A stretch of DNA of 64,000 nt from Roseomonas fluvialis (lineage in GTDB: Bacteria > Pseudomonadota > Alphaproteobacteria > Acetobacterales > Acetobacteraceae). Below the pieces are notes generated by a model. The model did no database searches. It worked only from the letters and a program-made list of their open reading frames with translations, and was not told where the DNA came from. The position numbers were made by a program, and so were the translations under genes. Each line of letters opens with the position of its first letter. Position 1 is the stretch's first letter. Where the stretch lies: positions 2,939,001 to 3,003,000 of the forward strand of contig NZ_AP025637.1 of NCBI RefSeq assembly GCF_022846615.1, read 5' to 3'. Of this stretch, positions 1-64,000 are shown in pieces.

Positions 1-171
1 GTCCTTGATGAGGTAGATGCGCCCGCGCGGGCTGTCGAGTTCGTCGCCCAGCAGCAGGAAGGTCGGGCAGGTCGCCGTGCACATGCCGCAATGCACGCAG
101 GTGCGCAGGATGCGGTTGCTCTCGGCGGTATCGGGGTCGGCGAGCTGCGCCGGCGAGAAGGTCGTCTGCAT
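1..171 (-). CDS. glcF: Glycolate oxidase iron-sulfur subunit GlcF (N-terminal part)
   Basis: Only the first 57 codons lie in the window; the gene continues beyond base 1. GlcF is the 4Fe-4S subunit of the GlcDEF glycolate dehydrogenase complex, which oxidises glycolate to glyoxylate and passes electrons to the respiratory chain. The visible part holds the first ferredoxin motif, [12 protein letters not shown], with cysteines at residues 25, 28, 31 and 35. It is followed by [17 protein letters not shown], a highly typical GlcF stretch. The start at 171 begins [10 protein letters not shown], which matches the usual N-terminus; another ATG at 178 is out of frame. glcD and glcE would be expected near it on the minus strand outside the window. 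Identification is by family memory and is strong despite truncation. Confidence 0.9.
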
Positions 172-276
172 CACGCATGTCTAGGGGAGCCGGAGCCCCG
201 CCGCCAGCAGGTCGGCCAGTGGACGCCGCCGGCGCCCCCCTCCTATCGTGACGGCGGTACCCAGGGGATTCGCCGC

Positions 277-1095
277 ATGGTCACCGAAGCGATCCAGGAG
301 CTCGCGGCCTTCAGCGTCTTCGCCTTCGCGGCGGCGCTGTTCTTAATCCAGGCCGCGGCCAAGGAGATCGGCTACGTCTTCGGTCATCGCCGCGCGGCGC
401 ACCAGGAGAACCCCGGCGAAGGCGTGAGCGTCGTGGTGGGCGGCATGCTCGGGCTGCTCGCCTTCGTTCTCGCCCTGACCCTGTCGTTCTCGAGCGCCCG
501 CTTCCAGGAGCGGCGCGAGGGCACGCTGGCGGAAGCCAACGCGATCGGCACCGCCTGGCTGCAGGCCCAGGCGATCGGTCACCCGCGCGGCGCGGAGATC
601 GCGCGCCTGCTCGAGGAATATACGCACGTCCGCCGGGACTTCGTGGCGGCAGGCCGTTTCGCGCCCGAGGTCGAGACCGCGACGCGGCGGACCAATGCGC
701 TGCAGTCGGTCATCTGGGGCCACCTCGCGGCCATCGTGCGCGAACGGCCGGACCCGGTGACCTCCTCGCTGATGAATGCGCTGAATACGACCTTCGACCT
801 CGCGACGGCCGAGCGCTTCGCCTTCGCGACGCTGTTCCCGCCGCAATTGTTCTGGCTGCTGATCGGCATGACGATGGTCTCGATGGCCGCGCTCGGCTTC
901 CAGCTGGGGCTGCGCCAGAAGCCGTTGCGGGTGCTGTCCTTCCTGCTGCTGTCCATGTGGACGGCGACCATGACGATCATTCTCGACATGGGCGCGGCGC
1001 GGCTCGGTTCGATCCGGATCGGCGTGCAGGCCTACGACTGGACCATCCAGGGCTTCCACGGAGGCGTCACCGTCCCGCCTGCGCCAGCGCGCTGA
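277..1095 (+). CDS. DUF4239 (bestrophin-like) membrane protein
   Basis: Predicted inner-membrane protein of 272 residues. Four hydrophobic segments are visible: near residues 5-25, 50-70, 190-208 and 215-235. Between the second and third lies a long soluble part with the phrase RREGTLAEANAIGTAWLQAQ, which is characteristic of the DUF4239 family. The family resembles bestrophin anion channels in layout, but its transport function is not established. The open frame extends upstream to 91, into a region overlapping the divergent glcF gene. The ATG at 277 is preferred because it follows AGGGG at a suitable distance and starts just before the first membrane helix. It runs in the same direction as the ABC permease 45 bp downstream, with no evidence for a shared role. 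Confidence 0.75.
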   Translation: MVTEAIQELAAFSVFAFAAALFLIQAAAKEIGYVFGHRRAAHQENPGEGVSVVVGGMLGLLAFVLALTLSFSSARFQERREGTLAEANAIGTAWLQAQAIGHPRGAEIARLLEEYTHVRRDFVAAGRFAPEVETATRRTNALQSVIWGHLAAIVRERPDPVTSSLMNALNTTFDLATAERFAFATLFPPQLFWLLIGMTMVSMAALGFQLGLRQKPLRVLSFLLLSMWTATMTIILDMGAARLGSIRIGVQAYDWTIQGFHGGVTVPPAPAR

Positions 1096-1140
1096 GCCGC
1101 CCTGCCGCCCGGCGTCGGGGCGTGCTATCCACGGCTGAGA

Positions 1141-2817
1141 ATGGCTCGCAACATCACCCTGGACGCCGCCCCGCCCGCTGGTCCCACCCCCCGTCGCCGT
1201 CGCGCCCCGGCCTGGGCCTGGGCTTCGGTGCTGGTCGCGGCCGCCATCACGGCGCCGCTCGTTGCCGTGCTGCTCTCCGCGATGACGGTGCCTGGGGCCA
1301 GCGTCGTCCATATCGCAACCACCACCCTGCCCGAGATGCTGCGCAATTCCGCCCTGCTGGCGCTGCTGGTGGCGCTGATGGCGGGCTCGGCGGGGGCGAT
1401 CTCGGCCTGGATCGTCTCGACCTGCGAATTCCGTGGCCGGCGCCTGCTGGAAGTCGCGCTGCTGCTGCCGCTGGCGATGCCGGCCTACCTCAACGGATAT
1501 GTCTACACTTGGCTGTTCGACGTGGCCGGGCCGCTGCAGCAGGGCTTCCGCGACCTGACCGGGCTGCGCTTCGGCCAATACTGGGCGCCCGAGATCCGGT
1601 CCCTGCCGGGTGCGGCGCTGATGCTGGCGATGGTACTGTACCCCTACGTCTACCTGATGTGCCGCAGCGCCTTCCTGCAGCAGAGCGTCTGCCTGCTGGA
1701 AGCCTCCCGCACGCTCGGGCACGGGCTGCCGCGAACCTTCCTGCATGTGGCGCTGCCGCTGGCGCGGCCCGCGCTGGCGGCCGGCATCGCGCTGGTGCTG
1801 ATGGAGGTACTGGCGGATTTCGGCACGGTGCAGCATTTCGGCGTGCGCACCTTCACCACCGGCATCTACGAGGCCTGGTTCGGCATGGATGACCGCGGTG
1901 CGGCGGCGCAGCTCGCGGTCGGACTGCTGGGCTGTGTGTTCCTGCTGCTGGCGCTGGAGCGAATCTCGCGCGGGGGGCGGCGCTTCCACCCCACCACAAC
2001 GCGCCACCCGCCGCTGCGCCCGGTGGTGCTGCGCGGCTGGAAGCAGGCGGGCGCGATCGCCGCCTGCGCGATGCCGGTGGTGCTGGGCTTCGCCATTCCC
2101 GCCAGCGCGCTGGCCTGGCTGGCGCTGACCAGCGGGGACCCGCTCGACCCGCGGCGTTTCCTGCCCTTCGCGGTGAATTCCCTGATGCTGTCGGGCATCA
2201 CGGCGGCGCTCGCGGTGCTGATCGCGGCCATGATGGCCTGGGCGGTGCGCATGCATCCCTCCCCGGCGCGCTCGCTGGCGAACCGGGTCGCGGCGCTGGG
2301 CTATGCGCTGCCGGGATCGGTGATCGCGGTCGGCACGCTGGTACCCTTCGGCATCTTCGACAATGCGCTGGATGCCTGGATGCGCGAGCGCTTCGGCGTC
2401 TCCACCGGGCTGCTGCTGTCGGGCACCATGGCGGCGCTGGTCTTCGCGTATCTCGTGCGGTTCCTCGCGGTGGCGCTCTCGGCGGTGGAATCGGGGCTGG
2501 CGCGGCTGAAGCCGTCCTTCTTCGCGGCCGCGCGGGTGCTTGGGCGCACGCCGGGCCAGGCGGTGCGGGAGGTCGAATTGCCGCTGGCGCGCGGGGCGCT
2601 GCTGACCGCCGCCGTGCTGGTCTTCGTCGACACCATGAAGGAATTGCCGGCGACGCTGATCGTGCGGCCCTTCGACCTCGATACGCTGGCGGTGCGCATC
2701 TACAACCTTGCGTCGGACGAACGCCTGGCGGAGGCCTCGACCGCCGCGCTGCTGATCGTGCTGGCGGGGCTGCTGCCGGTGGCCGCGCTCACGCGCGCGA
2801 TGCGGCGCAGCGACTGA
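1141..2817 (+). CDS. Iron-type ABC transporter permease, fused two-domain (FbpB/SfuB family)
   Basis: Inner-membrane permease of 558 residues carrying two binding-protein-dependent transport domains in one chain, the architecture typical of Fe3+ (FbpB/SfuB/FutB) importers. Each half has an EAA-type loop that would contact the ATPase: EASRTLGHGLPRTFLHVALP near residues 187-206 and a second around AARVLGRTPGQAVREVELP from about residue 462. About twelve hydrophobic segments are visible. No ATPase gene adjoins it and no binding protein is in the same operon. The closest candidate partner is the Fe3+ binding protein at 7635-8669 on the other strand. Substrate assignment to iron is inferred from the family and that neighbour. 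No Fur-like site is seen in the 45 bp upstream. Confidence 0.82.
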   Translation: MARNITLDAAPPAGPTPRRRRAPAWAWASVLVAAAITAPLVAVLLSAMTVPGASVVHIATTTLPEMLRNSALLALLVALMAGSAGAISAWIVSTCEFRGRRLLEVALLLPLAMPAYLNGYVYTWLFDVAGPLQQGFRDLTGLRFGQYWAPEIRSLPGAALMLAMVLYPYVYLMCRSAFLQQSVCLLEASRTLGHGLPRTFLHVALPLARPALAAGIALVLMEVLADFGTVQHFGVRTFTTGIYEAWFGMDDRGAAAQLAVGLLGCVFLLLALERISRGGRRFHPTTTRHPPLRPVVLRGWKQAGAIAACAMPVVLGFAIPASALAWLALTSGDPLDPRRFLPFAVNSLMLSGITAALAVLIAAMMAWAVRMHPSPARSLANRVAALGYALPGSVIAVGTLVPFGIFDNALDAWMRERFGVSTGLLLSGTMAALVFAYLVRFLAVALSAVESGLARLKPSFFAAARVLGRTPGQAVREVELPLARGALLTAAVLVFVDTMKELPATLIVRPFDLDTLAVRIYNLASDERLAEASTAALLIVLAGLLPVAALTRAMRRSD

Positions 2818-2904
2818 TCCGCGCGCCGCGCCCATGACTGCGGCGCGACGATACGTTTCGCCACAGACTGAGGGCCTTGCCGGCCCCGCGGCGCGCCCCC
2901 AAGC

Positions 2905-5217
2905 ATGGGCGCGATGACCCGGACGATGTTCCCCTCCCGCCCCCGCGGGCCGACCAGGATGGCCGCGCTGCTCGCAGCCGGGCTGCTGCTGTCCGCCTGC
3001 GCCGCGCTGTCGCCGCGCGCCGTCAGTACCGATGCGCGCATCGCCGCCCTGCCGACCACCGGCGCCACGGTCGAACGCCCCGTCACCATCCGCTGGAACG
3101 ACCACATGGTCCCGTGGGTGGACGCCGAGACCGACCGCGACCTGTTCTATGCGCTGGGCCTGGTGCATGGGCATCTGCGCGGGGCGCAGGTGGCGCTGCT
3201 GCGGCTGGTTGCGCGCGGCCGGCTCTCGGAAGCCGCTGGCCCCTTTGCGACCGACATCGACCACGCGCTGCGCATTCTCGATTTCGGCCGCGCCGCGCCG
3301 GCGGTGCGCGCCGCCTGGCCGGAGGAGACGCGCGCGCTGATGGGATCCTTCACGGCCGGGCTGAACCACGCGGTGATGAACGGGCGCGCGCCGCCCGAAT
3401 TCGGGCTTCTCGGCCTGTCGCGCGAACCTTTCACCGAGGACGACCTGATCGCGATCGGGCGGCTGGCGGGCACCGACGTGAACTGGCTGGGATACCTCGC
3501 GCTGCTGCCCTCGCGCGGTACGCCCGGCTTCGACAGGCTGTGGCAGCGCACCGTCGCGGCCGGGTCCTCCGCACCGGAAGCGGCGCTGCCCGAAGGACGG
3601 CGGCTTGCCGTGATCCGCGACATCCTGGCCGGCACGGGGCGCGTGGGGTCTAACACCGTCGCGGTGGCCGCACGGCGGTCCGCGACCGGCGGCGCGCTGA
3701 TCGGATCCGACCCGCATCTGGGGTTGATCCAGCCGAATGTCTGGCTGGCGGCGGGCATGCGGTCGCCGTCGTTCCACGCGGTCGGGCTGATGGTGCCGGG
3801 GCTGCCCTTCCTGGCGATCGGGCGCAACGCGGATGTCGCCTGGGGCGGCACCAACATGCGCGCGGCGTCGTCGGACCTGTTCGATGTGTCGGGCCTGCCG
3901 GCCGAGGAATTCCGCAGCCACACCGTGCGCATCCGCCAGCGCCTGTGGTTCAGCGCGGAACGGCAGGTGCGCCTCACGCCGCATGGCCCCGTCGTGACCG
4001 ATGCCGCGGTTCTGCCGCGCCGCCCCGGCGACGTGATCGCGCTGCGCTGGATCGGCCATGAGCCGACCGACGAGATCACCGCGCTGCTCGGCGCGGCGCG
4101 CGCGCGCAACGGCGAGGAATTCCGCGCGGCCTTCGACCGCTTCGGCGTCTCGGCACAGAACATGATCTGGGCGGGGCGCGACGGGCGGATCGGACAGTTC
4201 TACGCGACCACCATCCCGGACCGCCGCGCGATCCCGGCCGACCCCGTGCTGGATGCGCGCGACCCGGCCGCGACCGCGCCATGGGGCCGCCTGCTGCGCA
4301 CCCCCGACCTGCCCCATGTGGTGAACCCGCGCGACGGCGTGCTGGCGAGTGCGAACAACCGCCCCGAGCCGCTGGGCGGCCGCGCGCCGCCGGTGCTGGG
4401 CTTCTTCTTCTCCGACAGCGATCGCGTCGAGCGCCTGCGCGAGTTATTGGCATCGCGCCCGCGCCACACGCCGGCCGACATCATGGCGATCCAGGCCGAT
4501 ACGCGGTCCCCGCGCGCGGGGCGGCTGGCGGCGGCGCTGGCGGCGCGGATGGCTGGCATCGCGGAGGCCGCGCCGCTGGTCGCCGCCCTGCACGGCTGGG
4601 ATGGCGACTACCGCGCCGAGTCCCGCGCGCCCGTGGCCTTCGAGGTGCTGCTCGCGCGCCTGGTTCCGCTGCTCGCGGCCGAGGACCGCGCCGAAGCCAC
4701 CACCAATCGTCGCGCGCCGGAAAGCCAGTGGAACTTCATCACCGCGTTCCTGCTGCGCGACCTCGATGCGCTCGATCCGGCGCGGCGCGAGGCGGTGCTG
4801 CGCGAAGCCTCGCGCGTTGCGGCGACGGATCTCGCGGGACTGTCCACCTGGGGCGAGATGCACCGCCTGCCGCACGCGCATGCCCTGGTGAACCTGCCGG
4901 TGCTCGGCGAGGCCTTCTTCCGCTACGGCGACTACGCCGTGGGTGGTTCGCGCGAGACACCGATGAAGACCAGCCACGGCCTGGTCACCGCGCGCCACAA
5001 CACCGCCTTCGGCTCCATGGCGCGGCACGTGAGCGACATGTCCGACCCGGACGCCAATTGGTTCACGCTGTGGGGCGGGCAGGATGGGTGGCTCGGTTCG
5101 GCGGCCTTCGCGGACCAGGTGCCGATGTGGCTGGAACGGCGCAGCATCCGCGTGCCGCTGCGGCCGGAGACGGTGGCGGTGGAGTTCCCGCGCGCGACAC
5201 GCCTGGCGCCGCGATGA
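2905..5217 (+). CDS. Penicillin acylase family lipoprotein (Ntn hydrolase)
   Basis: Predicted 770-residue amidase of the penicillin/cephalosporin/acyl-homoserine-lactone acylase family. Such proteins are made as a precursor, cleaved into alpha and beta chains, and act outside the inner membrane. The N-terminus has a basic start, a hydrophobic core and the lipobox LLSAC with Cys32, so a lipid anchor is likely. The autocatalytic junction and nucleophile are visible as GSNTVAV, with Ser249 expected to become the beta-chain N-terminus. GSDPHLG and WGGTNMRAASSDLF follow as usual for the family. An alternative start at 2914 would only shorten the signal. Its stop codon overlaps an ATG (ATGA at 5214-5217) that opens the first unit of a 59-bp repeat. 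The natural substrate cannot be told; acyl-homoserine lactones or N-acyl amides are possibilities. Confidence 0.88.
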   Translation: MGAMTRTMFPSRPRGPTRMAALLAAGLLLSACAALSPRAVSTDARIAALPTTGATVERPVTIRWNDHMVPWVDAETDRDLFYALGLVHGHLRGAQVALLRLVARGRLSEAAGPFATDIDHALRILDFGRAAPAVRAAWPEETRALMGSFTAGLNHAVMNGRAPPEFGLLGLSREPFTEDDLIAIGRLAGTDVNWLGYLALLPSRGTPGFDRLWQRTVAAGSSAPEAALPEGRRLAVIRDILAGTGRVGSNTVAVAARRSATGGALIGSDPHLGLIQPNVWLAAGMRSPSFHAVGLMVPGLPFLAIGRNADVAWGGTNMRAASSDLFDVSGLPAEEFRSHTVRIRQRLWFSAERQVRLTPHGPVVTDAAVLPRRPGDVIALRWIGHEPTDEITALLGAARARNGEEFRAAFDRFGVSAQNMIWAGRDGRIGQFYATTIPDRRAIPADPVLDARDPAATAPWGRLLRTPDLPHVVNPRDGVLASANNRPEPLGGRAPPVLGFFFSDSDRVERLRELLASRPRHTPADIMAIQADTRSPRAGRLAAALAARMAGIAEAAPLVAALHGWDGDYRAESRAPVAFEVLLARLVPLLAAEDRAEATTNRRAPESQWNFITAFLLRDLDALDPARREAVLREASRVAATDLAGLSTWGEMHRLPHAHALVNLPVLGEAFFRYGDYAVGGSRETPMKTSHGLVTARHNTAFGSMARHVSDMSDPDANWFTLWGGQDGWLGSAAFADQVPMWLERRSIRVPLRPETVAVEFPRATRLAPR

Positions 5218-5388
5218 CCGCGCCCGATGACCGCAGCGCCGCAAGGCGCGAAGGTCTGAATCGGCCGCGCCGATGACCGCGCCCGATGACCGCAGCGCCG
5301 CAGGGCGCGAAGGTCTGAATCGGCCGCGCCGATGACCGCGCCCGATGACCGCAGCGCCGCAGGGCGCGAAGGTCTGAATCGGCCGCGC
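5212..5388 (+). repeat. Three tandem 59-bp repeats forming coupled 20-codon ORFs
   Basis: Exact unit length is 59 bp: copies at 5212-5270, 5271-5329 and 5330-5388. Copies 2 and 3 are identical up to the final bases; copy 1 differs by one A/G change. Each unit opens a 21-codon frame (5214-5276, 5273-5335, 5332-5394) beginning MTAPDDRSAA. Each frame ends in a TGA that overlaps the next ATG as ATGA. The first ATG overlaps the acylase stop, and the last TGA overlaps the GH3 start at 5391. A partial fourth copy appears to be the start of the GH3 gene itself (MSAPFD against MTAPDD). Each unit also contains a small stem GCGCC/GGCGC with a GCAA or GCAG loop. Confidence 0.95.
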
Positions 5389-5390
5389 CA

Positions 5391-6905
5391 ATGAGCGCGC
5401 CCTTCGACGCCACGCCCCTGCTGCGCGCCTTCGCCGCGCGGCGCCATGCGCGCCTGCTCGCCATGGACCCCGCCGCCACGCAGCAGGCGCTGCTGCTGCG
5501 CCTGGTGCAGCGCGCCGCCGGCACGCGCTTCGGGCGCGACCACGGCTTCGGGGCGATCCGCTCCGTGGCCGACTTCCAGCGTGCCGTCCCGCTGCGCCGC
5601 TACGAGGCACTGCACGATGCCTATCTCGCACCCACCCTGCCGGTGCTGGAGAACGTGCTGTGGCCCGGGCGTACGCCCTACCTCGCGCTGTCCTCGGGCA
5701 CGACATCGGGGCGCACCAAGCACATCCCGGTCACGGCCGGGATGGTGCGCGCCAATCGCGGCGCCGCGCTCGACGTGCTGGCCTGGCATCTCGCGCAGCA
5801 CCCGCAGGCGCGGCCGTTCGGCGGGCTGTCGTTCATCCTGGGCGGTTCGACCGACCTCACGCAGGTCGCACCTGGCGTGCGGGCCGGCGATCTCTCGGGC
5901 ATCGCGGCGGTCGAGGTGCCATGGTTTCTCCGGGGCTGGGCCTGGCCTCCCGCGCGCATCGCGCTGATGCCGGACTGGGACGCGAAGCTCGCGGCGCTGG
6001 CGGCCGAGGCGCCGGTGGGCGACATCCGCACGCTGTCGGGCACACCGTCCTGGCTGCTGGTGCTGCTGGAACGACTGGCCGCGAAGCATGGCGTGGCGCC
6101 GCTACCCTCGCTGGAACTGCTCATTCATGGCGGCGTCGCCTGGGCGCCCTATCGCGATCGCCTCGCACCCTTCCTGCCGGCGGGCTGCCTTACGCGCGAG
6201 GTCTATCCGGCCAGCGAGGGCTTCGTCGCCATCGCTGACCGCGGGGATGGCGAGGGGCTGCGCCTGAACCTCGACCGCGGCTGCTTCTTCGAATTCGTGC
6301 CGGTCGGCGAACTCGACGCGCCTGCGCCGACCCGCCACTGGGCCGCGACGATCGAGACCGGCGTGGACTACGCCGTGGTCCTGTCATCCTGCGCCGGACT
6401 GTTCGGCTATGTGCTGGGGGATACGGTGCGCTTCATCGACCGCGCACCGCCGCGCCTGCTGGTGACGGGCCGCACGTCATGGACCCTGTCCGCCTTTGGC
6501 GAGCACCTGGACGGCGAGGAGATCGAAGCCGCGCTGATGCATGCCGCCGCGGAGGCCGGCATCACGGTGGTCGAATACGTGGTGGGCCCGGAATTCGACG
6601 GCAGTGCCGGGCGGCACCGCTGGTGCATCGAGGCCGCGGGCAGTTGCGATCCGGCGTCGCTCGCCGCACTGCTCGATGCCGCGCTGCGCGTGCAGAACGA
6701 CGACTACGCGGCGCATCGCGACGGCGCGCAACTGGCACGGCCCGAGGTGGTCCTGCTGCGACCGGGGGCCGTGGCCGACTGGATGCGCGCGCAGGGCAAG
6801 CTGGGCGGACAGCACAAGGTGCCGCGGGTGATCGCCGACCCCGCGCGCTTCGCCGATGCCGCCGCCGCGCTCAGTGGCCCTGGTCGGGGGCCGCGTCCGA
6901 ATTGA
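5391..6905 (+). CDS. GH3 auxin-responsive promoter family protein (acyl-adenylate-forming)
   Basis: Protein of 504 residues related to plant GH3 acyl-acid amido synthetases and the bacterial members of the family, which belong to the ANL adenylating superfamily. Visible family features are LSSGTTSGRTKHIPVT (ATP/phosphate-binding serine/threonine-rich loop, near residues 102-117), FLRGWAWPPARIALMPDWD, and the C-terminal LVTGRTSWTLSAFGEHLDGEEIE, corresponding to the hinge and acceptor part. The bacterial substrates are unknown. The start at 5391 lies in an ATGA overlap with the last repeat-encoded short ORF, so translation may depend on ribosomes arriving from the acylase through the repeat. 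The 3' end overlaps the convergent bfr gene by 35 bp. Confidence 0.85.
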   Translation: MSAPFDATPLLRAFAARRHARLLAMDPAATQQALLLRLVQRAAGTRFGRDHGFGAIRSVADFQRAVPLRRYEALHDAYLAPTLPVLENVLWPGRTPYLALSSGTTSGRTKHIPVTAGMVRANRGAALDVLAWHLAQHPQARPFGGLSFILGGSTDLTQVAPGVRAGDLSGIAAVEVPWFLRGWAWPPARIALMPDWDAKLAALAAEAPVGDIRTLSGTPSWLLVLLERLAAKHGVAPLPSLELLIHGGVAWAPYRDRLAPFLPAGCLTREVYPASEGFVAIADRGDGEGLRLNLDRGCFFEFVPVGELDAPAPTRHWAATIETGVDYAVVLSSCAGLFGYVLGDTVRFIDRAPPRLLVTGRTSWTLSAFGEHLDGEEIEAALMHAAAEAGITVVEYVVGPEFDGSAGRHRWCIEAAGSCDPASLAALLDAALRVQNDDYAAHRDGAQLARPEVVLLRPGAVADWMRAQGKLGGQHKVPRVIADPARFADAAAALSGPGRGPRPN

Positions 6906-7359
6906 GCAGCGTGTAGCGCTCGATCCCGATCTTCGCGATCAGGTCGAACTGCGTGTCGACGAAGTCGGCGTGCTTTTCCTCGTCGCGCAGGATGGTCAGG
7001 AACAGGTCGCGGGTGACGAAGTCGCGCACCGTCTCGCAGTACGCGATCGCCTCGCGCAGGTCGGCGATCGCCTTCTCCTCGAGCTTCTGGTCGCATTCCA
7101 GAACCTCGCGCACACCCTCGCCGACCAGCACGGGGTTGAGGCGCTGCACGTTGGGATGGCCGCCGAGGAACAGGATGCGCTCGATCAGCGCATCGGCGTG
7201 CTTCATCTCCTCGATCGATTCCTCGTATTCGTGGCGGCCGAGCTTGGTCACGCCCCAGTGCCGCAGCATCCGCGCATGCAGGAAATACTGGTTGATGGCG
7301 GTGAGTTCGTTGGTGAGCTGGGTGTTCAGATGTTCGATGACCTTGGGGTCGCGCAGCAT
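6871..7359 (-). CDS. bfr: Bacterioferritin
   Basis: Heme-containing 24-mer iron storage protein of 162 residues, the normal length. All ferroxidase ligands are at canonical positions: Glu18, Glu51, His54, Glu94, Glu127 and His130. The heme-ligating Met52 is also present. The start at 7359 follows AGGAG about 8 bases upstream; the open frame continues further upstream but without family similarity. It is the last gene of a minus-strand iron operon: Fe3+ binding protein, bfd, bfr. bfd encodes the ferredoxin that reduces stored iron for release, so uptake, storage and mobilisation are together. The 3' end overlaps the convergent GH3 gene by 35 bp. Confidence 0.97.
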   Translation of the reverse strand: MLRDPKVIEHLNTQLTNELTAINQYFLHARMLRHWGVTKLGRHEYEESIEEMKHADALIERILFLGGHPNVQRLNPVLVGEGVREVLECDQKLEEKAIADLREAIAYCETVRDFVTRDLFLTILRDEEKHADFVDTQFDLIAKIGIERYTLLNSDAAPDQGH

Positions 7360-7391
7360 GGGGACGTCTCCTGTCCTGCGGACGTGACCGC

Positions 7392-7422
7392 CCGTCTCCG
7401 CAAGCCATACCTGCGAAGACGG
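7392..7422 (-). promoter_or_regulatory. Imperfect inverted repeat between bfd and bfr
   Basis: Arms CCGTCTCCGCAAG (7392-7404) and CCTGCGAAGACGG (7410-7422) match at 11 of 13 positions with a 5-base loop. It lies 33 bases upstream of the bfr start in the transcribed spacer. It could be an mRNA processing or stabilising hairpin that sets bfr apart from bfd, or an operator. No T-rich tail follows on the minus strand, so it is not a typical intrinsic terminator. Confidence 0.35.
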
Positions 7423-7447
7423 CCCGGGGCTGTCAAGCCGCGCGCGG

Positions 7448-7627
7448 TCAGGCGCGTGCGGAGGCCGCGGACCCGCTGCGCAGCAGGTCGAGGATGGTCC
7501 GGCAGCAGCAGCCGCATTGGGCGTCGCAGCCGCAGCCGGCATAGACTTCAGCCGGGCGAGAGGCACCGGCGGCGATCGCGGCGGTGATCTGCGCCGCGGT
7601 CAGCCGGTTGCAGTGGCAGACCACCAT
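7448..7627 (-). CDS. bfd: Bacterioferritin-associated ferredoxin
   Basis: Small 2Fe-2S protein of 59 residues that binds bacterioferritin and donates electrons so that stored ferric iron can be released. The four cluster ligands seen in Bfd are at the expected positions: Cys4, Cys6, Cys38 and Cys41. There are extra cysteines at 32, 34, 40 and 42, giving an unusually cysteine-rich GCGCDAQCGCCC stretch. The start at 7627 (MVVCHCNRLT) fits the family; the open frame upstream runs inside the preceding gene and is not coding. It lies 7 bp after the stop of the Fe3+ binding protein gene and 88 bp before bfr, so co-transcription is very likely. Confidence 0.93.
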   Translation of the reverse strand: MVVCHCNRLTAAQITAAIAAGASRPAEVYAGCGCDAQCGCCCRTILDLLRSGSAASARA

Positions 7628-7634
7628 GGCGGGC

Positions 7635-8669
7635 TCAGCGCCAGCCGGCGCGCTGCATGATCTGCAGCGCCTGCGGGGCCAGCGCGCCGTAGCGCTGCGC
7701 ATTGACCTCGTCGGCCCGGAAGGTGCCGAGCGCGGCCAGCGCCGGATGCGGCGCGACATCGGCCACCACCGGGTATTCGAAATTGCCGTTGGCGAACAGT
7801 TCCTGCGCGCGCGGGCCTGTCAGGTATTCGATGAACTTCAGCGCCATCTCCTTGTTCGCGGAGGACCGCACGACGCCCGCGCCCGAGACGTTCACATGCG
7901 CGCCGCGGTCGCCCGCTCCCTGGTTCGGGAAGATCACGCCGATGCGGTCATACACCGCCTTCTCGGCCGGGTTCGACGAGGCACCGAAGCGCGCCAGGTA
8001 ATAGGTGTTGGCGATCGCGAGACCACCCACGCCCGCGGCCACGGCCTGGAACTGCGGCGTGTCGCCGCCCTGCGGCGGGCGCGCGAGGTTGGCCGCGACG
8101 CCGCGCGCCCAGGCCTCGGCCGCCTGTTCGCCGTCGGCCACCATGATGCTCGCCATCAGCGACGTGTTGTAGGGGTGCGCCGCGGCGCGCACCAGGATCT
8201 GGCCGCGGAACTCCGGCTTCGCCAGGTCCTCGTAGCGGTCGAGCCCCGCGGGGCGGCCGCGCTGCTTGTCGAACATCACGACGCGGGCGCGGCGCGAGAC
8301 GCCGTACCAATGCCCCTCGGGGTCGCGCAGACTGGCGGGCACGCGGCCCTGCAGCACCTGGCTCGTGGTCGGCGCCATGATGCCCGCGGCGACCGCGCGG
8401 GCGAGCCGCGCGCCATCCACCGTGATCAGCACGTCGGCCGGGGTATTCGCACCCTCGGACTGGATGCGGGCGATCAGCTGGTCGGCATCGCCTTCGATCA
8501 GGCGGATCCGCATCCCGGTCTCGGCGGTGAAGCCGTCATACAGCGCCCGGTCGGTGTCGTAATGGCGGGAGGAATAGAGCGCGAGGGTGCGGTCCTGCGC
8601 CAGGGCCGGGCGCGCCAGCGTGGCGGCGCCGAGCGCGGCGGGAAGGGCGAGGAGGTGGCGACGCAGCAT
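7635..8669 (-). CDS. Fe(3+) ABC transporter periplasmic binding protein (FbpA/FutA-like)
   Basis: Protein of 344 residues with a signal peptide of about 25 residues ending ARPALAQ. The mature start, LALYSSRHYDTDRALY, is characteristic of the FbpA/FutA/IdiA iron-binding family. A tyrosine pair at 223-224 in NTYYLARFG corresponds to the metal-coordinating tyrosines. Its role is to capture ferric iron in the periplasm and deliver it to a two-domain permease; the best local candidate is the permease at 1141-2817. It is the first gene of the operon with bfd and bfr. A Fur-box-like palindrome about 55 bp upstream suggests repression by iron. No ATPase or permease gene is in this operon. Confidence 0.9.
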   Translation of the reverse strand: MLRRHLLALPAALGAATLARPALAQDRTLALYSSRHYDTDRALYDGFTAETGMRIRLIEGDADQLIARIQSEGANTPADVLITVDGARLARAVAAGIMAPTTSQVLQGRVPASLRDPEGHWYGVSRRARVVMFDKQRGRPAGLDRYEDLAKPEFRGQILVRAAAHPYNTSLMASIMVADGEQAAEAWARGVAANLARPPQGGDTPQFQAVAAGVGGLAIANTYYLARFGASSNPAEKAVYDRIGVIFPNQGAGDRGAHVNVSGAGVVRSSANKEMALKFIEYLTGPRAQELFANGNFEYPVVADVAPHPALAALGTFRADEVNAQRYGALAPQALQIMQRAGWR

Positions 8670-8721
8670 GTCTGTGACCCTGTTCGACTGGCAGGGCCTT
8701 CCTACTGCAAATGCGAACCTG

Positions 8722-8739
8722 TCGCAAATGATTTTGCGA
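8722..8739 (-). promoter_or_regulatory. Fur-box-like palindrome upstream of the iron operon
   Basis: Perfect inverted repeat TCGCAAA-TGAT-TTTGCGA, 53 bp upstream of the Fe3+ binding protein start at 8669. AT-rich for this genome, with an AATGAT core like known Fur sites. A related half-site, GCAAATGCGAA (8707-8717), lies next to it. Position and shape fit an iron-responsive operator. It could equally belong to another Fur-family regulator such as Irr. Confidence 0.6.
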
Positions 8740-8832
8740 ACCCTTCTCAGTTACATCGTGCAACCGGACGCCCTGCCCCGCGCAGGACGCGGCGGCCGAT
8801 GCGCTGGCGCAGCGCACCGGCCGCCGCGACGG

Positions 8833-9618
8833 TCAGGGCTGCAGCCCGCGCAGGAATTTCTGCCGCGCGCCGCCCGCCGCCATCAGGAAGGCATGGTCCG
8901 ACCCGCTCAGCAGGAAGCGCGCACCCAGGCCGATGTAGTCCCGCGCCACGACTTCGTCGTAAACGCCGCCCATGCCCATGTGCTTGCCATGGGCCTTGCA
9001 GGCCGCGGCCACCTTCGCATAGGCGGCGCGCACATCCGGATGGCCGATCTGACCGGCGATGCCCATGGACGCCGTGAGGTCCGAGGTGCCGATCATCAGG
9101 CTGTCGACACCGGGCACGGCGGCGATGGCGTCGGCGTTGGCCACGGCCTCGGGCGTCTCGATCATCACGCAGACCAGGATCTCGGCGTTGAGTTCGCGCT
9201 GCGCGGCGGCGGTGTCGCTGACCATGAAGCCGTATTGCGCCGGCGGGCCGCCCCAGGACCGGCTGCCGGTCGGCGGGTAGCGGAAGGCCTGCACGACCGT
9301 CGCGGCCTCGTCCGCCGTGTCGACATGAGGCACCACGATGCCCATGGCCCCGTTGTCGAGGCAGCGCGTACCCTCGAAGATCGCGTCCTTGCACACGCGC
9401 ACGATGGGGGTCACGCCCTGCGACAGCGCGGCCATGCACATGCGCGTGGCGTCGTCGACGCTCATCGCGCCGTGCTCCATGTCGACGAACAGCCAGTCGA
9501 AGCCGCAGCCGGCGGCGATCATGCCGACCGCGGGCGTGCGCAGATGATGCACGCCGAAGCCGAGGGCGAGTTCGCCGGCTTCAAGGCGACGTCGGGCGAG
9601 GTTGGGTGCGAGAGGCAT
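8833..9618 (-). CDS. HpcH/HpaI-family class II aldolase
   Basis: Protein of 261 residues, the standard length for HpaI/RhmA-type metal-dependent 2-keto-3-deoxy acid aldolases, which cleave substrates to pyruvate and an aldehyde. Visible motifs are FDWLFVDMEHG near residues 39-49, the metal-binding MIETPEAV, and SLMIGTSDLTASMG with the second metal ligand Asp. The exact substrate (4-hydroxy-2-oxoheptanedioate, 2-keto-3-deoxy-L-rhamnonate, or a related acid) cannot be decided. It runs in the same direction as the SBP_bac_5 gene 55 bp upstream (9674-11239), so the pair may form one transcript. A peptide- or glycoside-type importer beside an aldolase suggests uptake and breakdown of a carbon source, but this is inference. 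Confidence 0.87.
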   Translation of the reverse strand: MPLAPNLARRRLEAGELALGFGVHHLRTPAVGMIAAGCGFDWLFVDMEHGAMSVDDATRMCMAALSQGVTPIVRVCKDAIFEGTRCLDNGAMGIVVPHVDTADEAATVVQAFRYPPTGSRSWGGPPAQYGFMVSDTAAAQRELNAEILVCVMIETPEAVANADAIAAVPGVDSLMIGTSDLTASMGIAGQIGHPDVRAAYAKVAAACKAHGKHMGMGGVYDEVVARDYIGLGARFLLSGSDHAFLMAAGGARQKFLRGLQP

Positions 9619-9673
9619 GATGGCGTTTCCCTGATTGGCAGTGGCCGCACGCCACCACGCGCATCCGGGGCGG

Positions 9674-11239
9674 TCAATCGGCGGGGCGGATGCTCATGGC
9701 CAGGGTGTACTGGTCGATGCGCGGCGTCATGGTGATGCCCTGACGCGCGCCCCAGTTGTTCACCTGCAGCAGCAACGGCAGCATCACCGCCTCGGCCAGC
9801 GCGAGGTCGGTCGCCTCGCGGATCAGCGCCAGGCGCCGCGGGGCCGCGACCTCGGCACCGGCGGCGACCAGCAGGCGGTCGAGCGCCGGGTTCGAATAGC
9901 GGATGCGGTTCGCATTGCCCAAGCCGCCCTGCCCGCGCGTGCCGAGCTGCGGCACGAGGGTGTACAGCGCCTCGCCGGTCTGGTTGCCCCAGGAGGAGAG
10001 GAAGACCGGCAATTCGTAGCGATTGCGCCGCGGCGTGAAGACCGCGTGCGGCATGGTCTCGACCGCGGTCGCGACGCCGATGCGCGTCCACATCTGCGCC
10101 ACGGCCTGGATCATGCGCGCCGAATTCACGATGCGGTCGTTGGAGGTGGTGATGGTCAGGCGGAAGCCGTTCGGATAGCCGGCTTCGGCCAGCAGGCGGC
10201 GGGCGGCATCGGGGTCGGTGCGCTCGACCGGGATATCGGCGAAGTGGCCGAAGAAGCCCTCGGGCAGGAACTGGCCGGTGGCGATGGCCTGGCCCTCGTT
10301 GATACGATCCACCAGGGCGCGGCGGTCGATCGCCAGGGACAGCGCGCGGCGCACGCGCACGTCGCCGAGCGGGTTGCGCGTGAGCGCCGGGGCGCCGTCA
10401 TTGGCGCGGATGTGGCCGGTGGCGAGGGCCTCGTCCGTTCGGTCGAAGCCGAGGAAGACCAGGCGGTTCGAAGCGATGGTGAAGACCTGCAGGCGCCGGT
10501 CGCCGCGCACCCGCGCGACATCAGCCGAGGGGATGTCGGCGATCACGTCCACATCGCCGGCCAGCAGCGCCGCGGTGCGCGCGGAATTGTTCGGGATGAC
10601 GCGGAAGGCGACGCGCTCCCAGGGTTCGCGCCCGCGCCAATACGTGTCGTTGCGGGTGTAGTGCGCCTCGGTTCCAGCGGACCAGCGGGCGAAGCGGTAG
10701 GGGCCGGTGCCGACCATGGCGCGGCCCGAATTGTAGTCGTCGGTGCTCGCACCCTCACCGTGGCGGCGCGAGACGATGAAGATATTTGACAGGTTCGCCA
10801 TCAGCAGCGGCGCCGGCGCGGCGGTGGTGATGCGCAGTTCGTGCGGCCCGATGATCTCGACCTGCCGCACCTCCCGCGTATAGGTGCCGAAGCTGCCCGG
10901 GCTGTTGGGCACATTGCCGGCGCGGTGCAGGGAGAAGGCGACGTCGTCCGCCGTGAAGGGCGTGCCGTCGTGCCAGCGCACGCCCTCGCGCAGCCGCACG
11001 GTCCAGGTGATGCCGTCGGTGGTCTCGGCGGCGGTGGCGAGTTCGGGTTCGAGCTGCATCGCGGCGTTCGGCGCGTGCAGGGTCTCGAAGACATGGGCGG
11101 CGGTGGCGCTGGATTGCGCGTGCGCGTGATAGTGCGGGTCGAGCGCGGTGGGCGGCGTGGCGAGCCCGATGGTGAGCGTCTGCGCCGCGGCAGGCAGCGC
11201 GGCGATGGCGAGCAGGGCAGCGAGGCGGATGCAACGCAT
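9674..11239 (-). CDS. ABC transporter substrate-binding protein, family 5 (dipeptide/oligopeptide type)
   Basis: Periplasmic binding protein of 521 residues in the DppA/OppA/NikA family. A signal peptide of about 20 residues ends in LPAAAQ. The mature part starts TLTIGLATPPTALDPHYH, the usual 'assumes a partial complex' opening, and contains WTVRLREGVRWHDGTPFTADDV, spread over the family's signature region. The chosen start at 11239 is preceded by GGAGGA at 5 bases. The longer open frame is not supported. The permease and ATPase genes normally found with such proteins are absent here, so it is an orphan in this window. Family members bind peptides, nickel or small glycosides; the substrate is unknown. 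Confidence 0.88.
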   Translation of the reverse strand: MRCIRLAALLAIAALPAAAQTLTIGLATPPTALDPHYHAHAQSSATAAHVFETLHAPNAAMQLEPELATAAETTDGITWTVRLREGVRWHDGTPFTADDVAFSLHRAGNVPNSPGSFGTYTREVRQVEIIGPHELRITTAAPAPLLMANLSNIFIVSRRHGEGASTDDYNSGRAMVGTGPYRFARWSAGTEAHYTRNDTYWRGREPWERVAFRVIPNNSARTAALLAGDVDVIADIPSADVARVRGDRRLQVFTIASNRLVFLGFDRTDEALATGHIRANDGAPALTRNPLGDVRVRRALSLAIDRRALVDRINEGQAIATGQFLPEGFFGHFADIPVERTDPDAARRLLAEAGYPNGFRLTITTSNDRIVNSARMIQAVAQMWTRIGVATAVETMPHAVFTPRRNRYELPVFLSSWGNQTGEALYTLVPQLGTRGQGGLGNANRIRYSNPALDRLLVAAGAEVAAPRRLALIREATDLALAEAVMLPLLLQVNNWGARQGITMTPRIDQYTLAMSIRPAD

Positions 11240-11436
11240 CGAAGTCCTCCGGCACGAGGGCCAGCCGAGTTTGCACGACGCGGGACGGGAAAGACAGGCG
11301 CGGCTTGCGACAGCCGCGGCACCTTCCGCCATCCGCATGGCCTGTCCGCGGCGGCCCGGCCTGTGGCGCCGGCGCGTCGCCGCGCCGGGTCGCCGAGGCT
11401 CGCTCCGCACGGACGGCGCGGAGCGCGGCAGGAGGC

Positions 11437-11877
11437 TCAGCGCGCCGCGATGGCGGCGATCTCGATCTTCACGTCGCGCGGCAGGCGCGCGGCCTGCACG
11501 GTCGCGCGCGCCGGCGGGTTGGTCGGGAAGTAGGTCGCGTAGACCGCGTTCATCCGCCCGAACTCATTGAGGTCCGCCATGAACACCGTGGTCGAGACGA
11601 TGTCGGCCATGGTGAAGCCGGCGGCCTCGACCACGGCGCGCAAATTGTCGAGCACCTGGCGCGTCTCGGCCTCGATGCTGCGGTCGGCGATCATCTGGTT
11701 GGTGCGCGGGTCGAGCGCGATCTGGCCGGCGAGGTACAGCGTGTTGCCCACGCGGATGGCCTGGCTATAGGGGCCGATGGCCTCGGGCGCGTTGCGGGTG
11801 GCGACGACGCGATCCTGCGCGGCAGCGGCGAGCGGCAGCATCAGCGCGAGGGCGGCAAGGGTCGGCAGGCGGATCAT
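11437..11877 (-). CDS. Secreted RidA-family protein
   Basis: A RidA/YjgF/UK114-type protein of 146 residues carrying an N-terminal signal peptide (hydrophobic core LAALALMLPLAAAAQ). Normal cytosolic RidA is about 130 residues and deaminates reactive enamine/imine intermediates from PLP enzymes. This one should be periplasmic. The family phrases GPYSQAIRVGNTLYLAGQIALD and ARATVQAARLP (with the carboxylate-binding Arg) are intact, as is the C-terminal EIAAIA. It sits alone between the SBP_bac_5 gene and the DNA ligase gene, all on the minus strand. What a periplasmic enamine deaminase would act on is unknown; a detoxifying or amide-hydrolysing role is only speculation. Confidence 0.87.
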   Translation of the reverse strand: MIRLPTLAALALMLPLAAAAQDRVVATRNAPEAIGPYSQAIRVGNTLYLAGQIALDPRTNQMIADRSIEAETRQVLDNLRAVVEAAGFTMADIVSTTVFMADLNEFGRMNAVYATYFPTNPPARATVQAARLPRDVKIEIAAIAAR

Positions 11878-11913
11878 GGTGGGGCTCCCGGGTTGGCGAT
11901 GGCCCGCCGAGGT

Positions 11914-13521
11914 TCACCCGGCGCGGTCGCGTTCCGCAAGCGTGGTGTCGATCAGCGCCTCCACGGTTTCCAGGCGGTCGGCTTCCTCGGGCGGCTTGTC
12001 GCGGCGGATGCGGGCGATGCGCGGGAAGCGAAGGGCCACACCGGATTTGTGGCGCGTGCTGCGCTGCGCGGCGTCAAAAGCGACTTCGAAGACGATGCCG
12101 CGCTCGACCTCCCGCACCGGGCCGAAGCGGTTGGTGGTGTTGTTCCTGATCCACTTGTCGAGCCAGGCGAGTTCGTCATCCGTGTAGCCGGAATACGCCT
12201 TGCCGATCGGCACCAATTCGCCATCCGCGCGCCAGACGCCGAAGGTGTAGTCGGAATAGAAGGACGACCGCTTGCCGTGGCCGCGCTGGGCGTACATCAG
12301 CACGGCATCGACGGTGAGCGGGTCGCGCTTCCACTTCCACCACAGGCCCTTGGTGCGGCCCGCCACATAGGGCGCGTCGGCGCGCTTGAGCATCAGCCCC
12401 TCGATCGATGCCGCGCGGGCGCCGTCGCGGATGCGGCCCAGCGTGTCGAGGCTGTCGAAGGGCACCAGCGCCGAGAGGTCCATGCGCGGCGGCGAGATGC
12501 GCGCGTGCCAGGATTCCAGCCGTGCGCGGCGGGTGTCGAAGGGCAGCGGGCGCAGGTCCTCGCCGGCGTCAAACAGCAGGTCGTACAGGCGCACGGCGGC
12601 GGGGAAGTCGCGCTGCATCTTGGCCGTCGGCGCCTTGCGGTTGAGGCGCTGCTGGAGGTCGGCGAAGGGGGCGACCTCGTTCTCCCGCACCACCAGCAAT
12701 TCGCCGTCGAGCACGGCGTGGAAATCCATCGCGGCGCAGATTTCGGGGAAAGCGCCGGAGATATCCTCCCCGCCGCGCGACCAGATGCGCCGCCCGCCGG
12801 GACCGGCGGTGAGCTGCACGCGGATGCCATCCCATTTCCATTCGGCACGCCAGTCCGGCGCGTGCAAGGCCGCGAGGTCGGGTGCCTCCAGCGGGTGCGC
12901 GAGCATCAGCGGGCGGAAGATCGGCTGGTCGCGCGGGTCGGGGCGCTCGGCCTGGCCTTCCAGCCAGCGGAACAGGGGCGCGTAGGGCCAGGCGACACCG
13001 TGCCAGACTTCCTCGATATCCTCGACGCGCTGGCCGGACCATTCGGCCAGCGCCACGCGCGCAAGGCGTGCGGAGACGCCCACGCGCAACCCGCCGGTGA
13101 CCAGCTTGATCAGCGCGAGCCGCCCGCCGGCGTCGAGTGTGTCGAGCCAGCCGGCGATCAGCGCCGGCACCTCGGCCTTGGGCGTGTCCTGCAGCGCCTG
13201 GACGATGTCCGACAGCGCCGGGGGCGGTGCGTTCACGCCCGCGCGCGGCTGCCAGACCAGGGCCAGCGTCTCGGCTAGGTCCCCGACATAGTCGTAGGAC
13301 ATGCGCCAGAGTTCCGGGTCGATGCGCGATGCGCCGAGCTCACGGATCACGCCGGGCTTGGCGGCGGAGAACACCAGTTCGTCCGTCAGCGCGGCCAGGC
13401 CGATGCCGCGCTCGGGGTCGGGTTGCGTCGCGAACCACTGCGCCAGCAGCGCCAGTTTCGCATTGCGCCCCGGCGTGAAGACCAGGCGTTCGAGCAGTTC
13501 GGCGAAGGCGGGCAGGCTCAT
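11914..13521 (-). CDS. ATP-dependent DNA ligase of the ligase-associated repair cluster
   Basis: Protein of 535 residues of the ATP-dependent ligase type found with a linked exonuclease, helicase and phosphoesterase, sometimes called cisplatin-damage-response ligase. The adenylation motif is EWKWDGIRV, with the nucleophilic Lys229. Downstream come the ligase phrases DGELLVV and EGLMLKRADAPYVAGR. An N-terminal helical DNA-binding part of about 200 residues precedes the catalytic core, and the OB-fold follows. Its start overlaps the exonuclease stop by ATGA, so the two are co-translated. Role: sealing nicks or breaks in a repair pathway distinct from replication, inferred from the family. Confidence 0.93.
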   Translation of the reverse strand: MSLPAFAELLERLVFTPGRNAKLALLAQWFATQPDPERGIGLAALTDELVFSAAKPGVIRELGASRIDPELWRMSYDYVGDLAETLALVWQPRAGVNAPPPALSDIVQALQDTPKAEVPALIAGWLDTLDAGGRLALIKLVTGGLRVGVSARLARVALAEWSGQRVEDIEEVWHGVAWPYAPLFRWLEGQAERPDPRDQPIFRPLMLAHPLEAPDLAALHAPDWRAEWKWDGIRVQLTAGPGGRRIWSRGGEDISGAFPEICAAMDFHAVLDGELLVVRENEVAPFADLQQRLNRKAPTAKMQRDFPAAVRLYDLLFDAGEDLRPLPFDTRRARLESWHARISPPRMDLSALVPFDSLDTLGRIRDGARAASIEGLMLKRADAPYVAGRTKGLWWKWKRDPLTVDAVLMYAQRGHGKRSSFYSDYTFGVWRADGELVPIGKAYSGYTDDELAWLDKWIRNNTTNRFGPVREVERGIVFEVAFDAAQRSTRHKSGVALRFPRIARIRRDKPPEEADRLETVEALIDTTLAERDRAG

Positions 13522-14573
13522 GGCGCGGCGGCCTCGGCGGGCGGTTCGCCCTCGTCTTCCTCGCCGCGGCCGACCAGGTGCAGGGCGCGGCCGCGGATGC
13601 CGCGCTGGCCGAGGGCATGGATCAGCGCGTCCTCGCGCCCATGCGTGACCCAGATCTCCGGCGCCTGCACGTCGTCGGCGGTGGCGAGCAGTTCATCCCA
13701 GTCGGCGTGGTCGGAGATGACCAGCGGCAATTCGATGCCGCCCTGCTTGGCGCGCTGGCGCACGCGCATCCAGCCGGAGGCGTTGCACACGACGGGCTCC
13801 GCCAGCCGCCGCGCCCAGCGATCCGCGATGGCCGAGGGCGGCGCCAGCACGATCGCGCCCTTCAGCTCGTCCTTCTTCGCGACCGTCGCCGCGCGCAATT
13901 CGCCCAGCGGCACGCCGAGCGCCTCGTACACACGGCACAGCGCGACATGCGCGCCATGCAGATGGATCGGCGCGTCCCAGCCGGCCAGGCGCAACAGCGC
14001 GATCAGCCGCTGGCATTTCCCGAGCGAGTAACAGCCCACTACATGCGTGCGCTCCGGGAACAGCGCGACGGATCGCAGCAGGCGCGCGATCTCGGCCGCG
14101 GCGGGCGGGTGGCGGAAGACCGGCAGGGCGAAGGTGGCTTCGGTGACGAAGACGTCGCAGGGTTCGGGTTCGAAGGCCGCCGCGGTCGGATCGGGGCGGC
14201 GCTTATAGTCGCCTGAGACCACGGCGCGGCTGCCCCGCCATTCCATGCAGACCTGCGCGGAGCCCAGCACATGCCCGGCCGGGCGCAGCCAGACGCGCAC
14301 CCCGTTCATGCCGATCGCTTCGCCGAAGCCGAGCGCCTGTTGGCTGACACCCGCCCTGCCCTCGCCCATGCGCTGCGTCATGATGGCGAGCGTCTCGCGC
14401 GTGGCCAGCACATGCGCGTGGCCCGGGCGTGCATGGTCGGAATGGCCGTGGCTGATGATGGCGCGGTCCACGGCGCGGGTCGGGTCGATGAAGAAGCCGC
14501 CGGGCTCGCACCACAGGCCGGAGGGGGTGACCTTCAGCCAGGTCTCGGGATGGGGGGCGTTCACGGGTTGCAT
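13518..14573 (-). CDS. Ligase-associated metallo-beta-lactamase-fold DNA exonuclease
   Basis: Protein of 351 residues with the metallo-beta-lactamase motif ISHGHSDHARPGH near residues 40-52, followed by the metal ligand Asp in SGDYKRRPD. It is related to beta-CASP nucleases such as SNM1/Pso2. In the ligase-associated cluster it is expected to trim DNA ends before sealing. The start at 14573 (MQPVNAPHP) is preferred over longer upstream frames, which cross into the divergent helicase gene. Only 20 bp separate this start from the helicase start, so at least one of the two promoters must lie in coding sequence. The downstream ligase begins in an ATGA overlap with this gene's stop. Confidence 0.92.
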   Translation of the reverse strand: MQPVNAPHPETWLKVTPSGLWCEPGGFFIDPTRAVDRAIISHGHSDHARPGHAHVLATRETLAIMTQRMGEGRAGVSQQALGFGEAIGMNGVRVWLRPAGHVLGSAQVCMEWRGSRAVVSGDYKRRPDPTAAAFEPEPCDVFVTEATFALPVFRHPPAAAEIARLLRSVALFPERTHVVGCYSLGKCQRLIALLRLAGWDAPIHLHGAHVALCRVYEALGVPLGELRAATVAKKDELKGAIVLAPPSAIADRWARRLAEPVVCNASGWMRVRQRAKQGGIELPLVISDHADWDELLATADDVQAPEIWVTHGREDALIHALGQRGIRGRALHLVGRGEEDEGEPPAEAAAP

Positions 14574-14593
14574 ATGGGTGGCTTCCCGGGGCG

Positions 14594-17149
14594 ATGAACC
14601 GCCGCCATATTGGCGCGCGAATGAGAACATTGCCAGAACCTTTCGGCGGCTGGTTCGCCGCCCGCGGCTGGACGCCGCGGCCGCACCAGCTCGCGCTGCT
14701 GGAGGCTGCAACGCGCGGGGAGCACGTGCTGTTGCTGGCGCCGACGGGCGGCGGCAAGACGCTGGCCGGGTTCCTGCCCTCCCTGGTCGACCTGGCGCGC
14801 CAACCACGCGAAGGGCTGCACACGCTGTATGTCTCGCCGCTCAAGGCACTGGCAGTCGACATCGCGCGCAACCTGACCGCGCCCGTGGCCGACATGGCCC
14901 TGCCCATCCGCATCGAGACCCGCACCGGCGACACCCCCGCCAACCGACGCGCCCGCCAGCGCGAAACCCCCCCGCAGATGCTTCTGACCACGCCGGAGAG
15001 CCTGACGTTGCTGCTCTCCCTGCCCGATGCGCCGGCCTTCTTCGGCGGGCTGGGTGCGATCATCGTGGACGAGGCGCATGCGCTGGCCGGGACCAAGCGC
15101 GGCGACCAGCTGGCACTGTGCATGTCGCGGCTGGCCACGCTGGCGCCGCGCGCACGGCGTGTCGGGCTGTCGGCGACCGTCGCGCATCCGCAGGCGCTGC
15201 GTGCCTGGCTGTCGCCGAGCGCGCAGGCCGACGACGTGCGGCTGGTGGAAACCAAGGGCGGCGCCGCCCCGGTCTTCGACCTGCAACTGCCGGAAGGGCG
15301 CCTGCCCTGGGGCGGGCATATGGGCCTCGCTTCCGCGCCCGAGATCTACCGTCGCGTGGCCGACGCGAAACTGACCATCGTCTTCGTCAACACCCGCGCC
15401 CAGGCGGAACTGGTCTTCGCCGCGCTTTGGCGGTTGAACGAAGAAGCCCTGCCGATCGGCATGCACCACGGCAGCCTGGAGATCGGGCTGCGCCGCAAGG
15501 TGGAAGCCGCCATGGCCGAAGGCCGCCTGCGCGCGGTGGTGGCGACGGCGTCCCTCGATCTCGGCATCGACTGGGGCGATGTGGACCAGGTGATCCAGGT
15601 CGGCGCGCCCAAGGGTGTGAGCCGCCTGTTGCAGCGGGTGGGGCGCGCCAATCACCGCATGGACGAACCCTCCCGCGCCGTGCTGGTGCCGGCCAATCGC
15701 TTCGAGGTGGTGGAATGCGTCGCCGCGACCGAGGCCGTGGCCGCGCATGAGTTGGATGGCGAAGCGCCGCGCCCCGGCGGGCTGGATGTGCTGGCGCAGC
15801 ATGTGCTCGCCATGGCGTGCTCCGCGCCCTTCCACCCGGATGCGCTGTACGCCGAGGTGACGCGCGCCGGCGCCTATGCCGCGCTGACGCGGCGCGACTT
15901 CGACGACGTGGTGCGCTTCGTCGAGGATGGCGGCTACGCCCTGCAGGCCTATGACCGCTTCCGCAAGCTGTTCCGCGATGCCGAGGGGATGGTGCATGTC
16001 CGCGGCACCGCGGTGGCGCGGCAGTTGCGGATGAACCTTGGCACGATTGTGGAAACGCCGCTGCTCAAGGTCCGCCTGCGCGGCGGCGGCGTGGTGGGCG
16101 AGGTGGAGGAATGGTTTGTCTCCACCCTGGAGCCCGGCGACTGCTTCCTGTTCGGTGGACAGGTGCTGAAATACGAACGCATCGAACCCGCCGCGGTGAT
16201 CGTGACGCGCGGCGGGGATGGCGAACCGCGCGTGCCGGTGTACGCCGGGGCGCGCATGCCGCTCACCACGCATCTCGCGGCGCGCGTGCGCTCGATCCTG
16301 TCCGACCCGCGGCGCTGGCGGCATCTGCCCGAAACGGTGAAGGAATGGCTACGGCTGCAACGCCTGAAATCCGAATTGCCGCCGCGCGACGGGCTGCTGG
16401 TGGAAACCTTCCCGCGCGGCGGCAAGTGGTTCCTGGTGGCGTATACGTTTGAAGGGCGGCTCGCGCACCAGACGCTGGGCATGCTGGTGACCAAGCGCAT
16501 GGAACGCATGGGCCTCGGGCCGCTCGGCTATGTCGGCACCGACTATGTGCTGGCCATCTGGTCCGCCTTCGAGCCGCACGATGTCGAATCGCTGTTCGCC
16601 GAGGACATTCTGGGCGACGAGATGGAGGAATGGCTGGCGGAATCCTCGATGCTGCGGCGGACCTTCCGCAACATCGCGACGATCGCCGGCCTGCTCGAGA
16701 AGAACCACCCCGGCGCGGAGAAATCGGGCCGTCAGATGACGATGAATTCCGACCTGATCTACGACGTGCTGCGCCGCCACCAGCCCGACCACATCCTGCT
16801 GCGCGCGACCCGCGCCGAGGCCGCGCAGGGCCTGACCGACGTGGCGCGCATCGCCGGCCTGCTCGCGCGCGTGAAGGGCCGCATCCGCCATCGCGTGCTG
16901 GACCAGGTCTCGCCGCTCGCGGTGCCGGCGCTGATCGAGGAAGGCCGCGAATGGGTCGCCGGCGGCGCCGAGGACGCGCTGCTGGCCGAGGCCGCCGCGC
17001 TGGTGGCCGACGCGACCGATGGCGCCGAACACTTCGCGGAGACCCTCGCCGAGGTCACCGACCCCATGCCCGTGCGCGGCACCTCCGTCGCGCGCGACAG
17101 GCGCCGGTCGAAATGGCGCCGCTCGGCACCGAAGATGGTGACCGGCTGA
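14594..17149 (+). CDS. Ligase-associated DEXH-box helicase (Lhr-like)
   Basis: Superfamily 2 helicase of 851 residues. Visible motifs: Walker A APTGGGKTLAGF (near 50-61), DEAH box VDEAHALAG, motif III GLSATVA, and motif VI QRVGRANH. The C-terminal half is the Lhr-type extension. It is the helicase of the four-gene ligase-associated DNA repair set, translocating on DNA with ATP. An alternative start at 14621 (MRTLPEPF) would remove nine residues and may be the true one, because family members begin near LPEPF. The next gene, PdeM, starts in a TGATG overlap at 17147-17151. The divergent exonuclease gene begins 20 bp upstream. Confidence 0.93.
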   Translation: MNRRHIGARMRTLPEPFGGWFAARGWTPRPHQLALLEAATRGEHVLLLAPTGGGKTLAGFLPSLVDLARQPREGLHTLYVSPLKALAVDIARNLTAPVADMALPIRIETRTGDTPANRRARQRETPPQMLLTTPESLTLLLSLPDAPAFFGGLGAIIVDEAHALAGTKRGDQLALCMSRLATLAPRARRVGLSATVAHPQALRAWLSPSAQADDVRLVETKGGAAPVFDLQLPEGRLPWGGHMGLASAPEIYRRVADAKLTIVFVNTRAQAELVFAALWRLNEEALPIGMHHGSLEIGLRRKVEAAMAEGRLRAVVATASLDLGIDWGDVDQVIQVGAPKGVSRLLQRVGRANHRMDEPSRAVLVPANRFEVVECVAATEAVAAHELDGEAPRPGGLDVLAQHVLAMACSAPFHPDALYAEVTRAGAYAALTRRDFDDVVRFVEDGGYALQAYDRFRKLFRDAEGMVHVRGTAVARQLRMNLGTIVETPLLKVRLRGGGVVGEVEEWFVSTLEPGDCFLFGGQVLKYERIEPAAVIVTRGGDGEPRVPVYAGARMPLTTHLAARVRSILSDPRRWRHLPETVKEWLRLQRLKSELPPRDGLLVETFPRGGKWFLVAYTFEGRLAHQTLGMLVTKRMERMGLGPLGYVGTDYVLAIWSAFEPHDVESLFAEDILGDEMEEWLAESSMLRRTFRNIATIAGLLEKNHPGAEKSGRQMTMNSDLIYDVLRRHQPDHILLRATRAEAAQGLTDVARIAGLLARVKGRIRHRVLDQVSPLAVPALIEEGREWVAGGAEDALLAEAAALVADATDGAEHFAETLAEVTDPMPVRGTSVARDRRRSKWRRSAPKMVTG

Positions 17150-17898
17150 TGGCCGCCGCCCCCATCCACATCGCCGGCGAGAGGCTGATGCTCGACCCCG
17201 CCGGCGTGCTGCACTGGCCCGCGCGCCGGCTGGTCTGCGTGGCCGACCTGCATCTGGAAAAGGGCAGCGCCTTCGCAGCGCGTGGGCAATTGGTGCCGCC
17301 CTACGACACGCGGGAGACCATCGCCCGCCTGCTGCCGGTGCTGCGCCGCTACGGCCCGCAGCGCTTGGTCTTCCTGGGCGATTCCTTCCATGACGGGCAG
17401 GGCTGCATACGGCTGGCCGAGGCCGATCGCACCGCCCTGATCCGCGCCCTGGACGGCATCGAGGTGACCTGGGTCGCCGGCAACCACGACCCCGCGCCGC
17501 CAGTCGGCCTGCCCGGCGCGGCGGTCGAGGAATGGCGCGATGGCCCCCTCACGTTCCGCCACATCCCGCAGCCGCGCGCGGTGGGCGAGATCGCCGGCCA
17601 CCTGCACCCGCGCGCCACCGCGCCGACACGCGCCGGCGGCGTCTCGCGCCCCTGCTTCGTCAGCGATGGGCGGCGCGTGCTACTGCCGGCCTTCGGCGCC
17701 TATACCGGCGGCCTCGACACCGCCGACACGGCCATTGCCGGGCTGTTCACGCGTGGCGGGCGTGCCTTCCTGCTGGGCGGCGAGCGGCTTTATTCCTTCC
17801 CGCTCGCGCCGCGGCGGGCCGTGTCCAGCGCGGCGCTGGAACGCTTCGGCAACCAGGACCTGCCGCTGCTCAACGCGACCAGGCTGCGCAGCGGCTGA
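17149..17898 (+). CDS. pdeM: Ligase-associated phosphoesterase PdeM
   Basis: Calcineurin-like metallophosphoesterase of 249 residues. The metal-binding motifs are in order: CVADLHLEKG, FLGDSFHDGQG, WVAGNHDP and GEIAGHLHPRA. This pattern is typical of the PdeM component of the ligase-associated DNA damage cluster, proposed as an endonuclease or phosphodiesterase that cleans DNA ends. Translation is coupled to the helicase by TGATG at 17147-17151. The gene ends 3 bp from the stop of the convergent M20 amidohydrolase. Together with the divergent exonuclease and ligase it completes the four-gene set in 6 kb. Confidence 0.9.
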   Translation: MAAAPIHIAGERLMLDPAGVLHWPARRLVCVADLHLEKGSAFAARGQLVPPYDTRETIARLLPVLRRYGPQRLVFLGDSFHDGQGCIRLAEADRTALIRALDGIEVTWVAGNHDPAPPVGLPGAAVEEWRDGPLTFRHIPQPRAVGEIAGHLHPRATAPTRAGGVSRPCFVSDGRRVLLPAFGAYTGGLDTADTAIAGLFTRGGRAFLLGGERLYSFPLAPRRAVSSAALERFGNQDLPLLNATRLRSG

Positions 17899-17901
17899 CC
17901 C

Positions 17902-19104
17902 TCACACCTTGAGGTAGCGCTCCGCCGCATCGGCCAGCACCTGGCAGCACAGCGCGAGGTCTTCCTCCTTGGTGTCCTCCGCCCAGTGGTGGCTGATGCC
18001 GCCGATCGAGGGTGTGAACAGCATCGCGACCGGCATGCGCTTCGCGATGTATTGCGCGTCGTGCCCCGCGCCAGAGGGCATGCGCGTCCAGGCGCCGGGC
18101 GCTTCCGCCTGCGCCGCGGCATCGAGCGCTTCCATCATCGCCGGGTCGCAGATGGCGGGCGTTGCGCGCGACTTCTGGATCAGCGTCGCCGGACATTTCT
18201 CGCGCCGGTTGCTCTCGGCCACCAGCGCGCGCAGCGTGGCTTCCATGCGTTCCAGCACGGGCACGCTCACGTCGCGGAACTGGAACAGCACCTCCGCGCT
18301 GCCGGGAATGATCGACGGCGCACCGGGTTCGAGCGAGATCCGCCCGGTCGTCCAGGTGGACCGCGCGCCGCACACGCGTGGAAATTCCGCGTCGATCGCC
18401 GCCAGCAACCGGACCGCCGACAGCCCGGCATCGCGCCGTTCGGCCATGGTGGTGCCGCCGGCGTGGTCCTGCATGCCCTCGAAGCGGATCAGCCACTGCC
18501 AGATGGCGACGATGCCGGTCACCACGCCCACGCGCAGGCCCGCACTTTCCAGCTGCGTACCCTGTTCGATGTGCATCTCGAAGAAACCCTTGTGGCGGCC
18601 GGGTTCGAGCTGCATGCGCGGCTTGCCGGCGAGCCCCGCTGCGGCCAGCGCCTCGCGCAGCGGCTGGCCGTCGTTGCGCGACTTCGACCGGTCGATCTCG
18701 TCCTCGGCCAGTTCGCCGATCATCGACCGGCTGCCGAGGAAGCCGCCTTCGAAGTGCCCTTCCTCATCGGCGAAGGCCGCGACATCCACGGGCAACCCCG
18801 CGCGCGCGAGTGCTACGCCCGCCATGACCCCGAGCGCGCCATCCAGCCATCCCGCCTGGTTCTGGCTTTCGATATGGCTGCCCACCAGCACATGCGGCCC
18901 CGGCCCCTTGTGCCGGCCATACACGTTGCCGATGCCGTCGATGCTGGCCTCCAGCCCGCATTCGGCCAGGCGTTCCATCAGCCAGCGGCGGCTTTCCATG
19001 TCCTGGGGCGAATAGGTCGGCCGGTGCACGCCGGTCCGGTAGGCGCCGATCTGCCGCAATTCGTTGAGGTCGCGCAGGAAGCGATCGGCGTCGATCCGGG
19101 GCAT
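17902..19104 (-). CDS. M20-family Zn-dependent amidohydrolase (N-carbamoyl-amino-acid hydrolase/allantoate amidohydrolase type)
   Basis: Protein of 400 residues of the hydantoinase/carbamoylase branch of peptidase family M20. Visible motifs are VGSHIESQNQAGWLDGALGV (metal-binding His and Asp, near residues 75-95) and FADEEGHFEGGFLGS with the catalytic/metal glutamates. HIEQGTQLE, typical of the dimerisation-domain border, also appears, and HAGGTTM and GAGHDAQY further on. Such enzymes remove a carbamoyl group from N-carbamoyl amino acids or ureidoglycolate precursors. The pairing with hydantoinase-like genes 2.5 kb away is suggestive, but they are not in one operon. The start at 19104 (MPRIDADRFLRDLNEL) matches the family length; longer frames do not. 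Confidence 0.9.
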   Translation of the reverse strand: MPRIDADRFLRDLNELRQIGAYRTGVHRPTYSPQDMESRRWLMERLAECGLEASIDGIGNVYGRHKGPGPHVLVGSHIESQNQAGWLDGALGVMAGVALARAGLPVDVAAFADEEGHFEGGFLGSRSMIGELAEDEIDRSKSRNDGQPLREALAAAGLAGKPRMQLEPGRHKGFFEMHIEQGTQLESAGLRVGVVTGIVAIWQWLIRFEGMQDHAGGTTMAERRDAGLSAVRLLAAIDAEFPRVCGARSTWTTGRISLEPGAPSIIPGSAEVLFQFRDVSVPVLERMEATLRALVAESNRREKCPATLIQKSRATPAICDPAMMEALDAAAQAEAPGAWTRMPSGAGHDAQYIAKRMPVAMLFTPSIGGISHHWAEDTKEEDLALCCQVLADAAERYLKV

Positions 19105-19246
19105 GGGCGGGCTCCATTCGTCGGGAAGCCATGCTGCGGTGCAAAATTCGTCGCGACAAGGTGCGACGTTAACTGCGCGGCAAGGAGTTCCGCGCTTTGT
19201 ATCGACTCGCCGCAAACCGCGGTGTTCCTGTCGCAGAGGCTGAAAA

Positions 19247-19456
19247 ATGACCGCCCTGGCGCCCCTCCCCCGTTCCACCGAAGACCTGAGCTCCGTCGCG
19301 CTGCTGGAATCACCGAAGGGTGCCGAACTGCACCTGCGCGGCCATGGCGGCACGCTGCTGCGCGTGCCGCTGGCCGATGCGGACCACCTGCGCGGCCTGG
19401 CCGCGCTGGCGATGATGGCCGGCGTGCTCGCCGCCCCGGCCGCGCGCATCGCCTGA
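19247..19456 (+). CDS. Small uncharacterised protein (69 aa)
   Basis: Short frame with an AGAGG ribosome-binding-like sequence 8-9 bases before the ATG. The predicted protein has a polar N-terminal half (RSTEDLSSVALLESPKGAEL) and an alanine/leucine-rich C-terminal half (ADADHLRGLAALAMMAGVLA) that could be a single amphipathic or membrane helix. No family is recognised. It sits in the gap between the divergent M20 gene and a TctC gene, starting 142 bp from the M20 start. Coding is supported by the spacing and the RBS, but it might be chance in a high-GC genome. Confidence 0.45.
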   Translation: MTALAPLPRSTEDLSSVALLESPKGAELHLRGHGGTLLRVPLADADHLRGLAALAMMAGVLAAPAARIA

Positions 19457-19533
19457 TAGGCTTTCGCCCGGCCGCCGCCACGGCCTAGGGTTCCCCCAGC
19501 CCGCGCGACACAACAGCGGGCGGGAGGACGCGC

Positions 19534-20466
19534 ATGACACGCATTGCCGCCGCGCTCGCCGCGGTGCTGACGGCCATCGCCGCGCCTGCGACCGCGCAGG
19601 TGCAGATGATCGTGAACTTCGCCGCCGGTGGCCCGACCGACATCGTCGCCCGCATGATGCAGAACGAGATGGCGGCCGCCCTCGGCCAGCCCGTGGTGGT
19701 GCGCAATGTCGCGGGCGCCGGCGGCACCATCGGCACGGCCGAGGCGGCGCGCGCACGACCCGATGGGCAGACCATCCTGTTCTCCCCGGTCGGGCCCGTC
19801 GCCATCCAGCCGCATTTCCGGCGCGGGCTGGGCTACACGCTGGAGAACCTGGCGGCCATCTGCCAGGTGGCGGACAGCCCCGTGGTGATGATGACGCCGA
19901 AGAATTCCGGGCTGCGCACGGTGGCCGACGTGGTGGCGCGCGGGCGTGCGCAAGGCCAGGGTTTCCCCTTCGCGTCAACCGGCGCGGGGTCGATCCCGCA
20001 CATCTCGAATGTCGCGCTCATGCGGCTCGCGAATTTCGAGATGAACCATATCCCCTATCGCGGATCGGGCGAGGTGATGCTGGCCTTCCAGCAGGGCCAG
20101 GTGCAGCTGTTCACCGACCAGACGCTGCTGATCCGGCAATACGACCTGCACCCGATCGCCTTCCTGACCGAACGGCGCAATCCCGACTTCCCCGACGTGC
20201 CGACCATGCGCGAAGCCGGCTACGACCTGGTCTACACGATCTGGTCGGGCCTTTATGCGCCGGCGGGCACGCCGGAGCCGCTGATGGCGCGGCTCGAAGC
20301 CGCCTGCCAGCGCGCCATCAACCACCCCGACGTGGTGGCCGGCATGACGCGCGTGGCGCAGCCGATCCTGTACCGCAACCGCGCCGACTTCGCCGCCTTC
20401 ACGCGCAACGAGAGCGAGAAGTTCCGCGCCCTGATCGCGGCTGCGGGGCTGCGTTCGGCCGAGTAG
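19534..20466 (+). CDS. Tripartite tricarboxylate transporter (TctC/Bug) substrate-binding protein
   Basis: Periplasmic binding protein of 310 residues. The signal peptide of about 21 residues ends APATAQ. The mature protein has the Bug-family opening VNFAAGGPTDIVARMM and the beta-strand/loop GAGGTIGTAEAARARPDGQT that binds the carboxylate of the ligand through a water pair. No TctA or TctB membrane genes accompany it. Orphan Bug proteins are common in such genomes and may share a single membrane component or act in signalling. The start is preceded by GGAGG about 6 bases upstream. The ligand is unknown. Confidence 0.92.
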   Translation: MTRIAAALAAVLTAIAAPATAQVQMIVNFAAGGPTDIVARMMQNEMAAALGQPVVVRNVAGAGGTIGTAEAARARPDGQTILFSPVGPVAIQPHFRRGLGYTLENLAAICQVADSPVVMMTPKNSGLRTVADVVARGRAQGQGFPFASTGAGSIPHISNVALMRLANFEMNHIPYRGSGEVMLAFQQGQVQLFTDQTLLIRQYDLHPIAFLTERRNPDFPDVPTMREAGYDLVYTIWSGLYAPAGTPEPLMARLEAACQRAINHPDVVAGMTRVAQPILYRNRADFAAFTRNESEKFRALIAAAGLRSAE

Positions 20467-20476
20467 GGCGGATCCC

Positions 20477-20506
20477 GATCGGGTGAATCTCATCTGATCG
20501 CGTGAA
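20477..20506. repeat. Two 11-bp direct repeats in the TctC downstream spacer
   Basis: GATCGGGTGAA (20477-20487) and GATCGCGTGAA (20496-20506) are 19 bp apart in the 146-bp gap between the convergent TctC and carboxymuconolactone-decarboxylase-like genes. Ten of 11 bases agree. No hairpin with a T tail is seen. It may be a copy of a dispersed intergenic repeat; function is unknown. Confidence 0.4.
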
Positions 20507-20612
20507 GATGCACGCAGGAACAGAAGACTGGCGGCGTTGCCGCGAGCGAGGCCAACGGCTGCGCCTCCAGCCCGCGTGACGAACGGCACGCCGCGGCATC
20601 GCGCCGCTGGCC

Positions 20613-21149
20613 TCATGCGTCCGGCGGCAGCACGTCCGCGCCGTTGATCTCGAGCGCTTCGAGCACGCGCGAGACGCAGTTGTAGCCCGCGATCGTGACC
20701 GTCAGTTCCACCAGCTGTCGCGCGGGGAACAGCTCGCGCACGGCGCGCGCGACGTCGTCGGGCACATGCACCTGCCGGGTCATGGCGTCGCAATAGGCGA
20801 GGACGGCGCGCTCGGTCGCGTCGAACAGCGTGCTGCCGTCCCATGCCGGAAGTGCGTCGAGCTGCGCCTGGCTCATGCCCTCGGCGAGCGCGATTGGCGC
20901 ATGCGCGGCCCATTCGTAGGACGCGCCGTTGATCGCGGCGATGCGGCAGATCACCATCTCACGCAGCCGGCCGGACAGCGTGGAGTTCCAGCGCACCGCG
21001 TCGAACATGGTGATCCAGCCGGTCGCGATCGGCGGTGCATGCAGCAGCATTCGGTGCAGGTGGCCGACCTTCTTGCGCGAGGCGCGGATCGCGGCGGCCG
21101 CCTCGACATGGTCGGGATGCGCCGTGTCGGCGTAGGGAATGCGGGCCAT
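20613..21149 (-). CDS. Carboxymuconolactone decarboxylase (AhpD-like) family protein
   Basis: Protein of 178 residues with the CMD fold signature: RLREMVICRIAAINGASYEW, then HAPIALAEGM, then LVELTVTIAGYNCVSRVLEAL. The redox pair CxxC of the AhpD peroxidase type is missing (the equivalent stretch is YEWAAHA), so it is more likely a decarboxylase-like or lyase-like member. The start at 21149 is preceded by GGAGGA. It lies 50 bp after the MaoC-type gene and is probably the last gene of the TRAP/hydantoinase operon. Its contribution to that pathway is unknown. Confidence 0.83.
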   Translation of the reverse strand: MARIPYADTAHPDHVEAAAAIRASRKKVGHLHRMLLHAPPIATGWITMFDAVRWNSTLSGRLREMVICRIAAINGASYEWAAHAPIALAEGMSQAQLDALPAWDGSTLFDATERAVLAYCDAMTRQVHVPDDVARAVRELFPARQLVELTVTIAGYNCVSRVLEALEINGADVLPPDA

Positions 21150-21199
21150 CGGTGTCCTCCGTGGCGCCGAGTGTGGCGCGCGCGACGCCGGGCGTGAAG

Positions 21200-21673
21200 T
21201 CAGGGGCGGCGGCGCAGCAGGTAGCGCTGGCGCCCGTCCATCACCAGCACGCCCGTCTGGTTGTGCACGGTGCTGCGCAGGCCGAGCACGCCGGTCGTGC
21301 GTTGCGGCGTGATCTCGTCGACCTCCAGCGCGGCATAGAGCGTGTCGCCGGCGAAGACCGGGTGCAGGAAGCGGGAGGACTGTTCGAGGAAGCCCTTCAG
21401 CGAGTCCTCGACCAGGTGCGGAAAGATGCCGGCGCCGGCGGCGGTCTGGATCGCCACCTGGAAGCCGTGCGCCAGCATGTGCGGCATGCCGCGCGCCCGG
21501 CAGTATTCGACATCGTAGTGCACCGGGTGGTTGTCGCCCGACGCCAGCGCGAAGGCGGCGAACAGCGCCTCGGTCATGGTGCGGCTCGGCAGGACGAAGC
21601 GTTCGCCGAGGGTGAAGTCCTCGAACCAGCGCTGCGCCGGCACCATGCGGTGCGCGGCCGGGTCGAAGGTCAC
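21200..21673 (-). CDS. MaoC-family hydratase/dehydratase
   Basis: Protein of 157 residues with a single hot-dog domain. The hydratase-2 motif is visible as ASGDNHPVHYDVEYCRARG followed by LAHGFQV, with the catalytic Asp and His. Such enzymes hydrate enoyl-CoA thioesters or dehydrate hydroxyacyl-CoA. The start is taken as the GTG at 21673, which overlaps the stop of the upstream hydantoinase B gene as GTGA. An internal ATG (MVPAQRW) is a less likely alternative. It stands downstream of a TRAP transporter and HyuA/HyuB, so it may act on an acyl-CoA formed from the imported compound. That link is inference. Confidence 0.85.
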   Translation of the reverse strand: MTFDPAAHRMVPAQRWFEDFTLGERFVLPSRTMTEALFAAFALASGDNHPVHYDVEYCRARGMPHMLAHGFQVAIQTAAGAGIFPHLVEDSLKGFLEQSSRFLHPVFAGDTLYAALEVDEITPQRTTGVLGLRSTVHNQTGVLVMDGRQRYLLRRRP

Positions 21674-23379
21674 GGGACGCCCGGCCGCGCGCCATCCGGC
21701 GCGATGTAGCCCCGCGCGCCATCCGGCGCGATGTAGCCCCGCGCGCCGTCCGGCGCGACGTAGCCCAGTTCGCGGTCGCGCGCCGCGGCCGCTGCGTTGC
21801 GTGCCACCGGATCTCCGAAACCGCCGCCGCCGGAGGTCTCCAGCCGCACGATGTCGCCCTGCCGCAACCGCACGCCATCCGACTTCGGTGCGATCGGTGT
21901 CTCGACGCCATCGCGGATGCGCACCAGCCGCCCGAGGCTGCCCGGCCCGCCCCCAGCCAGCCCATAGGGCGGGAAGCGGAAGCGATCCATGTTCGCGGTG
22001 AACACGCCGGCCGGGCTGTCCACCCGCCATTCCCGGAACAGCCCGAGCCCACCGCGGAACGCGCCTGCCCCACCCGACCCTGGCAGCAGGCCGTAGCGCG
22101 TGATGGTCAGGGGCATCTGGCTCTCGATCATCTCGACCGGGATATTGGCGTTGTTGTGCATGCCGAAGGACCAGGCGTTCACGCCATCCTTGCCAGGTGC
22201 CGCGCCGGTGCCGCCGATCTCGATTTCGACCAGCACCTCGCGCGATCCGTCCGCACCCTCGGTCTGGAAGGTCGCGACATAGGACCCGCCATAGTAGGCC
22301 GCGGGCATGCGGTCAGGCAGAGCCCGGTGCAGGCAGCCGAACATCACATTCGCCAGGCGATGCGACACCGCCACGCGATGCGCAACCGAGGCCGGCGCGC
22401 GGCAGTTGGTGACGGAACCCTCGCGATGGGTGATGCGGATCGGCCGGTAGCAGCCGGCATTGGCCGGCATGGCGCCATCCGTCGCGGCGATGATCGCGTA
22501 GTAGACCGCGCAGTTCGACATGGCCGGCGTACAGTTGATGGGGCCGCGCTGCTGGTCGGCGCAGCCGGTCAGGTCCACCACGATTTCGTCGCCCTGCACC
22601 GTGACCGCGGCGTGCAGCCGGACCGGCTCGCCCGAGATGCCGTCATCGTCGAGGAAGTCCTCGAATTCGTAGCGCCCGTCCGGCATGGCGCGGATGGCCG
22701 CGCGCATCGCCGCCTCGCTCATGTCGAGGATGCGCGCGGTGGCCTCGGTGATGCCCGCCGCGCCGTAGCGCTGCGCTAGCCGGCGGATCGACGCCGCGCC
22801 GACATCGAGCGAAGCCAGCTGCGACTGCAAATCACCCAGCATCAGCGCCGGCTTTCGCACGTTCTGGCCGATCATCTCCCAGACCGCGCGATTGAGCCGC
22901 CCGTTCTCGATCAGCTTCAGCGGCGGGATCCGCAGGCCTTCCTGGAAGACCTCCGTCGCGGTGGCGGCGTAGGACCCCGGCGCCATCCCGCCCATGTCGA
23001 TGTGGTGGCACAGCGCGCCGACATAGGCGACGCGCCGGCCCTCATGCATCACCGGCTTGAACACCAGTACGTCGTTGAGATGCTGCGCGCCGCAATACGG
23101 GTCGTTGGTGGCCACCACGTCGTCCGGCCCCCATTCGTCCGCCACCACGAAACGGTCGAGCAGCGTGCGCAGCGCCGCGCCCATGGAATTCAGGTGCTGC
23201 GGGATGCGCGCGGACTGCGCGACATTGTTGCCCTCCGCGTCGAACACCGCGGTGGAGTAGTCCAGCAGCTCGCGCACGATGGTGCTGCGGCTGGTGCGCC
23301 AGATGGTGATGTCCATCTCGGCTGCCGCGGCGGTCAGCGCGTTGCGGATGACCTCGATCTCGATGGGGCCGAACGTCAT
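21670..23379 (-). CDS. Hydantoinase B/oxoprolinase family protein (first HyuB)
   Basis: Protein of 569 residues, normal for the HyuB beta-subunit family that works with HyuA in ATP-dependent opening of hydantoin, oxoproline or related rings, or in acetone-type carboxylation. Typical phrases are ATNDPYCGAQHLNDVLVFKP, HHIDMGGMAPGS, and the glycine-rich GLLPGSGGAGAFRGGLGL. The last 36 residues carry three nine-residue repeats (GYxAPDGAR), not normally part of the family. The gene overlaps hyuA upstream by ATGA and maoC downstream by GTGA, so all three are co-translated. The true substrate is unknown. Confidence 0.9.
   Translation of the reverse strand: MTFGPIEIEVIRNALTAAAAEMDITIWRTSRSTIVRELLDYSTAVFDAEGNNVAQSARIPQHLNSMGAALRTLLDRFVVADEWGPDDVVATNDPYCGAQHLNDVLVFKPVMHEGRRVAYVGALCHHIDMGGMAPGSYAATATEVFQEGLRIPPLKLIENGRLNRAVWEMIGQNVRKPALMLGDLQSQLASLDVGAASIRRLAQRYGAAGITEATARILDMSEAAMRAAIRAMPDGRYEFEDFLDDDGISGEPVRLHAAVTVQGDEIVVDLTGCADQQRGPINCTPAMSNCAVYYAIIAATDGAMPANAGCYRPIRITHREGSVTNCRAPASVAHRVAVSHRLANVMFGCLHRALPDRMPAAYYGGSYVATFQTEGADGSREVLVEIEIGGTGAAPGKDGVNAWSFGMHNNANIPVEMIESQMPLTITRYGLLPGSGGAGAFRGGLGLFREWRVDSPAGVFTANMDRFRFPPYGLAGGGPGSLGRLVRIRDGVETPIAPKSDGVRLRQGDIVRLETSGGGGFGDPVARNAAAAARDRELGYVAPDGARGYIAPDGARGYIAPDGARPGVP
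21687..21767 (-). repeat. Three in-frame 27-bp repeats at the HyuB C-terminus
   Basis: Units at 21687-21713, 21714-21740 and 21741-21767. Each encodes nine residues, read on the minus strand as GYVAPDGAR, GYIAPDGAR, GYIAPDGAR. The two units closest to the stop codon are identical; the first in the protein has two changes. The repeat ends 14 bases before the GTGA overlap that starts the MaoC gene. Confidence 0.95.
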
Positions 23380-25442
23380 GCTGCCTGCCTCCGCGCCATC
23401 AATGTGCCCGCAGCGCCCAGCGTCGCCGTCCAGCCGCGCGTGATCCAATGCGTGGCAAAGGCTTCCTCGACGATGGCAGGGCCTTCGATGGTGTCGGTCG
23501 CGGTCATCGCCTCGCGGTCCCAGACCGGAATGTCGCGCCATGCGCCGGATTCGAACGCGCGGCGCGTACCCTTGCGGGCCGGGCGGGCGGCGGGCGGCGG
23601 GTCACCAGGTTCGGGCTTGTCGAGCAGCCCGGTCGCGATGGCACGCAGCGTCACGATTTCGACCGGATCGCCGGGATTGGCGTAGGAGAAACGCTGCCGA
23701 TGCATGGCGTGGAAGCCCTCGACCAGCGCCGCCAGGTCGCCGGCATCGGGCACGGCCACCTCGCCCCAGGGCACCAGCAATTCGAAGGCCTGGCCGTGGT
23801 AGCGCATGTCCACCGCGATGCTCACGCGGCGGCGCTCCGGCGCGATGCCGTCCCGCGCCAGGCGCGCATCCGCCTCGGCGCGCAACGTGGCGATGGTCTC
23901 GGTGATGCCCGGCAGGCTGGCTGGCTCTGCGCGCATCACCCGTGAGCGCGCGATGTCCTGCGTGAGGTCCGAGAACAGGATGCCATAGGCCGAGAGCGTG
24001 CCCGGTTCGCGCGGGAAGGCGACCTCGGTCATGCCGAGTTCGCCCGCCACTTCCGTCGCATGCAGCCCGCCCGCGCCGCCGAAGGACAGCAGGCAGAAGT
24101 CGCGCGGGTCGAGCCCCTTCTCGAACAGCGAGAGCCGGATCGCCGCCCCCAGATTGGCGTTGGTGACCGTGAGGATTCCCTCCGCCGCCTGCTCGACTCC
24201 CAGGCCGAGCGGCCCACCCACGCGCGCCTCGAGCGCCGCGCGCGTCGCGGGCATGTCGAGTTTCATCATCCCGCCCAGGAAGAAGTCCGGATCCAGCCGG
24301 CCGAGCGCCAGGTTCGCATCCGTCACCGTCGGTTCCGTCCCGCCGCGCCCATAGGCCACCGGGCCCGGCCGCGCGCCGGCGCTGCGCGGCCCGACGGTCA
24401 TCCGCCCGCCCGCATCCACCGCGGCGATGGACCCACCGCCGGCGCCGATGGTGCGCATCTCGACCATCGGCAGGCGCACCGGCAGGCGGTCGATCTCGCC
24501 CTGGGTGATGACCGAGACGCGTCCCTCCTGCACCACCGAGACGTCATACGACGTGCCGCCCATGTCCACCGCGACCAGGTTCGGCCGCGCCAGCAGCGCC
24601 GCCAGCCGCCCCGCCGCGAGCGTGCCGCCCGACGGGCCGGACAGCAGTAGCCGCGCCGGCTGCTCCGCCGCCATGCGCAGCGAGCATACGCCGCCATTCG
24701 ACTGCACGAGGAAGACCAGCGGATGGAAGCCGCCCTCGCCGAGCTTCGCCTCGAGCCGATCGAGATACGCCTTCACCACCGGCACCAGCAGCGCGTTCAG
24801 CACCGTGGTCGATGTGCGTTCGTATTCGCGGATCTCGGGCGAGATGTCGGACGACAACGACACCGGAAGGTCCGGCCGCGCGGCCTGCAGCAATGCTGCG
24901 ATCCGCTGCTCATGCGCCGGGTTCGCGTAGGCATGCAGCAACGAGACCGCGACGCATTCGGCGCTCAGTGCCGCGATGCGGTCGAGCAGCGCAGGAACTG
25001 CGCCCTCGTCGAGCGGCACCTCCGTGCTGCCATCCGCGCGCATGCGCTCCGGCACGCCGAGCCGCCGGTCGCGCGGCACCAGCACCGGGAAGGGATCCGG
25101 TGCCAGGCCATAGATGTCGCGCCGGACATGGCGATTGATCTCAAGCACATCCTCGAATCCAGCCGTGGTCAGCAGCACGCCGCGCGCGAGTTTGCGTTCG
25201 AGTACCGCATTCGTCGCGATGGTGGTGCCGTGCAGCAGCAGGCCGACCTCCGACAGCGCGAAGCCGAAGCGCTCCGCCGCCTCCCACACGCCGCGCAGCA
25301 GGCCGATCGAGGGGTCCTCCGGCGTGGTCGGTGTCTTCCAGGCGCGCGCGATGCCCTGGCGTGCGTCGAGGATCTGCAGGTCGGTGAAGGTGCCCCCGAT
25401 ATCGACCGCGATGCGGACAGGGCGGGCGGTGTCTGTGCTCAC
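23376..25442 (-). CDS. Hydantoinase/oxoprolinase family protein (first HyuA)
   Basis: Protein of 688 residues with the actin-like ATPase fold of HyuA. The N-terminal phosphate loop is VDIGGTFTDLQILD (near 13-26), and the second is VDMGGTSYDVSVVQEG. LLHGTTIATNAVLERKLA and SSDISPEIREYERTSTTVLN are also family hallmarks. It should act with HyuB in an ATP-dependent ring-opening or carboxylation reaction in the cytoplasm. The operon contains a complete TRAP importer immediately upstream (22 bp gap from the large permease), so an organic acid or amide taken up by TRAP is the likely substrate. Coupled to hyuB by ATGA. Confidence 0.92.
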   Translation of the reverse strand: MSTDTARPVRIAVDIGGTFTDLQILDARQGIARAWKTPTTPEDPSIGLLRGVWEAAERFGFALSEVGLLLHGTTIATNAVLERKLARGVLLTTAGFEDVLEINRHVRRDIYGLAPDPFPVLVPRDRRLGVPERMRADGSTEVPLDEGAVPALLDRIAALSAECVAVSLLHAYANPAHEQRIAALLQAARPDLPVSLSSDISPEIREYERTSTTVLNALLVPVVKAYLDRLEAKLGEGGFHPLVFLVQSNGGVCSLRMAAEQPARLLLSGPSGGTLAAGRLAALLARPNLVAVDMGGTSYDVSVVQEGRVSVITQGEIDRLPVRLPMVEMRTIGAGGGSIAAVDAGGRMTVGPRSAGARPGPVAYGRGGTEPTVTDANLALGRLDPDFFLGGMMKLDMPATRAALEARVGGPLGLGVEQAAEGILTVTNANLGAAIRLSLFEKGLDPRDFCLLSFGGAGGLHATEVAGELGMTEVAFPREPGTLSAYGILFSDLTQDIARSRVMRAEPASLPGITETIATLRAEADARLARDGIAPERRRVSIAVDMRYHGQAFELLVPWGEVAVPDAGDLAALVEGFHAMHRQRFSYANPGDPVEIVTLRAIATGLLDKPEPGDPPPAARPARKGTRRAFESGAWRDIPVWDREAMTATDTIEGPAIVEEAFATHWITRGWTATLGAAGTLMARRQAA

Positions 25443-25464
25443 GCGCGAAATTCCGTTCGAAGTG

Positions 25465-26829
25465 TCAGCCCATCACGGAGGGCAGCCAGAGGGCGAGCCC
25501 CGGGAAGACCATAAGCAGCACGACCGCCAGGAGATAGACGCCAAGGAACGGCAGCACGCCGACGAACACGTCGGTTATCGGCCCGGCGCGTTTCCGCATG
25601 CCCTGCAGCACGTACATCACCGTCCCGTCGGGCGGGGAGATCTGCGCGATCTCCACCAGCATGGTCACGATCACGCCGAACCAGATCGGGTCGTAGCCGA
25701 GCGCCACCACGATCGGAAACACCACCGGCACCGTCGTGATGATCATGGAGAAGCCCTCCATGAAGGTGCCCAGCGCCACGTACAGCATGATGATGCACAG
25801 CATGATCCCCCAGGGCGGGATCGGCAGCCCGGCAATGAGTGCGGCGAGCGCCTGCGGCACGTTGATGATGGTCAGGATGTAGTTGAGCAGATAGGCGCCG
25901 AACAGGATCAGCCCCAGCAGCGCCGTGTTGCGCGCCGTGGCCTCGGCGGAGGCATTGAGCATCCGGAAGGACAGTTTGCCTTCGAGTGCCGCGAAAAAGG
26001 CCGCGCCCACCACGCCGAGCGCCGCCGCCTCGGTCGGTGTCGCGAAGCCGCCATAGATCGACCCCAGCACCAGCAGGATCAGCAGCAGCGTGGGCACGAG
26101 GTCCACCAGCGCGCGCAGTTTCATCCCGATCGGCAGCCGCGGCGGCTTCTCCATCGGGTGGCGCAGCCCGTGCGCCAGGATCACCAGGATGAACAGCCCG
26201 GTCACCAGCAGCGACGGGATGATGGCGGCGATGTACAACGCCCCGACCGAAGTCTCGGTGATCAGGCCGTAGATGATGAAGGTGATCCCGGGCGGGATGA
26301 GGTTGCCGAGCGCCCCGCCGGCGGCGAGCGACCCCAGCACCATCCGCTGGCTGTACTTCGTGTCCTGGAAATACGGCAGCGCGACCGACCCCATGGTCGC
26401 CGCCGTCGCCACCGACGATCCGCTGATGGCGGAGAACACCGCGCATGACACGATGTTGGTGTGCAGCAACCCGCCGGGCATCCGGTTGAGCCAGACGTTC
26501 AGCGCCTTGTAGAGCCGGTCGGACAATCCCGCCCGCAGCAGGATCTCGCCCATCAGCAGGAACAGCGGCACCGCCACCAGCACGAAGTTGCTGGATGGCC
26601 CCCACAACGTCTGCCCCAGGAAGGTCCACCACGGCCGGTCGGAGAAGATCAGCCCGGTCAGCACCCCGAGCGCGCCCAGCACCGCCGCGATGTACACGCC
26701 CGACCCGAAGAAGACGACGAAGACGCCCACCAGCATCAGGATCTCGGCCACAGGCACCGCCTGCCCAGTGGTAGCCGCGGCGAAGATCGTCACGCCCAGC
26801 AGGCCGAGCAGGAAGACGATGGCGATCAT
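25465..26829 (-). CDS. TRAP transporter large permease (DctM type)
   Basis: Inner-membrane protein of 454 residues with about twelve hydrophobic segments, the ion-coupled transport subunit of a tripartite ATP-independent importer. Family features include the N-terminal hydrophobic start, LFLLMGEILLRAGLSDRLYK, and NIVSCAVFSAISGSSVATAATMGSVAL spread over the central region. It is overlapped by the small permease gene by 4 bp (ATGA) and lies 22 bp before hyuA. With the DctQ-like and DctP-like genes it makes a complete transporter, probably for a carboxylate or a related anion processed by the downstream enzymes. Confidence 0.95.
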   Translation of the reverse strand: MIAIVFLLGLLGVTIFAAATTGQAVPVAEILMLVGVFVVFFGSGVYIAAVLGALGVLTGLIFSDRPWWTFLGQTLWGPSSNFVLVAVPLFLLMGEILLRAGLSDRLYKALNVWLNRMPGGLLHTNIVSCAVFSAISGSSVATAATMGSVALPYFQDTKYSQRMVLGSLAAGGALGNLIPPGITFIIYGLITETSVGALYIAAIIPSLLVTGLFILVILAHGLRHPMEKPPRLPIGMKLRALVDLVPTLLLILLVLGSIYGGFATPTEAAALGVVGAAFFAALEGKLSFRMLNASAEATARNTALLGLILFGAYLLNYILTIINVPQALAALIAGLPIPPWGIMLCIIMLYVALGTFMEGFSMIITTVPVVFPIVVALGYDPIWFGVIVTMLVEIAQISPPDGTVMYVLQGMRKRAGPITDVFVGVLPFLGVYLLAVVLLMVFPGLALWLPSVMG

Positions 26830-27461
26830 CGCCGATCGCCCTCATGCGCCATGGCCACGGCCTCCAGCGCTTCCTCCGTCTCGTCCTCCAGCGTGCGCGA
26901 CCCAAGCAGCCCGTCCAGCGCCGCCCCCTGCCCGTCCGCCAGCGCCAGCACCGCTTCCAGCAGCAGCACGCCGCAGCAGACCACGAAGGCCGATATGCCG
27001 AAGGCCCAAATGCCCTGCGGCCAGACCAGTTCGATCCGCAGCGCGGAATTGTCGTGCGCGTTGAACAGCACGCTTTCGTCCACCAGTTCCCAGGCCGACC
27101 AGGCGATCAGCACGCCGAGCGCCGTCAGCAGCAGCAGCGAGACCACATGCAGCGGCGCACGCAGCCGCACCGGCAGCCGGTTGGCGAATACGTCCACCCG
27201 GATATGCGCGCGCCGGATCAGCGTATGCGCCAGCGCCCAGGCGATGCCGCCCGCCAGCATGTAGCCCGTGACCTCGACCGTCGCCTGGGACGAGAAGCCG
27301 AGGAAGGCCCGCGCGACGATGTCGAAGGTGATGAACAGCGCGCAGGCGATGTAGGTCCAGCCCGCCACATGCGCCATCACCGATGCCACGCGCGCCACGC
27401 CGCGCCGCAGCGCGCGCACGGCACGCAACGGCGCGGGGGATGGCGTGACGGCGCCGCTCAC
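26826..27461 (-). CDS. TRAP transporter small permease (DctQ type)
   Basis: Protein of 211 residues with four hydrophobic helices, near residues 34-54, 65-85, 105-127 and 147-170. The conserved DctQ phrase RRAHIRVDVFANRLPVRLR lies between helices two and three. It stabilises the large permease and the docking of the binding protein. A charged C-terminal tail of about 35 residues (ending ETEEALEAVAMAHEGDRR) extends beyond the usual domain. It overlaps both neighbours by ATGA: dctP-like upstream and dctM-like downstream. Confidence 0.9.
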   Translation of the reverse strand: MSGAVTPSPAPLRAVRALRRGVARVASVMAHVAGWTYIACALFITFDIVARAFLGFSSQATVEVTGYMLAGGIAWALAHTLIRRAHIRVDVFANRLPVRLRAPLHVVSLLLLTALGVLIAWSAWELVDESVLFNAHDNSALRIELVWPQGIWAFGISAFVVCCGVLLLEAVLALADGQGAALDGLLGSRTLEDETEEALEAVAMAHEGDRR

Positions 27462-28537
27462 CCGCCGAAGCGCACGCCGGAGATCGGCGCGATCACCTCG
27501 TTGTAGATCTCCCCGCAGCGCGCACCGCAGCGGCGCACCCAGCCGGGCAGAACCACCTCGCGGAAGATGCGCTGGGTCTCGGCGCGGTCGGCGTCAGTGG
27601 CGACGACCTCGGTCATCGGCCGTGCGGCAACGGTATGGATGCGGCATTCGGCAGTGCGGCCGATGTTGCAGTCGATGCCGTCGCGCGTGGCCGCGGCACC
27701 CAGCGCCCATTGCGCGTCAGAGACCTCCTTCATGGTCGCCTCCAGGAAGGCGCGCACCTGCGGGTCGAGCCGGTTCCACCACGCCAGGTTCACGAGATAC
27801 CCGGCCACCGCCCAGGACACCGGCATGTTCGAGATATGCGTCGTCACCTCGGGCCAGCGCGCCGCGGCACCCGAGCCCGACCCCGTGATGGCGCAATCCA
27901 CCACCCCGCGCTCCAGCGCCGAATAGACTTCCGGGAAGCCGATGCTGACCGGCTGCGCGCCAAGCGCGGTGAAGTAGTCCACCAGCGAATTGCCGAAGGT
28001 GCGCACCCGCCGCCCGCGCAGATCCGCGAGGGTCGTGAAGGGCGCGCGGCAGAACACCACCTGCGCCGGGAAGGGATAAAGCGCGACCAGCCGCGTCCCG
28101 AAGCGCTCGAGGTCACGGTTCGCGGCGGGGATGATCGCCTCCGCCATGCGCTTCGCATCGGCGATGTCGGGCGCGAGGCCCGCCAGGTCCACGCCATCCA
28201 GGATCGGCACGTCGCCCGACAGGGTGGTGAGCGTGCCCGCCCCGATCTCCACCTGGCCCGATCGCACCAGGCGCACGATCTCGTTGCCCGCCAGGTTGCG
28301 CTCGGCATGCGTGGCGAGCGTCACCTGCACGCGCCCGTTGCTGCGCTGCGCGGTTGCGTCGCGCAGGATCACCTGGTCCACCCGCGTGTATTGCGGCTGG
28401 GTCGGCAGCGGCTGCGTCACGGCCACGATGCGCACCGGTGGTCCGGCCGGCAGGCTCGGCGCCTGCGCCAGCGCGGCAGGCGCAACGAGGCCGAGAGCCG
28501 CGGCGATCGCGGCGCGGAGGGAACCCAGACGATGCAT
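27458..28537 (-). CDS. TRAP transporter substrate-binding protein (DctP type)
   Basis: Periplasmic binding protein of 359 residues. The signal peptide of about 24 residues ends APAALAQ. In the mature protein, FRVRTFGNS-like phrasing appears as GRRVRTFGNSLVDYFTALG, including the Arg expected to bind the ligand carboxylate. PVSIGFPEVYSALERGVVDC is also a strong DctP hallmark. The C-terminal part has four cysteines (WVRRCGARCGEI and two earlier), unusual for the family and perhaps disulfide-bonded in the periplasm. The start at 28537 follows AGGAGA at 7 bases. It is first in the operon, with a dyad about 26 bp upstream. The ligand is unknown. Confidence 0.92.
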   Translation of the reverse strand: MHRLGSLRAAIAAALGLVAPAALAQAPSLPAGPPVRIVAVTQPLPTQPQYTRVDQVILRDATAQRSNGRVQVTLATHAERNLAGNEIVRLVRSGQVEIGAGTLTTLSGDVPILDGVDLAGLAPDIADAKRMAEAIIPAANRDLERFGTRLVALYPFPAQVVFCRAPFTTLADLRGRRVRTFGNSLVDYFTALGAQPVSIGFPEVYSALERGVVDCAITGSGSGAAARWPEVTTHISNMPVSWAVAGYLVNLAWWNRLDPQVRAFLEATMKEVSDAQWALGAAATRDGIDCNIGRTAECRIHTVAARPMTEVVATDADRAETQRIFREVVLPGWVRRCGARCGEIYNEVIAPISGVRFGG

Positions 28538-28562
28538 CGGAAGTCTCCTTGGTTCGGGCCAG

Positions 28563-28580
28563 CCGTGGTCTGCGCCACGG
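28563..28580 (-). promoter_or_regulatory. Dyad upstream of the TRAP operon
   Basis: Perfect inverted repeat CCGTGG-TCTGCG-CCACGG, 26 bp upstream of the dctP-like start. A second short palindrome, ACGACGTCGT, lies at 28648-28657 in the same divergent gap. Both could be operators for a local regulator. No regulator gene is present in the window to pair with them. Confidence 0.4.
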
Positions 28581-28760
28581 TTGCGCTGATGCGTCGCGAC
28601 CATGCGCAGCGGCTGGCCTGCAAGGCACATGCCGCCCTGTGCGATCCACGACGTCGTAGCACGCAACGCTGCGACCCCACCCGGGCGGTGTCAATGCACC
28701 GGGGGCTTCCGCCGCGGCGCGCGCGGGGTCATCCTGCGTCGCCACCCGGAGCCACCCGAG

Positions 28761-29026
28761 ATGTACCCCCGCCGCTGCGCTCTCGCTGCCGCCCTGTTCG
28801 CCATGCCCTGCACGCTGCGCGCGCAGATCGTCCGCCCGGCATCCTGCGCAGGCTGCACGCGGCGGTGCTGACGCTCATGCGCAATCGCGCCACCATCCAC
28901 CACTGCCACGAGACCGGCCTGCACACGGCCACCAAGGAACTGCCCGACCCTGTCGCTGTCCTGCGCGCCGCTTCCGCGCGCCGGAATGGCGTGGTCTGCC
29001 AAGGGAACATACGCATCGATGGGTGA
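28761..29026 (+). pseudogene. Possible frameshifted small secreted protein
   Basis: This 480-bp divergent gap between the TRAP operon and the second HyuA gene contains no confident gene. At 28761 an ATG opens a 36-codon frame (stop at 28871) whose first 22 residues look like a signal peptide ending in LRAQ. After a shift into another frame, the reading continues as an open, ordered peptide (MRNRATIHHCHETGL from 28877) to a stop at 29024-29026, which overlaps the HyuA start. Together these would make a secreted peptide of roughly 85 residues if one base were gained or lost near 28835-28850. No family is recognised. Chance open frames are common at this GC content. Confidence 0.3.
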
Positions 29027-31082
29027 GACACGCCTGGCCGTCGACATCGGCGGCACCTTCACGGACCTGGTGCTCGCCACGCCGCGCGGCACGCATGAGA
29101 TGAAGCTGCTCACCACGCCCGACGCGCCGGAGCGCGCGGTGCTGGAGGGGGCGCGCGCCATTCTCGCCGCCGCCGGCTGCACGCCGGGCGATGTGGGCCT
29201 GGTCGTGCACGGCACCACGCTCGCGACGAATGCGCTGATCGAACGAAAGGGCGCGCCCACCGCGCTGCTGACCACCGAGGGCTTCCGCGATTCCGTGGAA
29301 ATCGCCTACGAGCACCGCTTCGAACAATACGACCTGTCGATGCAGCGGCCCGAACCGCTGGTGCCGCGCGACCTGCGGCTGGGCGTGCCCGAACGCATCG
29401 CGGCCGATGGGTCAGTGCTGCTGGCGCTGGACGAGGCCGCGCTGCGCGCCACGGCACGGGCGCTGCGCACGCGCGGCATCGTCGCGGTGGCCGTCTGCTT
29501 CCTGCATTCCTTCACCAATGCCATCCACGAACGCCGCGCCGGCGCCATCCTGGCGGAGGAGATGCCCGACGCCGCCATCACGCTCTCCTGCGACGTGGCA
29601 CCCGAGATCCGCGAATACGAACGTGCGTCCACCACCATCGCGAATGCCTATGTGCTGCCGCTTATGGGTCGCTACCTGGCCGCGCTGGAACAGGGCCTGC
29701 GCGACGCCGGCATGGCCTGCCCGCTGCTGCTGATGATGTCCTCGGGCGGCGTCACCACGGTCGAGACGGCGAAGCGCTTCCCGGTGCGGCTGGTCGAATC
29801 CGGCCCGGCCGGCGGTGCCATCCTCGCGCAGGCGGTGGCGGCGGAGAACGGGCTCGACCGCGTGCTGGCGTTCGACATGGGCGGCACCACGGCGAAGCTG
29901 ACGCTGATCGACGACCTGGACTTCCAGCGGAGCCGCTCCTTCGAGGTGGCGCGCGCCTACCGCTTCATCCAGGGCAGCGGGCTGCCGGTGCGCATCCCGG
30001 TGATCGAACTGGTCGAGATCGGCGCCGGCGGCGGTTCCATCGCGCGGGTCGATGCGCTCGGTCGCATCCTGGTCGGGCCGGACAGCGCGGGGTCGGTGCC
30101 CGGGCCGGCCTGCTACGGGCGGGGCGGGACGCTGCCCACGGTGACGGATGCCGATGCCGCGCTGGGGCGGCTCGATCCGTCGCGCTTCGCCGGCGGTTCC
30201 ATCACGCTCGATGTCGCGCGTGCCGAGGCCGCCGTGGGTGGCGCCATCGCCGGCATGGCGCCGACGCAAGGCGCGGTCGGCATCGCCGAGATCGTGGACG
30301 AGACGATGGCCAATGCCGCGCGCGTGCATGCGGTCGAGAACGGCAAGGATACCGCCGGGCGCGCCATGATCGCCTTCGGTGGCGCGGCACCGCTGCATGC
30401 CGGGCGGCTGGCGCAGAAGCTCGGCATCGCGCGGGTGGTGGTGCCGGTCGGCGCGGGGGTGGGGTCTGCGCATGGCTTCCTGCGCGCGCCCATCGCGTAT
30501 GAGGTCGTGCGCAGCCGGCACATGCGCCTCGATGCCTTCGATGCGGCCATGCTGAACGCCTTGTTTGCCGAGATGCGCGCGGAAGCGGAATCGGTCGTGC
30601 GCCTGGGCGCGCCCGACGCGCCGCTGACCGAAGCCCGCACGGGCTTCATGCGCTACCGCGGCCAGGGGCACGAGATCGCGGTTCCGCTGCCCCCGCGCAC
30701 GCTGGCACCCGAGGACGCCGCCACGCTGCGCACCGGCTTCGAGGCGGCCTACACCGCGCTGTTCGGCCGCGTGATCCCGCGCCTGGAAGTGGAAGCCATG
30801 ACCTTCGCGCTGGCGCTGTCCGCCGCGCGCGCGCTGCCTGGCCGCGTGCCGGACCCGCCGCCGCGCCCCGCCCCGCCCGCGGCCGGCACCCGCGACGTGA
30901 CCGACCCCGCCACGGGTGCCACCGAACCGGCGATGGTCTTCGAACGCGCGGCCCTCGCGCCGGGCATGGTGCTGCCTGGCCCGGCGCTGATCGTCGAGGA
31001 TGGCACCACCACCGTCGTGCCGCGCGGCATGGCGGCGCGCATCAATGCCCTGCACCAGATCGTGCTGGAGACCGCCCGATGA
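29019..31082 (+). CDS. Hydantoinase/oxoprolinase family protein (second HyuA)
   Basis: Protein of 687 residues, a paralogue of the one at 23376-25442 and transcribed in the opposite direction. It has the same hallmarks: VDIGGTFTDLVLATPRG at the N-terminus, VVHGTTLATNALIERKGAP, SCDVAPEIREYERASTTIAN, and the second phosphate loop FDMGGTTAKLTLIDD. The TT in that loop differs from TS in the paralogue. The start at 29019 is chosen because MGETRLAVDIGG is the usual beginning, although AAGGGAA sits 12 bases upstream. It is coupled to the second hyuB gene by ATGA. The substrate need not be the same as for the first pair. Confidence 0.92.
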   Translation: MGETRLAVDIGGTFTDLVLATPRGTHEMKLLTTPDAPERAVLEGARAILAAAGCTPGDVGLVVHGTTLATNALIERKGAPTALLTTEGFRDSVEIAYEHRFEQYDLSMQRPEPLVPRDLRLGVPERIAADGSVLLALDEAALRATARALRTRGIVAVAVCFLHSFTNAIHERRAGAILAEEMPDAAITLSCDVAPEIREYERASTTIANAYVLPLMGRYLAALEQGLRDAGMACPLLLMMSSGGVTTVETAKRFPVRLVESGPAGGAILAQAVAAENGLDRVLAFDMGGTTAKLTLIDDLDFQRSRSFEVARAYRFIQGSGLPVRIPVIELVEIGAGGGSIARVDALGRILVGPDSAGSVPGPACYGRGGTLPTVTDADAALGRLDPSRFAGGSITLDVARAEAAVGGAIAGMAPTQGAVGIAEIVDETMANAARVHAVENGKDTAGRAMIAFGGAAPLHAGRLAQKLGIARVVVPVGAGVGSAHGFLRAPIAYEVVRSRHMRLDAFDAAMLNALFAEMRAEAESVVRLGAPDAPLTEARTGFMRYRGQGHEIAVPLPPRTLAPEDAATLRTGFEAAYTALFGRVIPRLEVEAMTFALALSAARALPGRVPDPPPRPAPPAAGTRDVTDPATGATEPAMVFERAALAPGMVLPGPALIVEDGTTTVVPRGMAARINALHQIVLETAR

Positions 31083-32722
31083 ACAGCACCGACACGACGG
31101 CGCCGGCCGTCGGGACCGCGGATATCCGCTACCAGGTCATGTGGAACCGCCTGCTCAGCGTGGTCGAGGAACAGGCGCGCACGCTGGTGCGCACGGCGTT
31201 CTCGACCTCGGCGCGCGAGGCCGGCGACATCTCCGCCGGCGTCTTCGACCTGCAGGGGCAGATGCTCGCGCAGGCGGTGACCGGCACGCCGGGCCACGTG
31301 AATTCCATGGCGCGATCGGTGGTGCATTTCATCCGCGAATTCCCGGTCCACACCATGAAGCCGGGCGACCACTACATCACCAACGATCCTTGGAAGGGCA
31401 CCGGTCATCTGTACGACCTTGTGGTGACGTCCCCCGCCTTTCACGACGGCAAGCTGGTCGCGCTGTTTTCGTCCACCACGCATATCGTCGACATCGGCGG
31501 CGTCGGCCAATCGGCCGAGGGCAAGCAGGTCTTCCACGAAGGCCTGTTCATCCCGCTCATCCCGCTCGCGCGGCAGGGCGTGGTGGACGAGACGGTGATG
31601 CGCATCATCCGCGCCAATGTGCGCGAACCGGTGCAGGTGGAAGGCGACGTCTTCGCCCTGATGGCCTGCAACGAGACCGGCGAGCGGCGCCTGTCGGCCA
31701 TGCTGCGGGAGAACGACCTCAAGGACCTCGATGCGCTCGGCGACTACATCATCACGCGCTCCCGCGCTGGCATGGCGGCGGCGATCGCGAAGCTGCCGAA
31801 AGGCACCTGGAAATCCCACATGCGCATCGACGGCGTGACCGACCCGATCGACCTGCATGCCACCGTCACCATCGCCGACGACCACATCGCGGTGGACTAC
31901 GCCGGCACATCCGCCGCCGTTCCCTTCGGCATCAACTGCCCGCTCTGCTACACCGAAGCCTATACGGCCTTCGGCGTGAAATGCCTGGTCGGTGCCGAGA
32001 TCCCGAACAATGCCGGCACGCTCGACGCGGTCATCGTCACCGCGCCCGAGGGCTCGATCGTCAATGCGCCCTTCCCCTTCCCCGTCACGGCGCGATCGAC
32101 CATGGGGCACATGCTGCCCGACGTGGTCTATGGCGCGCTCGACCAGGCGATCCCCGGGCGCGTTCCGGCGGAGGGCACGTCGAACCTGTGGAACCTGAAG
32201 CTCGGCGCGGGGCCTGGCTATACGGGCCCGACCGGGCCGGCCTTCATGATCACGTCCTTCCATTCCGGCGGCACCGGCGCGCGGCCGAACCTCGATGGGT
32301 TGTCGGCCACGCCCTTCCCCTCCGGCGTGCGCAACGTACCGGTGGAGGTGACCGAGGCCATCACGCCGCTGGTCTTCTGGAAGAAGGAATTGCGCGAGGG
32401 TTCCGGCGGCGCCGGCCGCTTCCGTGGCGGCCTCGGCCAGGTGATCGAGGTCGCCCGGCGCGACAACCAGCCCTTCGGGATCTTCGCCACCTTCGAACGT
32501 GTGAAGCACCCGGCGCGCGGGCGGGCCGGTGGCGAGAGCGGCGCGCGCGGACGTCTCTCGCTGGCCTCGGGCACCGAGCTCAAGCCCAAGGGCTTCCACG
32601 TGGTGCCGGCGGGCGACCGGCTGGTGGTGGAAATGCCCGGCGGCGGCGGCCATGGCGACCCGGCCGAGCGCGACGCCACGGTGGCGCAGCGCGACGCCGC
32701 GCTGGGCTACACGCGGGAGTAG
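31079..32722 (+). CDS. Hydantoinase B/oxoprolinase family protein (second HyuB)
   Basis: Protein of 547 residues. Visible family phrases are YITNDPWKGTGHLYDLVVTSP near residues 98-118, STTHIVDIGGVGQS, and GGAGRFRGGLGQVIEV towards the C-terminus, ending GGGGHGDPAERD. It forms the beta subunit with the HyuA encoded immediately upstream (ATGA overlap). Unlike the first HyuB it has no C-terminal repeat; it ends AALGYTRE, at the point where the other protein begins its repeats (RELGYVAPDG). No transporter or accessory enzyme follows on this strand. Confidence 0.9.
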   Translation: MNSTDTTAPAVGTADIRYQVMWNRLLSVVEEQARTLVRTAFSTSAREAGDISAGVFDLQGQMLAQAVTGTPGHVNSMARSVVHFIREFPVHTMKPGDHYITNDPWKGTGHLYDLVVTSPAFHDGKLVALFSSTTHIVDIGGVGQSAEGKQVFHEGLFIPLIPLARQGVVDETVMRIIRANVREPVQVEGDVFALMACNETGERRLSAMLRENDLKDLDALGDYIITRSRAGMAAAIAKLPKGTWKSHMRIDGVTDPIDLHATVTIADDHIAVDYAGTSAAVPFGINCPLCYTEAYTAFGVKCLVGAEIPNNAGTLDAVIVTAPEGSIVNAPFPFPVTARSTMGHMLPDVVYGALDQAIPGRVPAEGTSNLWNLKLGAGPGYTGPTGPAFMITSFHSGGTGARPNLDGLSATPFPSGVRNVPVEVTEAITPLVFWKKELREGSGGAGRFRGGLGQVIEVARRDNQPFGIFATFERVKHPARGRAGGESGARGRLSLASGTELKPKGFHVVPAGDRLVVEMPGGGGHGDPAERDATVAQRDAALGYTRE

Positions 32723-32796
32723 GCACACGAATTCGATTCCGCAACTGCAACCACCCTGATAGTCTCGCATCGGCGGTTGTCCATGGAGACTCCATC

Positions 32797-33174
32797 ATGC
32801 GGCTCGCAGCACTCGCCTTCGCAACCCTTGCGCTCGGCGCCATTGAGGCCCGGCCCACGCTGGCGCAGGGCGTCACGGCCTTCGACGGCACCTGGAGCGG
32901 GACCGGCACGCTGACCCGCCGGCAGGGCGCCGGTACCGCCTGCGGGGCGGACACCACCGACCGGCGCTTCACCATCCGCAACGGGATGATCGAATTCCCC
33001 TACGACAACCGCTACGGCGTGACCTTCAGCGGGCCGATCGCGGCCGATGGCAGCTTCAGCATCACCACCGGCGGCAACAGCTTCGTCGGGCGCGCCACGG
33101 GTTCCACCATGACCGCCCAATACTCCGGGCGGCAATGCGTGCGGGACTTCCAGATGCGCCGCCGGGCGAACTGA
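32797..33174 (+). CDS. Small secreted protein of unknown function (125 aa)
   Basis: Predicted exported protein with a signal peptide of about 24 residues ending in PTLAQ. The mature part is about 100 residues of beta-strand-like sequence, [16 protein letters not shown], then [22 protein letters not shown], reminiscent of small avidin- or lipocalin-like barrels. It has two cysteines, one in GTACGAD and one in GRQCVRD, that could form a disulfide. No named family is recognised with confidence. The ribosome-binding sequence GGAG lies within a short palindrome (32783-32795) just before the ATG. It stands alone between the second HyuB gene and queA. Confidence 0.75.
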
Positions 33175-33220
33175 CCCGGGGGCGGTTGCGCGCGGGCGCG
33201 GCGCGGGCTACCGCGCGCCG

Positions 33221-34273
33221 GTGTCCGCCCCGCTCCGCACCGCAGATTTCGATTTCGCCCTGCCCGAGGCCCTGATCGCCCAGGCCCCCGCGCGCCCGCG
33301 CGATGCCGCGCGGATGCTGGTGGTGCGCCCCGATGGCGTCACGGATGCCGGGGTGCGCGACCTGCCTTCGCTTCTGCACCCCGGCGATGTCATGGTGGTG
33401 AACGACACGCGGGTGATCCCGGCCCGCCTGCACGCAAGGCGCGGTGCCGCGCGCATCGAGGTGATGCTGAATCGCAGCGAAGGCGCCGGCCTGTGGCATG
33501 CGCTGGTGCGCAATGCGCGCCGCCTGCGCGCCGGCGATGTGATCGCGATCGAGGGTGCGGAAGACTGCACCGCGACCGTCACGGCGGCGCCGCAGGATGG
33601 TGCGGTGGTTCTTGACTTCGGCCCCGACCAGGCGGCGCTTGCGGCCGCTCTGGAGCAGGCCGGGGAAATCCCGCTGCCGCCCTACATCGCGCGCCCGGAT
33701 GGCCCGCGCCCCGAGGACGCCGCCGACTACCAGCCGATCTTCGCGCAACGGCCCGGCGCGGTCGCCGCCCCCACCGCCAGCCTGCACTTCACGCCCGCGC
33801 TGCTGGATGCCATCGCCGCGCGCGGCGTGGGGCGCGCCACCGTCACCCTGCATGTCGGCGCGGGCACCTTCCTGCCGATGCGCGCCGAGGACCCGCGCGC
33901 GCACCGCCTGCACGCCGAATGGGGCGAGGTCACCAACCAGGCCGCCGCCACCATCAACGCCGCGCGCGCCGCCGGCGGGCGGATCGTGGCCATCGGCACC
34001 ACCGCGCTGCGCCTGCTGGAATCCGCGGTGGATGACGCCGGGCGTATCGCGCCCTTCCGCGGCCTCACCGACATCTTCCTGCTGCCCGGGCACCGCTTCC
34101 GCAGCGCCGACCTGCTGATGACCAACTTCCACCTGCCGCGCAGCACGCTGTTCATGCTGGTGTGTGCCTTCGCCGGCACCGGGCGCATGAAGGCTGCCTA
34201 CGACCACGCCATCGGGCAGCGCTACCGCTTCTATTCGTATGGCGATGCGTCGCTCCTGGAGCGCGCGCCATGA
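33221..34273 (+). CDS. queA: S-adenosylmethionine:tRNA ribosyltransferase-isomerase QueA
   Basis: Protein of 350 residues that transfers the ribosyl part of SAM to preQ1 in tRNA, making epoxyqueuosine at the wobble base of His, Asp, Asn and Tyr tRNAs. Visible family features: [24 protein letters not shown] at the N-terminus (spread over residues 7-30), [23 protein letters not shown], and [10 protein letters not shown]. The start is a GTG at 33221, 46 bp after the previous gene. It is the first gene of a six-gene queuosine operon: tgt follows with an ATGA overlap. No preQ1 riboswitch can be fitted into the 46-bp leader. Confidence 0.97.
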
Positions 34274-35388
34274 CGCTGCACTGGACCCGCGCCGTGACCG
34301 ACGGCGCCGCGCGTGCCGGCGTTCTGCACACCGCGCATGGTGAGGTGCCAACCCCGGTCTTCATGCCCGTCGGCACCGCCGGCACGGTGAAGGCCATGAC
34401 CGCCGATGCGGTGCGCAGCACCGGCGCGCGCATGGTGCTGGGCAACACCTATCACCTGATGCTGCGCCCGGGTGCCGAGCGTGTCGCGCGCCTGGGGGGC
34501 CTGCACCGCCTGATGGACTGGCACGGCCCGATCCTGACGGATTCCGGCGGCTTCCAGGTCATGTCGCTGTCCGGCCTGCGCAAGATGGACGAGGATGGCG
34601 TGACCTTCCGCAGCCACGTGGATGGCAGCAAGCACCGCCTCACGCCGGAACGCAGCATCGAGATCCAGCGCCTGCTCGGCGCGGACGTGACGATGTCCTT
34701 CGACGAATGCACGCCGTTCCCCGCCACGCACGACCAGGCCGCGGCGTCGATGCGCCTGTCGATGCGCTGGGCGGCGCGCGGGCGGGAGGCGTTCACCCCG
34801 CGCGAGGGCCATGGGCTGTTCGGCATCGTGCAAGGTGGCGTCTACCCCGACCTGCGCGCCGAGAGCGTCGAAGCCCTCACACGCATCGGCTTCGAGGGCT
34901 ATGCGGTCGGTGGCCTCGCGGTCGGCGAGGGCCAGGCCGCGATGTTCGAGGTGCTGGAATCCACCTGTCCCCTGCTGCCCGCCGACAGCGCGCGCTACCT
35001 GATGGGTGTCGGCACGCCGGCAGACCTCGTCGGCGCCGTCGCACGCGGCATCGACATGTTCGACTGCGTCATGCCCACGCGGTCGGGCCGCACCGGGCGC
35101 GCCTATACCCGCCGCGGCGTGATCAACATCCGCAACGCGCGACACGCCGAGGACACCCGCCCGCTCGACCCCGATTGCGCCTGCCCGGCGTGCAGAAGCC
35201 ATTCGCGCGCCTATCTGCATCATCTGTTCAAGGCGGGGGAGATGCTCGGGCCGATGCTGCTGACCTGGCACAACATCCAGTACTACCAGGACCTGATGCG
35301 CGAGCTGCGCGAGGCGATCCTCGCCGGCACCTTCACGCAGACCGCCGCGCGCATCACCGCCGCCTGGACCGAGGAGACCCCCGCATGA
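34270..35388 (+). CDS. tgt: tRNA-guanine transglycosylase (queuine tRNA-ribosyltransferase)
   Basis: Protein of 372 residues that exchanges guanine-34 for preQ1 in GUN-anticodon tRNAs. Visible key parts: [12 protein letters not shown] with the catalytic Asp, GGLAVGEG, the nucleophile-containing [14 protein letters not shown], and the zinc site [18 protein letters not shown]. Length is standard. It starts in an ATGA overlap with queA and ends in an ATGA overlap with queF. Its product is the substrate of QueA, encoded just upstream, so the operon order follows the pathway closely. Confidence 0.97.
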
Positions 35389-35832
35389 CCGAGGATTATT
35401 CCGGCCTGACGCAGCTCGGCCAGCCCACCGCGCTGCCGCGCAATCCGGAGGAAGCGGTGCTGGAACGCGTGCCCGCGCCGCACCAGGACTTGCGCTACTG
35501 CGTGCGCTTCACCGCCCCGGAATTCACGTCGCTGTGCCCCCTCACCGGCCAGCCGGACTTCGCGCACCTGGTGATCGACTACGTGCCCGGCGAATGGATC
35601 GTCGAGAGCAAGTCGCTCAAGAACTACCTGGCGTCCTTCCGCAACCACGGCGCCTTCCACGAGGCCTGCACGCTCGATATCGCGCAGCGGCTGGTCGCAC
35701 TTCTATCGCCGGCCTGGCTGCGCATCGGCGGCTACTGGTATCCGCGCGGCGGCATCCCGATCGACGTGTTCTGGCAGTCGGGCGAGGCGCCACAGGGCGT
35801 CTGGATCCCGGCGCAGGAGGTCCAGCCCTATC

Positions 35833-35846
<14 letters not shown>
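35385..35846 (+). CDS. queF: NADPH-dependent 7-cyano-7-deazaguanine reductase QueF
   Basis: Short (type I, unimodular) QueF of 153 residues that reduces preQ0 to preQ1. The catalytic Cys51 and Asp58 are in [14 protein letters not shown]. The QueF signature [20 protein letters not shown] follows, with the substrate-binding Glu at its end. It begins in an ATGA overlap with tgt and overlaps the queG start (35833) by 14 bases. Standard length for the short form. Confidence 0.97.
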
Positions 35847-36866
<1,020 letters not shown>

Positions 36867-36870
<4 letters not shown>

Positions 36871-37553
36871 GGGACGACGCCGCGCTCGTGTTGTTCTCCG
36901 GCGGCCAGGATTCCGCCACCTGCCTCGCCTGGGCGCTCGACCGCTTCGCGCATGTGGAGACCCTCGGCTTCGACTACGGCCAGCGGCACCGCGTGGAACT
37001 CGACGTGCGCGACGCCTTCCGCGCCGCGATCCCGTCCCCGCGCCTCGGCCCCGACCACATGCTGCGCCTCGATGCGCTGGGCGCCATCTCCGACACCGCG
37101 CTGACGCGCGAGGCCGAAATCGCGATGGGCGCGGACGGCCTGCCCACCACCTTCGTCCCCGGCCGCAACATCGTCTTCCTCACCTTTGCCGCCGCGCTCG
37201 CGTATCGGCGCGGCCTGAAGCACATCGTCGCCGGCATGTGCGAGACCGACTATTCCGGCTACCCGGACTGCCGCGACGACACCATCAAGGCGCTGCAGGT
37301 CGCGCTCAACCTCGGCATGGAACGCCGCTTCGTGCTGCACACGCCACTGATGTGGCTGACCAAGGGCGACACCTGGCGGATGGCGGAACGGCTCGGCGGC
37401 AGCGCGCTGGTCCAGGCGGTGGTCGAGCACACCCACACCTGCTATCTCGGCGACCGCTCCCACCGCCACGCCTGGGGCTACGGCTGCGGCACCTGCCCGG
37501 CCTGCGAGCTGCGCGCGAAGGGTTGGCAGGACTACGTCTCGGAGAAGCTGTGA
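36867..37553 (+). CDS. queC: 7-cyano-7-deazaguanine synthase QueC
   Basis: Protein of 228 residues that converts 7-carboxy-7-deazaguanine to preQ0 with ATP and ammonia. The PP-loop is [11 protein letters not shown] at residues 8-18. A zinc site is formed by cysteines in [19 protein letters not shown] and CPACELR. Gene order is ATGA overlap from queG and TGATG overlap (37551-37555) into the transporter gene. queD and queE, needed to make its substrate, are not in the window, so they must be elsewhere if the pathway is complete. Confidence 0.97.
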
Positions 37554-38107
37554 TGTTCACCCCGCGCCTCGAAGGCGTGCTCGCCCTGATCGGCTTCGGC
37601 CTCTGCATTCCGGCGGCCAATTGGCTCATCGGCAATGCCGGCACCCTGTGCGTGCCGAACGGCCCCTGCCTCGTGCCCGTCGCACCGGGGCTGATGGCGC
37701 CCTCCGGCGTGCTGATGATCGGCCTCGCGCTGGTGTTGCGGGACCTGGTGCAGCGGCGCCTCGGCGTGGGCTGGGCGGCGGGCGCGGTGCTGGCCGGGGC
37801 CGCGCTCTCGGGCTTCGTGGCGCCGCCGGCGCTGGTCGTGGCCTCGGCGGCCGCCTTCCTGCTCAGCGAATTCGCCGACCTTATCGTATTCACGCCGTTA
37901 CAGAAGCGCGGCCTGGTGCTGGCGGTGGCCGCCAGCGGCGCGGTCGGGCTCGTGGTCGACAGTGTTGTCTTCCTCTGGCTCGCCTTCGGGAGCCTCGACT
38001 ACCTGGCGGGCCAAGTGGTCGGGAAGGCCTGGATGGTGGCGCTCGCGCTGCCGCTGGTCGCGGCTCTGCGCCGCCGCGACGAACGCCGGGGCCTCGAACC
38101 CGCATGA
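37553..38107 (+). CDS. VUT/YhhQ-family queuosine-precursor transporter-like protein
   Basis: Inner-membrane protein of 184 residues with about six hydrophobic segments. It has the phrase GLALVLRDLVQRRLGVGWA, typical of the VUT (YhhQ) family (residues 56-74), and ends with hydrophobic segments and a basic tail. YhhQ imports queuosine precursors such as preQ0 and preQ1 in Escherichia coli. Here it is co-translated with queC (TGATG), which supports the same role. A cell with de novo enzymes and an importer would be able both to make and to salvage the precursor. Confidence 0.82.
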   Translation: MFTPRLEGVLALIGFGLCIPAANWLIGNAGTLCVPNGPCLVPVAPGLMAPSGVLMIGLALVLRDLVQRRLGVGWAAGAVLAGAALSGFVAPPALVVASAAAFLLSEFADLIVFTPLQKRGLVLAVAASGAVGLVVDSVVFLWLAFGSLDYLAGQVVGKAWMVALALPLVAALRRRDERRGLEPA

Positions 38108-39087
38108 TCATCGACGCGCATACCCACACGCTCACCCCCGCGGTGAACCAGCGCCTGCAGGGGCGCCCCGAACTCGCGCAGGTGCCCTACAACCGCGACA
38201 TCTCGCCCGAGAGCGCCGAGGTCGATCGCGCGCAATTCCCCGAGCTCGGGCGCCGCTTCAACCAGATCGCCGCACGCCTCGAGGACATGGCGCGCATGCG
38301 CGTCGACCACCAGGTGGTGCTGCCCGCGCCGGGCCAGCAGCACTACTGGGCGGACCCTGACCTGCTGGTCGAGATCTCCCGACTGCAGAACGCGCATGTC
38401 GCGGCGCTGGTGGCGCAGGACCCGGCACGATTCAGCGGCCTCGGCACACTGCCCATGACCGCGCCCGACCGTGCCCCCGACGAAGCCGCGCGCGCCGTCG
38501 AAACCCAGGGCCTGCGCGGCTTCCAGATCGACACGCGCGCTGGCGCGATGGAACTGTCCGACCCTGCCTTCGACCCGCTCTGGCGCCGCCTGGTCGCGCT
38601 CGACGTGCCGGTGGTGCTGCACCCGCTGGGGTTCAGCGACGGCGCGCGGCTCGGTGCCTTCTTCATGGTCAACACCGTGGGCAATCCGCTCGAAGAAGTC
38701 ATCGCGGCGAACCACCTGGTGCTGGGCGGCGTGCTCGACCGGCATCCCGGCCTGCGCGTGAAGATCGTGCATGGCGGCGGCTTCCTGCCCTTCCTGATCG
38801 GGCGCCTGGACCACGCCTGGAAGCGACGCCCGGAACTGCGCCGCCTGACCGCCCAGCCGCCATCGGCGTACCTGCCGCGGCTGTGGTACGACACGGTGGT
38901 ATTCGACCCGCGGCTGCTGCGCATGCTGTTCGACCTGGTCGGGCCGGGGCGCATCATGCTCGGCAGCGACTATCCCTTCGACATGGGCGATGACGACCCC
39001 CGCGGGATGCTGGCCGCGGCCGGGCTGCCCGCGGCGGAGGCCACGGCGATCGAGGGCGCCACGGCGCGGAGCTTCTTCCGCCTCTAG
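38104..39087 (+). CDS. ACMSD-like amidohydrolase family protein
   Basis: Protein of 327 residues of the amidohydrolase superfamily, aminocarboxymuconate-semialdehyde-decarboxylase branch. The metal-binding DAHTHTL is at residues 4-10, then HPLGFSD, KIVHGGGFLPFLIGRLDHAW and LGSDYPFDMG with the catalytic Asp. Family members are decarboxylases or hydrolases of cyclic or aromatic acids. It begins in an ATGA overlap with the YhhQ-like gene, so it is translated as the seventh gene of the queuosine operon, though no role in queuosine metabolism is known. It may have been joined by chance or may act on a related heterocycle. Confidence 0.88.
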   Translation: MIIDAHTHTLTPAVNQRLQGRPELAQVPYNRDISPESAEVDRAQFPELGRRFNQIAARLEDMARMRVDHQVVLPAPGQQHYWADPDLLVEISRLQNAHVAALVAQDPARFSGLGTLPMTAPDRAPDEAARAVETQGLRGFQIDTRAGAMELSDPAFDPLWRRLVALDVPVVLHPLGFSDGARLGAFFMVNTVGNPLEEVIAANHLVLGGVLDRHPGLRVKIVHGGGFLPFLIGRLDHAWKRRPELRRLTAQPPSAYLPRLWYDTVVFDPRLLRMLFDLVGPGRIMLGSDYPFDMGDDDPRGMLAAAGLPAAEATAIEGATARSFFRL

Positions 39088-39217
39088 AACCGGTGCCGAT
39101 CGGACGGTGCCATCGGGCCCGCTGCCGAGGCTCGCGGCCATGGCGCCTGCGCGCGGCCTTGGCGACTGGCCCCGCGCTTGCAAGGCGTGGCGCACAACCG
39201 TGCCGGACGTCTTCGCC

Positions 39218-40183
39218 ATGCAGCGCCGCAGCCTCCTCGCCGTCGCCACCGCCTGCCTCGCCGTGCCGCACCGCGCGCAGGCGCAGCCAGGCACCATCCG
39301 CATGATCGTCCCCTTCGCGCCGGGCGGTGCCTCGGACACCACGGCGCGCATCATCCAGCCGGGCCTCGCCGCCGGCCTCGGGCGCACCATCGTCATCGAG
39401 AACCGCGCCGGCGCCTCGGGCTCGATCGGCACGCGCATGCTCGTGCAGGCGCCGCCCGATGGCAGCGTCATCGCCATCACCAATACCTCGCCCACCGGCA
39501 TCGTGCCGCTGGCCATGGTGCCGAAGCCCTATGACGGCGACACCGACTTCACCCACATCGCCATGGTCGCCGATACGCCGACCGTGATGCTGCTGCCCGG
39601 CAACAGCCGCTTCACCAGCTTCGCGCAGGTGGTCGAGGCGGCACGCGCGCGCCCCGCAGGCGTCACCTACGGCAGTTCGGGTGCCGGCGGCATGCAGCAC
39701 CTGCAGGGCGAGATGCTTGCAAAGCTGTCCGGCGGGACCTGGGTGCACGTGCCCTACCGCGGCACCGGCCCCGGCCTGCAGGCGACGATCTCCGGCGAGG
39801 TGGATTGCTTCCTCACGCCGCTGGCCGGCACCACCGGCGCGATCGAGGCCGGGCAGGTCAAGGCGATCGCCGTCTCCACCGCAGAGCCCTTCGCCGCGCT
39901 TCCGGGCGTGCCAACCTATCGCGCGCTCGGCCTGCCCGACCTGACCGTGTCCTCCTGGACCGGCATCTCCGGCCCGCGCGGCATGCCCGCACCGATCGTG
40001 GCCGAGATGCACGCCGCGATGCAGAAGGTGCTGGACGATGCCGACACGCAGCGCCGGCTGATCGCGGCGGGGCTCTATCCGCTGGGGCGCACCGTGTCGT
40101 CGGCTGAATACCAGCAGGTCCACGCGGATTTCGCGCGCGTCTGGGGGCCGGTGGTGCGGGAGGCGCGGATCACCATCGACTGA
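39218..40183 (+). CDS. TctC/Bug-family substrate-binding protein
   Basis: Periplasmic protein of 321 residues. The N-terminus (MQRRSLLAVATACLAV) is a twin-arginine-like or Sec signal ending HRAQAQ. The mature sequence has the family opening MIVPFAPGGASDTTARI and GASGSIGTRMLVQAPPDGS. The ATG at 39218 is chosen; an in-frame GTG at 39200 is possible but weak. It stands 130 bp after the queuosine operon and is likely separately transcribed. No TctA/TctB membrane genes are in the window. Confidence 0.9.
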   Translation: MQRRSLLAVATACLAVPHRAQAQPGTIRMIVPFAPGGASDTTARIIQPGLAAGLGRTIVIENRAGASGSIGTRMLVQAPPDGSVIAITNTSPTGIVPLAMVPKPYDGDTDFTHIAMVADTPTVMLLPGNSRFTSFAQVVEAARARPAGVTYGSSGAGGMQHLQGEMLAKLSGGTWVHVPYRGTGPGLQATISGEVDCFLTPLAGTTGAIEAGQVKAIAVSTAEPFAALPGVPTYRALGLPDLTVSSWTGISGPRGMPAPIVAEMHAAMQKVLDDADTQRRLIAAGLYPLGRTVSSAEYQQVHADFARVWGPVVREARITID

Positions 40184-40215
40184 TGCGCGACGCGGGCGCA
40201 GACCTCATCCTGGCG

Positions 40216-40242
40216 GCGCCGCATATCCGCGCCATGCGGCGC
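40216..40242. terminator. Possible bidirectional terminator hairpin
   Basis: Perfect 9-bp inverted repeat GCGCCGCAT (40216-40224) and ATGCGGCGC (40234-40242) with a 9-base loop, in the 132-bp gap between two convergent genes. Position fits a shared terminator, but there is no T tract on either side. Confidence 0.4.
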
Positions 40243-40315
40243 GGGCGCGGGACGCACGGAGGCACCCCGAGCGTCCAGCACCATGCGCCGCCTTCCCGCC
40301 TTCACGGATCGGGCG

Positions 40316-41896
40316 CTACGCCCGCCGCACGTTCCAGAAGGTCGCGAAGCCCTCCAGCACACCGGTGATGTTCGACCGATACGCCGTGGGCTGCAGGTAC
40401 TGCCCGGTCGGGTAGTAGGGCACCTCGCGCATCGCTTCGAGCTGGATGTCGCGGCAGATCGCCTGCTGTGCCGCGACATCCGGGGCGCGAAACCAGGCGT
40501 CGCGCAATTCCTCGATGCGCGGCATGGTGGCCCAGCCGGCATAGCCGGCCTCGCCATTGCCGCGCAACGCGATGTGCCCGGCTGGATTCAGCCAGTCGGT
40601 GCCGGCCCAGTTGGTCATGAAGGCAGACCAGCCGCCATCGCTCACCGGCCCCTTGCGGTTGCGCCGCTGCAGCATGGCGTTGAACTCGACCGAGTAGATC
40701 TCGACATCCATGCCGGCCTGGCGGAACTGATCCTCCATCACCGAGCCCATTGCCGCATTGGGCGCCGAGGTGGACGGGATCATGAAGACCACCTTCTCGC
40801 CGCGATACCCGGCAGCACGAAGATCAGCGCGCACCTTCGCGTAGTCGCGCGGCCCGCGCAGCACGTCGAGCCCGGCATCCGACGCCATCGGCGTGCCCGG
40901 CGCGAAGAAGCCGAGCGGCACGTTCATCAGGCTGCGGTCGTTGCCGACCAGCGATTGCATGCAGGCCGTCTGGTCGATCGCCCCCCACAGCGCGCGGCGG
41001 ATCGCCGGATTGTCGAAGGGCGGCTGCAGGTGATTGACGCGCACCATGCCCACGAAGCCGGAGGTATCGAGCACGCGCACCGTCACGTTGCGCGCGCGGC
41101 GCAGCTGCGGCAGCAGGTCGTGATAGGCGTATTCCTGCCAGTCGCGCTCACCGGCCACCAGCGCGTTCGTCGCCGTGCTGGAATCCGGCATGACATGCCA
41201 TTCGACGCGGTCGAAATGCACGACCTTGGGCCCCGAGGTCCAGGCCAGCGGCTGGTCGCGCCGCGGCACATAGCCCTCGAACTTGGTGTAGACGTTCAGC
41301 GCACCGGGCACGCGTTCATCCGCCTTGAAGCGGAAGGGGCCGGAGCCGATCATCTCCGTCACCTGGCGGAACGGGTCGGTGTTCGCCAGGCGCTCCGGCA
41401 TCATCGCGCAGACCGGCACCGAGGCCTTGCCCAGCGCGATCGGCAGCAGCGGAAACGGCTGCTTCAGGCGGAAGCGGATGGTGCGGTCGTCGGGCGCGGA
41501 GAGTTCCTCGGTCGCGTCCATGAGCGTCGCGCCGAACGGGTCGCGCCGCGCCCAGCGGCGGATGGAGGCGACGCAGTCGCGCGCGAGCACGCGTTCGCCA
41601 TCATGGAAGCGCAGCCCCTCGCGCAGCGTCAGGTTCCACAGCTTGCCGTCATTCTCGATGGTGTGACCGTCCACCATCTGCGGCGTTGCCTGGTAGGACG
41701 CGTCCATGCCGTACAGCGTGTCGAACACCATGTAGCCATGGTTGCGGGAGACGTAGGCGGTGGTGGTGACGGGATCGAGCGTCACCAGGTCCTGCTGCGG
41801 GGTGAAGCGTAGCGTGCTGGCGGTTTGCGCACGGACCAGCGCGGGGCCGCCGAAAATGCCGGCGCCGGTGGCCGCGAAAAGCGAGCGTCGCTGCAT
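40316..41896 (-). CDS. ABC transporter substrate-binding protein, family 5
   Basis: Periplasmic protein of 526 residues of the DppA/OppA family. The signal begins MQRRSLFAATGAG and ends ALVRAQ. The mature protein opens LRFTPQQDLVTLDPVTTTAY and has the family region NLTLREGLRFHDGERVLARD. The start at 41896 is chosen over a longer frame because the signal begins there. It is preceded (110 bp) by a TctC gene on the same strand. Permease and ATPase genes are not seen nearby. Possible ligands are peptides or other amphipathic solutes. Confidence 0.88.
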   Translation of the reverse strand: MQRRSLFAATGAGIFGGPALVRAQTASTLRFTPQQDLVTLDPVTTTAYVSRNHGYMVFDTLYGMDASYQATPQMVDGHTIENDGKLWNLTLREGLRFHDGERVLARDCVASIRRWARRDPFGATLMDATEELSAPDDRTIRFRLKQPFPLLPIALGKASVPVCAMMPERLANTDPFRQVTEMIGSGPFRFKADERVPGALNVYTKFEGYVPRRDQPLAWTSGPKVVHFDRVEWHVMPDSSTATNALVAGERDWQEYAYHDLLPQLRRARNVTVRVLDTSGFVGMVRVNHLQPPFDNPAIRRALWGAIDQTACMQSLVGNDRSLMNVPLGFFAPGTPMASDAGLDVLRGPRDYAKVRADLRAAGYRGEKVVFMIPSTSAPNAAMGSVMEDQFRQAGMDVEIYSVEFNAMLQRRNRKGPVSDGGWSAFMTNWAGTDWLNPAGHIALRGNGEAGYAGWATMPRIEELRDAWFRAPDVAAQQAICRDIQLEAMREVPYYPTGQYLQPTAYRSNITGVLEGFATFWNVRRA

Positions 41897-42006
41897 GGCA
41901 GGGGTCTCCGTCCGGGGCGATGCGCGCGCGAGCCTGCGCGCATCGCCGAAGACGAGCAATCCCCATGCCGCGGAGCGGCCAGCGCCGCGGCAGGCCGCGC
42001 GGCGCC

Positions 42007-42969
42007 TCAGTCAGCGCGGATGTTGTTCTCCCGCACCACCGCGCCCCACTTCGCGACCTCCTGCTGCACGAAGGTGCCGAGTTCCGCCGGCGAGGACATC
42101 ACCAGCCGCGCCTGTTGCACCTCCTGCATGGTGGTGCGCACGCGCTCCTCGCTGAGCGATTCCTTCAACGCCGCGTTCATGCGCGCGACCGCGTCCTGCG
42201 GCGTGCCGTGCGGCGCGAACACGCCCCACCAGGCTTCCGCCTCCAGCCCCGGAATGCCCGCCTGCGCCACCGTGGGCAGCTCGGCCAGGGCAGGCAGGCG
42301 CTGTGGGCCGAACTGCGCGAAGGTGCGCAGCGTGCCCGACCGCGCATGCGGATGCACCACCGCGGCGGAACCGATCATCATGTCGACATGCCCGGCCACG
42401 GTGTCGTTCACCGCGAGCCCGCCGGAGCGATACGGCAGGTGCGTCATGCGCGTGCCGGTGCGCCCCTGCAGCAGCACCATGGTCAGGTGGCCGATCGTGC
42501 CATTGCCGGTCGACCCGAAGGACACCGCATCGGGCCGCGCCCGGGCAGCTTCCACCACCGCGGTGATCGACTGGAACGGCTTGTCCGGCTTGCAGGCCAG
42601 CACATAGGGCGCGCCGCCGATCAGCATGACGGGATCGAGGTCCCGATCGGGGTTGAACGGCAGCTGCGGCAGCAGCGCGGCCAGCGTCGCGTGGCTGTCG
42701 AAGGTCAACAGCCAGGTCTGCCCGTCAGGCCGCGCCTTCGCGACCGCATCGGTGCCGATCGACCCGGCCGCGCCGGCCCGGTTGTCCACCACGACGGGCG
42801 CGCCGAGGCGCTGCGTCAGCCCCGGCGCCACCAGCCGCGCTACGGCATCGGTGGACCCACCCGGCGCGAAGGGCACGACGATGCGGATGGCAGCGCCCTG
42901 CGCACGCACGGCAGGGGCGGCGAGGATGGCGGCAGCGCCGAGCGCGGCGCGGCGGGTCATGCGGATCAT
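42007..42969 (-). CDS. TctC/Bug-family substrate-binding protein
   Basis: Periplasmic protein of 320 residues. An RR-containing signal (MTRRAALGAAAIL) ends APAVRAQ. The mature part starts IRIVVPFAPGGSTDAVARLV and has GAAGSIGTDAVAKARPDGQT. It lies 63 bp downstream of the dihydroxyphthalate-decarboxylase-like gene and may belong to the same minus-strand unit as the molybdenum hydroxylase genes. No TctA/TctB gene accompanies it. The ligand may be an aromatic or heteroaromatic acid if it works with that oxidoreductase (inference). Confidence 0.9.
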   Translation of the reverse strand: MIRMTRRAALGAAAILAAPAVRAQGAAIRIVVPFAPGGSTDAVARLVAPGLTQRLGAPVVVDNRAGAAGSIGTDAVAKARPDGQTWLLTFDSHATLAALLPQLPFNPDRDLDPVMLIGGAPYVLACKPDKPFQSITAVVEAARARPDAVSFGSTGNGTIGHLTMVLLQGRTGTRMTHLPYRSGGLAVNDTVAGHVDMMIGSAAVVHPHARSGTLRTFAQFGPQRLPALAELPTVAQAGIPGLEAEAWWGVFAPHGTPQDAVARMNAALKESLSEERVRTTMQEVQQARLVMSSPAELGTFVQQEVAKWGAVVRENNIRAD

Positions 42970-43032
42970 TGGGCGTTCTCCCGGATGGCGTTGCCGCAGA
43001 CATGCGGCGAGGCGGCGCGCGGGGCAAGCCCC

Positions 43033-43992
43033 TCAGGCGTCGAGCAGGTCGAGCACCGAGGGGTGGAACAGCGCCTCGGGCGCGATCTCCCGTGCCGCCA
43101 GCCCGTCCGCAACCGCGTAGCGGATCATCGCCGCGATCTCGTCGCGGTTGCGCGCGACGCCATAGGGCCAGGGGTTGCCGCCCATCGCCGCGATCTGCGC
43201 CTCGGCCTCCGCCGCGATCCAGGGCAGCGAGACACGCAGCACGTTCACCAGGCGGAGTTCGTCCACCGACGCACGCTTGGCCGCGGTGAAGGCGCGGAAC
43301 AATTCCACCGGCAACCAGGGGTGGCGCTCCACCACGTCGCGGCGCACCGCCAAGCAATGCATGATCGGGAAGAATCCGGTGGCGTTGAACCAGGCCTGTT
43401 CCTCCGCGCGGGTGTCGGGCCACAGCCGATCCACCGGCGCGGAGCGGTCGACGAAGCAGCGTGGCGGGCGCGGGCCGATCAGCGCGTCGATCTCGCCGGC
43501 GGCGAGCGCCGCCTCCAGGTCGCGCCCCAGAGGCTTCACGTCGAAGCCGTCCGGCAGCGTGATGGCGATGCGCTCGCCACCGGTGCGCCAGGCGATGCCC
43601 TTCGTGTCCACCCCATACTGCTCCCGCAGGAAGCCGCGCACCCAGAGTGCCGCGGTCTGCTGGTATTCGGGCAGCCCAATGGTCCGCCCCGCGAGGTCCG
43701 CCGCGCTGCGGATGCCGCGGTCCGTGCGCACATACACCGCCGAATGCCGGAAGGCGCGCGAGAGGAATACCGGCACGCCGACATAGGGCGCATCGCCGCG
43801 CGCGGTGGTGACGATGTGGCTCCCCATCGAGAGTTCGGAAACATCGAACGCCTTGTCGCGCAGCGCGCGGCGAAAGATGTCCTCCGGTTCGCCCGGGATG
43901 AAGGTGATGTCGCAACCCGCGACGCGGAAGCGGCCATCCATCACCGGCCTGGTGCGGTCGGAAGTCGTGCAGGCAAGAGTGAGCGGAATCAT
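43033..43992 (-). CDS. 4,5-dihydroxyphthalate-decarboxylase-like / ABC-type substrate-binding-fold protein
   Basis: Protein of 319 residues without a signal peptide. It is related to Pht5 4,5-dihydroxyphthalate decarboxylase and the periplasmic-binding-protein fold that this family shares: IPLTLACTTSDRTRPVMDGR at the start, FDVSELSMGSHI near residues 49-60, and a C-terminal NPWPYGVARN. It is overlapped by the molybdenum hydroxylase large subunit by ATGA, so it is co-translated. A cytoplasmic decarboxylase acting on the oxidised product of that hydroxylase would make sense, but the family is often annotated as a binding protein and its true activity is uncertain. Confidence 0.75.
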   Translation of the reverse strand: MIPLTLACTTSDRTRPVMDGRFRVAGCDITFIPGEPEDIFRRALRDKAFDVSELSMGSHIVTTARGDAPYVGVPVFLSRAFRHSAVYVRTDRGIRSAADLAGRTIGLPEYQQTAALWVRGFLREQYGVDTKGIAWRTGGERIAITLPDGFDVKPLGRDLEAALAAGEIDALIGPRPPRCFVDRSAPVDRLWPDTRAEEQAWFNATGFFPIMHCLAVRRDVVERHPWLPVELFRAFTAAKRASVDELRLVNVLRVSLPWIAAEAEAQIAAMGGNPWPYGVARNRDEIAAMIRYAVADGLAAREIAPEALFHPSVLDLLDA

Positions 43993-46112
43993 GAGGCCGC
44001 GAGGTTCTCCGGCGTGAAGGGCATCGAACGCGGACGGATGCCGAGCGCATCGTGGATGGCATTCGCGATGGCGGCGATGGCGGGTGCCAGCGACGCCTCG
44101 CCGGCGCCCAGCGGCTTCTCGTCAGGCCGCGGGATCAGGCGCGTCTCGACGGCGGGAACTTCACTGAAGCGCAGGATCGGGTAGCTCTCCCAGTCGTCCG
44201 ACGTCACGGCGCGCGGGCCGAAGGCCACCGCTTCCTTCAGCGCCATCGACACGCCATGGATGGCGCCGCCCTCGTACTGGTTCGCCACGCCATCGGGGTT
44301 GATGACCTCCCCCACGTCGGCGGCGATCCACAGGCGCCGGCACATGACACGGTCCAGAGCCTCGATCTCGGCGGCCACCGCGCAATAGGCCCCGGTGTGC
44401 TTGTAGCACGCATAGGCCAGGCCGATGCCGAAGCCCTCGCGCTTCGTGCGCCCGCGCCAGCCGCACATCTCGGCCGCCAGTGACAGAACCTCCCGCCCGC
44501 GCGGGTCCTCGAGGTGCCGCAGGCGGAAATCGAGCGCATCCTCGCCCGCCATCTGCGCGAGTTCGTCCATCACGGATTCGATCGCAAACACATTCGCCGG
44601 CGCGCCCAGCCCCCGCAGCGCGGAGACCCGCAGCGGCATGGCATCCAGCCGCTTCACGCCGATGCGCAACTTCGGGATGCGATAGGCCGGCACCGCATTC
44701 CGCTGCGCCCCGCCGCCCGAGGCCAGCGGCGAGTTCAACGCATTCGGGATGGTGCGCGCCGGGTCCATGTACTCCACGGCGAGCAGCGTCGGCAGCGCGC
44801 CGCGGCCGGGGCGGGACGAATGGCCGTGGCTGATCACCTCCTCCTGCCAGGACGCGATGTTGCCCTGCGCGTCGAGCGACGCCTCGACATCCACCACCAT
44901 GGCCGAGGACATCGGTCCCCACCCGAGTTCCTCCGCGCGTGACCACAGCAGTCGGACCGGCCGCCCCGGCACCGCGCGCGCCGCCAGCGCCGCATCCAGC
45001 GCGACATCATCCGCGCCATTGTGCCCGTAGCAGCCCGCGCCTTCGACGTGGTGCACCAGGATGGCATCCTCGCCCATCGCGAAGGCCTTCGCGAGGTCGG
45101 CGCGCAAATTGTACACGCCCTGCGAATGGGTCCAGACCTCGAGCACTGCGCCATCCCAGCGCCCCACGGCGCAGCAGGTGCCGACCGACGCATGTGTGAC
45201 ATAGGGGCGGTGGAACGTCGCGCGCAGCGTCCGCGCCGGCGCCGCGGCTGGATCGTCGCGTTCCAGGATGACGGCGTGCTCGCCGGGTGCCGCGCGGAGC
45301 CAGTCAACCAGTGCGTGCTCCGGCGGCAGCGTGTCCTCCGCCGTCCAGTCGCAGCGCGCGGCCAAGCGCTCCGCCGCGCGCTCCGCATCATGTTCGTCCG
45401 CCGCGACCACCGCGAGGAACGACCCGTCCCGCGCCACCACCGCATCGCCCGGCAGCGCGCCGTCGCGCAGTGCGATCAGCCGCGCGCGCCGCGCCGGCGG
45501 GCGCACCACGCGCGCGTGCAGCATGCCCGGCAGGCGCAGGTCATGCACGAAGCGCGGCACGCCGAATACCTTGTCCGGCAGGTCGACACGCGCGGCCGAT
45601 GTGCCCGCCACGCGCCGCGCCGCGGGCGGCTTGGCGCGCGCATCCTCCGGCGCATCGCAGGCCAGCAGCGCCGCATCCGCCTGCGACCAGTACGACGCGA
45701 TGGTTCGCCCATCCGGCGCCAGGAACGCGCCGTCGTCGACGCGCAGCGCATCCATCGGCACGCCGCTGCGCTGCGCGGCCACCTGCAAGTGAATCGCGCG
45801 CGCGGCCGCGGCCGCGTGGCGCAACGCCATGCCGCTGTCCTGCACCGATAGGCTGCCGGAGGTGACACCCTCATTCGGGCTGCCCGGCGTGCTGGCTGCG
45901 GTCACGCGCACGCGGGTCAATGCCACGTCAAGCTCATCCGCCACGATCTGCGCGAGCGCCGTCAGGATTCCCTGCCCCAGTTCGACCTTGCCCGGCGTAA
46001 CCGTGACATGACCCGCTGCATCAAAGGCAAGCCATCGATCCAGGCGCGGGTTGTTCGCCAGGCTCCCCGGCAGCCTCCCCGGCGGTGCGGCGCGGCGATC
46101 GAGGTCACTCAT
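43989..46112 (-). CDS. Molybdopterin-binding large subunit of a two-subunit hydroxylase (IorB/nicotinate dehydrogenase-like)
   Basis: Protein of 707 residues of the xanthine-oxidase superfamily, aldehyde/isoquinoline oxidoreductase branch. Visible family regions: VTPGKVELGQGILTALAQIV, EGVTSGSLSVQDSG, GHNGADDVALDAAL, and LGAGEASLAPAI with the catalytic Glu in GAGE. Molybdenum hydroxylases insert water-derived oxygen into N-heterocycles or aldehydes. The N-terminus lacks a clear Tat signal. The start is linked to the 2Fe-2S subunit by ATGA and the end to the Pht5-like gene by ATGA. No FAD-binding subunit or c-type cytochrome gene is present here, so the electron acceptor is unclear. Confidence 0.9.
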   Translation of the reverse strand: MSDLDRRAAPPGRLPGSLANNPRLDRWLAFDAAGHVTVTPGKVELGQGILTALAQIVADELDVALTRVRVTAASTPGSPNEGVTSGSLSVQDSGMALRHAAAAARAIHLQVAAQRSGVPMDALRVDDGAFLAPDGRTIASYWSQADAALLACDAPEDARAKPPAARRVAGTSAARVDLPDKVFGVPRFVHDLRLPGMLHARVVRPPARRARLIALRDGALPGDAVVARDGSFLAVVAADEHDAERAAERLAARCDWTAEDTLPPEHALVDWLRAAPGEHAVILERDDPAAAPARTLRATFHRPYVTHASVGTCCAVGRWDGAVLEVWTHSQGVYNLRADLAKAFAMGEDAILVHHVEGAGCYGHNGADDVALDAALAARAVPGRPVRLLWSRAEELGWGPMSSAMVVDVEASLDAQGNIASWQEEVISHGHSSRPGRGALPTLLAVEYMDPARTIPNALNSPLASGGGAQRNAVPAYRIPKLRIGVKRLDAMPLRVSALRGLGAPANVFAIESVMDELAQMAGEDALDFRLRHLEDPRGREVLSLAAEMCGWRGRTKREGFGIGLAYACYKHTGAYCAVAAEIEALDRVMCRRLWIAADVGEVINPDGVANQYEGGAIHGVSMALKEAVAFGPRAVTSDDWESYPILRFSEVPAVETRLIPRPDEKPLGAGEASLAPAIAAIANAIHDALGIRPRSMPFTPENLAAS

Positions 46113-46567
46113 GCGCGCATCTCCGCCGCCGCGCGCTGCACCGCGCGAATGATTCGGTTGTGGCTGCCGCAGCGGCACAGATGGGGGTCGAGCGCGTCGC
46201 GGATCGCCCCATCATCCGGGTCGGGATCGCGCGCGAGCAGTGCCGCCGCCGCCACCAGGATGCCTGACAGGCAGAAGCCGCATTGCCCAGCCTGTTCGGC
46301 CAGGAAGGCGCGCTGCAACGGGTGCGGCGCAGCGGCCGACCCAAGCCCTTCCACCGTCGTCACGCTGCGCCCCGCCACGGCCTCCACGCCCATCGTGCAG
46401 GCATAGGCTGGTGCGCCATCCACCAGCACCACGCAGGCGCCGCACTGCTCGGCCCCGCAGCCGAAGCGCGGGCCGGACAGGCCACATTCCCCGCGCAGCA
46501 CATGCAGCAGCGGCGTGCCCTCCGCCACCACCTGCACCGTTGCGCCGTTCAGCGTGAAGGCAACCAT
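46109..46567 (-). CDS. (2Fe-2S)-binding small subunit of the molybdenum hydroxylase
   Basis: Protein of 152 residues with two clusters in the usual arrangement. The plant-ferredoxin-type motif FGCGAEQCGACVVLVDG (near 35-51) is followed by another ligand in AYACTMG. The second motif is GQCGFCLSGILVAAAALL and HLCRCGSHNRIIRA. It passes electrons from the molybdenum centre of the large subunit to an acceptor. The start at 46567 is 9 bp after the TctC gene's... transcription partner upstream side, that is, it opens the hydroxylase unit, and its stop overlaps the large-subunit start by ATGA. Confidence 0.93.
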   Translation of the reverse strand: MVAFTLNGATVQVVAEGTPLLHVLRGECGLSGPRFGCGAEQCGACVVLVDGAPAYACTMGVEAVAGRSVTTVEGLGSAAAPHPLQRAFLAEQAGQCGFCLSGILVAAAALLARDPDPDDGAIRDALDPHLCRCGSHNRIIRAVQRAAAEMRA

Positions 46568-46576
46568 GCCCGCTCC

Positions 46577-47542
46577 TCAGTTCGCAGTGATGCGGGCAAT
46601 GCGAATGCCCTCGGCCTGGCGGGTGATGTCCTCGCGCAGGAAACGGTCGAAGGCCTCGACGCTCATGGGGTTGACCAGGGCGCCGGCACGCTGCTGCGCC
46701 TCGCGCGTCGCGGGCAGGCCCATGATGCGGTTGACCTCGGCGGCGATGCGTTCGCGGATCGGCAGCGGCGTCGCCGCCGGCGCCATCAGGCCAAGCCAGA
46801 TGCTGGCCTCGTAGCCCGGCAGCACCTCGGCCACCGTCGGCGCATCCGGCAGCAGCGGGCTGCGCGCGGGACCGGTGGTGGCCAGCGCGCGTACACGCCC
46901 ACCGCGCGCCTGCTCTGTCATGGTGGGAATCGCGTCGAACATCATCGGGACCTGGCCGGCGATCAGCGCGGTGCGCGCCTCGTTCGATCCCCTGAACGGG
47001 ATGTGGGTGATCTCGATACCGGCCATGGCGCGGAATATCTCGCCCGCCACGTGATACGGCGTGCCCGGCCCCGAGGACGCGTAGTCGAGCTTGCCGGGAT
47101 TGGCCTTCGCATAGGCGATCAGCTCCGGCACCGAGTTCACGTTCAGCGACGGATGCACCACCAGCACGTGATGCGCGACATTGATGAAGGCCACCGCCGA
47201 GAGGTCCCGCATCAGCACATAGGGGCGGTTGGGCAGCAGCGTCTCGTTCGCCGTGTGCGTATTGGACATCAGCAGCAGCGTGTGTCCGTCCGGCTGCGCC
47301 TTGGCCACCGCATCGGCGCCGATCGTCCCGCCCGCGCCCGGCCGGTTCTCGATCACCACCGGCTGGCCGAAGGCCTGCTGCAGCGGCTCCTGGAGGAAGC
47401 GGCCCGCGACATCGGCCGACCCGCCGAGGCCGAAGGGAATGACGATGCGGATGGGGCGCGCGGGCCAAGCTTGCGCCACCGCGCCACGCGCGCCCAGCAG
47501 CGATGCGGCGCTCAGCGCCAGGGCCGTCCTGCGGTCGATCAT
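46577..47542 (-). CDS. TctC/Bug-family substrate-binding protein
   Basis: Periplasmic protein of 321 residues. The signal (MIDRRTALALSAASLLG) ends GAVAQ. The mature part has IRIVIPFGLGGSADVAGRF, in which the usual PGG is LGG, and GAGGTIGADAVAKAQPDGHT. It ends 9 bp before the start of the 2Fe-2S subunit gene on the same strand, so it is probably the first gene of the molybdenum hydroxylase unit. The bound ligand would then be the hydroxylase substrate or its precursor. A second TctC gene (42007-42969) lies at the other end of this unit. Confidence 0.92.
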   Translation of the reverse strand: MIDRRTALALSAASLLGARGAVAQAWPARPIRIVIPFGLGGSADVAGRFLQEPLQQAFGQPVVIENRPGAGGTIGADAVAKAQPDGHTLLLMSNTHTANETLLPNRPYVLMRDLSAVAFINVAHHVLVVHPSLNVNSVPELIAYAKANPGKLDYASSGPGTPYHVAGEIFRAMAGIEITHIPFRGSNEARTALIAGQVPMMFDAIPTMTEQARGGRVRALATTGPARSPLLPDAPTVAEVLPGYEASIWLGLMAPAATPLPIRERIAAEVNRIMGLPATREAQQRAGALVNPMSVEAFDRFLREDITRQAEGIRIARITAN

Positions 47543-47601
47543 GTCCTGTTCCTCCCGGGTCGATCCTGCATTTGTGGCATCGCGCCAGGGGGGCGCAAGT
47601 G

Positions 47602-48333
47602 TCACACCCAGTCGGGCACCTGCATCGCCGCATAGGCGTCGCGCAGCGCCGCCGCCCAGCCCTCGCGCACCCGGCGGAAATAGGAATCCTCCTCCGTGAT
47701 GCGCCGGTGCAGCGCGACGCGCTGCGTGCCTTCGCGCACCACCAGCAGGTCGAGCGGCATGCCCACCGTCAGGTTCGACCGCAGCGTGCCATCCATGCTG
47801 ATGAGCGCGAGCTTCACGCCATCGGCCAGCGAGACCTGCGGCGTCACGGCGCGATCGAGAATGGGCTTGCCGTACTTGTGCTCGCCGATCTGCAGGAAGG
47901 GCGTGTCGGCGGTGGCCTCGATGAAATTGCCCGCGGCGTAGATCATGAACAGCCGATGCCCCTGCCCCGCGATCTGCCCGCCCAGCAGCAGCGCGACATC
48001 GAAGCCCACGCCCTGCGCGCGCAGCGCGGGCCCGTCCGCGTCGAACACCGCGCGCACCGCCGCGCCAACGAGCTGCGCCGCGCGGAACATGGTGGGCACG
48101 CTTCGCAGCGTCTGCTGCTCGCCGTCCAGCCATAGCCCTTCCTGCAACCGGTTCCACACCGCCTGACTGATTGCGAGGTTGCCCGAGGACAACAGCGCCA
48201 GCACGCGGTCCCCCGGCACTTCCTCGACCTGCATCTTGGAAAAGGTGGAGATGTGATCGACGCCCGCATTGGTGCGCGTGTCGGACAGCAGCACCAGCCC
48301 CTGGTCGAGGAACAGGCCCACGCAATACGTCAT
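47602..48333 (-). CDS. Anbu proteasome-like peptidase
   Basis: Protein of 243 residues of the Ntn-hydrolase fold, the bacterial ancestral beta-subunit-like (Anbu/BPH) family. After removal of the initiator Met the N-terminal Thr2 (TYCVGLFLDQG) is the expected nucleophile. LLSDTRTNAGVDHISTFSKM holds the conserved Asp and Lys of the active site. It forms helical or ring-like assemblies in studied members; the substrate is unknown. It is encoded after the alpha-E and ATP-grasp genes with 9 bp spacing, the usual partners of Anbu. The transglutaminase-like gene normally found with them is not in this cluster. Confidence 0.92.
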   Translation of the reverse strand: MTYCVGLFLDQGLVLLSDTRTNAGVDHISTFSKMQVEEVPGDRVLALLSSGNLAISQAVWNRLQEGLWLDGEQQTLRSVPTMFRAAQLVGAAVRAVFDADGPALRAQGVGFDVALLLGGQIAGQGHRLFMIYAAGNFIEATADTPFLQIGEHKYGKPILDRAVTPQVSLADGVKLALISMDGTLRSNLTVGMPLDLLVVREGTQRVALHRRITEEDSYFRRVREGWAAALRDAYAAMQVPDWV

Positions 48334-48342
48334 GCGCGCCTC

Positions 48343-49281
48343 TCAGGAATGGAGGTAGAAGGCGCCGATCTCCGCACCCAGGTCGATGCTGCGGTCGATC
48401 TTGCGCGTCAGGAACTGGTGCAACCCCTCGCCCATGATGTCCTCGATGCGCGAGAATTTCAGACGCGCATGGATCTCGCCCGCCAGGCGGTGGCATTCCC
48501 CGCGCTGCCCGCCATGCGCGGCCGCCAGCCCGTCCAGCGTCTCCTCGATGCGCGCGTAGCACGCCACCATCGACCGCGGCAGTTCGTGGCGCAGCAGCAG
48601 CATCTCCGCGATCCGCCGCGGATCGAGCCGTGCGCGATAGATGTGGTGATAGGCCCGCAGTGCCGACACCGACCGCAGGATCGCCTGCCAGTGCAGGTAG
48701 GCCAGTGCGCCACCCTCCTCCACGTCGCTCAGCGCATGGTGGTGCGTGTCGAGCACGCGCGCGGTGTTGTCGGCGCGTTCCAGCATGGTGCCCAGCCGCA
48801 CGAAGCGCCAGGCCTCGCCGCGCAGCATGGTGTCGGCATAGGCGCCGTTGAACAGCACCGTTCGCTGCTTCATCCAGTCGAGGAAGTCCGGCAGGTTGTC
48901 GGGCGCGAAGGTTGCCTCGGTGCTGCGGCGTGCCTGTGACCAGGTCTCGTTCACCGCCTCCCACATGTCGACCGTGAGCGCTGTGCGCACGGCACGCCCG
49001 TTGCGCCGCGCCGCCTCGATGCAGGACATGATCGAGGACGGATTCTCGGGATCGGCGGCGAGGTAGCGGACCACGTTTTCCTGCGTGAGCGGCGCGCCCT
49101 TGTCGCGGAATCCCGGCTCGCAGCCGGTGGCCACCAGCAGCGCGTGCCACGCCGTGTCGCGCTGCCCCGCGCCGGTCAGCGACGCCATGCGCAGCGCCAC
49201 CTGCAGACCGCGCGCATTGTTGCCCGCGCGCTCGACATAGCGGCCGAGCCAGTACAGGCTGGATGCGGTGCGGCTCAGCAT
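48343..49281 (-). CDS. Alpha-E domain-containing protein
   Basis: Protein of 312 residues, helical throughout, with the family opening MLSRTASSLYWLGRYVERAG and WRFVRLGTMLERADNTARVL further on, ending DRSIDLGAEIGAFYLHS. The alpha-E family is encoded almost always with a circularly permuted ATP-grasp protein and often with transglutaminase and Anbu. It has been proposed to act with the ATP-grasp ligase in synthesising a peptide-like modification. The start at 49281 lies inside the last seven bases of the ATP-grasp gene, so the two are translationally coupled. Confidence 0.92.
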   Translation of the reverse strand: MLSRTASSLYWLGRYVERAGNNARGLQVALRMASLTGAGQRDTAWHALLVATGCEPGFRDKGAPLTQENVVRYLAADPENPSSIMSCIEAARRNGRAVRTALTVDMWEAVNETWSQARRSTEATFAPDNLPDFLDWMKQRTVLFNGAYADTMLRGEAWRFVRLGTMLERADNTARVLDTHHHALSDVEEGGALAYLHWQAILRSVSALRAYHHIYRARLDPRRIAEMLLLRHELPRSMVACYARIEETLDGLAAAHGGQRGECHRLAGEIHARLKFSRIEDIMGEGLHQFLTRKIDRSIDLGAEIGAFYLHS

Positions 49282-50807
49282 CCCGAGCCGCCCTGCGACT
49301 GCGATTGCGACTGTGATTGCGACCCGGACTGTGACTGGGATTGCGACTGCGACTGCGACTGCCCCTGCAGCGGGCGCGCGATGTCGGCGGGGTCGTCCTC
49401 CAGCACCCAGGTGTCCTTGGTGCCACCGCCCTGGGAGGAATTCACCACCAGCGATCCCTCGCGCAGCGCGACACGGGTCAGCCCGCCGGGCACCACGCGC
49501 ACCTCCTTGCCCGACAGGATGAAGGGCCGCAGGTCGACATGCCGCGGCGCGATACCCTTTTCCACCAGCGTCGGCACGGTGGACAGCGCAAGCGTCGGCT
49601 GCGCGATGTATTCGCCCGGCCGCGCCTTGATGCGCGCTGCGAATTCCATGCGCTGGTCGGTCGTGCTGTGCGGCCCGACCAGCATCCCGTAGCCGCCCGA
49701 CCCGTGGGTCAGCTTCACTACCAGCTCGTGCAGGTTGTCGAGCACATAGGCGCGATGGTCTTCGCGCTCGCACAGGTAGGTCGGCACGTTCTGCAGCAGC
49801 GGTTCCTCGGCCAGGTAGAAGCGGATCATCTCCGGCACGTAGGGATAGACCGCCTTGTCGTCGGCGATGCCGGCCCCGGGCGCATTGGCCAGCGCGACAT
49901 TGCCCGCCTTGTAAGCCGCCATCAGCCCCGGCACGCCCAGCACGCTCTCGGGCCGGAACACGCGCGGATCGAGGTAGTCGTCGTCGATGCGGCGATAGAT
50001 CACGTCCACGCGCTGCGGGCCCGCCGTGGTGCGCATGAACACCACGTCATCCTCGACGAACAGGTCAGGGCCTTCCACGACTTCCACGCCCATCTCGTCG
50101 GCCAGGAAGCAGTGTTCGTAATAGGCGGAATTGTACGACCCCGGCGTCAGGATCGCCACGCGCGGCGCGCCGCGGCAGCCGGGTGGCGCGACCGACTTCA
50201 GCGTCTCGAGCAGTTCCTCGGGATAATGCCCGACGGGGGCGATGCGGTGCGCCGCGCAGATACCTGGGAACAGGCGGAGCATCGCCTCGCGCCCCTCCAG
50301 CATGTACGAGACACCCGATGGCGTGCGGCAATTATCCTCGAGCACCCAGAACTCGTGCGGGCTGGTGCGCACCACGTCGATGCCCGCGATATGCGTGTAG
50401 ACGCCGCCGGGCGGCGTGAAGCCGGCCATCTCGGGGCGGAAGGCCTCGTTGTCGCGCACCAGTGCGGCGGGGATGTGCCCGGCGCGCAGGATCTCCTGCT
50501 TCCCGTACACATCCGCCAGGAACATGTTCAGCGCGCGCACCCGCTGCACCAGGCCGCGCGACAGCGCATCCCATTCGGCGCGCGCAAGGATTCGCGGAAT
50601 GATGTCGAAGGGGATCAACCGTTCCGGATCCCCGCCCTCACCATAGACGGCAAAGGTGATTCCGATGCGTTTGAACAGCAGTTCGGCCTCGTGCCGGCGC
50701 TGTTCCAGCGCGGCACGTGGAGTCGCGGCCAGCCAGCGCGCGATCTCGGCATAGGGTCCGCGAACGAGGCCATCGGCCGTCATTTCGTCGAAGGCGGGTG
50801 TGGTCAT
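49275..50807 (-). CDS. Circularly permuted ATP-grasp protein
   Basis: Protein of 510 residues of the circularly permuted type 2 ATP-grasp family. Visible hallmarks: FKRIGITFAVYGEGGDPERL, AFRPEMAGFTPPGGVYTHIA, FWVLEDNCRTPSGVSYMLEG, and VVKLTHGSGGYGMLVGP. The C-terminus NSSQGGGTKDTWVLEDD is normally close to the end. Here it is extended by ten QS dipeptides with one GS inserted, ending GGSGC. The enzyme is expected to make an ATP-dependent amide or peptide bond. The ATG at 50807 is taken as the start; an in-frame GTG at 50813 has GGAGGA at a better distance (10 bases) and could be the true start. Confidence 0.92.
   Translation of the reverse strand: MTTPAFDEMTADGLVRGPYAEIARWLAATPRAALEQRRHEAELLFKRIGITFAVYGEGGDPERLIPFDIIPRILARAEWDALSRGLVQRVRALNMFLADVYGKQEILRAGHIPAALVRDNEAFRPEMAGFTPPGGVYTHIAGIDVVRTSPHEFWVLEDNCRTPSGVSYMLEGREAMLRLFPGICAAHRIAPVGHYPEELLETLKSVAPPGCRGAPRVAILTPGSYNSAYYEHCFLADEMGVEVVEGPDLFVEDDVVFMRTTAGPQRVDVIYRRIDDDYLDPRVFRPESVLGVPGLMAAYKAGNVALANAPGAGIADDKAVYPYVPEMIRFYLAEEPLLQNVPTYLCEREDHRAYVLDNLHELVVKLTHGSGGYGMLVGPHSTTDQRMEFAARIKARPGEYIAQPTLALSTVPTLVEKGIAPRHVDLRPFILSGKEVRVVPGGLTRVALREGSLVVNSSQGGGTKDTWVLEDDPADIARPLQGQSQSQSQSQSQSGSQSQSQSQSQGGSGC
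49296..49361 (-). repeat. Hexanucleotide tandem repeat encoding a Gln-Ser tail
   Basis: Eleven 6-bp units. Read on the minus strand they give six QS, one GS, then four QS. Codons alternate between CAG/CAA and TCG/TCC/TCA, so the DNA is diverged but the protein is kept regular. Because the unit is a multiple of three, changes in copy number would keep the frame. It lies 15 bases from the overlapping start of the alpha-E gene. Confidence 0.95.
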
Positions 50808-50992
50808 GGTCACCGGCGCGAAGTCCTCCGTCCCCGAGCCTTGCCGTTCACGACCGCCGAACGCAAGCCCGCGATGGTGCGCCCCGGCCCGGGCCGCGCG
50901 ACCTTTGCCCAGGAAGCGGGCGATGCGTGCCCCGGTATGGGCAGCCACCGCACCCCGCCCTATCGTCTCGCGCCCCGCCAGGAGAACCCCGC

Positions 50993-52609
50993 ATGCCCGA
51001 GCCGACCACCGCCGCCGACGCCATCGCCGCCGCCTTCGCCGGCGCCGGCACACGGCGCATCTACGGCGTGCCGGGCGGGGGTTCGAGCCTCGACCTGATC
51101 GCCGCCGCCAAGGCCCGCGGAATCGACTTCGTGCTCGCGCGACACGAGACCTCCGCCGTGATCATGGCCGCGACCGAGGCGGAACTCGCGGGCACGCCAG
51201 GTGCGGCGCTGTGCACGCGCGGGCCTGGCGTGGGCAATGCGGCGAACGGCATGGCGCATGCCGCACTCGACCGCGCGCCGGTGGTGCTGCTGGCGGACGG
51301 CTTCGCGCCGGCGGAACGCGCCTTCGCCACGCACCAGTATTTCGACCACGCGGCGATGCTCGCGCCGGTGACAAAGCTGCAGCTTTCGGTCGGGCAGATG
51401 GCGGCGGGCGATGCGGCAACGCAGGCGATCGGCGCGGTCATGGCGGCCCCGCGCGGGGCGGCGCTGATCGAAGTATCAGGTGCGGCCGCGAAGCAGCCCG
51501 CGGCGCTCGCGCCGGCGCAGCCGCGCCCTGCCCTGCCCGCGCCCGATGCCGACGCGATCGCCGCCGCGCAGCGCGTGCTGGCGGGCGCGCGGCGGCCGGT
51601 GATCGTCGCGGGTCTTGAAGCCGTGGACGCCGCGGAACCCCTGCGCGCCCTGGTCGCCGCCCTCGGTTGCCCCGTGCTGGTCACCTACAAGGCGAAGGGC
51701 GTGGTGCCCGACGCCGACCCGCATTTCGCCGGCATCTTCACCTGCGGCGCGGCCGAGGGCGCGGTGCTCGATGCCGCCGACGCCGTGATCATGGTCGGCG
51801 CCGACCCGGTCGAATTCATCCCGAAGCCCTGGCGCTGGCCGGTGCCGGTGATCGAGGTCGCGACCTCCCCGCGCGCCCTGCCTTATGCCACGGCGGCCGC
51901 GGCGCTGACCGGGCGCATCGGCGCGTCGCTGGCGTCGCTGGCGGAAGACGCGTCACGCGCCGACTGGCGCGCCGAAGACATCGCCGCGCTGCGCACCGCC
52001 TGGCTGCGCGCGCTGACCAACGACCCGCAGCGCGGCACGGGCATCGGCCCCCAGCGCGTGGTCGAGATCACGCAGGCCGCGGCCCGCGCCGCCGGCTTCG
52101 ACCCGCGCGTCGCGGTCGATGCCGGGGCGCACATGTTCCCCGCCACCACCTTCTGGCAGTGCGAACGCCCCGGCGACCTGCTGATCTCGAACGGCCTGGC
52201 GACCATGGGCTTCGCGGTGCCGGCGGCGATCGCGGCCGCGCTGCACGATCCCGCGCGCGGCGCGCTGGCCTTCACCGGCGATGGCGGGCTGCTGATGGGG
52301 CTCGGCGAATTGGCGACCGCCGCGGTGCTGGGCGTGAAGCTCGTGGTGGTGGCGTTCAACGACGCGACGCTGTCGCTGATCGACATCAAGAAGGATGCGC
52401 GCGATCTGCCGGCGGGCGCGCTGGGCTGGCCGCGCGCCGACCTAGCCGGCGCGATGCGCGCGATGGGCGGCATCGGCCTGCGCGCCGATACCGAGGCGGA
52501 GCTCGCCGCCGCGATGGCCGAAGCCTGCGCGGCAGCGGGTCCGGTGCTGATCGACGCGGCGGTGGACCCCTCCGGCTACCCCGCGCAGATCAAGGCGCTC
52601 AGGGGATAG
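50993..52609 (+). CDS. Thiamine-pyrophosphate-dependent enzyme, acetolactate-synthase-like
   Basis: Protein of 538 residues with the three-domain layout of the acetolactate synthase/benzoylformate decarboxylase family. The cofactor-activating Glu is in LARHETSAVIMAATEAEL (near residues 47-51). The TPP/Mg site is FTGDGGLLMGLGELATAAVL with Asn in VAFNDATLSL. YGVPGGGSSLDLIAAAKA at the start is also typical. AGGAGA lies 7 bases before the ATG. It is divergent from the ATP-grasp gene (185 bp between) and its end overlaps the convergent amidase gene by 11 bp. The substrate is unknown. Confidence 0.9.
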   Translation: MPEPTTAADAIAAAFAGAGTRRIYGVPGGGSSLDLIAAAKARGIDFVLARHETSAVIMAATEAELAGTPGAALCTRGPGVGNAANGMAHAALDRAPVVLLADGFAPAERAFATHQYFDHAAMLAPVTKLQLSVGQMAAGDAATQAIGAVMAAPRGAALIEVSGAAAKQPAALAPAQPRPALPAPDADAIAAAQRVLAGARRPVIVAGLEAVDAAEPLRALVAALGCPVLVTYKAKGVVPDADPHFAGIFTCGAAEGAVLDAADAVIMVGADPVEFIPKPWRWPVPVIEVATSPRALPYATAAAALTGRIGASLASLAEDASRADWRAEDIAALRTAWLRALTNDPQRGTGIGPQRVVEITQAAARAAGFDPRVAVDAGAHMFPATTFWQCERPGDLLISNGLATMGFAVPAAIAAALHDPARGALAFTGDGGLLMGLGELATAAVLGVKLVVVAFNDATLSLIDIKKDARDLPAGALGWPRADLAGAMRAMGGIGLRADTEAELAAAMAEACAAAGPVLIDAAVDPSGYPAQIKALRG

Positions 52610-54011
52610 TCGGCACCCGCGCGTGCCAGTCGGTCTCCCGCTGGTAGGCATCCGCCACCGCCAGCGCGCGGCCCTCGGCGAAGGGCCTGGCCGAAAGCTG
52701 CAGCCCGATCGGCAGCCCGCGATCATCGAAGCCGCAGGGAATGCTGACCGTGGGAATACCCAGGTAGTTGAACGGCCGCGTGTTGGACGAGATCGCCATG
52801 TGCCGCGCCCAGTTGTCCGGGCTGGCGTCGATGCTGGTCTCGGCCAGGGTCGGCACGCGCATGCGCAGCGTCGGGGTCGCGACGATGTGGTGGCCGGCGA
52901 AGGCTTCCTTGCAGAACTGCCGCAGCAACGGCCCGCGCCGTGACAGCGCCTCCAGGTAGTGCGTGCCGGGAATCGCATAGCCGCCGTACATCCGGCCTGA
53001 CAGATGGATCGCGTAGTCGCCCGGGTGCTCGCGCATCCAGTTGGCGTGGATGGTCGCCGCCTCCACGCGGCTGACCACCGCGACATAGGTGCCGATCGCG
53101 CGCAGCGACGGGCACGCGACGTAGGTGACCGAAGCGCCGCGCGCGCGCAGCACGTCCAGCGCCGCCTCGAAGCCGCGCACCACCACATCGTCGGCACCAT
53201 CGAAGAACCATTCGCGCGGCACGGCCACGCTGACCCCCCGCAGGTCGCCGGTCAGCGCGGCCTCGTAGTCCGGCACGGCTTCCGGCGCGCTCGTTGCATC
53301 CAGCGGGTCATGGCCGGAGATCACGGTCATCACCCGCGCCGCATCGCGCGCGGTGCGCGTCAGTGGCCCGACATTGTCCATGGAAAACGACAACGGCATC
53401 ACGCCGGACCGCGAAACGCGCGTCTGCGTCCCCTTGATGCCCGTGACGCCGCAGATGCTCGCCGGCAGGCGGATCGACCCGCCCGTATCAGACCCCAGCG
53501 CAGCCGCGAAGAAGCGCGCGGCCACACCCGCGCCGGAACCGGATGACGATCCGCCCGTACAGTAGGGCAGGCTCCACGGGTTGTGGCAGTCACCGAAATG
53601 CGCGTTGTGTCCGGTCGGGTTCTGCGCGAACTCCGCCATGTTCAGCGTGCCCATGTCGATCGCGCCCGCGGCGTCGAGCCGTTGCAGCACGGTCGCGGTC
53701 TTGCCCGGCTTGAAGTCGGCGCGGATCTTCGACCCGCAGGTGCTCACGCGCCCGGCCCGGTAGTACATGTCCTTGTGCATCATCGGCACGCCACTCAGCG
53801 GGCCGGGCGTCGCCCCCGCGGCACGCGCGCGGTCCTGCGCGGCGGCGGCATCCAGCGCGGCCTCGCGGTCCAGGCGGATGACCGAATTCACCTGCCCGTC
53901 ATGCGCATCGATGCGGGCGAGGCAGGCCAGCACCATGGCTTCCGCGGTGGCCTCGCCCTTCGCGAAGGCGTCCGCGGCCTCGGTGACCGACAGCAGCGCG
54001 AGGTCGCTCAT
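52599..54011 (-). CDS. Amidase-signature family amidase
   Basis: Protein of 470 residues of the amidase signature family. The catalytic triad can be placed: Lys80 in MMHKDMYY, the cis-Ser (about 156) in GGSSSGSGAG, and the nucleophile Ser179 in DTGGSIRLPAS. Such enzymes hydrolyse amides to acid and ammonia, or act as GatA in tRNA amidation. It starts in an ATGA overlap with a 68-residue gene resembling a GatC/AtzG partner, which recalls the AtzE-AtzG pair rather than a free-standing amidase. Its end overlaps the TPP enzyme by 11 bp. The natural substrate cannot be told. Confidence 0.92.
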   Translation of the reverse strand: MSDLALLSVTEAADAFAKGEATAEAMVLACLARIDAHDGQVNSVIRLDREAALDAAAAQDRARAAGATPGPLSGVPMMHKDMYYRAGRVSTCGSKIRADFKPGKTATVLQRLDAAGAIDMGTLNMAEFAQNPTGHNAHFGDCHNPWSLPYCTGGSSSGSGAGVAARFFAAALGSDTGGSIRLPASICGVTGIKGTQTRVSRSGVMPLSFSMDNVGPLTRTARDAARVMTVISGHDPLDATSAPEAVPDYEAALTGDLRGVSVAVPREWFFDGADDVVVRGFEAALDVLRARGASVTYVACPSLRAIGTYVAVVSRVEAATIHANWMREHPGDYAIHLSGRMYGGYAIPGTHYLEALSRRGPLLRQFCKEAFAGHHIVATPTLRMRVPTLAETSIDASPDNWARHMAISSNTRPFNYLGIPTVSIPCGFDDRGLPIGLQLSARPFAEGRALAVADAYQRETDWHARVPTIP

Positions 54012-54214
54012 GCGCCAGGTTCCTTCTCCGCGCGCAGCGCGGCCTCGAAGGAAGATGGCTCGTCCTCGAAGACCAGCGTGCCGCGCAGCGCCTCGAATTC
54101 CGCCATCAGCGCGGGGAAGTCCTCGAGCCCACGCGCCGCGGCGGCATTCGGGCAGTCCACGCCGGACCACAGGCGGATCGCCGCCATCATCTCGGGGCTT
54201 GGGTCGTTGCTCAT
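54008..54214 (-). CDS. Small amidase partner, AtzG/GatC-like (68 aa)
   Basis: Protein of 68 residues coupled to the amidase gene by ATGA. It begins MSNDPSPEMMAAIRLWSGVD and ends FEDEPSSFEAALRAEKEPGA. This is the layout of AtzG (68 aa, DUF4089) and of GatC: an N-terminal helix followed by an extended, acidic C-terminal arm that can wrap round the amidase. Sequence identity is too low to be certain from inspection. The role would be to stabilise or activate the amidase. The start at 54214 is supported by the absence of any family-like sequence further upstream. Confidence 0.7.
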   Translation of the reverse strand: MSNDPSPEMMAAIRLWSGVDCPNAAAARGLEDFPALMAEFEALRGTLVFEDEPSSFEAALRAEKEPGA

Positions 54215-54258
54215 GGCGGTGGCGTCTCCTGGATGGCGGCGCGTCATCCTTGCGCCGC

Positions 54259-54281
54259 CATGGAGGTTTGCAAACCCCATG
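54259..54281. promoter_or_regulatory. Operator-like palindrome in a divergent promoter region
   Basis: Core GGTTTGCAAACC (54265-54276) is a perfect 12-bp palindrome. With one unpaired A it extends on both sides to CATGG and CCATG (54259-54281). A second perfect 8-bp inverted repeat, GGCGGCGC/GCGCCGCC, lies just upstream at 54235-54259. Both sit in the 109-bp gap between the divergent amidase-partner and enolase-superfamily genes, 43 bp before the latter's ATG. It looks like a LacI-, GntR- or IclR-type operator that could control both directions. Confidence 0.55.
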
Positions 54282-54323
54282 CCCGGCTGGCAGCCTCCGG
54301 CCAACACCCGAGGAAACGACCAG

Positions 54324-55460
54324 ATGAAGATCGTGGACATCCGCGCCTACCCCACCTCCTTCCCGCTCCCTCCCGGTGGGCCGAAGCTCGGGATCGGCCA
54401 GGCGGTGAAGCGCGATGCCGTGATGGTGAAGGTCACCACGGAGGATGGCATCGTCGGCTGGGGCGAAAGCCATCATGGCCGCGCGCATACCGCCATCGCG
54501 AAGCTGATCGAGACTACCTTGCGGCAGCTCGTGCTCGGCATGGATGCCTTCGACACCACCGGCATCACGGCGCGCATCTACAAATACCAGCTGGCCTCGC
54601 ACGGCATGGGCGCGGGCTGCGCGATGGCGATGTCGGGCCTCGACATGGCGCTGTGGGACGCCAAGGGGAAGGCACTGAACCTGCCGCTCTACAAGCTGCT
54701 CGGCGGCGCTTCGCGCGCCGTGCCGGCCTATGCCGGCGGCGTGGCACTGGGGTACCAGCCGCCCTCCGAACTGATCGACGAGGCCGCACCGCACATGGCC
54801 GCCGGCTACAAGGCGATAAAGCTGCGCGTGGGCGACACGGTGCGCGACGACGTCGCGCGCATGGAGGCGGTGCGCGACGCCTTCGGCCACGACCTGGTGA
54901 TCCTGACCGACGCCAATATCGGCTATTCCATCGACCAGGTGCGCCAGGTGATGCCGGAGATGGACCGCCTCAACATCGGCTGGCTCGAGGAACCCTTCCC
55001 CGCGCACGACCACCATTCCTATTCCCAGGCGCGCGGCTACGGCTCCACACCGCTCGCCGCTGGCGAGAACCACTTCACCCGCTACGAATTCACGCGCGTG
55101 CTGGAAGACGGCGTCATCACCATCTGGCAGCCGGACCTGTCGAAGTGCGGCGGCATCACGGAAGCGCTGCGGATCGCGGCCATGGCCTCCGCCTTCAAGA
55201 TCCCCATTCATCCGCATTCGTCGATGACCGGCGTGAACCAGGCGGCGTCGATCCACTTCCTCGCCGCGATCGAGAATGGCGGATACTTCGAGGCCGACAT
55301 CTCCCGCGCCAACAAGTTCCGCGACGAACTGGGCAGCACGCCCTGGACCATCCGCGCCGACGGCACGGTGCTGCCCAACGCCACGCCGGGGATCGGCGTC
55401 GAGGTCGATGAGGGCTTCCTAGCCGCCCACCCGGCCATCGAGGGGCCAGGCTACGTCTAG
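54324..55460 (+). CDS. Mandelate racemase/muconate lactonizing enzyme family protein
   Basis: Enolase-superfamily protein of 378 residues. Key positions are visible: Lys166 and Arg168 in AIKLRVG, metal ligands Asp196 (LTDAN), Glu222 (LEEP) and Glu248 (AGEN), then Asp271 in QPDLSKCGG and His298 in IPIHPHSS. This arrangement fits the mandelate-racemase-like subgroup, which abstracts a proton next to a carboxylate. The reaction (racemisation, dehydration or cycloisomerisation) cannot be decided. GAGGAAA lies 7 bases before the ATG. The gene ends on a CTAG shared with the convergent phosphatase gene. Confidence 0.9.
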   Translation: MKIVDIRAYPTSFPLPPGGPKLGIGQAVKRDAVMVKVTTEDGIVGWGESHHGRAHTAIAKLIETTLRQLVLGMDAFDTTGITARIYKYQLASHGMGAGCAMAMSGLDMALWDAKGKALNLPLYKLLGGASRAVPAYAGGVALGYQPPSELIDEAAPHMAAGYKAIKLRVGDTVRDDVARMEAVRDAFGHDLVILTDANIGYSIDQVRQVMPEMDRLNIGWLEEPFPAHDHHSYSQARGYGSTPLAAGENHFTRYEFTRVLEDGVITIWQPDLSKCGGITEALRIAAMASAFKIPIHPHSSMTGVNQAASIHFLAAIENGGYFEADISRANKFRDELGSTPWTIRADGTVLPNATPGIGVEVDEGFLAAHPAIEGPGYV

Positions 55461-56050
55461 GCCGCGGCCGCCATCACCGCATCGGGCATGATCACCTGCA
55501 CGAAGCGCGGCGTGCCCGCTTCGGGCGCGACCATGCCGAAGGCGCCTTCGGGAAATTCCGCCTGCGCCAGCATCCGCCCGAAGATCGCCGGGCCGAACAC
55601 GTGGATATGCCCCACCAGCAGCGCGTTCGACCCCGCCGGCGGCGACGTGCCCATCGCGCGCCGGGCCGAGGCGATCGCCCCGGGCACGTCGGTCGTGTAG
55701 TCGTCCGCCACCAGTTCCATCGTCACGTCCACCGGCCCGCCGCGCGCCATGGCCTGCGCCGTGTCCACCGCGCGGAACACGGGGGACGAGCGGATCGGCC
55801 GCAGCGGAATCGCAAGCCGCGCCATGGCCTCCGCCAGGGCGCGCGCCTGCGCCACGCCCGCCGCCGAGAGGTTGCGCTGCCCCGCGCGATCCCCCAGCCG
55901 CCCGGTATCCACCTGGCTGCGGTCGGTGATGGCGTGGCGCATGTAGAGCACGAAGCCGCCGGCGCGCAGCGTGGTGACCCAGCCCCGTGTAGTGGCCAGC
56001 GCCGGCGCGGCCAGCACCAGCGCGGGCAGCGAACGTCGTGCAATCCTCAT
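55457..56050 (-). CDS. Secreted histidine phosphatase family protein
   Basis: Protein of 197 residues. The N-terminus (MRIARRSLPALVLAAPALA) is a signal peptide. The catalytic loop is LYMRHAITDRSQVD (RHA instead of the more usual RHG), followed by SSPVFRAVDTAQAMA with the second Arg, and VGHIHVFGP with the second His. Function in the periplasm is unknown. It starts in an ATGA overlap with the DUF1194 gene. The two make a pair of exported proteins likely co-transcribed with the upstream genes on the minus strand. Confidence 0.85.
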   Translation of the reverse strand: MRIARRSLPALVLAAPALATTRGWVTTLRAGGFVLYMRHAITDRSQVDTGRLGDRAGQRNLSAAGVAQARALAEAMARLAIPLRPIRSSPVFRAVDTAQAMARGGPVDVTMELVADDYTTDVPGAIASARRAMGTSPPAGSNALLVGHIHVFGPAIFGRMLAQAEFPEGAFGMVAPEAGTPRFVQVIMPDAVMAAAA

Positions 56051-56760
56051 GCGATCTCCCGGATCAGCTTGGCGCGCATCGCGCGGGCGAAATCCATGCG
56101 TGTCTCGGCGGCGATGACGAAGGCGCCGGGCCCGCCGATCACGTCGCGTTCGTAGGTCCGGCGCAGCGGCTCGCCGAAGCGCGTGACCGGCGCGACCTCG
56201 ATGGCCAGCCCGTTCACCGTGATGCCGCGCGCCACCGCCGCGTCGCGCGCCTCGGTCGCGGGCGTGAAGGACCGCATGTCCGGCCCGTCGCCCGCCACGT
56301 CGATGACCAGGTCGTCGCTGCGGAAGGGTGCCGCGGCGATCAATGCGGTGCTGTGCGCGATGGCATCGCCGATCGCGTTGTAGGATTGGCGCGACCGCGG
56401 CGCGGCCATGATCGCCTCGGCCAGCGCGCGCGCCGAGGCCCCATCGCGCACCGCCACCCAGTCCACCACCGTGGCCGCCCCGCCAGGGCTGCCCCACTCC
56501 ACCATCGCCACGCCGATCGCCCCGTTCGGGTTCGACGCGATGGCTGCGAGCACCGCCGGATGCGTCACCCCCTCGGCCAGCCCCTCGCGCTGCAGGCGGA
56601 ATTCATCGGCGTCGATGGAGCCCGAGGCGTCCATCGCCAGCACCAGCAGCAGGTCCAGCACGGGCGCGGCCTGCGCGGCCAGAATGCCCGGCGCCAGCGC
56701 AGCACCCGCGCCCAGCATGGCACGGCGACGGATGGGGGGTCGTTCCATGGCCGCAGACAT
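56047..56760 (-). CDS. DUF1194 von Willebrand-type protein (secreted)
   Basis: Protein of 237 residues with an RR-containing signal (IRRRAMLGAGAALAPGILA). The von Willebrand factor A-like fold carries an intact metal-ion-dependent adhesion site: LAMDASGSIDADEF near residues 41-54, and later VAGDGPDMRS. The phrase ANPNGAIGVAMVEWGSPGG (spread over 77-95) fits the DUF1194 family. These proteins are predicted to bind ligands through Mg2+ at the cell surface or in the periplasm. It is coupled by ATGA to the histidine phosphatase gene downstream. Confidence 0.88.
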   Translation of the reverse strand: MSAAMERPPIRRRAMLGAGAALAPGILAAQAAPVLDLLLVLAMDASGSIDADEFRLQREGLAEGVTHPAVLAAIASNPNGAIGVAMVEWGSPGGAATVVDWVAVRDGASARALAEAIMAAPRSRQSYNAIGDAIAHSTALIAAAPFRSDDLVIDVAGDGPDMRSFTPATEARDAAVARGITVNGLAIEVAPVTRFGEPLRRTYERDVIGGPGAFVIAAETRMDFARAMRAKLIREIA

Positions 56761-56787
56761 GGCGCGCGGCGACGCGCGTGCAAGGCG

Positions 56788-58635
56788 TCAGTCGCGCGCG
56801 CACCAATCGTGCCACATGGCCCGCCAGGCAGCCTCCAGCCGCCGCGCCATGCCCGCACCATCGCTCAACGCGCCGGCATCGATGCCCGCGCGCGCCGCCG
56901 CCAGCGCCCGCGGGTCGTTCACGCGGCGCACCGCCTGCGCCACATACGCCTCGACGTCCGGCGCGATCCAGTCGGCCAGGCCGGCGGCGGTCAGCAGCGT
57001 CTCCCCGTTCCGGCTCATCATCCCGCCACGGCCGCGCAGCGTGAGCGTCGGCACGCCCGCCAGGATCGCCTCCGCCGTCGTGGTGCCGCCGGGGAAGGGA
57101 AACGGGTCGAGCATCACATCCACATCGGCATAGCGCGTGAAATAGGCCGGGCGCGCGCTGTGGCCCTCGATATCCAGCCGCGCCAGGTCGCCGCCCGCCG
57201 CGGCGAAGCGTGCGCGGATCGCGCCCGCCGTGCCGGCATCCTCCAGCGCGCGCGCCTTCAGCAGCAGCCGCGCATCCGGCACCGCCGCCAGGATGCGCGC
57301 CCAGGCGCCCAGGACGCCATCGTTCAATTTCATCGGCGCGTTGAAGCAGCCGAAGGTGGCGTGCCCGCGCGCGACCATCGGTGTCGGTGTGCGCGGCAGG
57401 GCGAAGCCCGGCGGCGTGATGCACAGATAGCAGCCGGGCAGGCGCAGCACGCGCTCGGCATACAGCGCTTCCTCGTCCGGCGGCACCGTCACGGCATCGG
57501 CGATGATCCAGTCGACCGCGCGCGACCCGGTGGTGTTGGCGTAGCCGATCCAGCTTGCCTGCACCGGGGCGGCGCGATGGTCCAGCACGCTCAGGCGCGT
57601 GCCGTGCGTATGGCCCGAGAGTTCGACCAGGATGTCGACGCCATCGGCGCGCATGCGCGCCGCCACCGCCGCATCCGGCAGGTGCTGCACGCGGTGCCAG
57701 CCGTCGAACAGGCCGCGCAGGCGCGCGGTCGTCGCATCCCCGCCAGCCTGGTTGGCATAGGCCAGCAATTCGAAATCGCGCCGGTCATGCGCGGCGATCG
57801 CCGCTTCCAGGAAGAAGCCGACCGGATGCGCCCGTAGGTCGCCCGACAGGATGCCGATGCGCAGCCGCTTCCTGGGGTCGCGCGGGTTCGCGAAGGGGCG
57901 CGGCGGCAGCGGCGGGAAGGCCTCGCCATAGGCGCGATGGTCGGCCGCGACCTCGGCCGCGCTCACGCCCGGCAGGTAGTTCAGCGCCAGCAGCAGGTTG
58001 TGCCAGGCCGGGCGGCAGGCGGGGTCCTGCGTGATGGCGGCGCGCTGCACCGCCACCGCCTCCGCCGCGCGGCCGGATTGCAGCAGCGCCAGGCCGTGAT
58101 TGACCTTCGCATCGGCGCGCCCGGCGAGCACGCGCGCCACCTCAGCCAGATGCGGCACGGCATCATGCGGGCGGCCGAGGCCGAGCAGCGCCTCGCCCAG
58201 CGCGCTGCGCACCAGCGGGTCATCCGGTGCGGCGGCCTGCGCCGCGGCAAACAACGGCACGGCGAGGTCGGGGCGGGCGGCATCCAGCCAGGCGCGCGCG
58301 GCGTCGATGCGCAGCGCCGCATCGCCCGCGGCAAGAGCGGCTTCGAGCACGCGCGCGGCGCCCACCGGGTCCCCCCGCGCCGCCAGCAGCGCCGCAAGAT
58401 TGCGCGCCGCCCGCCCATAGGCCGGCCGGCGCGCCAGCGCGGTGCGGAAGGCGTCTTCCGCACCCGTGTCATCCTGCGCATCGCGGCGCGCGACGCCGAG
58501 GTTGTTCCACGCCTCCGGTTCGTCGAGCCCGGCGCCGATCGCGCGCCGCCACAGCGCCGCGGCCGTGCCCGGGTCGCCGGCCTGCTGGCGCGCCGTGGCG
58601 TCACGCGCCAGGGCAAGCGCCGCCGCGTCGCTCAC
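56788..58635 (-). CDS. TPR protein with O-GlcNAc-transferase (SPINDLY-like) catalytic domain
   Basis: Protein of 615 residues. The N-terminal 230 residues are tetratricopeptide repeats, alanine-rich (for example AWNNLGVARRDAQDDTGAEDA). The C-terminal part from about residue 255 is a glycosyltransferase-41-type domain: RLRIGILSGDLRAHPVGFF, then DILVELSGHTHGTRL, APVQASWIGYANTTGS, and later FGCFNAPMKLNDGVL. Eukaryotic relatives transfer GlcNAc or fucose to proteins. Bacterial ones are often in genomes with glycosylated flagellins or surface proteins, but no such gene is nearby. It ends 27 bp upstream of the DUF1194 start and starts in an ATGA overlap with the gamma-glutamyltransferase gene. Confidence 0.9.
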   Translation of the reverse strand: MSDAAALALARDATARQQAGDPGTAAALWRRAIGAGLDEPEAWNNLGVARRDAQDDTGAEDAFRTALARRPAYGRAARNLAALLAARGDPVGAARVLEAALAAGDAALRIDAARAWLDAARPDLAVPLFAAAQAAAPDDPLVRSALGEALLGLGRPHDAVPHLAEVARVLAGRADAKVNHGLALLQSGRAAEAVAVQRAAITQDPACRPAWHNLLLALNYLPGVSAAEVAADHRAYGEAFPPLPPRPFANPRDPRKRLRIGILSGDLRAHPVGFFLEAAIAAHDRRDFELLAYANQAGGDATTARLRGLFDGWHRVQHLPDAAVAARMRADGVDILVELSGHTHGTRLSVLDHRAAPVQASWIGYANTTGSRAVDWIIADAVTVPPDEEALYAERVLRLPGCYLCITPPGFALPRTPTPMVARGHATFGCFNAPMKLNDGVLGAWARILAAVPDARLLLKARALEDAGTAGAIRARFAAAGGDLARLDIEGHSARPAYFTRYADVDVMLDPFPFPGGTTTAEAILAGVPTLTLRGRGGMMSRNGETLLTAAGLADWIAPDVEAYVAQAVRRVNDPRALAAARAGIDAGALSDGAGMARRLEAAWRAMWHDWCARD

Positions 58636-60332
58636 CCCGCGATGGCGTAGGCCGGGCGTCGCGGATCGGCGCCGGCGCGCACCAGCCCGGCCTTGGGGTC
58701 GGACAGCACCGCCTCGACGCAGCCGGCCAGCCAGGTCACCTCCGGCCAGTCCTTCACCTCGTGGCCGCGCGCGGTCAGCCCATCCCGCACCGCCTGCGGG
58801 ATGCGCGATTCGGCGGCGACGCGCCCGGGGAAATAATCGAAGGGCGCGAAGGAGGACGGGAAGGCATAGGACGCGATGCGCGGCGCCTCGATCGCTTCCT
58901 GCAACTCCATGCCGAAGTGGAAGATGTTAAGCATCACCTGAAGCATGGCCTGGATCTGCACGTCGCCGCCCGGCGTGCCGAAGGGCATCACGCCGCCATC
59001 TTCCGTGACCAGCATGGCGGGGTTGGGCGTCAGGCGCGGCCGCTTGCCCGGCGCAACGCCGGATGGGTGCGCCGGGTCCGGCCGCGACTGGCTGCCGCGG
59101 TTGGACGGGATGATGCCGAGCCCCGGCACCACCGGCGAATTCCACGACCCATCGGACGGCGTCGCGCTGAACGCATTGCCCCAGCGGTCCACCACCGCGA
59201 CATAGGACGTGTCCGCCTCGACCTTCGGCAGGTCCGCGCGCACCGGGCCGTCGGCCGGCGTGCCCATGCCGAGCAGCGGTTCGTACATCGACGGATGCGC
59301 GCGCTGCGGGTCGATCTGGCGCAGCCGGGCATCGAGGTGCGGCGTGCTCAGCAGCGCATCGATCGGCACCTGCGTGAACAGCGGATCGCCGAAGTGGTAT
59401 TCGCGGTCGGCCATCGCTGCCTTCACGCATTCGGTCAGCAGGTGCAGGTAGTCGACCGAATTATGCGCCATGTCGTCGAAGCCGGCGCGCTCCATCAGCA
59501 ACAGCGCCTGCGCCAGGGCCGGCCCCTGGCACCAAGGTCCGCAGGTCAGCAGCGTATGCCCGCGCCAGCGCCGCGCCACGGCGGGTTCCAGGCGGGACCG
59601 GAACCCCGCCAGGTCCTCCATGGACAGGAAGCCGCCCTCGGCCTGGATGAAGCGAACCATCTCGCGCGCGATGTCGCCGCGGTAAAAGGCGGCATGCGCG
59701 GCCGCCAGGCCCGCCAGGCGACCACCCTTCGCCGCCGCCTTCTCGGCATCGACCATGAAGGTCAGCGTGCGTGCCAGGTCCGACTGCACGAAGCGCGTAC
59801 CCACCACCGGCGGCTTGCCGCCGGGCAGGAAGATGGCGGCGTTGGAGGGCCAGCGCGCGTATTCGTCGCGGTGCGCCGCCACCGTCTCGGCGAGCAGCGG
59901 ATAGACTGCGTAGCCCTCCCCCGCATAGCGGATGGCGTATTGTGCCACGTCGCCGAACCCCATGGTGCCGTGCCGCTCGAGCGCGGTGATCCAGGCGTCG
60001 GGCGCGGCCGGCACCACGGTGCGGCGCACCCCATTCGGGATCTTCCCGCCATGTTCGCGCATGAACACGTCGGGCGGCAGCGCGCGCGGCCAGTGGCCAA
60101 GCCCGGCAATGGTCTCGACCGTGCCGTCGGCCAGCCGGATCATGATCGGCGCCACACCCGCGACGTTCACCAGGTCCGGCAGCAGCACGCCGAGCGCCAT
60201 GCCCGCCGCGCAGCCCGCGTCAATCGCGTTGCCGCCGGCCTCCAGCACCGCCATGGCGGCGGTCGAGGCAAGGTAATGGCCGGCCGAGACCGCATGGCGC
60301 GGGCCGGAGAGCGTGGGGCGGGTGGCGAACAT
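58632..60332 (-). CDS. Gamma-glutamyltransferase family protein
   Basis: Protein of 566 residues of the GGT-type Ntn-hydrolase family. It opens with HAVSAGHYLASTAAMAVLEA and GGNAIDAGCAAGMALGVLLP, both typical. The nucleophile Thr375 is in EADTSYVAVVDRWGN. GTPGGDVQIQAMLQVMLNIF follows. No signal peptide is obvious, unlike the periplasmic E. coli enzyme, so it may be cytoplasmic. Such proteins transfer or hydrolyse gamma-glutamyl groups or related amides. The start at 60332 follows AGGA. The last bases overlap the OGT-like gene start by ATGA. Confidence 0.92.
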   Translation of the reverse strand: MFATRPTLSGPRHAVSAGHYLASTAAMAVLEAGGNAIDAGCAAGMALGVLLPDLVNVAGVAPIMIRLADGTVETIAGLGHWPRALPPDVFMREHGGKIPNGVRRTVVPAAPDAWITALERHGTMGFGDVAQYAIRYAGEGYAVYPLLAETVAAHRDEYARWPSNAAIFLPGGKPPVVGTRFVQSDLARTLTFMVDAEKAAAKGGRLAGLAAAHAAFYRGDIAREMVRFIQAEGGFLSMEDLAGFRSRLEPAVARRWRGHTLLTCGPWCQGPALAQALLLMERAGFDDMAHNSVDYLHLLTECVKAAMADREYHFGDPLFTQVPIDALLSTPHLDARLRQIDPQRAHPSMYEPLLGMGTPADGPVRADLPKVEADTSYVAVVDRWGNAFSATPSDGSWNSPVVPGLGIIPSNRGSQSRPDPAHPSGVAPGKRPRLTPNPAMLVTEDGGVMPFGTPGGDVQIQAMLQVMLNIFHFGMELQEAIEAPRIASYAFPSSFAPFDYFPGRVAAESRIPQAVRDGLTARGHEVKDWPEVTWLAGCVEAVLSDPKAGLVRAGADPRRPAYAIAG

Positions 60333-60400
60333 GGGCGGGTCCTGACCTGCGGGGGCCGAAGCGTCGGCGTGCGGCCGTCCTGCGTCAACGGTTTGGTCGT

Positions 60401-60472
60401 GCGCGCCCCGCGGCGCGCGTTGGCCGGGCGCGCCCAGGCGTGAGCGTTGATCGAGCGCGCCCGGGGGGCGCG
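60401..60472. promoter_or_regulatory. GC-rich palindromes in a divergent intergenic region
   Basis: The 200-bp gap between the divergent gamma-glutamyltransferase and enoyl-CoA hydratase genes holds three self-complementary elements. They are GCGCGCC/GGCGCGC with a 4-base loop (60401-60418), GGGCGCGCCC (60426-60435), and CGCGCCC/GGGCGCG with a 3-base loop (60456-60472). No clear -35/-10 pair is seen. They may be an operator group, RNA hairpins, or only the result of very high GC. Confidence 0.35.
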
Positions 60473-60532
60473 ACACCTTGGCGCCCGGACGGACACGGCA
60501 GAGGATGCGCGCCTTCGAAGGGAGTACCGCCC

Positions 60533-61318
60533 ATGTCCGACCCCGTCCTGCTGGCCATCGATGCCCGCGGCATCGCCACCGCCACGCTCAACCGCCCGGA
60601 CAAGGGCAATGCCTATGACGAGGACCTGCTCGCCGCGCTGATCGCGGGGCTCGACCGCCTGCATGATGACGACGCGGTGCGTGCGCTGGTCATCCGTGGC
60701 GCCGGCCGGCACTTCCAGGCGGGGGCCGATCTCGATTGGCTGGCGCGGGCGGCGACCTACACGCCGGAACAGGCCTATGCGGCATCGATGGCGACCACCA
60801 CGGCCATGCAGAAGCTCAACGAATTCCCCAAGCCGACCTTCGCCCTCGTGCATGGCGCCTGCTTCGGGGGCGGCTGCGGCGTGGTGTGCTGCGTCGATGT
60901 CGCGATCGCCACGCCGGCCGCCATCTTCGGCCTGACCGAAGTGCGCGTCGGCGTCGCCCCCACGCCCATCAGCACGCACATGGTCCACGCCATGGGCCTG
61001 CGCCACACGCGCCGCTACGCCCTGACCGGCGAACGATTCGGTGCGGAGGAAGCGCTGCGCATCGGCCTCGTGCACGAGGTGGTGGCGGCGGATGCCGCGG
61101 ATGCGCGCCTCGCCGAGATCATCGACCAGACAATGCTGTCCGCGCCATCCGCCATCGCCATGACGAAGGGGTCCTTCCTTGGCGCCAATGGGCTGAAACT
61201 CTCGGCACGGGAGATGTCGCTGCTGGCGCATGAATCCTGGATGCAGCGCGCGTCGGCCGAGGGGCGCGAGGGCCTGGCGGCTTTCCGGGAAAAGCGCCGG
61301 CCGGGCTGGTACCGGTAG
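60533..61318 (+). CDS. Enoyl-CoA hydratase/isomerase family protein
   Basis: Protein of 261 residues, the standard crotonase length. The oxyanion-hole regions are RHFQAGADLDWL (near 61-72) and GACFGGGCGVVCCVDVAIAT. The Glu in FGLTEVRVGVAPTPIS is at the place of the catalytic acid of hydratases, which suggests a real hydratase such as a methylglutaconyl-CoA-type one rather than an isomerase. GGGAG lies 8 bases before the ATG. Its CoA substrate is unknown. It is followed by the phosphate operon in the same direction with hairpins between them. Confidence 0.9.
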   Translation: MSDPVLLAIDARGIATATLNRPDKGNAYDEDLLAALIAGLDRLHDDDAVRALVIRGAGRHFQAGADLDWLARAATYTPEQAYAASMATTTAMQKLNEFPKPTFALVHGACFGGGCGVVCCVDVAIATPAAIFGLTEVRVGVAPTPISTHMVHAMGLRHTRRYALTGERFGAEEALRIGLVHEVVAADAADARLAEIIDQTMLSAPSAIAMTKGSFLGANGLKLSAREMSLLAHESWMQRASAEGREGLAAFREKRRPGWYR

Positions 61319-61364
61319 GCGGGGTCCCGACGGTCGGGCCACGATGCGGCCGGAGCCGAGGACT

Positions 61365-61390
61365 GCCCGGTGCCGCAACCCGGCACGGGC
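61365..61390 (+). terminator. Hairpin downstream of the enoyl-CoA hydratase gene
   Basis: GCCCGGTGCCG (61365-61375) pairs with CGGCACGGGC (61381-61390) with one unpaired G and a CAACC loop. A shorter dyad CCCGAC-G-GTCGGG lies at 61326-61338. They come 8-72 bp after the stop codon and may end the transcript. A T-rich tail is missing. Confidence 0.4.
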
Positions 61391-61461
61391 GGTCCCGGCG
61401 CCACACAACCCCTGCGGGAAGCGCCGCGGAGCGCCGACAACCTAACGACTTGTCGCTCAGG

Positions 61462-61479
61462 CCGTCATCGAACCTTCAT
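61462..61479 (+). promoter_or_regulatory. Pho-box-like site upstream of pstS
   Basis: CCGTCAT-CGAA-CCTTCAT: two 7-bp direct half-sites 11 bp apart, close to the PhoB consensus CTGTCAT-N4-CTGTCAT (one and two mismatches). It stands 100 bp before the pstS start, in the most AT-rich part of the gap, followed by CATAAAT. This fits activation by PhoB when phosphate is low. Confidence 0.65.
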
Positions 61480-61578
61480 AAATCTGCAATCGGGAGGTCT
61501 TCCGGGGCTCCTAGAAGCGCGCCAGTGGCGTCCCTGCCGGGGCGGACACCCGATCAACAGAACGACGGAGACACGCAC

Positions 61579-62598
61579 GTGAACAGGCGGACCCTTCTAC
61601 TCGGTGCCGGTGCGGCCATGACCCTGCCCGCCATCGGCGCGCAGGCCCAGGCAGCCCAGATCACCGGCGCCGGCGCGTCCTTCCCCAACCCCGTCTACCA
61701 GAAGTGGGCCGAGGCAGCGCGCAGCGCCATCAATGTCCAGGTCAACTACCAGTCGGTCGGCTCGGGCGCGGGCATCAACCAGATCCGCAACCGGACGGTG
61801 GATTTCGGCGCGACGGACGCGCCGCTGAACGCGACGCAGCTCACGGAAGGCAGCCTGCTGCAGTTCCCGACCGTGATGGGCTCGCTGGTCGCCATCGTGA
61901 ACATCCCGGGCGTCGAGAACGACCAGCTGAAGCTGACCGGCCCGATCCTGGCCGACATCTACCTGGGCAAGATCACCCGCTGGAACGACCCGCGAATCGT
62001 CGCGATCAATGCCGGCCTGACGCTGCCGAACCTGGCGATCGCCCCGGCCTATCGCGCCGACGGATCGGGCACGACCTTCGTGTGGGTGTCCTACCTCTCG
62101 GACGTCAGCGAGGAATTCAAGACCCGCGTGGGTGTCGGCACCTCGGTCCGCTTCCCCGCGGGCACCGGCGCGCGCGGCAATGAAGGCGTGGCCGGCACGG
62201 TGCGCCAGGTGCGCGGCGCCATCGGCTATGTCGAGAACGCCTACGCCATCACGAACCGCCTGGTGACGACGCAGATCCAGAACCGCGACGGCAACTTCGT
62301 GAAGCCGGAGCACGAGACCTTCATGGCGGCCGCCGGCGCCGCCGACTGGAACGTGCCGGGCTTCGCCGCGAACGTGGTCAACACGGCCGGCCCGCAGTCC
62401 TGGCCGATCGTGGCGCCGACCTTCATCCTGCTGCCCACCAACCCGGCCGACGCGGCGCGCAGCGCGAATGTGCGCCGCTTCTTCGACTGGGCCTTCAAGG
62501 ATGGCGACCGCCTGGCGCAGGAACTCGAATACATCCCGCTGCCGCAGTCGGCCAAGGACGCGGTGCGCGCCGCCTGGAACCGCCAGTTCGGCGCCTGA
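61579..62598 (+). CDS. pstS: Phosphate ABC transporter substrate-binding protein PstS
   Basis: Periplasmic phosphate-binding protein of 339 residues. The signal has a twin-arginine-like start (NRRTLLLGAGAAM) and ends GAQAQ. The phosphate-binding segments are GAGASFPNPVYQKW near residues 30-43 and YQSVGSGAGINQIRNRTVDFGATD, spread over residues 54-77, then DGSGTTFVWVSYL. The start is a GTG at 61579 with GGAG 9 bases upstream. A Pho-box-like sequence lies upstream. A strong hairpin after the stop codon would raise pstS expression over pstCA, as is common in this operon. Confidence 0.95.
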   Translation: MNRRTLLLGAGAAMTLPAIGAQAQAAQITGAGASFPNPVYQKWAEAARSAINVQVNYQSVGSGAGINQIRNRTVDFGATDAPLNATQLTEGSLLQFPTVMGSLVAIVNIPGVENDQLKLTGPILADIYLGKITRWNDPRIVAINAGLTLPNLAIAPAYRADGSGTTFVWVSYLSDVSEEFKTRVGVGTSVRFPAGTGARGNEGVAGTVRQVRGAIGYVENAYAITNRLVTTQIQNRDGNFVKPEHETFMAAAGAADWNVPGFAANVVNTAGPQSWPIVAPTFILLPTNPADAARSANVRRFFDWAFKDGDRLAQELEYIPLPQSAKDAVRAAWNRQFGA

Positions 62599-62609
62599 TG
62601 CGACCCCCA

Positions 62610-62634
62610 GGGGCCCGGCACGCCGCCGGGCCCC
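62610..62634 (+). terminator. Terminator or attenuator hairpin between pstS and pstC
   Basis: Perfect 10-bp stem GGGGCCCGGC/GCCGGGCCCC with an ACGCC loop, followed by the pyrimidine-rich tail TTCTTCTTCCTCCT (62635-62648). It lies 11 bases after the pstS stop and 28 bases before the pstC start. Partial termination here would make PstS more abundant than the membrane proteins. Confidence 0.8.
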
Positions 62635-62662
62635 TTCTTCTTCCTCCTGACGGGCAGACACA

Positions 62663-63634
62663 GTGAGCCAGGCCGCGACAGCCTCCCCCCCGGCCCCCGC
62701 GCGCACGGCGCGCGGCGCCGGCAACCTCGGCGACATCATCTTCGAATGGGCGTGCAGGGGCGCGGGCATCTTCGTCCTGCTGCTGCTCGGCGCCATCATC
62801 GTCGAATTGTTCATCGCCGGCCTGCCGGCCTTCCGCGCCTTCGGCATCGGCTTCATCTGGTCGACCGAATGGGACCCGGTGCAGGAGGTGTTTGGCGCCG
62901 GCGTGTCGATCTACGGCACCGTCGTGACTGCCGTGCTGGCCATCCTGCTGGCGGTTCCGGTCGCCTTCGGGATCGCCTTCTACCTGACCGAACTGGCGCC
63001 CGTCTGGCTGCGCCGCCCGGTCGGAACCGCGGTCGAACTGCTCGCCGCCGTGCCGTCGATCATCTACGGCATGTGGGGCTTCTTCGTCATCGTCCCCGCC
63101 TTCGCGACCTACATCCAGCCCACGCTGATCGACACGCTGGGCGAATTGCCGCTGGTGGGCTTCCTGTTCCAGGGCGCGCCCTTCGGCACCGGCATCTTCA
63201 CCGCGTCCTTCATCCTCGCGATCATGATCCTGCCCTTCATCGCGGCGACCATGCGCGACGTGTTCGAGCAGGTGCCGCCGGTCTACAAGGAAAGCGCCTA
63301 CGGCCTCGGGGCCACCACCTGGGAAGTGATGCGCGGCGTGGTCATTCCCTACACGCGCGTCTCGGTGGTCGGCGGCATAATGCTGGGCCTGGGGCGCGCG
63401 CTCGGCGAGACGATGGCGGTCACCTTCGTGATCGGCAACGCCAACCGCATCACCGGGTCCCTGTTCGGGCCGGGCAACACCATCGCCTCGCTGGTCGCGC
63501 TCGAATTCGGCGAGAGCGAGACGGGCAGCCTGAAGCTCGCCTCGCTGCTCGCACTGGGCTTCATCCTGTTCGTGCTGAGCTTCATCGTGCTCGCCACCTC
63601 GCGCTACCTGCTGCGCTCGCGACTGAAGGCCTGA
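62663..63634 (+). CDS. pstC: Phosphate ABC transporter permease PstC
   Basis: Inner-membrane protein of 323 residues with six hydrophobic helices. Typical phrases are LPAFRAFGIGFIWSTEWDPV near residues 54-73, AVPSIIYGMWGFFVIVP, and the EAA-type loop ESAYGLGATTWEVMRGVVIP followed by GLGRALGETMAVTFVIGN. It forms the phosphate channel with PstA. The start is a GTG at 62663; no ribosome-binding sequence stands out, apart from GGGCAGA. The gap after pstS holds a terminator-like hairpin. pstA starts 5 bases after the stop. Confidence 0.95.
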   Translation: MSQAATASPPAPARTARGAGNLGDIIFEWACRGAGIFVLLLLGAIIVELFIAGLPAFRAFGIGFIWSTEWDPVQEVFGAGVSIYGTVVTAVLAILLAVPVAFGIAFYLTELAPVWLRRPVGTAVELLAAVPSIIYGMWGFFVIVPAFATYIQPTLIDTLGELPLVGFLFQGAPFGTGIFTASFILAIMILPFIAATMRDVFEQVPPVYKESAYGLGATTWEVMRGVVIPYTRVSVVGGIMLGLGRALGETMAVTFVIGNANRITGSLFGPGNTIASLVALEFGESETGSLKLASLLALGFILFVLSFIVLATSRYLLRSRLKA

Positions 63635-63638
63635 TCCC

Positions 63639-64000
63639 ATGAGCATGACGCTCTCCGCCGGCACGGTCCCCGGCCCGCGCAAGGACCCCGAGGTCGCACT
63701 CGCTCTCGGCCGCCGTCGCAAGCGCGCCGACCTGGTCATCCGCATCCTGTGCGTGCTGGCGACCGCGATCGGGCTGATCTTCCTCGCCTCGATCCTGACC
63801 ACGCTGTTCTATCGCGGGTTCGAGGCGATGAACCTGCGTGTCTTCACCCATGTTATGGCGCCGCCGGGGTCCGAAGGCGGGCTGCTCAACGCCATCGTAG
63901 GCAGCCTGATCCAGGCCGCGCTCGGCACCGCGATCGGCACGCCGATCGGCATGCTGGTCGGCACCTACCTGGCGGAATACGCCCGCGAGTCGAAGCTCGG
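63639..64000 (+). CDS. pstA: Phosphate ABC transporter permease PstA (N-terminal part)
   Basis: First 120 residues only; the gene runs off the right end. The start ATG at 63639 is 5 bases after pstC's stop. A cytoplasmic N-terminal segment with RRRKRADLVIRIL leads into the first membrane helix (LCVLATAIGLIFLASILTTL). GGLLNAIVGSLIQAALGTAI (near residues 80-99) and PIGMLVGTYLAEYA are typical PstA sequences. pstB and phoU would be expected downstream. Confidence 0.93.
   Translation, partial: MSMTLSAGTVPGPRKDPEVALALGRRRKRADLVIRILCVLATAIGLIFLASILTTLFYRGFEAMNLRVFTHVMAPPGSEGGLLNAIVGSLIQAALGTAIGTPIGMLVGTYLAEYARESKL

Follow-up and report, generated by a model that had tools for sequence, protein, structure and literature searches.

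Tandem copies of a dispersed Acetobacteraceae hairpin, probably inserted at a coupled joint between an amidase and a GH3 gene

Results

The window that we analyzed is a 64,000-nucleotide stretch of the Roseomonas fluvialis genome. On its plus strand, a gene of the penicillin amidase family (PF01804; 2905..5217) and a gene of the GH3 acyl-adenylase family (PF03321, PF23571, PF23572; 5391..6905) are joined by a tandem array of three 59-nt units. The domains of the downstream product are those of an auxin-type GH3 acyl-adenylase, which rules out a glycoside hydrolase. Three mini-ORFs of 20 codons run through the array on the same strand, MTAPDDRSAARREGLNRPRR (5214..5276), MTAPDDRSAAGREGLNRPRR (5273..5335), and MTAPDDRSAAGREGLNRPRQ (5332..5394), each ending in a stop codon. 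The amidase stop (TGA, 5215-5217) overlaps the start of the first mini-ORF and the stop of the third overlaps the GH3 start, with ATGA at 5214, 5273, 5332, and 5391.

Re-reading the sequence confirmed the coordinates, the 59-nt period, the three copies, and the ATGA chain described by an earlier sequence-only reading. Its claim of exact repetition stands for the copy number and not for the bases: position 5244 is G in the second and third copies but A in the first, and the A at 5390 takes the place of the G that closes units 1 and 2. The array is nonetheless well beyond chance expectation (Tandem Repeats Finder score 361, 97% matches). The chain itself adds little surprise, since it arises automatically in any unit that contains ATGA, has a length of 2 mod 3, and lacks an in-frame stop.

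Each unit holds one copy of a 53-nt hairpin (plus strand, 5218..5270, 5277..5329, and 5336..5388; R2 matches of 75.2, 75.9, and 75.9 bits, respectively), which folds into three helices with 19 pairs, a GNA/GNA 3x3 internal loop, and a TGA bulge. Across 90 sequences, chosen by a filter that requires pairing, the covariation score was 0.421, whereas shuffles scored 0.122 and slid controls 0.030-0.080. An unfiltered pattern defined by sequence only yielded 132 distinct matches; pairing in them reached 3.67 of 4 at the inner positions and 3.88 of 4 at the apical ones. This genome contains at least 16 copies (E<=0.001), spread over nine loci, and the element occurred in all 35 genomes of the genus, in 113 of 299 genomes of the order, and in none of 24 genomes from other families. 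The unit thus belongs to a dispersed, strongly covarying hairpin family of Acetobacteraceae, in the Roseomonas group. The window contained no Rfam match at the gathering score, which rules out a known Rfam element; three matches within 5150-5450 fell far under that score. An ACAAG tail follows the hairpin in 19 of 157 cases (shuffles average 1.6, with a maximum of 7), and one viral contig matches the element pattern.

To ask what the joint looks like elsewhere, as the sequence-only reading had proposed, we compared it among relatives. Ten other genomes carry the GH3 gene, and in seven of them, read by eye, the amidase end lies directly upstream without the element; the empty site in genome G018, for example, reads ATGACCGCGCCCTTC. 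Six of these seven element-free joints overlap directly by ATGA or GTGA, and copy number is zero in all seven relatives that share the gene pair. Given these element-free relatives, six of them with an NTGA overlap, the element was probably inserted recently at an already coupled joint and then amplified. The idea that the unit arose merely by duplication of the junction does not hold: the core of the unit is the hairpin that is scattered across genomes, and what the unit shares with the junction is limited to the ATGA(C/G)CGCGCC edge, present as a left copy ATGACCGCGCC (5214..5224) and a right copy ATGAGCGCGCC at the start of GH3 (5391..5401), both on the plus strand and differing at one base. 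A private junction duplication as the full origin is ruled out by the dispersed copies in this genome and genus.

We infer that the element is mobile. Repeats of 11 nt flank it at loci L048, L114, L115, and L174, flanking duplications being clear in some loci only. A shared flank word of at least 7 nt was found at 7 of 15 reverse relays (2.8 expected) and at 1 of 16 in-orientation loci (0.3 expected). The RAYT transposase of REP elements (Y1 tyrosine transposase, PF01797) was detected in none of 26 genus genomes and none of 16 element-rich family genomes, with 5 of 14 controls positive; a RAYT-driven REP is ruled out for these 42 carrier genomes.

To quantify the effect of insertion on the next gene, we counted that gene as decodable if it was preserved through an N-terminal fusion or a coupled mini-ORF. 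Genes were called with a codon-usage caller, which replaced a GC-frame finder that placed 38 of 141 arrays inside genes; the counts from the latter were set aside because shadow ORFs had misled it. Arrays less than 300 nt from a locus end, inside called genes, or between opposite-strand genes were left out, as were those whose upstream stop preceded the core by over 30 nt or was called past the core start, and further instances of a downstream protein family already counted. In 14 of 20 families of the first set with an in-orientation insertion at an NTGA stop, the next gene stayed decodable, versus 7 of 31 at other stops (Fisher 0.001), the amidase-GH3 locus being one of the six NTGA families that do not count, as its first stop falls within the array. 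The hold-out set gave 16 of 20 versus 3 of 11 (0.006); it comprised 80 regions taken non-randomly from the best-scoring rows of an order-wide survey, and 8 of its 40 families are shared with the first set. Of its 88 arrays, 12 were removed as seen before or doubled, 5 as lying inside called genes, and 12 by stop distance. These counts support the conclusion that insertion in gene orientation at NTGA joints often preserves decoding of the next gene.

The usual route is fusion: in 24 of the 40 families with in-orientation NTGA joints in the two sets, the element frame continues into the downstream protein as an in-frame N-terminal fusion. At L039, L044, L117, and L119, the first ATG, GTG, or TTG past the array already lies inside a Pfam domain, and the element there appears to be read as N-terminal coding sequence whose translation seems needed. 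Of 61 in-orientation elements, 25 lie at NTGA joints, which is no enrichment over the background (171 of 345 pairs); of 25 reversed elements, 19 lie at NTGA stops, against the same background. A relay in reverse orientation was seen in 12 of 17 families of the first set. Since this pattern had been spotted by eye and counted on the same loci, we turned to the hold-out set, where it was not replicated: six NTGA rows gave one relay, one fusion, two open, and two closed, and the sole new family among them was closed.

Examining the other arrays revealed how rarely the window's layout occurs. A per-unit ATGA chain was present in 2 of 51 tandem arrays, which makes this layout atypical for the hairpin family; the second, independent chain lies at L132, where two 56-nt units encode identical mini-ORFs linked by three ATGA. 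Periods elsewhere range from 51 to 72 nt, except for two of 123 and 165 nt. The sequence-only reading had taken repeat lengths that break the ATGA phase in relatives as the mark of an accident. The lengths cut both ways, as the periods of 54, 57, or 60 nt that make up 30 of the 54 per-array periods give no per-unit chain and keep a single frame throughout. Of the per-array periods, 38 of 54 are divisible by three (11 of 15 in the hold-out), an excess that partly reflects how common 54, 57, and 60 are as lengths and how the fusion class is defined. Related species carry 0, 2, 4, and 5 element copies ahead of an ABC ATPase gene, and N-terminal peptides containing SDGRRAEGPGELNRPR are predicted for the ABC ATPase.

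Discussion

Our preferred explanation, to which we assign a probability of about 0.72, is that the array consists of three tandem copies of the dispersed hairpin, inserted at a coupled joint whose coupling is kept through ATGA-linked mini-ORFs. One copy would have entered the overlapping ATGA joint after this lineage diverged from the closest relative sampled, leaving the ATGA(C/G)CGCGCC edge on both sides, and slippage or recombination would then have raised the copies to three. Because every unit offers one ATGA and 59 nt is 2 mod 3, a ribosome that finishes the amidase gene could restart on a mini-ORF and again at every ATGA up to GH3; we propose that continued coupling of the joint is why the element is tolerated. 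At most other in-orientation NTGA joints, the element frame is joined to the downstream N-terminus instead. The relay suggested by the sequence-only reading thus gains a coupled ancestral joint in six of seven relatives, an unbroken stop/start chain, the second chain at L132, and the phase bias at NTGA stops; termination-reinitiation along the mini-ORFs, and any effect on GH3 output, are what this arrangement suggests.

Two other explanations strike us as possible, each considerably less probable than insertion with preserved coupling. The hairpin may be a REP-like RNA structure selected at gene 3' ends, protecting the mRNA or slowing ribosomes at the stop, with the mini-ORFs as a by-product. 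This agrees with the position of the in-orientation core, which lies 6 nt past the stop in most NTGA families (16 of 20) and in 11 of the 31 others, with the 26 convergent versus 7 divergent pairs, and with the finding that E. coli REPs lower translation when a stop lies within 15 nt of them (PMC12306157, excerpt). It leaves unexplained, however, the NTGA frame bias in two data sets and the seemingly needed N-terminal translation at four loci. Alternatively, and with a comparably modest chance, the array is a slippage accident, a selfish or neutral repeat without effect whose ATGA chain simply follows from the length of 59. Of the eight genomes with the gene pair, one has the unit at this joint; the chain is automatic; and the copies, with one or two base differences among them, are recent. 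Nevertheless, the core is conserved and dispersed, with compensatory changes, and neither the phase bias nor the independent chain at L132 is expected of an accident. A neutral insertion kept only where it is harmless would look alike, so this account overlaps with our preferred one.

A more ambitious proposal, which we hold to be rather unlikely, is a family-wide hairpin that some enzyme would mobilize and that would be built for coupled joints: the single open frame of one strand would fit an NTGA overlap when the hairpin lies 6 nt past the stop, yielding an N-terminal tag or, at lengths of 2 mod 3, a countable mini-ORF relay that sets downstream translation. Very improbable is a promoter or terminator in the array that would separate GH3 expression from the amidase gene: regX3 can be expressed from the senX3-regX3 intergenic region, which contains mycobacterial interspersed repetitive units (MIRUs; PMC4213456, excerpt), but 5100-5500 contains no sigma-70-like promoter, the one promoter type scanned, and no terminator-like site, which rules out the scanned types there.

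Insertion with preserved coupling would have practical consequences. Pieces of one hairpin element may have been annotated in these genomes as N-termini or "small ORFs", and the copy series (0, 2, 4, and 5 at the ABC ATPase; 0 or 3 at GH3) makes an effect of repeat number on translation directly testable.

Among the papers listed by our literature search, none described this hairpin family in Acetobacteraceae. One relevant genome is that of Lichenicola cladoniae, which we take to be a member of Acetobacteraceae. For it, 1,369 predicted REPs are counted and no motif is displayed (PMC12306157, excerpt), so some copies of the hairpin family may be included there under a generic definition. REPs of the GTAG and CGTC super-families are likewise dispersed hairpins located 3' of genes, in codirectional or convergent pairs (PMC3733652, excerpt). 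GTAG is absent from the element consensus and flank profiles, and the element differs in being longer, with three helices, head-to-tail arrays, and no RAYT-type gene found. CGTC repeats, reported missing in Acetobacteraceae, have an 8-9 bp stem, a 4-5 nt loop, a CGTC tag, a CCA tail, and head-to-head dimers (PMC3733652, excerpt), whereas our element has 19 pairs in three helices, is arranged head-to-tail, and has CGTC ahead of the core in just some copies. Stop-proximal E. coli REPs (<=15 nt; PMC12306157, excerpt) also place a hairpin a few nt past the stop, but here the hairpin is often crossed by a reading frame whose start overlaps that stop. MITEs are characterized by a target site duplication and a cognate transposase; flanking repeats accompany some loci of the element, and no transposase is known for it.

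Closer parallels come from elements that are translated. Rickettsia palindromic elements are read in frame within proteins (PMC10969869, excerpt), and by this description the fusions, including those at L039, L044, L117, and L119, are alike; here the hairpin is N-terminal, beside an upstream stop, and differs in structure and host. MIRUs are short tandem repeats between codirectional genes, inserted at start codons, whose unit carries an ORF coupled by a -4 nt spacing (PMC12548453, excerpt). Codirectional genes and a -4-overlap ORF at both ends are found in the window and at L132, that is, in only 2 of 51 tandem arrays. The likeness is one of layout; ours is a 53-nt covarying hairpin of Acetobacteraceae that mostly forms N-terminal fusions. 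The element represents a second lineage, not known to be related to mycobacterial MIRUs, with short repeats in operon stop/start joints that often remain unbroken. At the senX3-regX3 joint, one strain has three identical units of 77 bp, and another has two of 77 bp plus one of 53 bp (PMC4213456, excerpt); both lengths, like the 59 and 56 of the hairpin units, are 2 mod 3.

A dispersed hairpin family at the amidase/GH3 joint

The near-exact 59-nt array (5212-5390) lies between the genes for a penicillin amidase (2905-5217) and a GH3 acyl-adenylase (5391-6905). The sequence-only reading had described a 59-bp unit repeated exactly three times; its position and period held, but the copies differ at positions 5244 and 5390, so exactness did not. 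The chain of ATGA overlaps through the mini-ORFs is as that reading had it. Each unit carries a copy of a 53-nt three-helix hairpin (hereafter, the element), and these three copies are the only good element scores within the window. Two other repeats encode C-terminal ends on the minus strand: three to four 27-bp repeats at 21685-21783 (gene 21670-23379) specify GYIAPDGAR-type repeats right before the stop, and about twelve CTGCGA hexamers at 49293-49362 (gene 49275-50948) specify a (QS)n tail.

Searching the whole genome with the array returned seven matches, namely the array and six others at five places. At three of these places the units stand in tandem, four of 60 nt, two of 63 nt and two of 87 nt; another place, L005, is degenerate. 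Most copies share the core CCGAT-NNNN-GNA-hairpin-GNA-NNNN-TGA-ATCGG. A first model, built from six copies, found at least 16 copies at nine loci of the Roseomonas fluvialis genome (E<=0.001); scoring covered 150 of the 7767 first-look candidates, so the count is a lower bound. The same model matched all 35 genus genomes and none of 24 genomes from other families.

A pattern scan of public genomes matched at least 119 stretches; the genera named among the 80 listed were Siccirubricoccus, Plastoroseomonas, Paracraurococcus, Roseococcus, Belnapia, Falsiroseomonas, Dankookia, Paeniroseomonas, Roseicella, Rubritepida and Roseomonas, all genera of Acetobacteraceae. The listed matches also included MAGs labelled Acetobacteraceae, Rhodospirillales or Alphaproteobacteria, with two exceptions. 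A Mesorhizobium locus (L140) failed the structure filter, and a MAG labelled Rhodobacter (L151) has the same flanks as a Roseomonas MAG locus (L048) and is therefore probably a mislabelled bin. A 90-sequence model, with at most about 19 candidates scored per genome, matched 113 of 299 genomes and 31 of 65 genera of the order (E<=1e-4), its listed matches all falling in the window's family; one genome of the genus (G004) matched the six-copy model weakly and the larger model not at all. One IMG/VR viral contig (L262, 1336-1376) also fits the pattern. In 19 of 157 arrays (1.6 in shuffles) the word ACAAG comes after the hairpin; similar words make up many tandem spacers, and ACAAG is possibly the element end.

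Across 90 distinct copies, 93.1% of cells in the three-helix fold were paired, and 16 of 19 pairs showed changes on both sides. The covariation score was 0.421, against 0.122 in shuffles and 0.030-0.080 in slid controls; these 90 rows had passed a pairing filter, and pattern matches taken without it were likewise paired. The conserved unpaired parts are the GNA/GNA internal loop and the TGA bulge. Many copies carry the Shine-Dalgarno-like word GGAGG, buried in the 3' inner strand of the hairpin (A2 columns 33-37; window 5250-5254 and the like), which in the window reads GAAGG.

Placement and reading frame

Elements are located shortly after stop codons. Among 145 arrays with flanks, 75 lie at codirectional joints in gene orientation and 33 at such joints reversed; convergent pairs hold 26, divergent pairs 7, two lie inside called genes and two have one neighbour. 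Read in gene orientation, a typical core of 41 nt has a single open frame, and a core placed 6 nt past an NTGA stop puts the overlapping NTG start in that frame. In-orientation elements were not enriched at NTGA stops (25/61, background 171/345); reversed elements were (19/25, same background).

With each downstream protein family counted once, the 20 families that have an in-orientation element after NTGA included 11 in-frame fusions to the downstream N-terminus and three relays, i.e., coupled mini-ORFs that end in the next start. After other stops there were five fusions and two relays among 31 (Fisher 0.001). The window is among the six of 20 NTGA families counted as neither, because its relay stops within the array. 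In a hold-out set of 80 regions, which contributed 76 fresh arrays and 32 new families, the corresponding counts were 13 fusions and three relays of 20 after NTGA, and one fusion and two relays of 11 after other stops (0.006).

For reversed elements after NTGA, the first set showed a mini-ORF that terminates at the next start in 12 of 17 families, and 13 of 17 were in phase 2 (p 0.0003). Several of these mini-ORFs start like the next protein (VMY/VMY, VMD/VMD, MK/MK), and 11-nt flanking repeats occur at L048, L114, L115 and L174. This pattern was not replicated in the few NTGA rows of the hold-out (one relay, one fusion, two open and two closed in six rows, with one new family, closed); after other stops, two of three reversed rows were relays.

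Ten fused proteins were scanned, and in four the fusion looks obligate, because the first later ATG, GTG or TTG falls inside the Pfam domain (L039 hydantoinase, L044 EutC, L117 MaoC, L119 enoyl-CoA hydratase). In the Roseomonas fluvialis genome, locus L002 (1447-1667; G000:C1:4870668-4870900) holds four exact 60-nt copies that share the reading frame of an ABC-transporter ATPase gene. The first start codon after them is at the ABC domain edge, so that the repeats are probably part of the protein's N-terminus. This ATPase gene is present in 34 of 35 genus genomes. We obtained 21 loci, two of them incomplete, and 16 of the 19 read have no element at the joint. The others carry four (Roseomonas fluvialis), five (G018) and two (G003) 60-nt copies, and copy number at this joint thus changes in frame-keeping steps. 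At the EutB-EutC joint, the element was present in two of 18 loci read (G028, G016), and by eye G011 and G032 possibly retain remnants of it.

Origin and rarity of the chain

At E<=1e-60, 11 of the 35 genus genomes have a GH3 homologue, that of Roseomonas fluvialis among them. In seven of the 10 other genomes, judged by eye, the amidase end lies directly upstream of GH3 without the element, with an ATGA overlap (G018, G010, G028), a GTGA overlap (G015, G016, G004) or a 67-nt gap (G030). G021 and G032 have other sequence there, and in G006 the approximately 120 nt to the contig end hold no element. The empty site in G018 is ATGACCGCGCCCTTC; the window array is flanked by ATGACCGCGCC on the left and ATGAGCGCGCC on the right. 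Judging from the empty sites and these flanks, the insertion is probably recent and entered a joint that was already coupled.

A unit of 2 mod 3 with NTGA in every spacer was found in two of 51 tandem arrays, the window's and L132, and the chain layout is therefore rare yet recurrent. L132 has two 56-nt units, each giving the mini-ORF peptide MNATDSRLRAFALQRSGAA*, with ATGA before, between and after them and the element in the orientation opposite to the window's.

Comparison with known systems

Ordinary slippage is insufficient as the sole explanation of the array. The elements form a hairpin family that is compatible with translation and of a known kind, and the window holds its rarer, chain form; a new regulatory device is at most a candidate role for the array. 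A description of this family was not found in the literature searched, and Y1 transposase was found in none of 26 genus genomes and none of 16 element-rich genomes. RPEs are described as read in frame inside proteins (PMC10969869), and GTAG/CGTC REPs share the dispersed-hairpin habit of the element, but the CGTC repeats are reported as missing in Acetobacteraceae (PMC3733652). By its described features, the element appears to work like a MIRU. MIRUs are described as repeats, apparently mobile, whose insertions fall at start codons and whose ORF is coupled to the gene at -4 nt (PMC12548453). At senX3-regX3, one strain is reported to have three identical units of 77 bp, and another two of 77 bp and one of 53 bp (PMC4213456); both lengths are 2 mod 3, as are the 59 and 56 of the element arrays.
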